39,480 nt of DNA from an uncultured Eubacteriales bacterium (lineage in GTDB: Bacteria; Bacillota_I; Bacilli_A; RF39; UBA660): the NCBI GenBank assembly GCA_900320505.1, contig ONSL01000004.1:1-39480 (forward strand), read 5' to 3'. The position numbers were made by a program, and so were the translations under genes. This document shows, in pieces, positions 1 through 39,480 of this stretch; position 1 is the first letter of the stretch; each line of letters starts with the position of its first letter. A model generated the notes under the pieces. It was not told the origin of the DNA, searched no databases, and was given only the letters and a program-made list of their open reading frames with translations.

Positions 1-1
1 C

Positions 2-262
2 TGGGATAGTTCAAGTTACAGTGATTGTAAAAATAATGATTATTTATTTGATAGTAGTCATTGGCAGTGGACCATAACCCCTTACTCGGGCAACTCCTAC
101 AACGTGTTCGGCGTCGGCAACCTCGGCGACGTGTACTGCAGCAATGCGAACGGCACGGGCAGCAGCGCCCTCGGAGTTCGCCCAGCAGTCTTCCTGAAGT
201 CCTCAATCTCAATATCTGGAGGCTCAGGAACAGAGACTGATCCTTATACTTTAAGTTTATAA
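2..262 (+). CDS. 3' end of a surface-type protein with GC-rich, DGR-like variable C-terminus (partial)
   Basis: The frame is open from base 2 to a TAA at 260-262; the start lies outside the window. The C-terminus reads WQWTITPYSGNSYNVFG, then a Gly/Asn/Ser-rich stretch, then GVRPAVFLKSS and GTETDPYTLSL. A terminal G(V/F)RPA(V/L)xL motif is typical of C-type-lectin/FGE-sulfatase-like folds used as targets of diversity-generating retroelements (family knowledge). From about base 64 to 205 the DNA is GC-rich, with many codons of the form NNC (AAC, TAC, TTC, GTC, CTC, GAC, AGC, GGC), whereas both the preceding codons and the rest of the window are very AT-rich. That pattern suggests a sequence copied in from elsewhere. 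No reverse transcriptase or template repeat is visible because the upstream DNA is missing. The reading frame is certain; the DGR interpretation is inference. Confidence 0.75.
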   Translation, partial: WDSSSYSDCKNNDYLFDSSHWQWTITPYSGNSYNVFGVGNLGDVYCSNANGTGSSALGVRPAVFLKSSISISGGSGTETDPYTLSL

Positions 263-274
263 TTAAATTACTTT

Positions 275-298
275 AGAAGGTCAAAATGGCCTTCTTTT
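275..298 (+). terminator. Rho-independent terminator
   Basis: AGAAGG (275-280) pairs with CCTTCT (290-295) around a short loop and is followed by a T-run. It lies 12 bp after the stop of the partial gene and just before mutS. Confidence 0.75.
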
Positions 299-328
299 GT
301 GTTATAATAAACTTTAGCGGGTGGTAGT

Positions 329-2878
329 ATGTCTCTTAAAGATGTTAATTATGATGATTTAAGTCCAATGATGAAACAATATGTTGATATAAAGAAAGAT
401 TATGAAGATTCAATACTATTTTTTAGACTTGGAGATTTTTATGAAATGTTCTTTGATGATGCCGTTTTAGCAAGTAGGGAACTTGAGCTTACTTTAACTG
501 GTAAAAATGCTGGCTTAAAAGAACGTGTTCCGATGTGTGGTATTCCACATCATGCTTATGCGCCTTATGTTGATACATTAATTAAAAAAGGTTATAAGGT
601 TGCAATATGCGAACAGTTAGAAGATCCTAGGACAACTAAAGGTATGGTTAAAAGAGATGTTATTCAAATAGTAACACGTGGTACAAGAATAGATGATCTT
701 GATGGTAAATCTAATAATTTTCTAGCATCTTTAGTTACTAATCCTACATGTTATACTCTTTCTTATGCAGATATTACAACAGGAGAATTTTATGTTAAAT
801 TAATTGATAAAGATAATGATTCTGCATTTAGAGATATTTCAAAGAGCTCTTTTTCAGAACTTGTTGTAGATGAAAATACAGATAGAGCTTTAATTAATGA
901 TATTAGAAAAAGATTAAATTTACTCGTTACAATTACTGATACAAATGATAGTGATATGTATTCTTATATTTATAGTGATATAGAAGATGAAAGATTAGTT
1001 AAAGGTATTAAACATTTACTTAGCTATATCATTTCTACTAAAAAGGATGATTTAGTTCATCTTCAAAAAGTAGTTGTTTTACATTCTGGAGATACACTAA
1101 TATATGATGGTGCGACTAAAAAGAATCTTGAACTTACAGAAACTATGAGAACTGGTGATAGAACTTATAGTCTTTTGTGGCTTCTTGATAAATGTAAAAC
1201 TGCAATGGGAAGTAGATTTTTAAAATACAATATTGAAAATCCTTTAACAAGTAGAAAAGAGATTGAAAGAAGGCAACATTTTGTAAGTCATTTAAGTGAA
1301 GAATTTATTTTAAGAGATGATTTAACTAAAAACCTTGATTCTGTATATGATCTTGAAAGATTAATCGGTAAAGTATCTTTTGGATCTTTAAATGCAAGAG
1401 ATTTAATACAACTTAAAAATAGTTTAAAGGTTATGCCTGAAATTAAAAGAATTTTAAAAGAATTAGATTATGATAAAACAGTAGATGATTTTAAAGATTT
1501 ATATGATTTACTTGAAAAATCAATAAATGAAGATGCTCCTCTAACAATTCATGAAGGCGGATTAATAAAGAAGGGATATAGTAAAGAACTTGATGATATA
1601 AAGTCTGAAAGTACATCATCTAAAGATTTTATATTAAATTTAGAAACTGAATTAAGAGAAAAAACAGGTATTAAAAATTTAAAAGCTGGATATAATAAGA
1701 TATTTGGTTATTATATAGAGGTTTCTAAAGGAAGCGTTAAAGACGTTAAAGAAGAGTATGGCTGGACTCGTAAACAAACTTTAACAACAGGTGAAAGATA
1801 TACAACACCTGAACTTAAAGAAAAAGAAAATATTATTTTAGGTGCAGAAGAGAAGATAATTAATCTTGAATATTCTTTATTTATGGATATAAGGGAAAAG
1901 GTTAAAACATATATTTTCAAACTTCAAAGTGCAAGCAAAGTTATAAGTGAAATTGATATGCTTAGAAGTTTTTCAATAATTGCAGATGATTATTCTTATA
2001 CTAAACCAGCATTTAATGATAATCATGAATTAAGGCTTATTGAGTCACGTCATCCAGTTGTAGAAAGAGTTATGAAAGATAAATATATCTCTAATGATAT
2101 TATAATGGATAAAAATACAGATATTTTATTAATAACTGGTCCTAATATGGCTGGAAAATCAACTTATATGCGTCAGCTTGCAATAATAGTTATAATGGCA
2201 CAGATTGGTTCTTTTGTTCCATGCAAAGAAGCAAATCTTCCAATATTTACTAAAATATTTACACGTATTGGTGCATCTGATGATTTAGTAAGTGGTGAGT
2301 CAACATTTATGGTTGAGATGAAAGAAGCATCTAATGCTTTAAAAGGTGCAGATGAAGATAGTTTAATTTTATTTGATGAATTAGGACGTGGTACTGCAAC
2401 ATTTGATGGTATGGCAATTGCTGATGCAATAATTGAGTATATTAATGAGAAAGTACATGCTAAAACGCTTTTTTCGACTCACTATCATGAACTTACTTTG
2501 CTTGAGGATAAGCTTAAACATTTAAAAAATGTCCATGTAGAAGCTGAAGTTGATGGAGATAGTATTACATTTCTTCATAAGGTTAAGAAAGGATCTGCAT
2601 CAGAGTCTTATGGTATTAATGTTGCATCTCTTGCAGGGCTTCCAAAGAGTGTAATTAAAAGATCTGAAGAAGTTTTAAAGAAATATGAAAAAGAAGAAAA
2701 AACTCCTAAAACAGAATATGCTCAAACATCACTTTTTGATTTAGAAGAGATGGAAGAAAATAAGAAAGATGATAGTTTAAAGAAAGAGATTGAATCTTTA
2801 AATGTAATTGAAATGACTCCAATGGATGCTATTAATTATCTATATAATTTAAAAGAAAAAATAAAGGAAGATAAGTAA
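329..2878 (+). CDS. mutS: DNA mismatch repair protein MutS
   Basis: MutS recognises mismatches and small loops and starts methyl-independent mismatch repair with MutL. The 849-residue length matches the family. The N-terminal mismatch-binding domain includes FFRLGDFYEMFFDDA (about residues 31-45), with the conserved Phe-x-Glu type contact in FYEMF. The connector and lever domains follow. The C-terminal ABC-type ATPase has Walker A GPNMAGKS (604-611), a signature/Walker B region (SGESTFMVEM, LILFDELGRGT) and the H-loop FSTHYHEL. A GGTGG-like ribosome site precedes ATG 329, and a TATAAT-like element lies at 303-308. It is the first gene of a close-packed run; its stop overlaps the next start (TAATG). 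mutL is not in this window. Confidence 0.97.
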   Translation: MSLKDVNYDDLSPMMKQYVDIKKDYEDSILFFRLGDFYEMFFDDAVLASRELELTLTGKNAGLKERVPMCGIPHHAYAPYVDTLIKKGYKVAICEQLEDPRTTKGMVKRDVIQIVTRGTRIDDLDGKSNNFLASLVTNPTCYTLSYADITTGEFYVKLIDKDNDSAFRDISKSSFSELVVDENTDRALINDIRKRLNLLVTITDTNDSDMYSYIYSDIEDERLVKGIKHLLSYIISTKKDDLVHLQKVVVLHSGDTLIYDGATKKNLELTETMRTGDRTYSLLWLLDKCKTAMGSRFLKYNIENPLTSRKEIERRQHFVSHLSEEFILRDDLTKNLDSVYDLERLIGKVSFGSLNARDLIQLKNSLKVMPEIKRILKELDYDKTVDDFKDLYDLLEKSINEDAPLTIHEGGLIKKGYSKELDDIKSESTSSKDFILNLETELREKTGIKNLKAGYNKIFGYYIEVSKGSVKDVKEEYGWTRKQTLTTGERYTTPELKEKENIILGAEEKIINLEYSLFMDIREKVKTYIFKLQSASKVISEIDMLRSFSIIADDYSYTKPAFNDNHELRLIESRHPVVERVMKDKYISNDIIMDKNTDILLITGPNMAGKSTYMRQLAIIVIMAQIGSFVPCKEANLPIFTKIFTRIGASDDLVSGESTFMVEMKEASNALKGADEDSLILFDELGRGTATFDGMAIADAIIEYINEKVHAKTLFSTHYHELTLLEDKLKHLKNVHVEAEVDGDSITFLHKVKKGSASESYGINVASLAGLPKSVIKRSEEVLKKYEKEEKTPKTEYAQTSLFDLEEMEENKKDDSLKKEIESLNVIEMTPMDAINYLYNLKEKIKEDK

Positions 2879-3387
2879 TGAATAAGGAAGCATTAAAAAG
2901 AGAAATTTTAGAGGAAGACAAGGAGTTTAGTATAGAAGATTTTTATAATAGCAAGAAAGAAAAAGCGTTAATATTTATTTCACCTGAAGAAACTTTAAAT
3001 ACGTATGTACCTTATGGCATGACACATACAAGTGTTATGAATGAAATTTATTATTTAACTTATAATGATAAAGGATTAACTAGTTATTTATATCTTTGGT
3101 ATAAATTAATACCAAAAAGATGTGATATAGTAATATCTCTAACGGATATTGGTGTTATAGAAGTAGTTCTTCCAAATAAAGCTAATCTTTATGAGATTGA
3201 AGAGTTTAATAGGGTAAAAAGTGAACTTGAAGCAACTGGAAAAGATTTTTCTTATGTCTTTATAAATGGTAAAAAATTAAAAGAAGATAAAAACTTGAAT
3301 GAGGCTTCTAAAATACTAATGGAAAGACTTGATGTAAATTTAGAAACAAAAGGTAAATCTTTAAAAGAAAAAAGTAAAATGTTATAG
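2878..3387 (+). CDS. Conserved hypothetical protein in the mutS-nusB operon
   Basis: A 169-residue soluble protein, not recognised. Its ATG shares a base with the mutS stop codon, so translational coupling with mutS is likely. It is acidic/lysine-rich with no signal peptide or membrane segment. The middle (about 38-110) alternates hydrophobic strands (ALIFISPEE, DIVISLTDIGVIEVVLP), suggesting an alpha/beta fold; the C-terminal 60 residues are charged and probably helical. No catalytic motif is visible. Codon use matches its neighbours. The position suggests a housekeeping or DNA-metabolism link, but this is only context. Confidence 0.8.
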   Translation: MNKEALKREILEEDKEFSIEDFYNSKKEKALIFISPEETLNTYVPYGMTHTSVMNEIYYLTYNDKGLTSYLYLWYKLIPKRCDIVISLTDIGVIEVVLPNKANLYEIEEFNRVKSELEATGKDFSYVFINGKKLKEDKNLNEASKILMERLDVNLETKGKSLKEKSKML

Positions 3388-3428
3388 ATATAAAAGCATT
3401 AATATGATAAAATGAAGAAGGTGATATT

Positions 3429-3839
3429 ATGAGAACAAGAAGTGAACTTCGTGAAATTGCAATGAAGAGTTTATATCAAATTTTAGTAATTAGAAAAACT
3501 AATTTAGAGTATAGTGTTGATGAAATTATAAAAGAAAATATTGAAGAAGAAAATGAATTTGTAAATGAGTTAGTTAAAGGATCACTTGATAAGGAAAAAG
3601 AAATAGTTGATTTATCTAATAAATATTTAGATGGATGGACAATAGATAGACTTAATTTAGTAGATCAAGCAATACTTATGCTTTCAGTATATGAACTTAC
3701 ATACACAGAAACACCTAGTATAGTTGTAATAAATGAATGGGTAGAACTATCTAAAAAGTATTCAGATGATGCTGTTACTAAAATGATAAATGCAGTACTT
3801 GATAGTATTTATCATAGCGAGGATAAATATGGAAAATAA
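3429..3839 (+). CDS. nusB: Transcription antitermination factor NusB
   Basis: NusB binds boxA RNA with NusE (S10) and promotes antitermination of rRNA transcription. The 136-residue, all-helical protein starts MRTRSELREIAMKSLYQ, the usual NusB arginine-rich N-terminus. It ends with the conserved NEWVELSKKYSDDAVTKMINAVLDSI region. The start has a GAAGGTG ribosome site 6 bp upstream. The stop overlaps the xseA start by 11 bp, and nusB-xseA-xseB is a common Bacillota gene order. Confidence 0.95.
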   Translation: MRTRSELREIAMKSLYQILVIRKTNLEYSVDEIIKENIEEENEFVNELVKGSLDKEKEIVDLSNKYLDGWTIDRLNLVDQAILMLSVYELTYTETPSIVVINEWVELSKKYSDDAVTKMINAVLDSIYHSEDKYGK

Positions 3840-5082
3840 ATATATTACTGTCGCACAACTTACTCGTTATATTAAATATAAGATAGATAACGATGTCAAT
3901 TTGGAAGAAGTATATTTAAAAGGAGAGATATCAAACTTTAAAGCTCATTCTAGAGGACACTTTTATTTCACATTAAAGGATGAAGAGTCTCGTATTGCAG
4001 CGATAATGTTTGCATCAAGTGCTAAGAATGTTAAATTTATGCCACAAGATGGTATGAAAGTACTAGTTAAAGGCAAGATATCAGTTTATCCTGCAAATGG
4101 AACATATCAAATTTATGTAAATGAAATGCTTGAAGATGGCCTTGGAAATCTTTATATAGCATTTGAACAACTCAAGAAAAGATTAGGTGAGGAAGGACTA
4201 TTTAATCCAGAACACAAAAAACCTATTCCAAAAATACCAGAAAGGATAGGCGTTGTAACCGCTCCAACAGGAGCTGCGATAAGGGATATAACATCAACTA
4301 TTAAAAGAAGATGGCCTTATGCTAAAGTTTATCTTTTCCCAGCACTTGTTCAAGGGGATGGAGCAAAAGAAAGTATAACTAAAAAAATAAAACAAGCAGA
4401 TGATTATAATCTTGATGTTCTAATAGTTGGACGTGGTGGTGGATCAATTGAAGATTTATGGGCATTTAATGAAGAGATGGTTGCAAGAGCAATATATAAT
4501 GCTAAAACACCAATTATTAGTGCAGTAGGTCATGAAGTTGATTTTACAATTGCAGATTTTGTAAGCGATATGCGAGCTCCAACTCCAACAGGAGCTGCGG
4601 AAATGTCAGTACCAAATAAGTCTGATGTTGAACGTCTTTTAATGCAGATTAATGCAAGACTTATTAAAGACATGAATAGCTATGTAGAAATAAGAAAAAA
4701 TAAACTTTCTGAAATAATGAATCATCATATTTTTAAAGACCCAATGAATATGGTAGAAATAAAGGAAGAAAAATTTTCTAATTTACTTGATAAATTAAAA
4801 TACAATATAACTTCTTTATATAAGAGTAGGGAAACAGAATATATAAAATTGAAGGAAAGTATTATATTTAAAAAACCACTTAGTATACTTGATAATGATA
4901 AAAATAATTTTAATTTAATTGTTACAAAACTTGATACATTAAGCCCTTTAAAAACAATTAAGAGAGGTTATAGTATTACTAAAAAGGATGGTAAAGTTTT
5001 AACAAGTGTTAAGGGCGTTAATAAAAAAGATAAACTTGAAGTAGAAGTAAGCGATGGAAATATAAATGTGGAGGTAATATAA
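3829..5082 (+). CDS. xseA: Exodeoxyribonuclease VII large subunit
   Basis: Catalytic subunit of exonuclease VII, which degrades single-stranded DNA to oligonucleotides. The preferred start is ATG 3829 (MENKYITVAQLTRYIKYKI), with a GCGAGG ribosome site, rather than the in-frame ATG at 3790; it gives 417 residues. An N-terminal OB-fold (about 1-100; GEISNFKAHSRGHFYFTLKD) is followed by the catalytic domain with GVVTAPTGAAIRDI, VGRGGGSIEDLWAFNEE and AVGHEVDFTIADFVSD. A coiled-coil region precedes the conserved RGYSITKKDGKV tail. The stop overlaps the xseB start (TAATGG). Confidence 0.95.
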   Translation: MENKYITVAQLTRYIKYKIDNDVNLEEVYLKGEISNFKAHSRGHFYFTLKDEESRIAAIMFASSAKNVKFMPQDGMKVLVKGKISVYPANGTYQIYVNEMLEDGLGNLYIAFEQLKKRLGEEGLFNPEHKKPIPKIPERIGVVTAPTGAAIRDITSTIKRRWPYAKVYLFPALVQGDGAKESITKKIKQADDYNLDVLIVGRGGGSIEDLWAFNEEMVARAIYNAKTPIISAVGHEVDFTIADFVSDMRAPTPTGAAEMSVPNKSDVERLLMQINARLIKDMNSYVEIRKNKLSEIMNHHIFKDPMNMVEIKEEKFSNLLDKLKYNITSLYKSRETEYIKLKESIIFKKPLSILDNDKNNFNLIVTKLDTLSPLKTIKRGYSITKKDGKVLTSVKGVNKKDKLEVEVSDGNINVEVI

Positions 5083-5321
5083 TGGAAAAGAAAGAAAAAG
5101 AATTATCATTTGAAGATGCACTTGCAAAGTTAGAAGAAATAGTAAAAAATCTTGAAAGTGGAGATACAAAATTAGATGATGCAATAAAAGAGTACACAGA
5201 AGCAATGAATTTATCAAAGATATGTAGTGATAAATTAAAGAGTGCTGAAGAGTCAATTAATAAACTTGTAAGAGAAGATGGCACTGAAGAAGAATTTAAA
5301 CCATTAGAGGATGAAGAATAA
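5082..5321 (+). CDS. xseB: Exodeoxyribonuclease VII small subunit
   Basis: A 79-residue partner that binds the coiled coil of XseA. It begins with the family signature LSFEDALAKLEEIVKNLESG and continues with a two-helix hairpin. It overlaps xseA by one base upstream and the next gene by one base downstream, so the three genes are translationally coupled. The acidic tail after residue 65 is normal for the family. Confidence 0.95.
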   Translation: MEKKEKELSFEDALAKLEEIVKNLESGDTKLDDAIKEYTEAMNLSKICSDKLKSAEESINKLVREDGTEEEFKPLEDEE

Positions 5322-6541
5322 TGTTTGGAGAAATAAAAGAAGAAGAATATAGAAAATTTTGGGAAGAAAGTCCAATAAGAACTTTTTTATCGAGTCCTGA
5401 AATTGGATCTTTAAGAGAAAAAGAAGGATGGAAGAAGTATTTTTTAGGTTTAAAAGAAGGCAAAAAGTTAAAAGCTGCAACTATGATTGTTTCAAGAAAA
5501 GCACATTTTGGTAAATATGATTTTTATGCTCCACGTGGTTTCTTACTTGACTATAATGATAAGGAATTATTAAAAGAATTTACAAATGATGTTAAAGATT
5601 TTGTTAAAAAACATAATGGATATGAGTTTAGAATAGATCCTTATGTTGTAAATGTAGAGCGTGATACTGATGCTAAAATAGTAGAGGGCGGAGAAGATAA
5701 CAGATGGCTTGTATCTTATCTTAAAAAATTAGGATATAAAAAACTTTCTAAAGATGATACAGAACAGGTTATTTGGATGTATGCACTAGACACTAAAGAT
5801 AAAACTGAAGATGATATGATGAAAAACATGAAACCTAATACTAGAAACACAATAAGAAAAGCTCTTAAAAATGGAATTGAAATAAAAGAACTTAAGAAAT
5901 ATGAATTAGGTGAGTTCTTTAAAATAATGGAAGAAACTGGTAAAAGAAAAGAATTTAATGCAAGAAATTTAAAGTATTATGAAAATATGTATGATCTTTT
6001 TAAGCCAAGTGGAAATATTAAATTCTTAATTGCAAGACTTTCACTGAAAGATTACATAAAAGGGCTTGAAAAGAACAAGAAAGAAGCTAAAGAAAAAAAA
6101 GATGCCCTTGGTCCTGCAAAGTATAATGATGGAAAGAGAAAAGCATTTGATAATGAAATAAATAGTATTGAAAAACGTCTTTCTAAAGCTAAAGAATTAA
6201 AGGAAAAGTATGGAGATATAATAAATCTTTCAAGCTCTATGTTTATATTAACTAAACCAGAAGTAATATATTTATCATCTGGTAATGTAGATGAGTTTAT
6301 GAATTTTAATGCCCAATATTTAATACAATGGGAAATGATTAAATATGCAGTAGATAATAAGTATGATAGATATAATTTTTATGGAATTACTGGTAATTTT
6401 GATAAAAATGATAAAGATTATGGAATATATGAATTTAAAACAGGATTTAATGGATATGTTGAAGAGTTAATTGGAGAGTATGCTTATCCAACATCCTTTG
6501 TTTATTATATAATGAAGCTTATACATAAGATAAGAAAATAA
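5321..6541 (+). CDS. FemAB/FemX-family lipid II aminoacyltransferase (peptidoglycan bridge)
   Basis: Members transfer amino acids from aminoacyl-tRNA to the lysine side chain of lipid II, building the peptidoglycan interpeptide bridge. The 406-residue length is typical. Two GNAT-like lobes are visible: the first includes FYAPRGFLLDY and the second includes NTRNTIRKALKNGIEI. Between them is the charged helical coiled-coil arm (about 240-305, rich in K/E) that in FemA/FemX resembles a tRNA-synthetase arm. The C-terminus has YNFYGITGNFD and GIYEFKTGFNG, conserved in FemX/MurM. It overlaps the xseB stop by one base. Which amino acid it adds cannot be read from the sequence. Confidence 0.88.
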   Translation: MFGEIKEEEYRKFWEESPIRTFLSSPEIGSLREKEGWKKYFLGLKEGKKLKAATMIVSRKAHFGKYDFYAPRGFLLDYNDKELLKEFTNDVKDFVKKHNGYEFRIDPYVVNVERDTDAKIVEGGEDNRWLVSYLKKLGYKKLSKDDTEQVIWMYALDTKDKTEDDMMKNMKPNTRNTIRKALKNGIEIKELKKYELGEFFKIMEETGKRKEFNARNLKYYENMYDLFKPSGNIKFLIARLSLKDYIKGLEKNKKEAKEKKDALGPAKYNDGKRKAFDNEINSIEKRLSKAKELKEKYGDIINLSSSMFILTKPEVIYLSSGNVDEFMNFNAQYLIQWEMIKYAVDNKYDRYNFYGITGNFDKNDKDYGIYEFKTGFNGYVEELIGEYAYPTSFVYYIMKLIHKIRK

Positions 6542-6593
6542 ACTTTTATGTTTATTTTTTTATTTTGTGTAAATAATATTACTGGAGGACGTT

Positions 6594-7529
6594 ATGAAGT
6601 ATAGAAAGTATTTATTAACATTTCTATTTGCACTTCTTTTTCCATTAAATATATATGCTTATAGCAACAAGCTAATTGCAAGTGGTAAGAATATAGGAAT
6701 AGAAGTTAATGGAGAAGGTGTACTTGTTGTTGGATTTTATAAAAATGAGCCAAAAGCAAGTGGAATGGAAATTGGAGACATAATTAAGAAGACTAACGAT
6801 AATTCAGTATTAAATGCAAATGATATAGAGAAAAATATTAAAGAGGGAAATAATAATTTTGAAATAGAAAGAGATGGAAAAAAATTTAATATAAATGTAG
6901 ATTTAAATAAAGAAAATAATATTGTAAAAACTGGTATATATGTTAAAGATAAGGTAACAGGTATTGGAACACTTACATTTATAGATCCAGAAACAAAGAA
7001 GTTTGGAGCACTTGGACATGAAATAGATGATAGTATAACAAAACACCTATTTGAAATAAGAGGAGGAACAATATTTAAATCAAGTATTGTTGGGATAAAT
7101 AAAAGCGAAAGAGGAGAGGCAGGATCTAAAAGAGCAGTATATGATAAAAGTGATATATATGGTACTATACTAAAAAATGATAAAAATGGTATATTTGGTA
7201 CATATGATAAAGCATTTAATGAAAGTGATGCAATAGAGGTTGCAAGTCCAAAAACAGGTCATGCAATAATAAGAACAGAAGTTGATAATAATGTTAAAGA
7301 CTATTCAGTTAATATATTAAATATAAATAAAAATGGAGATAGAAATATATTATTTACAATAGATGATGATATGCTTCTTTCAAAAACAGGTGGTATAGTA
7401 CAAGGAATGAGTGGTTCTCCTATACTTCAGGATGGTAAATTTATAGGAGCAGTAACACATGTAATTGTAGATGATCCTAAAAAAGGCTATGGAATAGATA
7501 TTAAAAATATGCTTAATAATTCAAACTAA
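6594..7529 (+). CDS. spoIVB: SpoIVB-like serine peptidase (S55) with PDZ domain
   Basis: In endospore formers SpoIVB is secreted from the forespore and triggers SpoIVFB processing of pro-sigma-K. The protein has an N-terminal hydrophobic signal/anchor (about 5-22), a short PDZ domain (about 33-105; ASGMEIGDIIKK) and the S55 core. The core includes GIGTLTFIDPETKKFGALGHEI (key residue His142), the catalytic-serine motif GMSGSPILQDG (Ser274), and VTHVIVDDPKKGYGI at the end. At 311 residues it is shorter than the roughly 420-residue B. subtilis protein, mainly in the N-terminal half. Its usual neighbours recN and spo0A are absent; it follows femX after 52 bp with a GGAGG ribosome site. Confidence 0.92.
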   Translation: MKYRKYLLTFLFALLFPLNIYAYSNKLIASGKNIGIEVNGEGVLVVGFYKNEPKASGMEIGDIIKKTNDNSVLNANDIEKNIKEGNNNFEIERDGKKFNINVDLNKENNIVKTGIYVKDKVTGIGTLTFIDPETKKFGALGHEIDDSITKHLFEIRGGTIFKSSIVGINKSERGEAGSKRAVYDKSDIYGTILKNDKNGIFGTYDKAFNESDAIEVASPKTGHAIIRTEVDNNVKDYSVNILNINKNGDRNILFTIDDDMLLSKTGGIVQGMSGSPILQDGKFIGAVTHVIVDDPKKGYGIDIKNMLNNSN

Positions 7530-7627
7530 TGAATATAATATATTATGTGCCTAAATTATCTAAGAATATATAATAAAATATGAATATATAGGCAGAGATG
7601 TATGTATGGGAACTAAAAAAAGTAAAA

Positions 7628-7652
7628 CTAGAGAACTTACTCTAGCTTTTTT
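7628..7652 (+). terminator. Rho-independent terminator between spoIVB and the toxN remnant
   Basis: CTAGAG (7628-7633) and CTCTAG (7640-7645) form a stem followed by a run of T. It may terminate spoIVB. It also sits where functional type III toxin-antitoxin loci carry the terminator between antitoxin RNA and toxin gene. Confidence 0.7.
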
Positions 7653-7663
7653 TGTTTGAATAG

Positions 7664-8117
7664 CAAGTAAAATATGATAGCAGAGTAATGTATAATGCTT
7701 GGAAAAAGGAATTAAGATCATTTGTTGGTGTCTTGTTTAATATTAATAATATCGAATATTTTGCACCACTTTCAAGTCCAAAAACAAAACATTTGAAGGT
7801 GAAGGATACAGTTGATTTTATGAAAATAAAAAATGGAAGATGTTGTGCAATAAACTTTAACAATATGATACCTGTTTTAAAAAAAATGTTATGAGATAAT
7901 TGATTTAAACAAAAATGATGAAAATAATAAAGATAAAATGTATAAAAATCTTTTGATTTAACAATTAGAATGGTTAAATGAGCAAAAAGAAAAAGTGATA
8001 AGAGTAGCAACTACACTGTATCACTTATATAATAGTAATGAACTTTCTGAAAGCGTTAAAAAAAGATGCTGCAATTTTAAATTACTTGAAGAAAAAGAAA
8101 AAAGTTATTTAAGTTAA
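7664..8117 (+). pseudogene. Decayed ToxN/AbiQ-family type III toxin gene
   Basis: Conceptual translation from 7664 gives YDSRVMYN, SFVGVLFNINNIEYFAPLSS, PKTKH and INFNNMIPV. These are hallmarks of ToxN/AbiQ endoribonucleases (type III toxins inhibited by a repeat RNA). An 8-A tract (7879-7886) then shifts the frame. Reading it as 7 A restores CYEIIDLNKND, followed by a TAA at 7959-7961, then LEWLNEQKEKVIRVATTLYHLYNSN and the typical CNFKLLEEKEKSYLS end. The first 15 or so codons are missing, with a TAG at 7661. The toxin is therefore broken in three ways: 5' loss, frameshift and nonsense. An ATG at 7688 could still yield a 68-residue fragment, probably inactive. No intact antitoxin repeat array was recognised upstream. 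Confidence 0.82.
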
Positions 8118-8395
8118 ATATAAAAAATAGGTTTATCTGTAGGAGCTGAATCAGTTTGATAATTATCATTTTCTCTACTATCTTTTTCATCTGGTTTATT
8201 TATTTCACTAGCAATTTTAAATGCAGTTCCCATATTACTTATTAATGGTTTTACTTGATATATTATTGGAATTGCTTGATTAATTATACCAAGAGTTTTT
8301 TGAGTATTTGAAAGAATAGTTCCCCAACCAATGTTTTTAAGGGAACTTAAAAGTCCACTACTAGCATTATTATAAAAGAATGGGTTATTATACAT
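8114..8395 (-). CDS. YqfQ/VrrA-like small protein
   Basis: A 93-residue protein on the minus strand. The start at 8395 (MYNNPFFYNNASSGLLSS) is chosen for its AGAGGTG ribosome site; a longer reading from 8461 has no such site. The core WGTILSNTQKTLGIINQAIP is followed by IIYQVKPLISNMGTAFKIA, resembling the YqfQ-like pattern of LxNxQKxLxxxxQxxPxxxQxxPxxxN. The end is charged and Ser/Asp-rich. YqfQ homologues in spore formers are of unclear function. A promoter is visible (TTAACA, complement of 8453-8458; 18 bp; TATAAT, complement of 8429-8434). It converges with the toxN remnant. Confidence 0.6.
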   Translation of the reverse strand: MYNNPFFYNNASSGLLSSLKNIGWGTILSNTQKTLGIINQAIPIIYQVKPLISNMGTAFKIASEINKPDEKDSRENDNYQTDSAPTDKPIFYI

Positions 8396-8428
8396 ATCTA
8401 CACCTCTATAATTAATATATGCAAAGCT

Positions 8429-8458
8429 ATTATAAATGTTTATAAAAATATCTGTTAA
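8429..8458 (-). promoter_or_regulatory. SigA-type promoter for the YqfQ-like gene
   Basis: On the minus strand TTAACA (8458-8453), an 18-bp spacer and TATAAT (8434-8429) precede the gene start at 8395. It is divergent from the rpsP promoter just to the right. Confidence 0.6.
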
Positions 8459-8468
8459 CAAAATATTG

Positions 8469-8497
8469 TTGACAGATATGGTGCTATATGATAAAAT
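8469..8497 (+). promoter_or_regulatory. SigA-type promoter for rpsP-khpA
   Basis: A perfect TTGACA (8469-8474), a 17-bp spacer and TAAAAT (8492-8497) lie 29 bp upstream of the rpsP start. Confidence 0.8.
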
Positions 8498-8525
8498 ATT
8501 TGTATAAATTGATTGGAGGGATATT

Positions 8526-8792
8526 ATGGCAGTTAAGATTAGACTTATGAGAATGGGTGCTAAAGGACATCCAAGCTATAGAATAGTTGCTACTGATTCA
8601 CATCGTAAGAGAGATGGAGAATATATTGAGTTAATCGGTAACTATTTTCCATGTGATGGTAAAAATACTATTAATGAAGAAGCTGCTCTTAAATGGTTAA
8701 GAGTTGGAGCTATTCCAACTGATACAGTTAAGAACTTATTCAGCAAAGCTGGTATTATCAAAAAGTTTGACGAAGAAAAGAAGAGCAAGTAA
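8526..8792 (+). CDS. rpsP: 30S ribosomal protein S16
   Basis: An 88-residue primary structural protein of the small subunit. It starts [20 protein letters not shown], the S16 signature, followed by the typical [14 protein letters not shown] segment and a basic tail. A GGAGG ribosome site precedes ATG 8526. The khpA gene follows 2 bp later; rpsP-khpA is a standard Bacillota pair, although the usual rimM and trmD partners do not follow here. Confidence 0.97.
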
Positions 8793-8794
8793 TT

Positions 8795-9022
8795 ATGGAT
8801 TATGTAGTATTAGTTAAAGATATTGTTAAAGATCTTACAGAAGATGAGTTTGATGTTGTATCAAACGATAACAATATTACAATTACTGTATCAGAAAATG
8901 ATTATGGTAAAGTAATAGGAAAAGGCGGAGCAACTATTAATGCAATTAGAGTGTTAGTAGATGAGGCTGCTACATTACATAATGATAGCTTTATTAAGGT
9001 TGAAGTCGAAAAGAAGGATTAA
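8795..9022 (+). CDS. khpA: KH-domain RNA-binding protein KhpA (YlqC)
   Basis: A 75-residue single KH domain with the GKVIGKGGATINAIR loop (GxxG) that contacts RNA. In Bacillota KhpA dimerises with KhpB/EloR and affects cell division and elongation through RNA binding. It sits 2 bp after rpsP in one transcript. The shared terminator lies over its stop codon. Confidence 0.93.
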   Translation: MDYVVLVKDIVKDLTEDEFDVVSNDNNITITVSENDYGKVIGKGGATINAIRVLVDEAATLHNDSFIKVEVEKKD

Positions 9023-9040
9023 ATTTAATCCTTCTTTTTT
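9011..9040. terminator. Bidirectional terminator between convergent khpA and pflX-like gene
   Basis: A 26-bp perfect inverted repeat (9011-9036, AAGAAGGATTAAA and its complement) is followed by T on the plus strand and flanked by A/T on the other. It overlaps the khpA stop and ends next to the stop of the opposing radical SAM gene. Confidence 0.85.
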
Positions 9041-9937
9041 CTATACACCTGTTAAATCAAAATCTGGAATAAAACTATCTTTAGCAGTATCACCAGTTTG
9101 CATAAATGCATTTTTAACACCTAAATCACATGCATAATTTATAAGATTATCATAATCACTTTCTCTTACTTTATGGTTTAGCTCTTTTATATTTTCTACT
9201 TGTTTTAATGGAGTATACTGATTCATTATACTTATAAAAATATTATCATGATATGTATCATATAAATATTTAATTATTTTTTTTGAATCTTCTATCTGTT
9301 CAGGAAGCATAAGATGTCTTACTATAATTCCTTTTTTCATCATACCATTTTTATCAAATACTGGATTTCCAACTTGTCTATACATTTCTTTTATAGCATC
9401 TGTTGCAATATCAAAATAATTAACTGCTTTCGAATATTTCATTGCAAGAATATCATCATAATATTTTAGATCAGGAAGATATATATCGATAAGTCCATCT
9501 AACTTTCTTAATGTTTCAACTTTTTCATATCCACTTGTATTATAAACGATAGGGATTATAAGTCCCATCTCTTTTGCCATGATAAGTGCTTTTTTTATTT
9601 GAGGGACGAAATGTGTTGGAGTAACAAGATTTATGTTTTCTGCACCATCTTTTTGAAGCTTTATCATTTTTTCTGCAAGCTGCTTAATGTTTATTTCTTT
9701 TCCAAAATTATTTGTACTTATATTATAATTCTGACAAAAAATACATTTCATATTGCATCCTGAAAAGAATATAGCTCCAGATCCATTCTTGCCTGAAATT
9801 GGTGGCTCTTCATAATAATGCTTTGCAATTCTTGCAACTTTTATCTTTGAAGTCATAGAGCAGAGCCCAGTTTCTCCTTCATTTCTATTAACCCCACATT
9901 CCCTAGGACATATTTTACAACAATCTAATTCTTTCAT
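9041..9937 (-). CDS. Radical SAM protein of the PflX group (PFL-activase-like)
   Basis: A 298-residue enzyme with the radical SAM cluster motif CNMKCIFC (Cys61, Cys65, Cys68) and an N-terminal Cys-rich section (CCKICPRECGVNR, later GLCSM) typical of the COG1313/PflX branch. Members resemble pyruvate formate-lyase activating enzyme, which puts a glycyl radical on a partner, but the PflX substrate is not established. Further family segments are NLVTPTHFVPQI, IPIVYNTSGYE, DIYLPDLKYYD and IVRHLMLPEQ. No PFL gene is nearby. It is transcribed alone, convergent with khpA and divergent from cdsA. Confidence 0.85.
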   Translation of the reverse strand: MKELDCCKICPRECGVNRNEGETGLCSMTSKIKVARIAKHYYEEPPISGKNGSGAIFFSGCNMKCIFCQNYNISTNNFGKEINIKQLAEKMIKLQKDGAENINLVTPTHFVPQIKKALIMAKEMGLIIPIVYNTSGYEKVETLRKLDGLIDIYLPDLKYYDDILAMKYSKAVNYFDIATDAIKEMYRQVGNPVFDKNGMMKKGIIVRHLMLPEQIEDSKKIIKYLYDTYHDNIFISIMNQYTPLKQVENIKELNHKVRESDYDNLINYACDLGVKNAFMQTGDTAKDSFIPDFDLTGV

Positions 9938-9993
9938 GTTTACACACTTCCAATAAATATTATATATTAAATTTACTTTTTTTTAAACTAAAC

Positions 9994-10022
9994 TTGCAAG
10001 GCTTTCATCTTTATTATATAAT
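9994..10022 (+). promoter_or_regulatory. SigA-type promoter for cdsA-rseP
   Basis: TTGCAA (9994-9999), a 17-bp spacer and TATAAT (10017-10022) lie 22 bp before the cdsA start, which has a GGAGG ribosome site. Confidence 0.75.
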
Positions 10023-10043
10023 TTTAATAGTATGGAGGATTAA

Positions 10044-10841
10044 ATGAAAAAGAGAATTTTAAGTGCTATCATTATGACAGCAATATTTATACCATTATTA
10101 TTTATTGGAGGTAAATTTTTTACTATTTTTATGTGCGTACTTGCATGTCTATCAACATATGAATTAATAAAAATAAATGATACAAAAAGTGTACCATTAC
10201 TTATGAAGGTATTTACATATCTTGCAGTAATATTTATGGTACTTACAAATATGGATAGTATAGATTTTAATTATACATTAGATTATAAACTAATAAGTAT
10301 ACTTATATTTGCATTTTTAGTACCTCTTGTATTTATAAATAATAATAAGAAATATAATATAGAAGATGCTTTATATTTAATGAGTATTGCATTATTTTTA
10401 GGATTTAGCTTTAATTTACTTTCAGTTGTCAGAAACTATGATTTATTATATTTCATATATTTATTATTAATTGCAGCATTAACAGATGTTTTTGCATATA
10501 TTTCAGGAAGTCTTGTTGGAAAGCATAAATTATGTCCTAATATTAGTCCAAATAAAACTGTTGAAGGAATGATTTTTGGAACACTTATTGGAACATTTAC
10601 TGGAGTATATTTCTATCATATGGTTATTAATCCAAATTTAAGTATTATGACAATAATTCTTGTAAGTTTAATGCTTTCACTAGTTGGACAAATAGGAGAT
10701 TTAGTATTTTCTATGATTAAGAGATTCTATAAAACAAAAGATTTTTCAAATATAATACCAGGACATGGTGGCATACTTGATAGATTTGATAGTCTAATTT
10801 TTATAAGTTTAGCATCTATATTTATATTAGGAATTATTTAA
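10044..10841 (+). CDS. cdsA: Phosphatidate cytidylyltransferase (CDP-diglyceride synthase)
   Basis: Makes CDP-diacylglycerol from phosphatidic acid and CTP at the membrane, the branch point for phospholipid synthesis. The 265 residues contain several hydrophobic spans (roughly 5-50, 60-75, 85-98, 115-125, 135-155, 170-190, 200-220, 245-262). The C-terminal CDS signature is KDFSNIIPGHGGILDRFDS, with ISPNKTVEGMIFG upstream. It is followed 10 bp later by rseP. The common Bacillota order uppS-cdsA-dxr-rseP is reduced here to cdsA-rseP. Confidence 0.93.
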   Translation: MKKRILSAIIMTAIFIPLLFIGGKFFTIFMCVLACLSTYELIKINDTKSVPLLMKVFTYLAVIFMVLTNMDSIDFNYTLDYKLISILIFAFLVPLVFINNNKKYNIEDALYLMSIALFLGFSFNLLSVVRNYDLLYFIYLLLIAALTDVFAYISGSLVGKHKLCPNISPNKTVEGMIFGTLIGTFTGVYFYHMVINPNLSIMTIILVSLMLSLVGQIGDLVFSMIKRFYKTKDFSNIIPGHGGILDRFDSLIFISLASIFILGII

Positions 10842-10850
10842 GGAGGATAC

Positions 10851-11915
10851 ATGCAAATTATAATTAACTTACTTTTATTTGTATTAATACTTGGAACTAT
10901 AGTTTTTGTCCATGAATTTGGACATTTTCTATTTGCAAAATTAACTGGTGTATATGTATATGAATTTTCAATTGGTATGGGACCTAAACTTTTTAGCAAG
11001 AAAGGCAAAAAAGGAGAAACTGAGTATAGCATTCGTGCAATACCAATTGGTGGATTCTGTTCTATGGCTGGAGAAGATGTTGAAAATGATGATAAAAGCA
11101 TAAAAAAAGATAGATTTTTACAAGCTAAAAAGCCATGGCAGAGATTTTTAATAATGTTTATGGGACCTGGCTTTAACTTTCTTCTTGCACTTATAGTATT
11201 CTTTTTTGTAGGACTATTTGGATCACCTTCCTTAACACCAACAATTGAAGGAACAGTAAAAGGATATCCTGCTTATTATTCTAATCTTTCAAAAGGTGAT
11301 ACAATAAAGAAAATAAATAATCATAATATTTATACAATGGATGATGTATCACTTTATCTTGCAGTTGCTGATCATAAAAAGCCTGTACAGATAAGTGTTG
11401 AAAAACAAAATGGAAATAAAGAAACATATAATATAAAGGCTAAAAAGGAAACTGTTAAAGTAAATGGTCAAAAGCAAACATCATATAAATATGGTATAAG
11501 TTTAAAGACTAAAACTAAAAAAGGTCTTTTAAATGCAGTTAATTATATGTTTGTTAAAACAGGAGCATTATTCCGTCAAATGTTTGTTACAGTTGGGTAT
11601 TTATTTAGTGGCAGAATTGGTCTTAATGAACTTTCTGGTCCAGTTGGAATTTATTCGATAGTTGGGGAAGAGGCATCACAAGGATTTGCTGCACTTATAT
11701 ATTTACTTGCATATTTGAGTATTAATGTTGGATTCCTAAATCTTTTACCACTTCCTGCTTTTGATGGAGGACATATATTATTTATAATAATTGAATTAAT
11801 AAAAGGAAGCCCTGTTAAACCAGAAACAGAAAATAAAGTTCATACGATAGGTTTTATTTTACTTATGATTTTAATGGCTTTAATTACGATTAATGATATT
11901 CTTAGATTTTTCTAG
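10851..11915 (+). CDS. rseP: Site-2 zinc metalloprotease RseP/RasP
   Basis: An intramembrane protease (M50) of 354 residues that cleaves anti-sigma factors and signal-peptide remnants. The zinc-binding HEFGH is in the first membrane segment (about 21-25). A periplasm-side PDZ domain spans roughly 125-200. The second active-site motif NLLPLPAFDGGH is near 298-310, and the family FLIMFMGPGFNFLLAL segment is near 98-115. An AGGAGG ribosome site lies directly before ATG 10851. It is likely co-transcribed with cdsA. Confidence 0.94.
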   Translation: MQIIINLLLFVLILGTIVFVHEFGHFLFAKLTGVYVYEFSIGMGPKLFSKKGKKGETEYSIRAIPIGGFCSMAGEDVENDDKSIKKDRFLQAKKPWQRFLIMFMGPGFNFLLALIVFFFVGLFGSPSLTPTIEGTVKGYPAYYSNLSKGDTIKKINNHNIYTMDDVSLYLAVADHKKPVQISVEKQNGNKETYNIKAKKETVKVNGQKQTSYKYGISLKTKTKKGLLNAVNYMFVKTGALFRQMFVTVGYLFSGRIGLNELSGPVGIYSIVGEEASQGFAALIYLLAYLSINVGFLNLLPLPAFDGGHILFIIIELIKGSPVKPETENKVHTIGFILLMILMALITINDILRFF

Positions 11916-11947
11916 GAATTCTTTTTCTGAAGTTGGAGATGAAAAAT

Positions 11948-14900
11948 ATGAAAAAAATATTAGATGGAAATAAAGCAATGGCAATGTCTGCTTATAACTT
12001 TACTGAAGTTAGTGGACTTTATCCAATAACACCAGCATCACCTATGGGAGAAGTAACCGATAGATGGGCTAGTGAAGGAAAGAAAAACTTTTTTGGTACA
12101 ACACCTAAAGTAGTTGAAATGGAAAGCGAAGCAGGAGCTGCAGGAATGGTTCATGGATCTCTTCTTTCAGGTGCTCTTACATCAACATATACTGCAAGTC
12201 AGGGACTTCTTTTAATGATTCCTGATATGTATAAGATTGCTGGAGAGATGCTTCCATGTGTCATTAATGTATCTGCAAGGACAGTTGCAACACATGCACT
12301 TTCTATATTTGGCGATCATTCTGATATATATGCTGCTAGAAGTACAGGATTTGCAATACTTTCATCATCATCTGTAAAAGATGCAAACTATTTAACAAAT
12401 GTAAGCTACTTATCTGCAATAAAAGGTAAGATTCCATTCATCAATTTTATGGATGGCTTTAGAACAAGTCATGAACTTGATAAGATTGAAATAATTGATT
12501 ACGATAGTGTTAAAAAATTAATTGATAAAGATGCTTTAAAATCATTTAGAAAGAGAAGCTTAAATCCTAATCATCCATCAGTAAGAGGGACAAATCAAAA
12601 TGGTGATGTATACTTCCAAGTAATGGAGTCAAGAAACAAGTATTATGATGAACTTCCAGATATAGTTAATGATTATATGAAAGAGATAAATAAGATAACT
12701 GGAGAAAGTTATAAGCCTTTTAACTATTATGGCGCTCCTAATGCAACAAAGGTAATAGTTGCGATGGGCTCTGTTAATGATACTATAAAAGAGACAGTTT
12801 CTTACCTTACAAAAAAAGGAGAAGCAGTTGGTGTAATAGAAGTACATTTATTTAGACCATTTTCATCAAAATACTTTTTAAGTGTTCTTCCTAAAACAGT
12901 TAAAAAAATAATAGTACTTGATAGAGCAAAAGAAGCAGGAGATGTTGGAGAGGCTCTTTATCTTGATGTATTAAAAGTTGTAAAAGAAGTTAGTACAAAG
13001 GTTAAAGTATATGGCGGAAGATATGGACTTTCGTCAAAAGATACAACACCTGCAATGATAAAAGGAGTATTTGATTTTGTAGATAGAGATCCACATTATA
13101 CATTTACTGTTGGAATAGATGATGATGTTACATTTAGAAGTATACCATACGATAAAGATTTCTTTATACCTAGCAGTACAACAAATTTCTTAATATATGG
13201 TTATGGATCTGATGGAATGGTTTCAGCATCTAAAGATATTTTAAAGATAACTGGAAGCAATTCTAAAGCATATGTTCAAGGATATTTCCAGTATGATAGT
13301 AAGAAAAGTGGAGGACTTACAATATCACATTTAAGATTTGATAAGAATGAAATTCATTCTCCATATTATATTTCAAGATGTCATTTTATGATCTGTACAA
13401 AAGATAGTTATATAAATAAAATGGATTTAGCAAGTAAGATAGAAGATGACGGAATATTCTTACTTAATACACATATGTCAGAAGAAGAATTTTTAAAGAC
13501 TGTTCCAATAAATTATAAGAAAACATTTGAAAAGAGGAATATAAAAGTATATTTAATAGATGCATCTTCAATTGCAAAACTTTATGGTCTTGATAATAAA
13601 ATTAGTGCAATTATGGAAACAGTTATATTTAAACTTGGTAAACTTATAGATTACAATTTTGCAGTTTCAAAAGTAAAATCATCTATTGAGAAAAAATTTG
13701 GTGGTAAGGGCGGAGATATTGCAGAAAAGAATATAAGAGCAATTGATAATGCACTTTCGAATATAGTAGAAGTTAAAATACCAAATATTAGATATAATGC
13801 TATTACAACTAAAACTCCATCTAAATTTGAACTTGTAAATAATATAGAAGGAGATGCTCTACCTGTTAGTAGTTTTATAGATGAAGCTGACGGAATGGTA
13901 AGTGCTGGAACATCAAAGAAAGGAAAGAGAGATATATCAGAATTTACACCATACTATAATCCTGAAAAATGTATAGCATGTGGTCTTTGCAGTATGGTAT
14001 GTCCTCATGCAGTTATTAGACCATTTGTTTTAGATGATAATGAAGTACTTGATGCTCCAGAAAGTTTAAAGAAAAAATTAATAGATATTAAAGTAGGAGA
14101 TAAGACATATAAATATACTATTGGAATAAGTATAAAAGATTGTACTGGATGTTCATTGTGTGTAAATATATGTCCTGGTAAAAAAGGAGAAAAGGCTCTT
14201 TCTTTAAAAGAAAAGATTGAAACAGAAGATTATCTTAATGAGATTAATTATTTATTTAATGAAGTAAGTGAAAAACATATATTCCCTAAAAATACGATTA
14301 GAGGTAGTCAATTAATAAAACCTAAATTTGAATTTAGTGGTGCATGTGCAGGATGTGGCGAAACACCTTACTTAAAACTTCTATCACAACTTTTTGGAGA
14401 TAATTTAGTAGTTGCAAATGCAACTGGTTGTTCATCAATTTATGGAGCTAGTTATCCATCAAGTCCATGGAGCAGTCCTTGGGCCAACAGCTTATTTGAA
14501 GATAATGCAGAGTTTGGTTATGGAATGAGAATTGCAGATATAGCAAGCAAAAATAAAATTGCGACACTTATAAATGATAATATGAATCTTGTAAAGAAAA
14601 GTGAAGAAAAAATATATAAAGCATACATTGATAATCCAAATGAAGAAAATGCAAATGCACTGCTTAATATAATCGATAAGACAAAGATTCCTGGATTACT
14701 AGAATTAAAAGATGATGTTGCTCCGAAGAGTATTTGGATTGTTGGTGGAGATGGATGGGCATATGATATAGGCTATAATGGAATAGATCATGTTCTTTCT
14801 AATCATGAAAATGTAAATATTTTAGTTTTAGATACTGAAGTATATTCAAATACGGGTGGTCAATCATCTAAATCTACTAGATTAGGTGCAATTGCTAAAT

Positions 14901-15361
14901 TTGCAAGTAGTGGTAAGAAAACTGCTAAAAAAGATCTTGCACGTATTGCTCTTACTTATCCTCATGTTTATGTTGGAACTGTATCACTAGGTGCTAATAT
15001 GATGCAAACAATAAAGGTGTTTGAGGAAGCTGAAGCATACGATGGTCCATCAATTATTATTGCATACTCTCCATGTATTGCACAAAAGATAATAAAAGGA
15101 ATGTCTAATAGTATTGCAGAAGAAAAAGAAGCAACACTATCTGGCTACTTCCCACTTTTCCATTATAATCCTGAAACTCGAGAGTTTAAACTTGATTCAA
15201 AAGCTGATTTTTCTAAATATATAGATTTTCTTGGAGGAGAAGACAGATATAGAACATTAAAGAATGTAAATAAGGATTATAAGAAGATTCTTGAAGAAAA
15301 TAAAAAGAATGCAGAAGAAAGATATAAATACTATGAAAATTTATCAAATAAAGGTGAATAA
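11948..15361 (+). CDS. nifJ: Pyruvate:ferredoxin (flavodoxin) oxidoreductase
   Basis: Oxidatively decarboxylates pyruvate to acetyl-CoA, passing electrons to ferredoxin; an anaerobe's alternative to pyruvate dehydrogenase. The 1137-residue single-chain form carries all domains in order. These are the pyrimidine-binding domain (YPITPASPMGE), domain II, a gamma domain (GSDGMVSASKDILK) and a 2[4Fe-4S] ferredoxin insert (CIACGLCSMVCPHA; CTGCSLCVNICPG). The TPP domain follows, with the CAGCGETPY cluster motif, NATGCSSIYG and GGDGWAYDIGYNGIDH. ATG 11948 is chosen because GGAG lies 9 bp upstream; in-frame TTG 11933 and ATG 11939 are poorer. It begins 32 bp after rseP. Confidence 0.96.
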   Translation: MKKILDGNKAMAMSAYNFTEVSGLYPITPASPMGEVTDRWASEGKKNFFGTTPKVVEMESEAGAAGMVHGSLLSGALTSTYTASQGLLLMIPDMYKIAGEMLPCVINVSARTVATHALSIFGDHSDIYAARSTGFAILSSSSVKDANYLTNVSYLSAIKGKIPFINFMDGFRTSHELDKIEIIDYDSVKKLIDKDALKSFRKRSLNPNHPSVRGTNQNGDVYFQVMESRNKYYDELPDIVNDYMKEINKITGESYKPFNYYGAPNATKVIVAMGSVNDTIKETVSYLTKKGEAVGVIEVHLFRPFSSKYFLSVLPKTVKKIIVLDRAKEAGDVGEALYLDVLKVVKEVSTKVKVYGGRYGLSSKDTTPAMIKGVFDFVDRDPHYTFTVGIDDDVTFRSIPYDKDFFIPSSTTNFLIYGYGSDGMVSASKDILKITGSNSKAYVQGYFQYDSKKSGGLTISHLRFDKNEIHSPYYISRCHFMICTKDSYINKMDLASKIEDDGIFLLNTHMSEEEFLKTVPINYKKTFEKRNIKVYLIDASSIAKLYGLDNKISAIMETVIFKLGKLIDYNFAVSKVKSSIEKKFGGKGGDIAEKNIRAIDNALSNIVEVKIPNIRYNAITTKTPSKFELVNNIEGDALPVSSFIDEADGMVSAGTSKKGKRDISEFTPYYNPEKCIACGLCSMVCPHAVIRPFVLDDNEVLDAPESLKKKLIDIKVGDKTYKYTIGISIKDCTGCSLCVNICPGKKGEKALSLKEKIETEDYLNEINYLFNEVSEKHIFPKNTIRGSQLIKPKFEFSGACAGCGETPYLKLLSQLFGDNLVVANATGCSSIYGASYPSSPWSSPWANSLFEDNAEFGYGMRIADIASKNKIATLINDNMNLVKKSEEKIYKAYIDNPNEENANALLNIIDKTKIPGLLELKDDVAPKSIWIVGGDGWAYDIGYNGIDHVLSNHENVNILVLDTEVYSNTGGQSSKSTRLGAIAKFASSGKKTAKKDLARIALTYPHVYVGTVSLGANMMQTIKVFEEAEAYDGPSIIIAYSPCIAQKIIKGMSNSIAEEKEATLSGYFPLFHYNPETREFKLDSKADFSKYIDFLGGEDRYRTLKNVNKDYKKILEENKKNAEERYKYYENLSNKGE

Positions 15362-15364
15362 TTC

Positions 15365-15393
15365 TTGATTTTTATATCTTTTTCTAGTATATT
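15365..15393 (+). promoter_or_regulatory. SigA-type promoter for rpsO
   Basis: TTGATT (15365-15370), a 17-bp spacer and TATATT (15388-15393) start just after the nifJ stop and give an rpsO leader of about 75 nt. Confidence 0.65.
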
Positions 15394-15401
15394 ATATACG
15401 T

Positions 15402-15476
15402 ACTAATTCTTAGTTCTGGGTTTTTCCGTCCCATTACTCAGTGTTAGCAAATATATAAGGAAAGGAATGAAAAAAT
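15402..15476 (+). promoter_or_regulatory. rpsO 5' leader, possible S15 autoregulatory RNA
   Basis: The roughly 75-nt leader contains TCTGGG, a T-rich/CCG loop and CCCA (about 15415-15435), then an ACTCAGTGTTAGC segment and an AAGGAAAGGA ribosome site. S15 genes in many bacteria are repressed by S15 binding to leader structures, so a role here is plausible, but no known class was matched with certainty. Confidence 0.3.
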
Positions 15477-15746
15477 ATGGCTTTAACAAAAGAAGAAAAA
15501 GCAAAGATTGTAAAAGAATATGCAAGAGATAAAAATGATACTGGATCTCCTGAAGTTCAAGTAGCAATATTAACACAAGAAATTAATAACTTAACTGAAC
15601 ATTTAAAAGTTCATAAACATGATTATCATTCAAATCGTGGACTTTTAAAGAAAGTTGGTCAACGTCGTAATATGCTAGATTATCTCGCTAAAAAAGATGT
15701 TACTAGATATCGTGATTTAATTAAAAAGTTAGGTTTAAGAAAGTAG
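15477..15746 (+). CDS. rpsO: 30S ribosomal protein S15
   Basis: An 89-residue protein that binds 16S rRNA early in small-subunit assembly. The [23 protein letters not shown] segment (key [19 protein letters not shown] next) and the [12 protein letters not shown] segment are family signatures. It is single-gene, with its own promoter and terminator; the common downstream pnp gene is not here. Confidence 0.97.
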
Positions 15747-15769
15747 TTACTTATGTAACTATTTTTTTT
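15744..15769 (+). terminator. rpsO terminator
   Basis: TAGTTAC (15744-15750) pairs with GTAACTA (15755-15761), followed by eight T. The stem begins at the rpsO stop codon. Confidence 0.85.
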
Positions 15770-15850
15770 CACATAAATTTCACTTTATTTCCATAAAAAA
15801 TACATAATTATATAATATACTGATATCATGAAAGGAGAAAAAAATAAATA

Positions 15851-16111
15851 ATGAGTAGAAGTTTAAAGAATATTACAAGCTTTTTTGTATTAGTAATTTT
15901 AGTTTTACTTTTAGGATTTACAGTATATCAAAATAAAGGTGTTAGGAGTAATTTTGAAGGAGCACCTAATATGAATAATAGTGGAGAGAATATGAAATCT
16001 CCACCAACAAAGCCAGATGATTCAAATAAAAGTGATAAAGAAAGTCAACCAAGTATGAATAATGGGAATATGCAAGAAGCTATGTCTCTTCCCCCTGAAG
16101 AGGGCAAATAG
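15851..16111 (+). pseudogene. N-terminal half of a membrane-anchored beta-helix protein, split by the mobile element
   Basis: The reading frame starts MSRSLKNITSFFVLVILVLL, a signal anchor (hydrophobic about 9-26). A Pro/Asn/Ser/Met-rich linker follows and breaks off at LPPE; codons after 16099 (GAG GGC AAA TAG) come from the element. The other half resumes at 29963 in the same codon phase. Both halves match what I recall of one family in gut Bacillota: N-terminal anchor, disordered linker, two membrane segments, then a polymorphic beta-helix. The truncated 86-residue product could still be made (AAAGGAG 13 bp upstream of ATG) but would lack the functional domain. Rejoining gives 564 codons. 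Confidence 0.82.
16094..16101. other. attL core (cctgaaga)
   Basis: The codons CCT GAA GA of the interrupted gene; an identical octamer is at 29963-29970 in the same phase. Immediate flanks differ (cccc on the left, ca on the right), so identity is limited to 8 bp, compatible with a Tn916-type integrase that needs little homology. Confidence 0.72.
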
Positions 16112-16157
16112 TTTATATTTTGTTGAAAATAAAGGATAAAATGTATATCAATTTATT

Positions 16158-16181
16158 TTAGGTACTAAGTTAGGTACGTAA
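16158..16181. repeat. Left subterminal repeats TTAGGTAC (candidate integrase arm sites)
   Basis: TTAGGTAC occurs twice in direct orientation (16158-16165 and 16170-16177), the second followed by GTAA. The same 12-mer TTAGGTACGTAA recurs near the right end. It lies 57-80 bp inside attL, the usual place for arm-type sites bound by the integrase N-terminal domain. Confidence 0.6.
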
Positions 16182-16218
16182 ATTTAAAAAAATGCATAAA
16201 AATTGTTTATTTAGAGTA

Positions 16219-16275
16219 TTGGAAATAAATTTCCAAAAATATGTAAAATTACTAAGTTCTGGAAAACTATTTCCA
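16219..16275. promoter_or_regulatory. Twin palindromic sites TGGAAA-N4-TTTCCA upstream of abiEi
   Basis: Two sites, 16220-16235 and 16260-16275, share TGGAAA N4 TTTCCA and have centres exactly 40 bp apart, so they face the same side of the helix. They lie upstream of the abiEi -35. Their half-sites (TTGGAA / TTCCAA) are the same words as in the operators of the element regulator, in the opposite arrangement. Confidence 0.55.
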
Positions 16276-16290
16276 ATTTTTTTATAATAT

Positions 16291-16336
16291 TTGACAAAAT
16301 TACTGATAAATGATAAAATGTCAGTAGATTTGTCAA
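16291..16336 (+). promoter_or_regulatory. abiE promoter embedded in a 16-bp inverted repeat
   Basis: The promoter has TTGACA (16291-16296), a 17-bp spacer and TAAAAT (16314-16319). The arms TTGACAAAATTACTGA (16291-16306) and TCAGTAGATTTGTCAA (16321-16336) are inverted repeats matching at 14 of 16 positions and flank the -10. AbiEi antitoxins are known to repress their own operon by binding inverted repeats, so this is the probable autoregulatory operator. Confidence 0.75.
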
Positions 16337-16348
16337 GGAGGAATATAT

Positions 16349-16975
16349 ATGGAAAGAATGACAATAAAAGCGTTTAAAGAAGAAAGTAATATAGAAATTA
16401 TAGAATCGATTATGAAAATGAATAACGGATATGTTACATCTAAAGAATTAGATAATTATGGCATTCATAGAATGTATCTTAATACTATGTGGAAAAAAGG
16501 TATAGTGGAAAAGGTAGCTAATGGTATTTATATTGATTCAAATAAAATTGAAGATAGTTATTATGTATTTAGTCTTAGTATGCCTAATACAATATTCTCC
16601 CATATGACTGCACTTTATTTTCATGGTCTTTCTATAAAAGCTCCAGATGATAAATACGATATAACAGTAAGAAAAACATATAATAGTAAACATCTAAAAA
16701 ATCATGAAGTTTTTTATGTATCAGATGATATTTATGAACTTGGACTTACTGAAGCAGAAACTCCAATGGGGAATAAAGTAAGAGTTTATGATATTGAAAG
16801 ATGTATATGTGATATTATTAGATCTAAAAATAGAATGGATCTAGAACACGTTAAATATAGTATTAGAGAATATATAAAAAGAAAGGATAAAGATCTTATA
16901 AAACTTTCTAAATACGCAGATAAAATGGGGATAAAAAAAGAAGTAATGGATTTTGTGGAGGTATTTTATGAATAG
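16349..16975 (+). CDS. abiEi: AbiEi-family antitoxin (type IV TA)
   Basis: A 208-residue antitoxin and transcriptional repressor of the AbiE system. The N-terminal winged-helix region (about 15-60; GYVTSKELDNYGIHRMYLNT, then KGIVEKVANGIYI) is the usual AbiEi DNA-binding domain. The C-terminal part includes IFSHMTALYFHGLS, ITVRKTYNS and the conserved VYDIERCICDIIR. In AbiE, the antitoxin prevents abortive-infection toxicity without binding the toxin directly (family knowledge). An AAGGAGG ribosome site precedes ATG 16349. It overlaps the toxin start by 8 bp. Confidence 0.9.
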   Translation: MERMTIKAFKEESNIEIIESIMKMNNGYVTSKELDNYGIHRMYLNTMWKKGIVEKVANGIYIDSNKIEDSYYVFSLSMPNTIFSHMTALYFHGLSIKAPDDKYDITVRKTYNSKHLKNHEVFYVSDDIYELGLTEAETPMGNKVRVYDIERCICDIIRSKNRMDLEHVKYSIREYIKRKDKDLIKLSKYADKMGIKKEVMDFVEVFYE

Positions 16976-17804
16976 CATGCAATTAAAAGATAAATTAAAA
17001 AATATTTCTAAAGAAAAAAATGTAGATTTTAATACATTACTTAGGCTTTATATGTATGATAGATTTTTAGAAAGACTTTCAAAAAGTAAATATAGAGATA
17101 ATTTTGTATTGAAAGGTGGATTTTATTTAAGTACTTTATTTGGAGTTGAAAATAGAGCAACTATGGATATTGATACTGCATTTAGAAATGCAAACTTCAA
17201 TGTAGAAACGATAGTTAAGATGATAAAGGAAATTATTTCTATAGAAGTAGATGATAATGCTAAATTAAAATATATTGGAATATCACCAATAAGAGATGAA
17301 GATGAATATGGAGGATTTAGAGTAACTATTCAAGTTGAGTATGATAATATGAAACAACCATTTCATATAGATATAGCTACAGGTGATCCAATAACACCAA
17401 AAGAAATAAGATATAAATATTTACCATTACTAGGAGATTATTATATAGATTTATATGCATATAACATGGAAACAGTTCTAGCAGAAAAAATAGAAACAAT
17501 GTTAAGCAGACTAGAGTTGAATGGAAGAACAAGAGACTTTTATGATATATATTTAATTTATAAAAAGGAATGGCAAAATATCAATATAGATCATTTTAGA
17601 AAAGCGATAGATAAAACATTTACTAAAAGAGAATATAATGGTAATCCATTTGAGGCTTTAACTATAATTAGAAATAGTGAAGTATTAAAAGAAAGATGGA
17701 ATAAATATCAAAAGAACTTTTCTTATGCTGAAGGAATAGAGTTTGAAGATATAATGGATTGCTTAGAAATAATGATTGAACAATTTGAACCAGTAGGGAT
17801 TTAG
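16968..17804 (+). CDS. abiEii: AbiEii/AbiGii-family nucleotidyltransferase toxin
   Basis: A 279-residue DNA-polymerase-beta-like nucleotidyltransferase; family toxins add nucleotides to tRNA acceptor ends and block translation. The motif FVLKGGFYLSTLFGVENR leads into TMDIDT, with the GG (50-51)...S55 and D67-x-D69 catalytic pattern. The later segment AEKIETMLSRLELNGRTRDF is the conserved AbiEii region. ATG 16968 is preferred over the in-frame ATG 16953 because GGAGG sits 8 bp upstream; this gives an 8-bp overlap with abiEi, implying coupling. All catalytic residues look intact. Confidence 0.92.
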   Translation: MNSMQLKDKLKNISKEKNVDFNTLLRLYMYDRFLERLSKSKYRDNFVLKGGFYLSTLFGVENRATMDIDTAFRNANFNVETIVKMIKEIISIEVDDNAKLKYIGISPIRDEDEYGGFRVTIQVEYDNMKQPFHIDIATGDPITPKEIRYKYLPLLGDYYIDLYAYNMETVLAEKIETMLSRLELNGRTRDFYDIYLIYKKEWQNINIDHFRKAIDKTFTKREYNGNPFEALTIIRNSEVLKERWNKYQKNFSYAEGIEFEDIMDCLEIMIEQFEPVGI

Positions 17805-17815
17805 GAGGAAAGATT

Positions 17816-20800
17816 ATGGAACCTAAAGATATATTAAAAAAATTACATCCAAATCAGTTTTCTGATTCTAAAATAGTAGAAAAGGTTGATTGTCCACGTG
17901 AATTGCTAGATTTTAAAATTTCTTGTTTATCTGAAGAAAATATGCAATTTGATTTTGAAGGTCTTGTTAGAAAACTTATGGAGAGGGAAGTATGTCCAAA
18001 TTTAATAGAAGAAACAGGACCAGCATCAGGTGGTGATGGTAAAGTTGATACTGAAAATTATCCTGTATCAAAAGATTTACAAAAATTTTGGTATTATGGC
18101 TTTAACGAAAAAAATGAAAAGTGGGCTGTGGCTATCAGCTTGAAAAAAGATTGGAAATCAAAGTGTAATGCTGATATTACAAAAATAATTAATACTGATA
18201 GAAATTATAAAAAAATCTTCTTTGTGTCAAATCAAGCAATTCCTAATAAAAAGAGAGTTGAATATCAAGACAAGATGATAAAGGAAACAGGAATCGATAT
18301 AGTTATATGTGATAAGACATGGCTCTTAGATAAACTATTAAAGAATTCTAATGTAGATTTAATTAAAGAAATTAAGATTTCAACTCCATTAATTGAAAAA
18401 GAAATAGGGCCAAATGACTTAAAAAAACAGAGAAGAAGAGATGAAATTGAAAAAGAATTATTAGAATTTGCACAAAGTAGAAAATTAAATCAAAAAGTGA
18501 TAGATTTAGCAATTGAATCAGCAATAATTAGTAGAGATTTAGAGGAAGATGAATCAATTGTTATTGGTAAATTTGAACGTGCATCCAGATTTGCAGAGGA
18601 AAAAGGAAATATTAGTGCCCAAAGAGATATACTATATAATATGGCATGGTATTATCATTGGTGGTTAAATAATGATGTAGGGTTTGAAAAATATTATACA
18701 CTATATGAAAAAGAAGTATTAAAAGATAATAATATAGAAGAAATCATGAATCTATCAAATTTATGGATACTTGCATATACAAGAAAGAAAAGAAACAAGG
18801 AAGATGTTAAATCTAAAACTCAAAATATTCTTAAATTATTAAATGAAAAAAAAGAATCCAAAAGTAGGGTTATTCAGCTTGAAGCAGAATCCAGAGAATG
18901 TCTAATAAAAGTAATGTTAGAGGAAAATGTTGATGAACAATTTAAGTTATTGTTAAAAATTGCTGAAGAGGCATCAAGATTTAAGGAATTTAATTATGTT
19001 GATTTAGCTAAAATGATAGAAAATTTGTTAGAAGTTTATAGTGATAATGTCAATTACAATCAATTATATGATTTAGTAACTGAAAGGTTATCTGATAGAA
19101 GCGCTGATATACAAAAAGCTGAAATGCATTTAAAAAAAGCAAAATTATTATCAAAAAATGATGAAAAATATAATGCTATTGTTTTATTAGGAAAATGTCT
19201 AACCTTACTATACAAAGAAGAATCAAATGGTAAATTAGTAGAGGCGTATATTAACATTGGTGCAAATTTTGAAAGCGTAGGGTTGTTATATGCAGCAAAA
19301 AACTATTATATTGCTGCTATAGCACTTTTCATGGATATTTTTTTGAAAGAAAATGATTTGGATCCATTTGCTTTAAAAATTCTCAATAGAATTATTGGAA
19401 TGGAAATTCATATGGGTAATGTGGAAGAATCAATAGAGTGGTTAAATATTAAAAATATATTTCTAAGTATCCTAATTGACAAAAATGAGCCATATGATGA
19501 AGAATTAGAACAAACAATATTGGAAGCAGATGCTTTTATAGCTTCTCAAATATTGGATACCAAAGTGAAAAATTTTAAAGATTTAAATAGAATTATTTAT
19601 TTATGCAACAAAAATGGATTGATAAGTTCTTCACTCATGGCCAACTATGTACTTGGCCAATATGATGAAGAATTATTAAATGAATGTAAAAATGATAAAA
19701 AAATAGTAGATAAATATATTTCTGATTTTTACAAAGAATCGAAGATTCATAATATTTCAAGTCCTATATATAACGATAATGAAGAAAAAACAATAGAATC
19801 AAGAATATGTGGAAATAAAATTCTTATACATTATAATGGTACTAAAATGTATAAAAGATTTGCAGAATTTATATTAGGTTTATTAGAAAATACTTTTGCA
19901 ACTATGACTAATAAAGGTATTTTTATGCGTGGTGATATCGTAATTGATTTGCAAGAAAAAAATACAGGTAACTTTAATGCGATTTATACATTTAATGGTA
20001 TTGAGACATATACAATTGAAATTGATACAATTGATTTATGTGATATATCTATAGAAAATCATAAGATTATTACTGATATGTTATTCAAATTATTGGCTAA
20101 TATATTTGCTGTTAATTTTATTTATAAGGATGAGGGAATATTTAAAGAATTATTTGATGATGACAAGACATTTGAAAGAGCTTTAAGCCATACAAGTAGT
20201 CTTTACAACTTAAACAAAATTTTTGGTAATGATGACTATAGCGATATTCCAGATATTCTAATAAGTAGAAAAAAGGAATGGTATTCTGATTTGAAAATTG
20301 ATATTCCCAAAAAAGAAAAAAATAAAATATATCCATTCAATGAAGAGAAAGATATAAAATATGATGTGGAATCTGGGAATTTATTTAAAAATGTATCACA
20401 TGATAATATATATTCTTCAGATATGATAAAATGTAATCACTGGGATGTAGCTAAGTGGAAAGGTATCATGTATTTGGGTGATATAAGTAATAAAGATTTT
20501 ATTAAAATTGGTTTTGTGTTTGAAAATGAGGAAGGAGCAAAAAAAGTATTTCAAGATATAATTGATGTATCAACCAAAGATGATAAGAATGAAAAAATAA
20601 TTTTATCTTTTATTAAAGGAGTAGATAAAAAAGACATATATGATTATAGAGTAATGATAACTGGTAAAATTGAGATTCCTGAGGGCATAAAAGAAAATGC
20701 TATTATTAATATGGCAACTCGTTTTCATCAAATGAATTGTAATAATGATAATAATATAAAAATATTAGAAGAAGTTATATCTGGCAAGAATCCTAAAATA

Positions 20801-21019
20801 AGTATTTTCCCTGTTATATCAAATGCTGGAAAGATGTTACCATTGTATGAATATGAAATATTTATAAAAAATATAAGTATAAAAAATGCATATGAAATAG
20901 GAAAAAAAGATATAGAAGCTGCTGCTATATTACCAACAGATAATCCAATTATTCCTGAAGACATAGAAAATGCGCCCATAAAAGAATTACTTGAATTAAA
21001 AAATGACCTAGCCCATTAA
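17816..21019 (+). CDS. Large PD-(D/E)XK-like nuclease / helical-repeat protein, candidate defence effector
   Basis: A 1067-residue protein. Residues about 47-175 look like a restriction-endonuclease-type fold: helix FEGLVRKLMEREVCPN, then TGPASGGDGKVDTENYP (Asp74/Asp78), then WAVAISLKKDWKSK (S-x-K110 where most families have E/Q-x-K), then a VSN strand and an ICDKTWLLDKLL end. About 200-640 is alpha-helical and TPR-like (AKNYYIAAIALFMD). The last 400 residues are mixed alpha/beta. No Walker A motif was found, unlike Avs/STAND proteins. It starts 12 bp after abiEii with AGGAGG, so it is very likely co-transcribed with the TA pair. Related N-termini occur in defence islands (recollection). A role in phage defence is inference. 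Confidence 0.75.
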   Translation: MEPKDILKKLHPNQFSDSKIVEKVDCPRELLDFKISCLSEENMQFDFEGLVRKLMEREVCPNLIEETGPASGGDGKVDTENYPVSKDLQKFWYYGFNEKNEKWAVAISLKKDWKSKCNADITKIINTDRNYKKIFFVSNQAIPNKKRVEYQDKMIKETGIDIVICDKTWLLDKLLKNSNVDLIKEIKISTPLIEKEIGPNDLKKQRRRDEIEKELLEFAQSRKLNQKVIDLAIESAIISRDLEEDESIVIGKFERASRFAEEKGNISAQRDILYNMAWYYHWWLNNDVGFEKYYTLYEKEVLKDNNIEEIMNLSNLWILAYTRKKRNKEDVKSKTQNILKLLNEKKESKSRVIQLEAESRECLIKVMLEENVDEQFKLLLKIAEEASRFKEFNYVDLAKMIENLLEVYSDNVNYNQLYDLVTERLSDRSADIQKAEMHLKKAKLLSKNDEKYNAIVLLGKCLTLLYKEESNGKLVEAYINIGANFESVGLLYAAKNYYIAAIALFMDIFLKENDLDPFALKILNRIIGMEIHMGNVEESIEWLNIKNIFLSILIDKNEPYDEELEQTILEADAFIASQILDTKVKNFKDLNRIIYLCNKNGLISSSLMANYVLGQYDEELLNECKNDKKIVDKYISDFYKESKIHNISSPIYNDNEEKTIESRICGNKILIHYNGTKMYKRFAEFILGLLENTFATMTNKGIFMRGDIVIDLQEKNTGNFNAIYTFNGIETYTIEIDTIDLCDISIENHKIITDMLFKLLANIFAVNFIYKDEGIFKELFDDDKTFERALSHTSSLYNLNKIFGNDDYSDIPDILISRKKEWYSDLKIDIPKKEKNKIYPFNEEKDIKYDVESGNLFKNVSHDNIYSSDMIKCNHWDVAKWKGIMYLGDISNKDFIKIGFVFENEEGAKKVFQDIIDVSTKDDKNEKIILSFIKGVDKKDIYDYRVMITGKIEIPEGIKENAIINMATRFHQMNCNNDNNIKILEEVISGKNPKISIFPVISNAGKMLPLYEYEIFIKNISIKNAYEIGKKDIEAAAILPTDNPIIPEDIENAPIKELLELKNDLAH

Positions 21020-21042
21020 AGGACTAGGTCATCTTCTTTTTT
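21003..21042. terminator. Bidirectional terminator over convergent stop codons
   Basis: ATGACCTAG (21003-21011) and CTAGGTCAT (21024-21032) form a 9-bp stem, with T-runs on each outer side. The stem includes the last codons of both the nuclease-repeat gene and the integrase, whose ends overlap by 4 bp. Confidence 0.85.
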
Positions 21043-22260
21043 ATTATCTAAATCTTCATCATAATCGTAATAATTAGCATCTTCATAATCAATAATTGTT
21101 TCTTTGAGTTCAGGTAATTCTTTTTGCTTACTTTCTAATAATTTAGTATTTTGAACTTCTATAATTTGAACTATGTTCTCAAGTCTATTTTGGTACATAT
21201 GAGAGTAGGTGTTTAGTGTTTCGTCAATTTTAAAGTGTCCTAAGTACTTAGCTACTAATGTTATATTAGCACCACTATCAATTAGTAATGATGCACAACT
21301 ATGTCTAAAATCATGAACTCTTATATCTTTAACTCCAGCTTTAAAAGCATTTTTAGTTTTTCTATCTCTTAAAGTAGTTTCTGGCAATGGATCAATATTT
21401 CCAAATACATACCAGTTATCATTAAAGTTATAGTAAGAACTACAATCATCATATAGATCTTTATAGTATTCTAATAAGAAATTAGGAATAGGTATAGTTC
21501 TATAACTAGACATTGTTTTAGGACTTGATACTGTGTATGGTTTACCAGTTATAGGATCAGGTGTTTTAGTTATATTTTTATTAACTGATAAACAGCTTTT
21601 CCTAAAGTTAATATCATTCCATGTTAATCCTCTAAGTTCACCATTTCTAAGTCCACAATAGAATAGTGTTTGAAATGCACATATAAATTTTACATCATTT
21701 TCAACAGATAGAAATTTTTGAAATTCTTCTGGTGTATAAAATGACATTTCTTTTTTTCTTTCATTTGGATTAGTAAAATTAGTCATTTTATTATAAACTT
21801 TAACAAAGTTTAAATCATACCATTTAGTTCCAAAATTCATAACTGCTTTTAAATATTTATAAACACCATTTTTATATCTAGTAGATATTTTCTTTTCATT
21901 CATTGATTGTCTCCATAATTCAAAGTGTCTTATATTAAATGATTCAACTTTGATATTAAATAAAGGTTCAAGATAAGGCATCATATTTCTATAATTATAG
22001 AGTGTAGTTGATTTAACTTTATCTTGTTGATATTTATAATGTTCATCAATTAATTGTTTAAATGTTAAATCAGTAAATTCAGTCATATTTTTAATATTAA
22101 CTTTATATTCTGCTTCATGATCTTTAGCTTCTCTTCTAGTTGCAAACTTTTTAGAATGATATCTTCTAGGTCTACCTAAGTAATCTCTATAAGTTATATC
22201 TACTACCCAAGTTCTACCATCTTTAGTAGCATATTTGCTTTTAACTTGTCTTATGGCCAT
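21016..22260 (-). CDS. int: Tyrosine recombinase/integrase, Tn916-type
   Basis: Integrates and excises the element. The 414 residues include an N-terminal arm-binding AP2-like domain (about 1-55; TWVVDITYRDYLGRPRRYHS), an SAM-like core-binding domain (about 62-150) and a catalytic domain with a complete set: Arg205 in YCGLRNGELRGL, Lys248 in SPKT, His316-x-x-Arg319 in HDFRH, His342 in YLGH and Tyr352 in NTYSHM. The C-terminal 45 residues are acidic. It overlaps the end of the relaxase gene by 10 bp, so mobilisation and integration genes are co-transcribed. No classic xis is adjacent. Confidence 0.94.
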   Translation of the reverse strand: MAIRQVKSKYATKDGRTWVVDITYRDYLGRPRRYHSKKFATRREAKDHEAEYKVNIKNMTEFTDLTFKQLIDEHYKYQQDKVKSTTLYNYRNMMPYLEPLFNIKVESFNIRHFELWRQSMNEKKISTRYKNGVYKYLKAVMNFGTKWYDLNFVKVYNKMTNFTNPNERKKEMSFYTPEEFQKFLSVENDVKFICAFQTLFYCGLRNGELRGLTWNDINFRKSCLSVNKNITKTPDPITGKPYTVSSPKTMSSYRTIPIPNFLLEYYKDLYDDCSSYYNFNDNWYVFGNIDPLPETTLRDRKTKNAFKAGVKDIRVHDFRHSCASLLIDSGANITLVAKYLGHFKIDETLNTYSHMYQNRLENIVQIIEVQNTKLLESKQKELPELKETIIDYEDANYYDYDEDLDNKKEDDLVL

Positions 22261-23621
22261 ATATCTTCCCCTTTCTTATTAGCTTCATCAAATTCTCTTT
22301 GTGCTTTTTCATCCATTTCACGAGCTCTTTTACCAGCCATAACAGATTCTGCAAATGATACATAATTGTGTATATATGGCATTGGTCTTCTTTTCGTAAT
22401 AATATCTAAAGCACGAGTTACTTTACTAAAAGCATTTTTATAATATTTAAGTTCTTCATCTTTATTAGATAATTCTTTAGATTGTTCGTGTCTTATCTTT
22501 TCACTTTTAATAAGTTTTCTATTATTCTTATAAAAATCATTTTCTATAGATAGGGAAGTGATTTTATCATCTTTATCTTTTGATTCATATGTTTTTATTG
22601 TATTTAATCTTGTAAGGTTATCAAAATCATCCATAAGTTTTTCTACTTCTTTTTTGCTATATCCAATAATCTTTTTCTTTAAATCTGAATTAATATCTTT
22701 TAAAGATGTTTCTAATACGTTTTTAACTTCATTTATTTTATCCTTATAATTATTTAAATCTTTACTTAATTTCTTTTCTTCAGCCTTTAATTCATTAATA
22801 TGATACTCTAATTTAGTTTGATGATATTTATTAGCACCAATTTCACCTCTATCTAAATTAAAACCTTTACTTGTTATGTATTTGTTGAATCTATCTTGCA
22901 GTTTCGAAAAAGAATTTCTACCTCCTAAATCTTTCCAAAATTGATCGTTATTTAAAAATTTACCTTTAACTGTTTCATACACCATCTCACCATTTTTATC
23001 TCTGAGTAGAATAGGTACTTCTTTATCTTTTCCATTTCTATCTTTTTTTATCTCTTTTATCAAATTACCATCTTTATCTCTTTGATAACATTTTCTTTTT
23101 ACTTCATTTACTACTGGTAAAAAGTAAGCTTGTAGGTGAGGAGTGTCTTCATCAAAATGTACTTGAGCCATTACTATATTTTCTTCTCCAACTAATTCTT
23201 TTAAAAAGTTATAACTTTCATCAAAATATTTAATTACTTCTTCAGGAATATCATCTTTACTTTTAATATCAGGTGTCCATATATTTTGTCCTTCTTTTTT
23301 ACCTGTTTTATATTTTCTATCTGTTTCTTTAAATGGTAAACCCAGAGTCATAAAAAACTCTGGGCCACTTGATATAGTTACACCATTTAATAGATTAGTT
23401 TTAGTTTTGTGAAGATATTCAATATTTCTACTTTCTAATTTGTATTTAACATCTTGATATAAATTATCTTTTTCTAGTTCTTTATACTTAATATTAAATT
23501 TAGTTCTTTCTTTATCATAATTACCTGTACCAATTCTATTATTCATTTCATTTCCTATAAGATATAAATCTTTACTTTTATAATTATTTTCAAATCTTAA
23601 TACTTGATATCCATCATACAT
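22251..23621 (-). CDS. mobV: MobV-family relaxase (Pre/Mob)
   Basis: Nicks and pilots the element DNA during conjugative mobilisation by a helper. The 456 residues have the MobV motif I region NNRIGTGNYDKERTKFN (28-44) and the metal-binding motif HFDEDTPHLQ (His155, Asp157, Glu158, His162). A charged segment and a long coiled coil (about 270-400) follow, typical of Pre/Mob C-termini. AGGAGG precedes the start. It overlaps int by 10 bp downstream and follows the HEPN-like gene by 32 bp. Confidence 0.9.
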   Translation of the reverse strand: MYDGYQVLRFENNYKSKDLYLIGNEMNNRIGTGNYDKERTKFNIKYKELEKDNLYQDVKYKLESRNIEYLHKTKTNLLNGVTISSGPEFFMTLGLPFKETDRKYKTGKKEGQNIWTPDIKSKDDIPEEVIKYFDESYNFLKELVGEENIVMAQVHFDEDTPHLQAYFLPVVNEVKRKCYQRDKDGNLIKEIKKDRNGKDKEVPILLRDKNGEMVYETVKGKFLNNDQFWKDLGGRNSFSKLQDRFNKYITSKGFNLDRGEIGANKYHQTKLEYHINELKAEEKKLSKDLNNYKDKINEVKNVLETSLKDINSDLKKKIIGYSKKEVEKLMDDFDNLTRLNTIKTYESKDKDDKITSLSIENDFYKNNRKLIKSEKIRHEQSKELSNKDEELKYYKNAFSKVTRALDIITKRRPMPYIHNYVSFAESVMAGKRAREMDEKAQREFDEANKKGEDIWP

Positions 23622-23653
23622 TTAAAACCTCCTTTACAAAAGAAAAACAACCA

Positions 23654-24193
23654 TTATTGGTTGCTTAGTTCTAATAACTCTTTACTTAATTTCTCGGTAT
23701 AAATTATAATTTGATCTGATTTTACAAAATATGGTTTGTCTCTAAATTCATTATCTGAATTATCTACACTATATCTTAACATAGTACCAGTTTTATCTAG
23801 AATATTAAATGCTTCTATTAATTCATCATATTCTTTATTGTTTATGTTTGTCTTTTTATATAAACTTTTGATATCATGCATTGACTTAAAATTTATATTG
23901 TGTTTTTCTAGATAATATTTAATTGATAATTCAGTTGTATGCCTACATAGAAATAAGAATGGAATACATAATGGATTACTCCATATCACTGAAAGTCCAG
24001 GAGCAGGATGATTATTTGTTTTAAATACATCATACATTTTTTTGCTAGCATTTAAATATGATTGTATCATTTCCACTTTACTAGTATTTTTTCTTAATTC
24101 TTTTTTATATAATGAACTTGTACTTAATAAATCCCAATCATGTCCTTCGCCTTTTAATATATCTATTTGTTCTCTAATGAATTTATTTTTCAT
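23654..24193 (-). CDS. HEPN-like protein of unknown role
   Basis: A 179-residue helical protein. The segment PFLFLCRHTTELSIKYYLEK, followed by HDIKSLYKKT and later LRYSVDNSDNEFRDKP, resembles HEPN-fold proteins, which often act as RNases in toxin or defence modules. A canonical catalytic RxxxxH is not obvious (the candidate arginine is RHTTEL with no matching histidine), so it may be inactive or structural. It is the first gene after the oriT-like region and lies 32 bp before mobV; the ribosome site GAGGTG is 7 bp upstream. An immunity, toxin or accessory mobilisation role cannot be separated by sequence alone. Confidence 0.6.
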   Translation of the reverse strand: MKNKFIREQIDILKGEGHDWDLLSTSSLYKKELRKNTSKVEMIQSYLNASKKMYDVFKTNNHPAPGLSVIWSNPLCIPFLFLCRHTTELSIKYYLEKHNINFKSMHDIKSLYKKTNINNKEYDELIEAFNILDKTGTMLRYSVDNSDNEFRDKPYFVKSDQIIIYTEKLSKELLELSNQ

Positions 24194-24212
24194 AAGATTT
24201 CACCTCAATTCC

Positions 24213-24218
24213 ATTATA
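24213..24218 (-). promoter_or_regulatory. Extended -10 promoter of the HEPN-mob-int operon
   Basis: On the minus strand TGGTATAAT is an extended -10 (TGnTATAAT) 20 bp before the HEPN-like start. No good -35 is seen, as expected for this class. It lies next to the oriT-like hairpins. Confidence 0.6.
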
Positions 24219-24228
24219 CCACGGAAAG

Positions 24229-24274
24229 AAGTCATTTTATGACTTATCTCACTAGGTCATAGACCAAATGTGAG
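24229..24274 (-). other. Candidate origin of transfer (double hairpin)
   Basis: Two adjacent hairpins: AAGTCAT-TTT-ATGACTT (24229-24245), and an outer CTCAC (24248-24252)/GTGAG (24270-24274) enclosing GGTC-ATA-GACC (24255-24265). On the minus strand, the strand leading into mobV, it reads TAGTGAGATAAG, similar in part to the TAGTGTG/TTA nick region known from MobV plasmids such as pMV158. Position and structure fit oriT; the nick site is inferred. Confidence 0.5.
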
Positions 24275-24294
24275 TTAGGATAAATCGTAAAACC

Positions 24295-25239
24295 TTATTC
24301 ATCTAAAGTAAGTGGATCTATAAACTTAGCTTTGTAATTTCTAGAAGTAGCAGTTCTATTTAGCTCAACATATATACCTTCTTTTTCTAATCTTTTAATA
24401 TTACTATTTAGTAATCTTCCAAAGCGAGAAGGGGTAACTAGTAGATTTAATTCTGCTATCATTTCTGCTGGAGTAAATATTACTTCTTTCTTCTTAATTA
24501 CATATCTCATAAATACGCTAAGATTAAAATCTAATTCAGTATTATCTTCATTAATAATTTCAAATTCAAGTTTATCATTTCTTATAAGATTAAGATTTTG
24601 TTCTTCAAAGTCTCTATTGATTATTTTTAAAGTATAAGTATTATCTTTATTATTGATTAATGTTAATATACCATTCATATTACCATCAATGCCTGTGCTA
24701 CCTAATGTTTTACCTTCTTTATTTAAATGATGTATTAGAAGAAATGTAAGATTATATTTTTTAGCAAGTTCTCTATATTTATCAAACATATTCTTCATAA
24801 CATCACTATAATTATTAATGTCAGTTTCATATCCATAATCTATACCACACATAATATCTATAATTACAAATCTCCCATTATAAGTTTCTGAGAATTCTTT
24901 TAAATCTAATAATAAATCATCTCTAATACATAATTTATGTTGTTCATCTTTTTGTACAAAGAAGAACGAATTAGGTTTAAAAGTATATCCGGTTATTTCT
25001 AATCTTTCTTTAAGTTGTAATTCTGAGATTTCTGTGCTAACATATAAGACGGATGTGGGATTAGTATTGAATCCTAAGAATTGTTTATTATTTACCAAAG
25101 AGTTGGCAAGCTGTAATGCTAAGAATGACTTACCAACTTTTGGTTCTGCAACTAAGCAATATAATCCATTTGACTTCATTATTCCATCAATAATGTTGTC
25201 TTTTTTTATGGCTATATTTAATTCTTCTATAGGTTTCAT
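24295..25239 (-). CDS. RepA-like hexameric helicase family ATPase (AAA_25)
   Basis: A 314-residue RecA-fold ATPase. Walker A is AEPKVGKS (31-38), Walker B lies in GRFVIIDIMCGID and a sensor-like segment is FLLIHHLNKEG followed by GSTGIDG. The C-terminal 70 residues look like a winged helix (FTPAEMIAELNLLVTPSRFG). Such proteins resemble plasmid RSF1010 RepA and serve as replicative helicases or loaders on plasmids, phages and integrative elements. ATG 25239 follows directly on the upstream stop (TAAATG). It probably supports replication of the excised circle. Confidence 0.8.
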   Translation of the reverse strand: MKPIEELNIAIKKDNIIDGIMKSNGLYCLVAEPKVGKSFLALQLANSLVNNKQFLGFNTNPTSVLYVSTEISELQLKERLEITGYTFKPNSFFFVQKDEQHKLCIRDDLLLDLKEFSETYNGRFVIIDIMCGIDYGYETDINNYSDVMKNMFDKYRELAKKYNLTFLLIHHLNKEGKTLGSTGIDGNMNGILTLINNKDNTYTLKIINRDFEEQNLNLIRNDKLEFEIINEDNTELDFNLSVFMRYVIKKKEVIFTPAEMIAELNLLVTPSRFGRLLNSNIKRLEKEGIYVELNRTATSRNYKAKFIDPLTLDE

Positions 25240-25476
25240 TTATTTCTCCAGTTCTGCCATATCCTTAAGGTAAGGAACATTAATATTTAGTTTATTAACT
25301 ACTTCACACATTGGTATTAAATTACATGGTAGTTTATAACCTTGATCTGTAAGATCTGTTATTATTTCTTTTCTAATTTTTAGTGCTGAATTTCTACCAA
25401 GACTAGTTAATTTCATTAAGTCTTGTAAAGTACACCATTGTTTAGATAATAATTCTAATGTTTCAACTGCAGTCAT
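25240..25476 (-). CDS. Small HTH-like protein ahead of the helicase gene
   Basis: A 78-residue protein with a predicted helix-turn-helix in WCTLQDLMKLTSLGRNSALK, followed by IRKEIITDLTDQGYKLP. This layout resembles DUF3173-type or excisionase-like small DNA-binding proteins commonly next to rep or int genes. Its stop abuts the start of the ATPase, so translation is coupled; AGGAGG precedes its own start. It may be the replication-origin binding partner or the missing recombination directionality factor. Confidence 0.6.
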   Translation of the reverse strand: MTAVETLELLSKQWCTLQDLMKLTSLGRNSALKIRKEIITDLTDQGYKLPCNLIPMCEVVNKLNINVPYLKDMAELEK

Positions 25477-25488
25477 ATATCAAACCTC

Positions 25489-25710
25489 CTATCTGTTATT
25501 CATTATTATTTCATTCATTTTATATAATGCATTTATTAATTCTTCTCTTGAACTATCTTCAATATCATCTTTAAGACCATATTCTATTCTTATATCTTCA
25601 CGATCTTTGTTTTGTATTACTCTTAATCCACATAAGTGATTATGAACTAATTCTACTATTTCATCATCACTCATAGTAGGTACTATAGAATCTAATACTT
25701 CTTTATTCAT
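25489..25710 (-). CDS. Small acidic protein, first gene of the leftward operon
   Basis: A 73-residue helical, acidic protein (MNKEVLDSIVPTMSDDEIVE...) with no recognised domain. It has a strong AAGGAGG site and is 12 bp upstream of the HTH-like gene. As promoter-proximal gene of the rep-mob-int operon it may be a regulator or accessory factor; no function can be assigned. Confidence 0.55.
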   Translation of the reverse strand: MNKEVLDSIVPTMSDDEIVELVHNHLCGLRVIQNKDREDIRIEYGLKDDIEDSSREELINALYKMNEIIMNNR

Positions 25711-26041
25711 ATGTTTCCTCCTTTCTAACCCTAAATAGGGTAGTGTGATTATATTTGAGATTTTAGTTATCTCATAACTCCCGTGCCAATAGGGTTATTT
25801 ACCTTGCATTTTTTGAGTTACAGCATATCGGTGATTTCTGCAACTTATAAATTTTCAAAGAACTGGTAGTTCCAAAATGTCAATATTATTTTTAAAATAA
25901 AAGTTCCAATTTGGAAATACAATTATAATATACTATTTAAGTTCCATATTGTCAACTATTTTTAAACAAATTTTATTAAAAATGTTCCAAAATGGAAATA
26001 ATATGTTATAATGGTATCAAGAAGAGAATAGGAGGATATTC
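25711..26041. promoter_or_regulatory. Divergent control region with four TTCCA-type operators and a long leftward leader
   Basis: This 331-bp gap holds four related 16-mers: 25869-25884 gttccaaaatgtcaat, 25903-25918 gttccaatttggaaat, 25941-25956 gttccatattgtcaac and 25984-25999 gttccaaaatggaaat. The rightward promoter is an extended -10 TGTTATAAT (26004-26012) with the fourth site over its -35. The leftward promoter has TTGACA (complement of 25950-25955, inside the third site), a 17-bp spacer and TATATT (complement of 25927-25932). The leftward mRNA would have a leader of about 200 nt with small hairpins such as GTTATCTCATAAC and CCCTAAATAGGG. Both arms thus look repressed by the same factor. 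Confidence 0.75.
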
Positions 26042-26587
26042 ATGGAAAATAGAAAACAAATGGATATTATTATTGGAAACAATATGGCTGCTATTAGAAA
26101 AAGTCGTGAATATAAACAAAGAGAAATTTGCCAGGTATTAGGTATGAATGCTTCTACTTATAAGCATTATGAATTAGGTGATAGATGTGTACCACCTTCA
26201 GTTTTAAAAGCATTAGCAAATTTCTATAAGATTCATGTTGATTATTTTTTTGAAAATGTACCTGAATCTGATCATGTTAGAGAACATTTATTTTTCACTA
26301 ATTATAGATTAGATGCAGTTGAGTCTAAAGGAATAGTAGGAAAACCTAGAGATAGTTTTAAAGATGTATTAAAGGATACTGAAAAAAGAGTTCAAGCTAG
26401 AGCTAGATTTAGAATAAAAGAGTATCGTACAGAAAATAAAAAATCTCAACAGGAAGTTGCAGATTATTTAGGTATAGATATTTCTACTTATAATAAATAT
26501 GAAAAAGGTAGTAGAAAACTTAATAATGAAGTAGTAAGAAAAATAGCTGAATATTACAATATTAAAGTCAGCGATATATTAGATTAA
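26042..26587 (+). CDS. Tandem-HTH (XRE) regulator
   Basis: A 181-residue protein with two Cro/CI-type HTH domains. The N-terminal one is about 8-65 (MAAIRKSREYKQREICQVLG, NASTYKHYELGDR). The C-terminal one is about 120-181 (EYRTENKKSQQEVADYLGID, ISTYNKYEKGSRK). Both end with a similar IxVDYFFE/IKVSDILD motif, suggesting internal duplication. The operators around its own promoter, with half-sites TTCCA and TTGGAA or TTGACA, suggest autorepression and control of the rep-mob-int operon. It could also act as a controller for the restriction-modification genes downstream. GGAGG precedes ATG 26042. Confidence 0.88.
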   Translation: MENRKQMDIIIGNNMAAIRKSREYKQREICQVLGMNASTYKHYELGDRCVPPSVLKALANFYKIHVDYFFENVPESDHVREHLFFTNYRLDAVESKGIVGKPRDSFKDVLKDTEKRVQARARFRIKEYRTENKKSQQEVADYLGIDISTYNKYEKGSRKLNNEVVRKIAEYYNIKVSDILD

Positions 26588-26646
26588 TGACAGAATGACA
26601 TTAGATTTAGGTATAGACTACACCGATAGTTAATGTCATAGTGTCA
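26588..26646. repeat. 16-bp inverted repeat between regulator and methyltransferase genes
   Basis: TGACAGAATGACATTA (26588-26603) and TAATGTCATAGTGTCA (26631-26646) are inverted copies matching at 14 of 16 positions, separated by 27 bp. The repeat begins one base after the regulator stop and ends 21 bp before the methyltransferase start. There is no T-run, so it is more likely an operator pair or an mRNA structure than a terminator. Confidence 0.65.
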
Positions 26647-26667
26647 CAACAAGAGAAGGAGAAGTTT

Positions 26668-27735
26668 ATGAAAAAGAAAAAGGTATTAAGAGTATTTGAA
26701 GGATTCGCTGGTTATGGTGGAGGACATTTTGCTTTAGATAGATTAAAAGAAAAATATCCTAATTTTGAATTTGAAATAATTGGCTATTCTGAAATAGATA
26801 AATATGCATGTGAGTTATATGATTTAAATCACAAAGATTCTAAAGGTAAAAGTATTAAAAATTTTGGTGATATTACAAAATTAAATCCAGATGACGTACC
26901 AGATTTTGATATATTTATGGGAGGATTTCCATGTCAACCATTTTCAACAGCAGGAATGCAAAAAGGAGTAGATGATCCGTATGGTAGGGGAACATTATTT
27001 CAACATATTATGAGGATATGTGAAGCAAAAAAGCCAAAATATATTCTACTAGAAAATGTTAAAGGATTCTTTTCAAAAAAATTTGAATCTACTAGAAAAC
27101 AAATGGATAATATGTTAATAAAAATGGGATATTCTGCTGGTAAGAAAGATGAACCATTAAGAGTTGCACTTTTGAATAGTAAAGACTATGGTGTACCACA
27201 AAATCGTGAGAGAGTTTGGATGTTTGCTCGATTAGGTGGGTTACCAAAAGATTTTTCAATGGTTCCCGAAGAAGTTCATAATGGATTACTAATGGCGGAT
27301 TTTCTAGATCCAAAAGGATATGTTCCTAAAGAAATGTATTTATCAGAAAAACAAATTGATCACTTAAAAGAAAAACATAATATTGATAGCTTCAAAGTTA
27401 AAAAAGCATTGTGCTTTGATGTATATAACAAAAAAATAAAAACAGATGGATATTCAATAACTATAACAATGCCTGAGCATAATAGTTTAAGAGTAATAGA
27501 ACCATCTAAAGATAAAGAAATTGTTCGAAAGATGTCAGTAACAGAACAATTTAGATTAATGGGATTAGAAGGATTAGATGGTGTTGGAAGAAAGGTTGAT
27601 ATAGTATTTGGAAATCAGTCATATACTCAATTATCAAAAAGAGCAGGAAATGGTTGGGATGTTAATTTGGTTTATATCCTTTTAGATCATATTTTTAGTC
27701 AATTAAAGGAAATAGATGAGGATTGGTTAGATTAG
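26668..27735 (+). CDS. DNA (cytosine-5) methyltransferase, type II RM
   Basis: Methylates C5 of cytosine in a specific, unread sequence. In the 355-residue protein the motifs are in order: motif I FEGFAGYGGGHFALDRL, IV GGFPCQPFSTAG (nucleophile Cys89), VI LLENVKGF, VIII QNRERVWM, a target-recognition region about 200-285, IX VTEQFRLMGLEG and X GNGWDVNLVYILL. The ATG at 26668 with GGAG upstream is chosen over a GTG at 26641, which would lie inside the inverted repeat. It is followed 13 bp later by a nuclease gene, so this is likely a complete RM pair. Confidence 0.92.
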   Translation: MKKKKVLRVFEGFAGYGGGHFALDRLKEKYPNFEFEIIGYSEIDKYACELYDLNHKDSKGKSIKNFGDITKLNPDDVPDFDIFMGGFPCQPFSTAGMQKGVDDPYGRGTLFQHIMRICEAKKPKYILLENVKGFFSKKFESTRKQMDNMLIKMGYSAGKKDEPLRVALLNSKDYGVPQNRERVWMFARLGGLPKDFSMVPEEVHNGLLMADFLDPKGYVPKEMYLSEKQIDHLKEKHNIDSFKVKKALCFDVYNKKIKTDGYSITITMPEHNSLRVIEPSKDKEIVRKMSVTEQFRLMGLEGLDGVGRKVDIVFGNQSYTQLSKRAGNGWDVNLVYILLDHIFSQLKEIDEDWLD

Positions 27736-27748
27736 TTTGGAGGTAAGT

Positions 27749-28825
27749 ATGAAGGAGTTAAAATTTAAAATATCTGAAACATCACTTAGATATGGAATGT
27801 ATAATAATTATAAAAAAGGTCATACAGCTAGTGTAGAAACTGAACTTAATCAAAGTAAAGATCCAAATAAATGGAGAAATGATATACTACAATTGCGTAC
27901 TATGAATTGTAGAGTAGATGATAATAAGATTCCAAATGATTTAATTGACGCTTGTAGAAAAAATGAAAAGAATAAAACAAATGTGACTGATATATTTGTA
28001 TTTGATAATATATTAGTTAATGGAGAAAAATTAGATGTAGATGCATCGTATTGCATGTATATAAAGGAAGAAATATCTGAAACTGCCAATATAATTAATG
28101 CATCACATAATAGTAATACACATTTAGGTAGACTAATGATTCATTATCCAATTTCTTTTGATTATAGAAAAGATGGCTTCAATATTAATAATAGATTAAT
28201 ACTTGATAAAATAATGGAAGAAAATGGAGATTATGCTTTTGTAGTTAATGGCTTTGTTTATTATCCAGAAACACATACTTTAAATTTTTTAGTAAAACTT
28301 GTTGGTCCAAGAGGTATTTTATTAACAAGTGTTTTCAAAGAAGGTAAAGGTGTAGGTCAAAAATTAAAGATTGATGATAGTTTTTCTTATGAAAATAATG
28401 TTATAGTTACTTGTAAAAGAAATCTTGTAACTGGAAAAGAAGATATAGAAATTGAAGAAGTTAATAGAACTAGAAGTAGTAATGGTTTAAAAGGTGAGGA
28501 ATTTGTATATGAATTATTGAAATCTAAATTATTAGAAGATAATGATTTATTCCATACAAGTAAAACATATAAATTTTCACCATATGATATTGAATATATT
28601 GAGGATGGCATTAAAAAATATATTGAAGTTAAAGCTACTCAAGGTAATAAAGAAGTATTTAATTTATCTTCAGGAGAATTAAAATTTATGAATGAACATA
28701 AAGAAAATTATATTTTGTATATGGTTACTAATGTTAATTCAGAATTCCCAAATTATAAAACATATACATATAAAGATATAATGGATATGAAAATGACGCC
28801 AGTAAGTTATAGAGTTACTGCATAA
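27749..28825 (+). CDS. Probable type II restriction endonuclease with DUF3883 nuclease domain
   Basis: A 358-residue protein. The C-terminal third (about 250-345) is a DUF3883-type PD-(D/E)XK nuclease: GLKGEEFVYELLKSK, FSPYDIEYIEDG (Asp), KKYIEVKATQG (E-x-K) and YILYMVTNV. The N-terminal two thirds are not recognised and probably carry DNA specificity. It follows the methyltransferase by 13 bp, which supports a cognate restriction enzyme. ATG 27749 is preferred because GGAGG lies just upstream; the in-frame TTG 27737 would use that site as coding sequence. Cleavage site and cofactor are unknown. Confidence 0.8.
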   Translation: MKELKFKISETSLRYGMYNNYKKGHTASVETELNQSKDPNKWRNDILQLRTMNCRVDDNKIPNDLIDACRKNEKNKTNVTDIFVFDNILVNGEKLDVDASYCMYIKEEISETANIINASHNSNTHLGRLMIHYPISFDYRKDGFNINNRLILDKIMEENGDYAFVVNGFVYYPETHTLNFLVKLVGPRGILLTSVFKEGKGVGQKLKIDDSFSYENNVIVTCKRNLVTGKEDIEIEEVNRTRSSNGLKGEEFVYELLKSKLLEDNDLFHTSKTYKFSPYDIEYIEDGIKKYIEVKATQGNKEVFNLSSGELKFMNEHKENYILYMVTNVNSEFPNYKTYTYKDIMDMKMTPVSYRVTA

Positions 28826-28831
28826 GGAGTA

Positions 28832-28861
28832 GTTATCAAATTACTTCTTTTTTGATATAAT
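28832..28861 (+). promoter_or_regulatory. Promoter for the DUF5677-like gene
   Basis: TTATCA (28832-28837), an 18-bp spacer and TATAAT (28856-28861) with an upstream TG (extended -10) lie 24 bp before the likely TTG start. Confidence 0.55.
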
Positions 28862-28885
28862 AGTAAATTACAAGAGGTGGTTATT

Positions 28886-29827
28886 TTGATTACAGAAGAA
28901 GATATTAAAAAAATACAATCTGAATTGACAGAAGAACAATGGAAACAATTTGTTTATTTATTATCGGAACCAGAACTAAATAGATTAAAAAAAATTATAA
29001 AAGAACAAACAAAAGTTAAATTTATTGGTAAGTTAAGAAAATATATAACAAAGTATATCAAACAATTAAGTACTGACGCCAAAGTAAGACCAGAAACAAC
29101 CAATTTATTATTTCAGTCAAAATTGACTTTAAAAAATGTACATAGATTAATAAAAAATAAATCTATATCAGATGCAAATACCTTGTTAAGGTCATGCTTT
29201 GAGAATATAATGATGGCTATGTTAATTAGTCAGGATGAAAATACATATAAAGAGTATATTAATTTATCCATAAAATATAAAGATAGAGAATATACAAAAC
29301 CATATCAAATAAGAGATAATTTCGGAGTGCTATTAAAAGAACTAGATGAAAATTTGTTTGATGAAGTAACTAATGATCAGTTAAATGATATGCTAGATGA
29401 TTTATACGAAAGTTTATGTAATTTTGCTCATAGTACACTAATGGTTAATGCGATTGTTGAATTAGGAAAAGAAGATGATTTAGATCTACATATTGTTTCA
29501 TTAAAACAAAATACATATTTTATTGAATTGTTGCTATATCTTTGTCTTAAATATCTATGTAATTCACAAAAAGAACCATTAGATATTACATACATATTAT
29601 TAGGATGGTTTGTCTTAATCAGTGATATTCCAAAAGAAAAATTGAATCAAGAATATATTGATAAATTGAATTCATTGTTTCATATCGATTATAATAAGGA
29701 TTATATAGAGAAAAACAAAGAAAAAAATGAATCTTTAATTAATGAAGCTAATCAATTACAAAATGAAATTAAAGAAAATCCTTTAGCATTTATAAACATT
29801 TTAAAAGAATTTATTAAAATAATTTAG
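28886..29827 (+). CDS. DUF5677-like helical protein at the right end of the element
   Basis: A 313-residue, almost entirely helical, soluble protein. The region SDANTLLRSCFENIMMAMLI (about 95-115) resembles the LLRSLxE core of DUF5677 proteins, themselves HEPN-related in places. A later patch, LYESLCNFAHSTLMVN, is similar to the histidine-bearing helix of that group. The start is probably TTG 28886, since GAGGTGG sits 6 bp upstream; a GTG at 28877 would use part of that site. It has its own promoter after the RM genes and is the last gene before attR. A defence or immunity role is suggested only by location. Confidence 0.6.
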   Translation: MITEEDIKKIQSELTEEQWKQFVYLLSEPELNRLKKIIKEQTKVKFIGKLRKYITKYIKQLSTDAKVRPETTNLLFQSKLTLKNVHRLIKNKSISDANTLLRSCFENIMMAMLISQDENTYKEYINLSIKYKDREYTKPYQIRDNFGVLLKELDENLFDEVTNDQLNDMLDDLYESLCNFAHSTLMVNAIVELGKEDDLDLHIVSLKQNTYFIELLLYLCLKYLCNSQKEPLDITYILLGWFVLISDIPKEKLNQEYIDKLNSLFHIDYNKDYIEKNKEKNESLINEANQLQNEIKENPLAFINILKEFIKII

Positions 29828-29856
29828 GTACGTAATTAGATGCGTAAAGTACCTAA
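29824..29856. repeat. Right subterminal inverted repeats TTAGGTAC / GTACCTAA
   Basis: TTAGGTACGTAA (29824-29835) matches the left-end 12-mer exactly, and GTACCTAA (29849-29856) is its inverted copy. They are 107-139 bp inside attR and overlap the stop codon of the last gene. They probably mark integrase arm-type sites. Confidence 0.6.
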
Positions 29857-29940
29857 AAACATATAAATTCGAATAAACCCAAATAAACTGATATGTACAT
29901 AAAACCTTATAAATAAAGGGTTTTATATATTTTATAAATA

Positions 29941-29956
29941 TTGACAATATGGAACT
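29941..29956. promoter_or_regulatory. Copy of the regulator operator beside attR
   Basis: ttgacaatatggaact is the exact reverse complement of the 16-mer at 25940-25955 in the divergent control region. It ends 6 bp before the attR core. A promoter is not evident in either direction here. Confidence 0.65.
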
Positions 29957-29962
29957 CAGTCA

Positions 29963-29970
29963 CCTGAAGA
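29963..29970. other. attR core (cctgaaga)
   Basis: CCT GAA GA(C) of the interrupted gene, in the same codon phase as at attL. Joining the cores removes 13,869 bp and gives the residue run LPPED across the seam. Confidence 0.72.
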
Positions 29971-31414
29971 CAAGAGTAAAAATAATATTTCATATTATGT
30001 TGTTATAACAATATTAAGTATATTAATAAGCATGATAGTTATCTATCTAATAATGTCTAGATTTAATAATAAAGGCGTTAAAGAAACATTAAGTGAAAAT
30101 GATAAAAAAACTATATATATATTAAGTGTAATACTTTTAACAATCGTTATTATGCTTTCAGCAAATTATGTTAATAGTGTTTTGAAAGAAAACAAAAATG
30201 AAAGTAATTTTAATAATGGTGGAACGTCAACGGCTACATATAGTAGTGACAATAAAATAACAGATAGTAAAAGTTTAACTGAAGGCGAATATAAAAGTAG
30301 TAAAGGTGATAATAATGCAATACTTGTAAGTGGTGGAACTCTTACTGCAAGTAATATATCAGTTAATAAGACTGGTGATTCAAGTTCAACAGAAAATGCG
30401 GATTTTTATGGAATAAATGCTGGAATAGTTGTTACAAAAGGAAGTGCTAATATTAAAAATAGTATTATAAATACTAATGGTAAGGGTGCTAATGCCGTAT
30501 TTGCAACAGGAGAAAATTCTAAAATAAATATATCAGATAGCAGTATAACAACAAAAGGAGAAAGTAGTAGCAGAGGACTTGATGCAACAAATAGAGGCAA
30601 GATAAATGGAAATAATTTAAAGATAACAACAAATGGTAATTCTTCAGCAACTCTTGCAACTGATAGAGGAGAAGGAACTGTTTCTGTTTCAAATAGTACA
30701 CTAAAAACAAATGGTACTGGATCTCCCATCATATATTCAACTGGAAAGATAAGTATAAATAAAGTAAGTGGAGTTGCAAATAATTCTCAAATGGTTGTAG
30801 TTGAAGGAAAAAATAGTGCATCAGTTACAAATAGTAATCTAAAAGCATCTGGTAAAGGAAATCGTGGAGAGGACAATAAAACCGACTCTTCAGGTGTTAT
30901 GATATATCAGTCAATGAGTGGAGATGCTGGTGTTGGAACAGGCTCATTTACAGCAAAAGATTCGTCTCTTGAAATATCATCAGATAGCACGTATTATAAG
31001 ACTGCACCAATGTTTTTTGTAACAAATACAAATGCAAAAATAAATCTTACTAATACAACTTTAAAATATGGAAGTGGAGTTTTATTAGATATTTGTGGAA
31101 CTAGTGAGTGGGGACAAAATGGTTCTAATGGCGGAACAGTTAAAATGTATTTATATGGCGAAGACATAGAAGGAAATATCGAAGTAGATAAAATATCAAC
31201 ACTTTCTATTAAACTTACTAATTCAAAGTTAAGTACGCAAATAAATAAGGATAATATCGCTAAAAAAATATCACTTACTCTTTCAAAATCATCCACTTTA
31301 ACACTTACTGGTGATTCATATGTTACAAGTCTTGATGATGAAGATAGTTCATATTCAAATATAAATCTTAATGGATATTCACTTTATGTAAATGGTAAAA
31401 AATTGGATATTTAA
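29963..31414 (+). pseudogene. C-terminal half of the split membrane-anchored beta-helix protein
   Basis: From the attR core the frame reads PEDKSKNN and then two membrane segments: VVITILSILISMIVIYLIM and IYILSVILLTIVIMLSANYV. A long Ser/Thr/Asn-rich repeat domain follows (about 350 residues), with right-handed beta-helix-like repeats such as KNSIINTNGKGANAVFATG and STLKTNGTGSPIIYSTG. Family members are annotated as carbohydrate-binding or polymorphic surface proteins. An ATG at 30032 could start a 460-residue product lacking the first anchor and linker, but it has no clear ribosome site. The native protein would be anchored with the beta-helix outside the cell. Codon use matches the chromosome. 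Confidence 0.82.
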
Positions 31415-31430
31415 ATTAAGCTAAAAATTT

Positions 31431-31461
31431 CTCTAACATAAAATATGTTAGAGGTGTTTTT
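31431..31461 (+). terminator. Hairpin before the M23 gene (terminator and/or RBS mask)
   Basis: CTCTAACATA (31431-31440) and TATGTTAGAG (31444-31453) form a 10-bp stem followed by GTGTTTTT. The ribosome site AGAGGTG of the next gene begins in the 3' arm, so the stem may both stop transcription and block translation of read-through mRNA. Confidence 0.6.
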
Positions 31462-32250
31462 ATGTATAGAGGAGAAAAAAGTGTAAGAGAGGGAACTGAG
31501 GATTTTCTATGTCCTTTTGAAGATGTTTATATAACAGAAGGGTCAAATGAATCATTCAGTCATAAAGGAATACTTGCAAATGATATAAGAGGCAAAGTAA
31601 AAGGAGTTAAATATGAGTATTTTGCTCCTTGCAGTTGCAAATGTATAAAAGTATATAAAGAAAGTGGACAAGCAATGTATCAAAGTTTAAATAAAGTAAG
31701 ATTTGCAAATGGACAAATAGGTTATGCAACATTTATGACAGTACATGACGATAATTTAAGATCAAAAAAAGGTGATATATTTAATCAAGGTGATAGGCTT
31801 GGTTCTATGGGGACAAAAGGAAATGCAACTGGTGTTCATTGTCACATAGAAATATCAAAGGGAAAGGATACTTCTTGGTTTAAAAATAAATATGGAAATT
31901 ATATGTTTAATAATGAAATTGATTTTGATGATGCTTGTTTTTTTGACAATACAAATATTATAAATGGAGTAGGAAACTTCAGAAAAACAAATGATGTAAA
32001 ACTTGAAAAAAAGTATTTAAATCTTCCCCCAACTTTTACTAGGTGGAGGGTATATGATTTAAATAAAAGTCCTATAAAAAAGAATGCTAAAGGTTTTTTA
32101 AACCCTAGAAAATTTAAAGGCTTATCATATGAAATATTTGGATACATGGATTATGGATCAACTGCTATTATAAATACAAGAGATTATGGAAAATGCAAAA
32201 TTTATATAAAAAAGACTAAAGCAGTCATAAGCTCTAGTCCAATCTATTAA
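31462..32250 (+). CDS. M23-family-like metallopeptidase (LytM fold)
   Basis: A 262-residue protein with the residues expected of an M23 zinc peptidase. These are His34 and Asp41 in SFSHKGILAND, a further His95 in TVHDD, and His126-x-His128 in GVHCHIEIS. Such enzymes cut peptide bonds in peptidoglycan cross-bridges. There is no signal peptide, so it resembles endolysin-type enzymes rather than secreted autolysins. The C-terminal 90 residues (RWRVYDLNKSPI onward, ending in a repeat-like TRDYGKCKIYIKK) may bind the wall. Its 3' end overlaps that of the following minus-strand gene by 4 bp. Confidence 0.78.
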   Translation: MYRGEKSVREGTEDFLCPFEDVYITEGSNESFSHKGILANDIRGKVKGVKYEYFAPCSCKCIKVYKESGQAMYQSLNKVRFANGQIGYATFMTVHDDNLRSKKGDIFNQGDRLGSMGTKGNATGVHCHIEISKGKDTSWFKNKYGNYMFNNEIDFDDACFFDNTNIINGVGNFRKTNDVKLEKKYLNLPPTFTRWRVYDLNKSPIKKNAKGFLNPRKFKGLSYEIFGYMDYGSTAIINTRDYGKCKIYIKKTKAVISSSPIY

Positions 32251-32459
32251 TAACTTTTTCCACCTAAATCAAGTGCATTTAATTCCATTTTTATTATAAT
32301 TGATGTGATTTCTTTATCAGAAAGTCCCATCTTTTTTAAATCTTTTCTTGTTAAATGCCATAGTTCATTTACCGTCTTAATGTCATTTTCTTTTAATGCC
32401 TTATTAACATTGTCACTTAATTTTAAAAAGCTAATATTACGTTCTAACAAATCCTTCAT
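32247..32459 (-). CDS. Free-standing RpoA-CTD-like mini-protein
   Basis: A 70-residue protein. FLKLSDNVNKALKENDIKTV, then NELWHLTRKDLKKMGLSDKEI, follows the helix-hairpin-helix pattern of the C-terminal domain of RNA polymerase alpha (LxLSxRxxNxLxxxGI, TVxDLxxxxxxDLxxxxGxxxxxEI), but nothing else of RpoA is present. It has its own promoter (extended -10 TGGTATAAT on the minus strand, about 32481-32489) and GGAG. Small alpha-CTD-like proteins occur in Bacillota but their role is unclear; it may bind DNA or sigma/activator surfaces. Confidence 0.65.
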   Translation of the reverse strand: MKDLLERNISFLKLSDNVNKALKENDIKTVNELWHLTRKDLKKMGLSDKEITSIIIKMELNALDLGGKSY

Positions 32460-32546
32460 ATGACATCTCCTATTAACATTATACCATTAATTGAGTCTTT
32501 TGAGTAAGAAAAAATTATGTTATACTAATAAATATGGGAGAAAATT

Positions 32547-33593
32547 ATGACTATACTAGACTATATAGATGAATATGGAAAATATAGGTTTGACAAGGAA
32601 CCTTTTAATGAAGTTGATAATGTTATTTTATCATCTTTAAGCTATCTTGAACTTAAAGGTATTGTTCCAGTAAGTCGTCTTGCAAAGATTTCTTTAAAAG
32701 ATGCAGCAACAATTTATATAAAGTGGTTAAAGGATGAAAAAAACAAAATAACTGCACATAAAAGTGCTTTAAAGATATTAAAGAAAATCTATAAAACTAA
32801 AAGATATAAAGATTTAAAACTTTATAATTATAAATATATTGGTGATAACAATGAACAGTTTTGTGCTTTAACAATTGATTTAGATGATAAAACATCATAT
32901 ATTTCTTTTGAAGGAACTGATGAATTAATAAGTGGATGGAAAGAAGACTTTTATCTTGCATGTTATGATGAGGTTCCAAGTGAAGTATCTGCTCTTCATT
33001 ATATAAATGGATTTACTTTGATAAATAAAAATTTAATATTAGGAGGACATTCTAAAGGAGGACATCTTGCAGTATATGCTGGAATGAAGGCTAACAGATT
33101 TGTAAAGAAGAAAATAATAAAAATTTATTCAAATGATGGTCCAGGCTTTAGAAAAAAGGCATATCAAAGTGCTGAATACAAAGATACTATTTCAAAGGTA
33201 AAATTAATAATACCAAATTATTCATTCTTTGGCCTTCTTTTAAGGCATGATGATTATTCTGTTATTAAATCAAGTATAAAGGGAATATATGCACATGATT
33301 TTTTATCTTGGCAAGTAGATGATAATAAGTTTAAGAAAGTAAAGCTTTCAAAGGAGAGCATTCTTCTTTCAGATGCTATGGCAAAATGGGTTGAAAGTTA
33401 TGAAGATAAAGATAGAATAATGTTTGTTAATTCTGTTTTTGAAATATTTGATAAGCTAAATATAAATAGTGTTGAAGAATTAATAAAACATAAATCATTA
33501 ATTCTAAAAATAATTGTGGATTCTCATCTTCCAAAAAAAACAGAAAAAATGATGAGAGAATTTATAAAAATATTGCTTTCATTTGTTTTATAA
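32547..33593 (+). CDS. DUF2974 (Mbeg1-like) alpha/beta hydrolase
   Basis: A 348-residue protein with a lipase-like nucleophile elbow GGHSKGGHLAVYAG (Ser169). It is preceded by YISFEGTDELISGWKEDFYL (an oxyanion-type GT.. motif) and followed by IYSNDGPGF. These match the DUF2974/Mbeg1-like group of putative serine hydrolases in Bacillota. No signal peptide or membrane span is seen. It has its own promoter (-10 TATACT about 32520-32525) and a GGGAG ribosome site. Substrate is unknown. Confidence 0.82.
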   Translation: MTILDYIDEYGKYRFDKEPFNEVDNVILSSLSYLELKGIVPVSRLAKISLKDAATIYIKWLKDEKNKITAHKSALKILKKIYKTKRYKDLKLYNYKYIGDNNEQFCALTIDLDDKTSYISFEGTDELISGWKEDFYLACYDEVPSEVSALHYINGFTLINKNLILGGHSKGGHLAVYAGMKANRFVKKKIIKIYSNDGPGFRKKAYQSAEYKDTISKVKLIIPNYSFFGLLLRHDDYSVIKSSIKGIYAHDFLSWQVDDNKFKKVKLSKESILLSDAMAKWVESYEDKDRIMFVNSVFEIFDKLNINSVEELIKHKSLILKIIVDSHLPKKTEKMMREFIKILLSFVL

Positions 33594-33612
33594 AATATTT
33601 ATTATATGTAAG

Positions 33613-33640
33613 AAATTGCAAAAAAATGCAATTTTTTTTA
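33613..33640 (+). terminator. Rho-independent terminator after the DUF2974 gene
   Basis: AAATTGCA (33613-33620) and TGCAATTT (33627-33634) pair, followed by a T-run. Confidence 0.75.
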
Positions 33641-33706
33641 TTTATTTTTAATAAAAGTGCAAATTTTTTAAATTTTTTTCGTATATATATAATAGGAGGT
33701 GAAAAA

Positions 33707-34405
33707 ATGAGTTTTACATATAGGCATAGAAAAACAATATTAATTGTATTATTAGTTTTAATAGGATCTTTTTCTAGTATATTTTATATTTATAATAATA
33801 AGAAAATATTTAAGAAAGAACATGCATCTGTTACAAAGAAGAAAGTGATGGTAAAAAGAAAAGTAGAAAGTAAAAAAGAAGAGAAAAAAGAAGAAGCAAA
33901 AGAAGTTAAAGTTGATGTAAAAGGAGAGGTCAATAGTCCGGGACTTTATACATTAAATGACGGATTAAGAGTAGAAGATGCAATAAATGCTGCAGGAGGA
34001 CTTACATATAATGCTTCAACAGAAGTAATTAATTTATCTAAAAAATTAAAAGATGAAATGGTAATAATAGTATATTCGAAAGAAGAAGTATTAAACTTTA
34101 CTAAGACAAAAGAGGAAGAACAAGTAAAACAAGATAAATGTTTAGAGGGAAATGGTGGAATAAAAAATGATGCTTGTATATCAGATGATACTCAAAGTGA
34201 CACTAGTACAAACAGTACTGTAGTAAATTTAAATACTGCAACAAAAGAAGAGTTAATGACAGTAAACGGAATTGGAGAAGCTAAAGCAGATGCAATAATA
34301 AAGTATAGAGAAGAGCATCCATTTACTAGTACTGAACAGTTAAAAGAAGTAAATGGTATTGGAGATAGCATATATGATAAAGTTAAGGACTCTTTTACTG
34401 TCTAA
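33707..34405 (+). CDS. comEA: Competence protein ComEA
   Basis: DNA receptor on the outer face of the membrane for natural transformation. The 232 residues have one N-terminal anchor (about 10-28), a Lys/Glu-rich spacer, an SLBB domain (about 64-120; VDVKGEVNSPGLYTLNDGLR) and a C-terminal pair of helix-hairpin-helix motifs (VNLNTATKEELMTVNGIGEA; LKEVNGIGDSIYDKV) that bind DNA. ATG 33707 is chosen for its AGGAGGTG site; the in-frame start at 33626 lies in the preceding terminator. It overlaps comEC by 32 bp. Confidence 0.93.
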   Translation: MSFTYRHRKTILIVLLVLIGSFSSIFYIYNNKKIFKKEHASVTKKKVMVKRKVESKKEEKKEEAKEVKVDVKGEVNSPGLYTLNDGLRVEDAINAAGGLTYNASTEVINLSKKLKDEMVIIVYSKEEVLNFTKTKEEEQVKQDKCLEGNGGIKNDACISDDTQSDTSTNSTVVNLNTATKEELMTVNGIGEAKADAIIKYREEHPFTSTEQLKEVNGIGDSIYDKVKDSFTV

Positions 34406-36410
34406 ATGGCTTTATATAATAATATTTTTTATTGTTTCTTTAATATCTTTTTTTAGAATAAAAATAGGGTATAAATCGTCTTTAAACAAAAATGTAAAGA
34501 GTTTAACTGGAATTGTTACAAAAATAAATTATAAAGATTGTAAGACAAGTATTCTTTTAAAAGTTTCAAACGAATATATAAATGGATCATATTATGGCAA
34601 GTTAAATTTTATGCTTGGTGATAAGGTTAAGGTATATGGAGGTTTAAATGAAATAGATAAATTAAGAGTACCTAATACATTTGATTATAAAAAATATGCA
34701 TATAGAAATAAAATATTTTATACTATGCATATTGATAAAATTAAGTATATTTCTAAATCAAATAATATAATATTTATACTAAAAAATAATATTAATAAGT
34801 ATTTTGATTTGTTTAAAAATAAAAAATATTTAAAACTTGTACTATTAGGTAATAAAGATGAAGTAGATAAAAAATATATTAATGCAATGAGAAATGTAGG
34901 GATAAGTCATTTATTTGCAATAAGTGGAATGCATGTAGGTTTTATAACAGATTTTATTTTAAAAGTATTAAAAAAATTAAAGATAGAAGAAGAAAAAAGA
35001 TATTTTATTGCAATTTTATTTCTTGCTTTATATACACTTTTAATTGGATTTTCTCCATCTATTATTAGAGCATTTTTATTTTTTACTCTTTTAAGTATTA
35101 ATAAAATATATTATTTTTATGTTGATAGTATAAGCATATTTATATTAACTCTTTCTATAACACTTTTAATAAATCCATTTTTTATATTTGATATAGGATT
35201 TATATATTCGTTTTTAATAAGCTTTACATTGATACTTGGAAGTAATTTATTAAATAAATATAGTAATTATATAATAAAGCTATTTTTAACATCACTAATT
35301 TCATTTTTAGTAAGTCTTCCAGTAACACTCTATAATTTTTATAGTATAAATTTATTATCAATTATATATAATTTATTTTATGTACCATTTGTAACATATA
35401 TACTTTTTCCATCATCGATAATTGTACTTTTGTTTCCAATTCTTGAACCAATTTACAATATATTAATATTAGTTTTAGAAAAAAGTTTATTATTTTTAAA
35501 TAATATAGATACATATTTAATAGTAGGCAAATTAAATATAAGTGTTTATATAATATATGTTTTATTAATATTATTATTTATATATTTTGATAAAAAAGCA
35601 TTCATAATATTATATGTTTTAATTTTTATTTTTCACTATAATTTTTATAATATATTTGATAAAGATTATATTACTATGATAGATGTTGGACAGGGAGATT
35701 CATTTCTTATTCATAACAAGAATAAAAGCATGTTAATAGATACAGGAGGTAAAATGGTATTTAAAGGAAAGAATAATCATGAAATAGCACTTAATAGAAC
35801 TCTTCCTTATCTAAAAAGTAAAGGAATTAGAAAACTTGATTTTTTGGTTCTTACTCATGGCGATGCAGATCATATGGGAGAAGCTAGAAGTATAGCCAAA
35901 AATTTCAAAGTTAATAAAGTATATATAAATAGCAATAGAGAAAACTACTTAGAGAAAGATTTAAAGAAGATAATAAAGGTAGATAAATTAAAAGAAGGAG
36001 ATGAGATAGAGTTAGGCAATTTTTATTTTATAGAGTTAAACAAGAATTTAAATGGAGAGAATTCATCAAGCAATGTTCTTTATGGAGAATATAAAAATAT
36101 AAATATGCTTTTTACAGGTGATGCTAATTTTGAAAGTGAAAAATATATATTAAAAAATTATGATCTTCCTAGAATAAATATTTTAAAAGTAGGTCATCAT
36201 GGAAGCAAGACTAGTACAAGTAATGCTCTTTTAAAAGTAATAAAACCAAAATATGCTTTAATATCAGCAGGAGTTAATAACAAATTTAATCATCCTAGCA
36301 AAGATACAATTAAAAGATTAAAAGATAAAAACGTAAAAATACTTGATACAAAGAGGTGCGGAACAATAGAAATTGATTTAACAAATGATTTAAAAAAATA
36401 TGAATTTTAA
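34374..36410 (+). CDS. comEC: Competence DNA channel ComEC/Rec2
   Basis: Membrane channel that takes up single-stranded DNA. The 678 residues begin with a membrane segment and an OB-like domain (about 30-130). The Competence domain follows with the conserved ISHLFAISGMHVGF motif (about 180-195) and seven or more membrane spans. The C-terminal metallo-beta-lactamase-like domain has MIDVGQGDSF, VLTHGDADHMGE and VGHHGSKTS. The start ATG 34374 has GGAG 9 bp upstream and lies within comEA, implying coupling. All metal-binding motifs look intact. Confidence 0.95.
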   Translation: MIKLRTLLLSKWLYIIIFFIVSLISFFRIKIGYKSSLNKNVKSLTGIVTKINYKDCKTSILLKVSNEYINGSYYGKLNFMLGDKVKVYGGLNEIDKLRVPNTFDYKKYAYRNKIFYTMHIDKIKYISKSNNIIFILKNNINKYFDLFKNKKYLKLVLLGNKDEVDKKYINAMRNVGISHLFAISGMHVGFITDFILKVLKKLKIEEEKRYFIAILFLALYTLLIGFSPSIIRAFLFFTLLSINKIYYFYVDSISIFILTLSITLLINPFFIFDIGFIYSFLISFTLILGSNLLNKYSNYIIKLFLTSLISFLVSLPVTLYNFYSINLLSIIYNLFYVPFVTYILFPSSIIVLLFPILEPIYNILILVLEKSLLFLNNIDTYLIVGKLNISVYIIYVLLILLFIYFDKKAFIILYVLIFIFHYNFYNIFDKDYITMIDVGQGDSFLIHNKNKSMLIDTGGKMVFKGKNNHEIALNRTLPYLKSKGIRKLDFLVLTHGDADHMGEARSIAKNFKVNKVYINSNRENYLEKDLKKIIKVDKLKEGDEIELGNFYFIELNKNLNGENSSSNVLYGEYKNINMLFTGDANFESEKYILKNYDLPRINILKVGHHGSKTSTSNALLKVIKPKYALISAGVNNKFNHPSKDTIKRLKDKNVKILDTKRCGTIEIDLTNDLKKYEF

Positions 36411-36483
36411 AAAAATAATAATTTAATATTTACATATCAAAAAAATCATATTAAAATAAAATTAGAATTTGGGTGGTGATGTT

Positions 36484-37374
36484 ATGAAAAAAATAAATGA
36501 AATTACTTTTGATAACCACCATGTTGACCTTGAAAAGAATTTTAATAGAGAACTTTTAGATGAAGATTTTAAAAACTATGTTGCGAGTTTAGATATTCCA
36601 AAAGAAGATCTTTACAAATATACTAGTATATTAAGAACCTGTGTTGATATGCGAAAAAAGTGTGCTAAATGTGAAAGTTTAGATGATTGCAAACTTGATG
36701 TTAAAGGATATGTATTAACACCTGATAAGTATGGAAAGAGAATAATATTTTCAGAGGTTCCATGCTCAAAGATGGAAGAGTATCTTAAAACTTCCAGTGT
36801 CAAATTTTATGAGGAGCCATCACGCTTAAAACTTGCATCATATAAAAATCTTTATAGAGATGATAAAAAACGTCTTCCAATAATAAAATATTTTAAAGAG
36901 GTTACTGATAAATATTTAAAGAAAGAAAAAGTAAAAGGAATATATTTAACTGGATCTTTTGGATCTGGAAAAACATATATGATTTCGGCACTTTTTAATG
37001 AACTTGCTAAGAAAGGAGTAAAAAGTGTAATCGTTTATTATCCAGAATTTTTAAGGAGTTTAAAATCATCTTTTAAAGATTCTTATGATGAAAGATTTGA
37101 AGAAGTAAAAAAGGCACCTCTCTTACTTATAGATGATATTGGTGCGGAAAATGTGACTAGCTGGAACAGAGATGAAGTGCTTGCTCCAATACTGCAGTAT
37201 AGGATGGATGAAGCACTTCCAACGTTTTTTACGTCAAACTTGTCGCTTGCAGAACTTGAAGAACATTTAGCAGGAGAAAGCGCACCTTCTAAGGTAAAAG
37301 CCCGAAGACTTATTGAGAGAATAAAAGAAGAATCAATAAGTATTGAGCTTGTAAGTAAAAATAGGAGGGATTAG
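36484..37374 (+). CDS. dnaI: Primosomal protein / helicase loader DnaI
   Basis: An AAA+ ATPase that loads the replicative helicase. The 296 residues have an N-terminal DnaI domain with a Cys cluster (CVDMRKKCAKCESLDDC, about 50-66) that fits the zinc-binding part of DnaI. The ATPase domain has Walker A GSFGSGKTYM (about 157-166), Walker B PLLLIDDIGAEN and a sensor TFFTSNLS. The start at 36484 follows GGGTGGTG; the in-frame TTG 36469 overlaps that site and is less likely. It lies 1 bp upstream of the RNB gene, which it probably shares a transcript with. The usual partner dnaB is not here. Confidence 0.9.
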   Translation: MKKINEITFDNHHVDLEKNFNRELLDEDFKNYVASLDIPKEDLYKYTSILRTCVDMRKKCAKCESLDDCKLDVKGYVLTPDKYGKRIIFSEVPCSKMEEYLKTSSVKFYEEPSRLKLASYKNLYRDDKKRLPIIKYFKEVTDKYLKKEKVKGIYLTGSFGSGKTYMISALFNELAKKGVKSVIVYYPEFLRSLKSSFKDSYDERFEEVKKAPLLLIDDIGAENVTSWNRDEVLAPILQYRMDEALPTFFTSNLSLAELEEHLAGESAPSKVKARRLIERIKEESISIELVSKNRRD

Positions 37375-37375
37375 A

Positions 37376-39166
37376 ATGAGTGAGAGTGTAAAGAAATTAA
37401 TTGAAAGTAAGAAAGTAGTAGTGTTATCACTAGATGATATAATTCGTGAAGAAAAATATATGCCGAATTCATCGGTTACAAATAGTTTCTTCGATGCAAT
37501 TAAATTTATCCTTTATTACTATCAAAACGGAATTAATTTCAATGCACTCTTTAATTATGTCTTAACAATAGAACATCTTCTATCAACTAATCCTGAAATT
37601 GACAGAAAAGATGCTTTAAGAAATTTAAAAGGAATATATGCTAAAATTGAAGATATATCACTTGATAATAAAATAAGCAACAGAACAAGAAAAAGATTAT
37701 ATAAATTTAGAAAAAGAGTAGAGCATTTAGAAGATGAAATAGAAATTAAAAACTCTAATTCATATTGTGTTATTATGAAACTTTTTGAAACTAGAAATAT
37801 AGAATATATAGAGAAGATATTTGCAAAGTCTCCTTTTCTTGTAAGTATAAAGGATAAGAATGGTTCTTCTCTTTGCAAAAATATATATTATAAGTATATT
37901 GATGCAATAGAAGACTTGGAATCAAATAGTAAAGATATAAAATTTTATGAGGAGTTATTAAAAATAATTTATAATACAAAAGATTTTAAATTATCTTTTG
38001 ATGAAAAAAAACTAATATTAAAGAAATTAGAAAGAAAAATAGAAAAACTTGATTCAAGAGATAAATTATATAAAGAAAAAGAAAATTATTATAACAAAAT
38101 ATTTGATAAAGTAACTGATAAGAAAGAAGATAAAGATAAGATAATATCAGATCTAGAAAAGAAATATTCTATTAGTTTTATATTTCCTAAGGATATATTG
38201 GAAAGTTCAAAGAATATAAAAAATGTAAATGGAATACCTTTAATTGACAAAGAAATAATATCAATTGATGCACCAAAAACAAGAGCAGTTGATGATGGAA
38301 TATCATGTGAAAAACTACCTAATGGTAATTATTTAGTAGGTGTTTATATAACTGATGTTCTTGCAAGATATGATATAAATAGTCCAGTAGTAAAGGAAGC
38401 TTTAAAAAGAGTAAAACCTATATGGATAACTAGTTCTACAAAAGCAAATTTATTTCCAGATGATATACTTACTGATATTTCTTCTTTAAATGAAGGAAAG
38501 ATGCGGCCTGCTCTTTGTTTCTTCTATGAGATATCTAAAGATAAGGAACTTATAAGTACTAATATTATAAAGGGAAAAATAATTAACAAAAGACAAACAA
38601 ACTTTAAAGATATAGATGAAGAAATAAAACTTGGAAGAGAAAGAAAAGAAATAGATTACTTTCTTGATATAACAGACGGAAAAGGAGAAAGCAAATCAGA
38701 TTATTTTGTTTCATATTTTATGACACTTACTAATAATGAAGTTGGAAGATATATGTATGATAATGGATATCCAGCAGTATATTTAAAATTTGCAAAAGAT
38801 TGTCCAGGAAAAGAAATATGTGATGAAATAAAGAAATGCAAGAAAGCCTTTTTAAGAGATGACTATAAGACACTATATGATGTTGCATCAAATGAAACAG
38901 TAAAAACTGTTTATGGATTAGAGCCTGATATAATTGAACTTGAAACATTTAAATATGCACCTGTTACATCTCCACTTCGTAAAGCTTTTAATATACTTAA
39001 TATGTATGCACTTGATGAATGCTATTTTAAAGATCCAACTAGGGAAAGCATTGAAAGCCTTAATAAATTTTTAAATGAACAAATAAATTATATGAATAGT
39101 GAACTTAAAAACATAGATGAATTTAAAAGAGAATATAAAAGTAATAAGGTTTTAGAATTAAAATAA
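37376..39166 (+). CDS. RNB-domain ribonuclease (RNase II/R-related)
   Basis: A 596-residue protein. The C-terminal half (about 290-560) is an RNB domain with SIDAPKTRAVDDGISCEKL (the D...DD metal-binding set) and YLVGVYITDVLARYD. Later come LNEGKMRPALCFFYEI and the end-of-domain FKYAPVTSPLRKAFN, where RNase R has xYxHxTSPxRRY. The N-terminal 270 residues are helical and charged, not recognisable as the cold-shock OB domains of RNase II/R, and no S1 domain is visible at the C-terminus. It may thus be a divergent 3'-5' exoribonuclease. The histidine of the family's HxTSP is a proline here (YAPVTSP). AGGAGGG precedes ATG 37376. Confidence 0.83.
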   Translation: MSESVKKLIESKKVVVLSLDDIIREEKYMPNSSVTNSFFDAIKFILYYYQNGINFNALFNYVLTIEHLLSTNPEIDRKDALRNLKGIYAKIEDISLDNKISNRTRKRLYKFRKRVEHLEDEIEIKNSNSYCVIMKLFETRNIEYIEKIFAKSPFLVSIKDKNGSSLCKNIYYKYIDAIEDLESNSKDIKFYEELLKIIYNTKDFKLSFDEKKLILKKLERKIEKLDSRDKLYKEKENYYNKIFDKVTDKKEDKDKIISDLEKKYSISFIFPKDILESSKNIKNVNGIPLIDKEIISIDAPKTRAVDDGISCEKLPNGNYLVGVYITDVLARYDINSPVVKEALKRVKPIWITSSTKANLFPDDILTDISSLNEGKMRPALCFFYEISKDKELISTNIIKGKIINKRQTNFKDIDEEIKLGRERKEIDYFLDITDGKGESKSDYFVSYFMTLTNNEVGRYMYDNGYPAVYLKFAKDCPGKEICDEIKKCKKAFLRDDYKTLYDVASNETVKTVYGLEPDIIELETFKYAPVTSPLRKAFNILNMYALDECYFKDPTRESIESLNKFLNEQINYMNSELKNIDEFKREYKSNKVLELK

Positions 39167-39480
39167 CATAATTTCCCATAATTCTCCTATAATTTTTACA
39201 TAAAGTATTGATAAACTCTTATTGTAAAAGAAAGAAGAGTGATAACATAATAGTTAATTTTGTATATTTTTGGTAATAAATATATTTTATATTTTTAGTA
39301 TTTTAAATTTTTTATAAATACTCTCTATCTTAACTTTTGAACCCATTAGGGTTCTTTTTTTAAAAACTATGAAATTTGCATTTTCTTTCATAGTTTTTGC
39401 ATTTTTGCACGTAAAAATTGCAAAACTGCTAGAGAAAACTGCATTTCTGATCGTGAAAACTGCATTTTACCTTTTTGCAT
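39167..39480. other. Intergenic tail with terminator and TGCA-rich repeats
   Basis: Very AT-rich and without a plausible gene. It contains a terminator at 39339-39361 (GAACCC/GGGTTC stem, T-run). After that, CTATGAAA/TTTCATAG forms a hairpin (about 39367-39393). Seven TGCA words lie in roughly 105 bp, including two copies of GAAAACTGCATTT at 39434-39446 and 39455-39467, spaced 21 bp. No coding frame or known RNA was recognised. Confidence 0.6.
39339..39361 (+). terminator. Rho-independent terminator downstream of the RNB gene
   Basis: GAACCC (39339-39344) pairs with GGGTTC (39349-39354), followed by seven T. It is about 170 bp after the RNB stop, so it may also end a short transcript in this gap. 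Confidence 0.75.

Follow-up and report, generated by a model that had tools for sequence, protein, structure and literature searches.

The GC-rich end of a lectin-like gene upstream of mutS as a probable remote target of a chromosomal DGR in an uncultured Eubacteriales bacterium

Why does a gene in AT-rich DNA turn abruptly GC-rich over its last codons? The question is raised by the start of the window, by which we mean the whole stretch of 39,480 nucleotides analysed here. An open frame at positions 2-262 (plus strand), whose 5' part is missing at the contig edge, ends there in GVRPAVFLKSS...YTLSL*. We found that the composition switch reported near the 3' end of this gene by the first-pass annotation is real: GC content is 65.8% in positions 78-188 versus 26.5% for the window, which makes this the most GC-rich 111-base stretch of all 39.4 kb (the best outside positions 1-300 reaches 45.0%). 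Rewriting of adenines by a reverse-transcriptase system is a known microbial means of varying displayed proteins, and the first-pass annotation had put forward the gene end as a candidate variable region (VR) of a diversity-generating retroelement (DGR). Our data indicate, with a probability of about 0.96, that window positions 78-188 (plus strand) are a remote VR of a chromosomal DGR whose template repeat (TR), Avd and reverse transcriptase (RT) sit on another contig, C6.

We searched window positions 64-230 against the bacterium's own genome (G000; 1.196 Mb, 88 contigs, 81.6% complete) and found six matching places, namely the window itself, one on contig C15, one on C74 and three on C6. On the minus strand of C6 (about 2180-2286), 0.2 kb upstream of a block of MSL, avd and RT genes, lies TR1, a copy of the VR that is rich in AAC and appears not to code for protein. 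Since AAC accounts for 16/35 codons of TR1 in the frame of the protein, the earlier remark that the NNC codons of the gene end lie within reach of AAC is literally correct. The 111-nt VR of the window departs from TR1 at 19/40 template adenines and 0/68 other positions (Fisher 2e-10), a count that excludes one in-frame 3-nt (one-codon) insertion. The insertion falls within positions 158-172 (plus strand) at an ambiguous site, and 13 gap placements leave zero non-adenine mismatches. Besides the window gene, two further genes bear VRs of TR1, with changes at 23/40 adenines and 1/68 other positions on C15 and at 17/40 and 1/68 on C74. When the three VRs are pooled by TR1 base, changes are found at 59/120 A, 0/108 C, 1/60 G and 1/36 T, and the replacement bases at adenines are skewed (38 to G, 15 to T, 6 to C). 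The differences that do not fit are the insertion in the window VR and the single non-adenine mismatch in each of the C15 and C74 VRs. The candidate VR thus has a template from which it differs almost only at adenines. The targets counted here are a minimum, given the incomplete genome.

The 3' border of the window VR is IMH-like (positions 173-197, plus strand): GGAGTTCGCCCAGCAG is common to the VR and TR1 and is followed by TCTTCCTGA in the window, where TR1 has ACTACATGA. Across the genome this pattern is present at exactly five places, one being TR1 and the others four target genes (VPs); a reversed-pattern control gave 0. The border is similar rather than identical, reading GTTCGCCCAGCAGTCTTCCTGA in the four VPs versus GTTCGCCCAGCAGACTACATGA after TR1. 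The C6 element probably acts in trans through it. The DGR element does not adjoin the window; the TR and RT are on C6 and the target is remote.

On C6 (3,326 bases), the order on the minus strand is a VP end, an MSL2-type ORF (119 aa), TR1, an MSL1-type ORF (116 aa) whose frame overlaps that of avd, Avd, RT and, last, a truncated ORF that matches MutS_I (1.5e-6). The RT for which the first-pass annotation had proposed a search is thus present (206-1261, minus strand), within an MSL-avd-RT block. It matches RVT_1 at 6.8e-22 and a phrog RT at 9.8e-69, carries a YMDD motif, and has 8ub7 (labelled 'Reverse transcriptase') as its nearest PDB sequence (E 2.4e-16). Among the phages in which tblastn found relatives are Bordetella, Faecalibacterium and nd12 phages. 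The RT is also matched, below cut-off, by general RT and group II models. Judged by these matches, the RT near TR1 appears to be of the DGR type. The Avd is matched by Pfam bAvd (6e-9; 36.8 bits versus a curated cut-off of 40), NCBIfam DivGenRetAVD (4.6e-7) and the phrog 'Avd protein of DGR' (3.3e-11), while curated NCBIfam cut-offs were reached by neither the RT nor the Avd. A PDB search with an Avd profile gave at best 2rld (E 0.067) and 4dwl 'Bbp7' (E 0.23), and one with the single Avd sequence gave no match. Likewise, Rfam at its gathering threshold gave no match in C6 and the window start. In L007 (minus strand), three MSL-type ORFs (1-196, 1588-1938 and 2389-2748) flank one avd-RT pair, and a GC-rich, hairpin-looking intergenic stretch (L007:2748-2964, minus strand) with no Rfam gathering match runs from the VP end to the 119-aa ORF.

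We asked how the region compares with that of a sister species, G001, in which the ortholog of the window VP likewise sits immediately before mutS. Its VR differs from the window VR at 19/40 TR1-adenine positions and 2/68 others, leaving identities of 21/40 and 66/68, respectively; elsewhere the two genomes are 71% and 59.5% identical in the VR flanks and 79.6% in mutS. The region is therefore not invariant, in keeping with the variability first proposed for it. If the VR were copied again and again from a similar template, just this combination would be expected, with conservation between hot spots and variation at the hot spots. A homologous TR1 locus was not found in G001, where the search gave two VRs and weak pieces only, and such sequences are present in 2/8 genomes searched within the genus (G000 and G001). 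In the G001 ortholog (L227:212-1570), the variable domain is preceded, in a fusion, by a region that to the eye looks like the small separate ORF upstream of the VP on C74 (L003:3-608). In the window, as in the sister species, the variable gene is followed immediately by a full MutS gene (329-2878 in the window). That mutS adjoins the variable gene while the DGR also encodes MutS-domain proteins is probably a coincidence.

Under the favored reading, TR RNA from C6 would be copied by an error-prone RT together with Avd, template adenines would become random bases in the cDNA, and the cDNA would take the place of the corresponding 3' end in surface-lectin genes scattered over the genome, among them the window gene that precedes mutS. 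We consider the DGR to be probably active at present. It is unlikely, yet worth weighing, that the C6 DGR wrote the VR formerly and is inactive now. The VR adjoining the RT on C6 would suit such an end, being shortened to 62 nt (46 nt less than the TR) and out of frame, which may reflect either real decay or an assembly artefact; its ungapped part differs from TR1 at 6/14 adenines and 1/31 other positions and was kept out of the pooled count. The DGR is, moreover, known here from a metagenome-assembled genome. Against inactivity, the RT and Avd frames on C6 are intact, and the non-adenine positions of the VR are 68/68 identical to TR1 while the flanks diverge between species, as if the VR were often re-copied. 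The genome also holds a second intact DGR, complete with VP, TR2, Avd, RT and MSL, on C57 (L043:8337-11862), beside a gene that we take to resemble spoIVA. TR2 differs from its own local VR at 12/27 adenines and 0/86 other positions, and no cross-match was found between TR2 and the window or between TR1 and the C57 VP. Scored against TR1 and TR2, the DUF6273-type places on C87, C34 (twice), C17, C13, C23, C61 and C32 did not exceed 11.3, on a scale where accepted TR/VR pairs score 33 to 97. Those on C34, C87 and C17 are further DUF6273-type paralogs, two of them adjoining on C34, and are matched by neither template.

Remote retro-copying from C6 would account for positions 78-188, and we asked whether it extends to the whole composition switch. 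The GC-rich flank continues past the VR to about position 228, and its sequence is absent from the TR, so retrohoming alone is insufficient there. A possible hairpin immediately 3' of the VR (193-228, plus strand) has a DNA folding energy of -6.6 kcal/mol (z -2.45). The same sequence lies 3' of the VRs on C15 and C74 (z of the C74 copy, -2.45, as in the window) and is not present in the mutS-linked ortholog of the sister species, L227. A hairpin or cruciform downstream of the VR is a feature of DGRs. Paralogs share an identical copy of this flank, which is missing from the TR, and several VP paralogs are nearly identical; both observations would suit gene conversion or cassette shuffling among duplicated lectin genes that spreads GC-rich 3' ends with no reverse transcription. 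We regard this as very improbable, since shuffling would not focus differences on template adenines (59/120 versus 2/204) and the AAC-rich, apparently non-coding template adjoins an RT and Avd. Of the two routes suggested at the outset, retrohoming fits and cassette exchange is not needed. A horizontally acquired GC-rich insert or an assembly chimera at the contig end is scarcely credible, for although the window starts inside a gene and contigs C15 and C30 both break within the repeated VP family, the VP-mutS junction is the same in the sister species and the GC-rich sequence is explained by a TR that G000 itself carries.

We questioned what kind of protein is being varied. The window VP fragment matches Pfam DUF6273 under the curated cut-off (E 0.0068), and the full-length paralog on C74, which begins with a hydrophobic segment as judged by eye, matches at E 5.1e-6. 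DUF6273 is a documented DGR target domain (PMC10743442, PMC11792537). A fold model made for a relative, L073, rather than for the cut window gene (23-sequence alignment, pLDDT 83.4) matches over residues 130-406 the N-terminal domain of an IgAse, 9qa6 (Z 17.2, rmsd 2.7, 200 aligned). The authors of this Thomasclavelia ramosa IgA peptidase structure term the domain C-type lectin-like (PMC12237041). Apart from a fimbrial protein at Z 6.9, which is no proof of anything, the structure-match list contained no other lectin fold. The VR spans residues 349-381 of the model. These data support a predicted C-type-lectin-like fold (DUF6273) for the VP family, which bears out the lectin likeness first read from the sequence of the gene end. 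The variants would be displayed outward and may bind ligands.

We next turned to the MSL proteins. Scanning a genome collection with the RT gave 316 relatives among 378 candidate stretches, and the best 80 of the 316, nearly all titled as Bacilli MAGs, were kept. An in-locus repeat pair with adenine-biased differences was found in 51/86 loci (the 80 and six more) by a simple scan without a formal null, in which some matches, such as the first one of L096, could be simple repeats by their appearance. An Avd-type ORF is present in 87/88 loci. Among the 51 loci (of 80) with at least 1.5 kb on each side of the RT, MSL1 occurs in 46 and MSL2 in 34, MSL2 never without MSL1. An MSL-like ORF was found in 1/80 viral RT relatives, using profiles trained on the bacterial set that divergent viral MSLs could escape. 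A model of L065 MSL1 (pLDDT 91.5) matches E. coli MutS domain I over residues 16-88 (Z 9.3, rmsd 3.0, 72 aligned; best Foldseek E 1.2e-3), so that MSL1 is predicted to be a MutS domain I fold plus an added helical hairpin. MutS_I matches 19/43 MSL members at E<=0.01. Against PDB sequences the MSL1 profile gave weak matches (MSH6 at E 0.19), and the claim of a MutS fold is therefore carried by the fold search. Phe-x-Glu is the mismatch-reading motif of MutS. Among 74 MSL1 rows with a residue there, the Phe is kept in 73 and the Glu in 7, which indicates that the MutS domain I fold is shared and the full motif is not. The MutS-domain-I-like accessory proteins may assist the process. A role as a shield from mismatch repair would fit the fold and the requirement that mismatched bases be retained. 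Since most MSL1 proteins have lost the Glu of the motif, we consider it no less likely that they serve as cofactors of the RT or the RNA.

The spacer 3' of the TR is conserved in 28 loci, where 87.9% of pair cells are paired and 32/35 pairs change on both sides; this was equalled by 0/500 shuffles, and slid controls give 38-50%. The structure leans towards these sequences, since it was drawn by script and then counted on these loci; the first automatic consensus fold had been confined to the region of the 3' hairpin (15 pairs). An RNA model of the spacer matches C6 and C57 in G000, all 27 training loci searched (by construction) and 33/60 loci outside training at E<=0.01, where E-values are rough and some of the 60 are near-copies of training loci. 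It matched 0/80 viral RT relatives. Tandem TR arrays with the same folded RNA after each TR were observed in L099 (3970-5050), L136, L132, L140, L078, L085 and L081, with four TR-RNA units each in L099 and L136. In the genome holding L099, remote matches have different TRs as their best fit. By non-adenine mismatches, L241 is nearest to TRb (7 versus 13-18), L242, the same-locus target, to TRc (4 versus 6-15), and L243 and L244 to TRd (8 versus 11-21 and 11 versus 20-25). L245 and L246 fit no TR of the array closely, L247 does not qualify as a VR, and non-adenine differences also exist among the TRs themselves, so the pairing of each TR with its own target is suggestive only.

Prior studies have described comparable systems. 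The Bordetella phage BPP-1 DGR (target Mtd, RT Brt, and Avd) shares adenine-specific TR/VR differences, an RT, Avd, a post-TR spacer and a lectin-like target with the present system (PMC12875486, PMC6642488), and its folded spacer recruits RT and Avd (PMC12875486). Unlike BPP-1, the present system has several remote targets, resides on a Bacilli chromosome, encodes MutS-I-like proteins next to Avd and has a spacer RNA of a lineage-specific family with no Rfam gathering match. The Treponema denticola DGR likewise has one core element with targets far off on a bacterial chromosome, whereas its accessory gene has an HRDC domain in place of the Avd and MutS-I-like proteins seen here (PMC4891356). 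Gut phages nd4 and nd12 and Faecalibacterium prophages also carry the VR inside a DUF6273 C-type-lectin-like domain (PMC10743442, PMC11792537), while the proteins here belong to a bacterium, and the full-length paralog has a membrane segment at its N terminus. MSL (PF01624) proteins of MutS domain I type have already been reported as DGR accessories (PMC10053308); in contrast to those, a single element here often carries two different MSL-type genes, each at a set position relative to avd-RT, an arrangement of which we found no account in the literature searched.

The mechanism of DGRs is already known, and the lineage-specific parts are the interesting portion. We can picture DGRs of this Bacilli lineage as a genome-wide engine of surface variation, in which structured-RNA templates, sometimes in tandem and each with its own remote lectin gene, would be copied in trans while MSL1 and MSL2, stand-alone MutS mismatch domains that accompany the RT, would protect the mismatched cDNA:target heteroduplex against mismatch repair and so let adenine changes persist; as a whole, this picture is doubtful. 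In the window, a remote DGR target is seen on a contig that yielded neither an RT nor a TR. A 2021 global survey states that its own approach was unable to detect such remote targets (PMC8144416), and target counts in gut Bacilli may therefore be underestimates. Furthermore, MutS-fold proteins beside avd-RT bear on how DGRs spare mismatched cDNA from repair, and the conserved TR-spacer RNA bears on what marks the template RNA.
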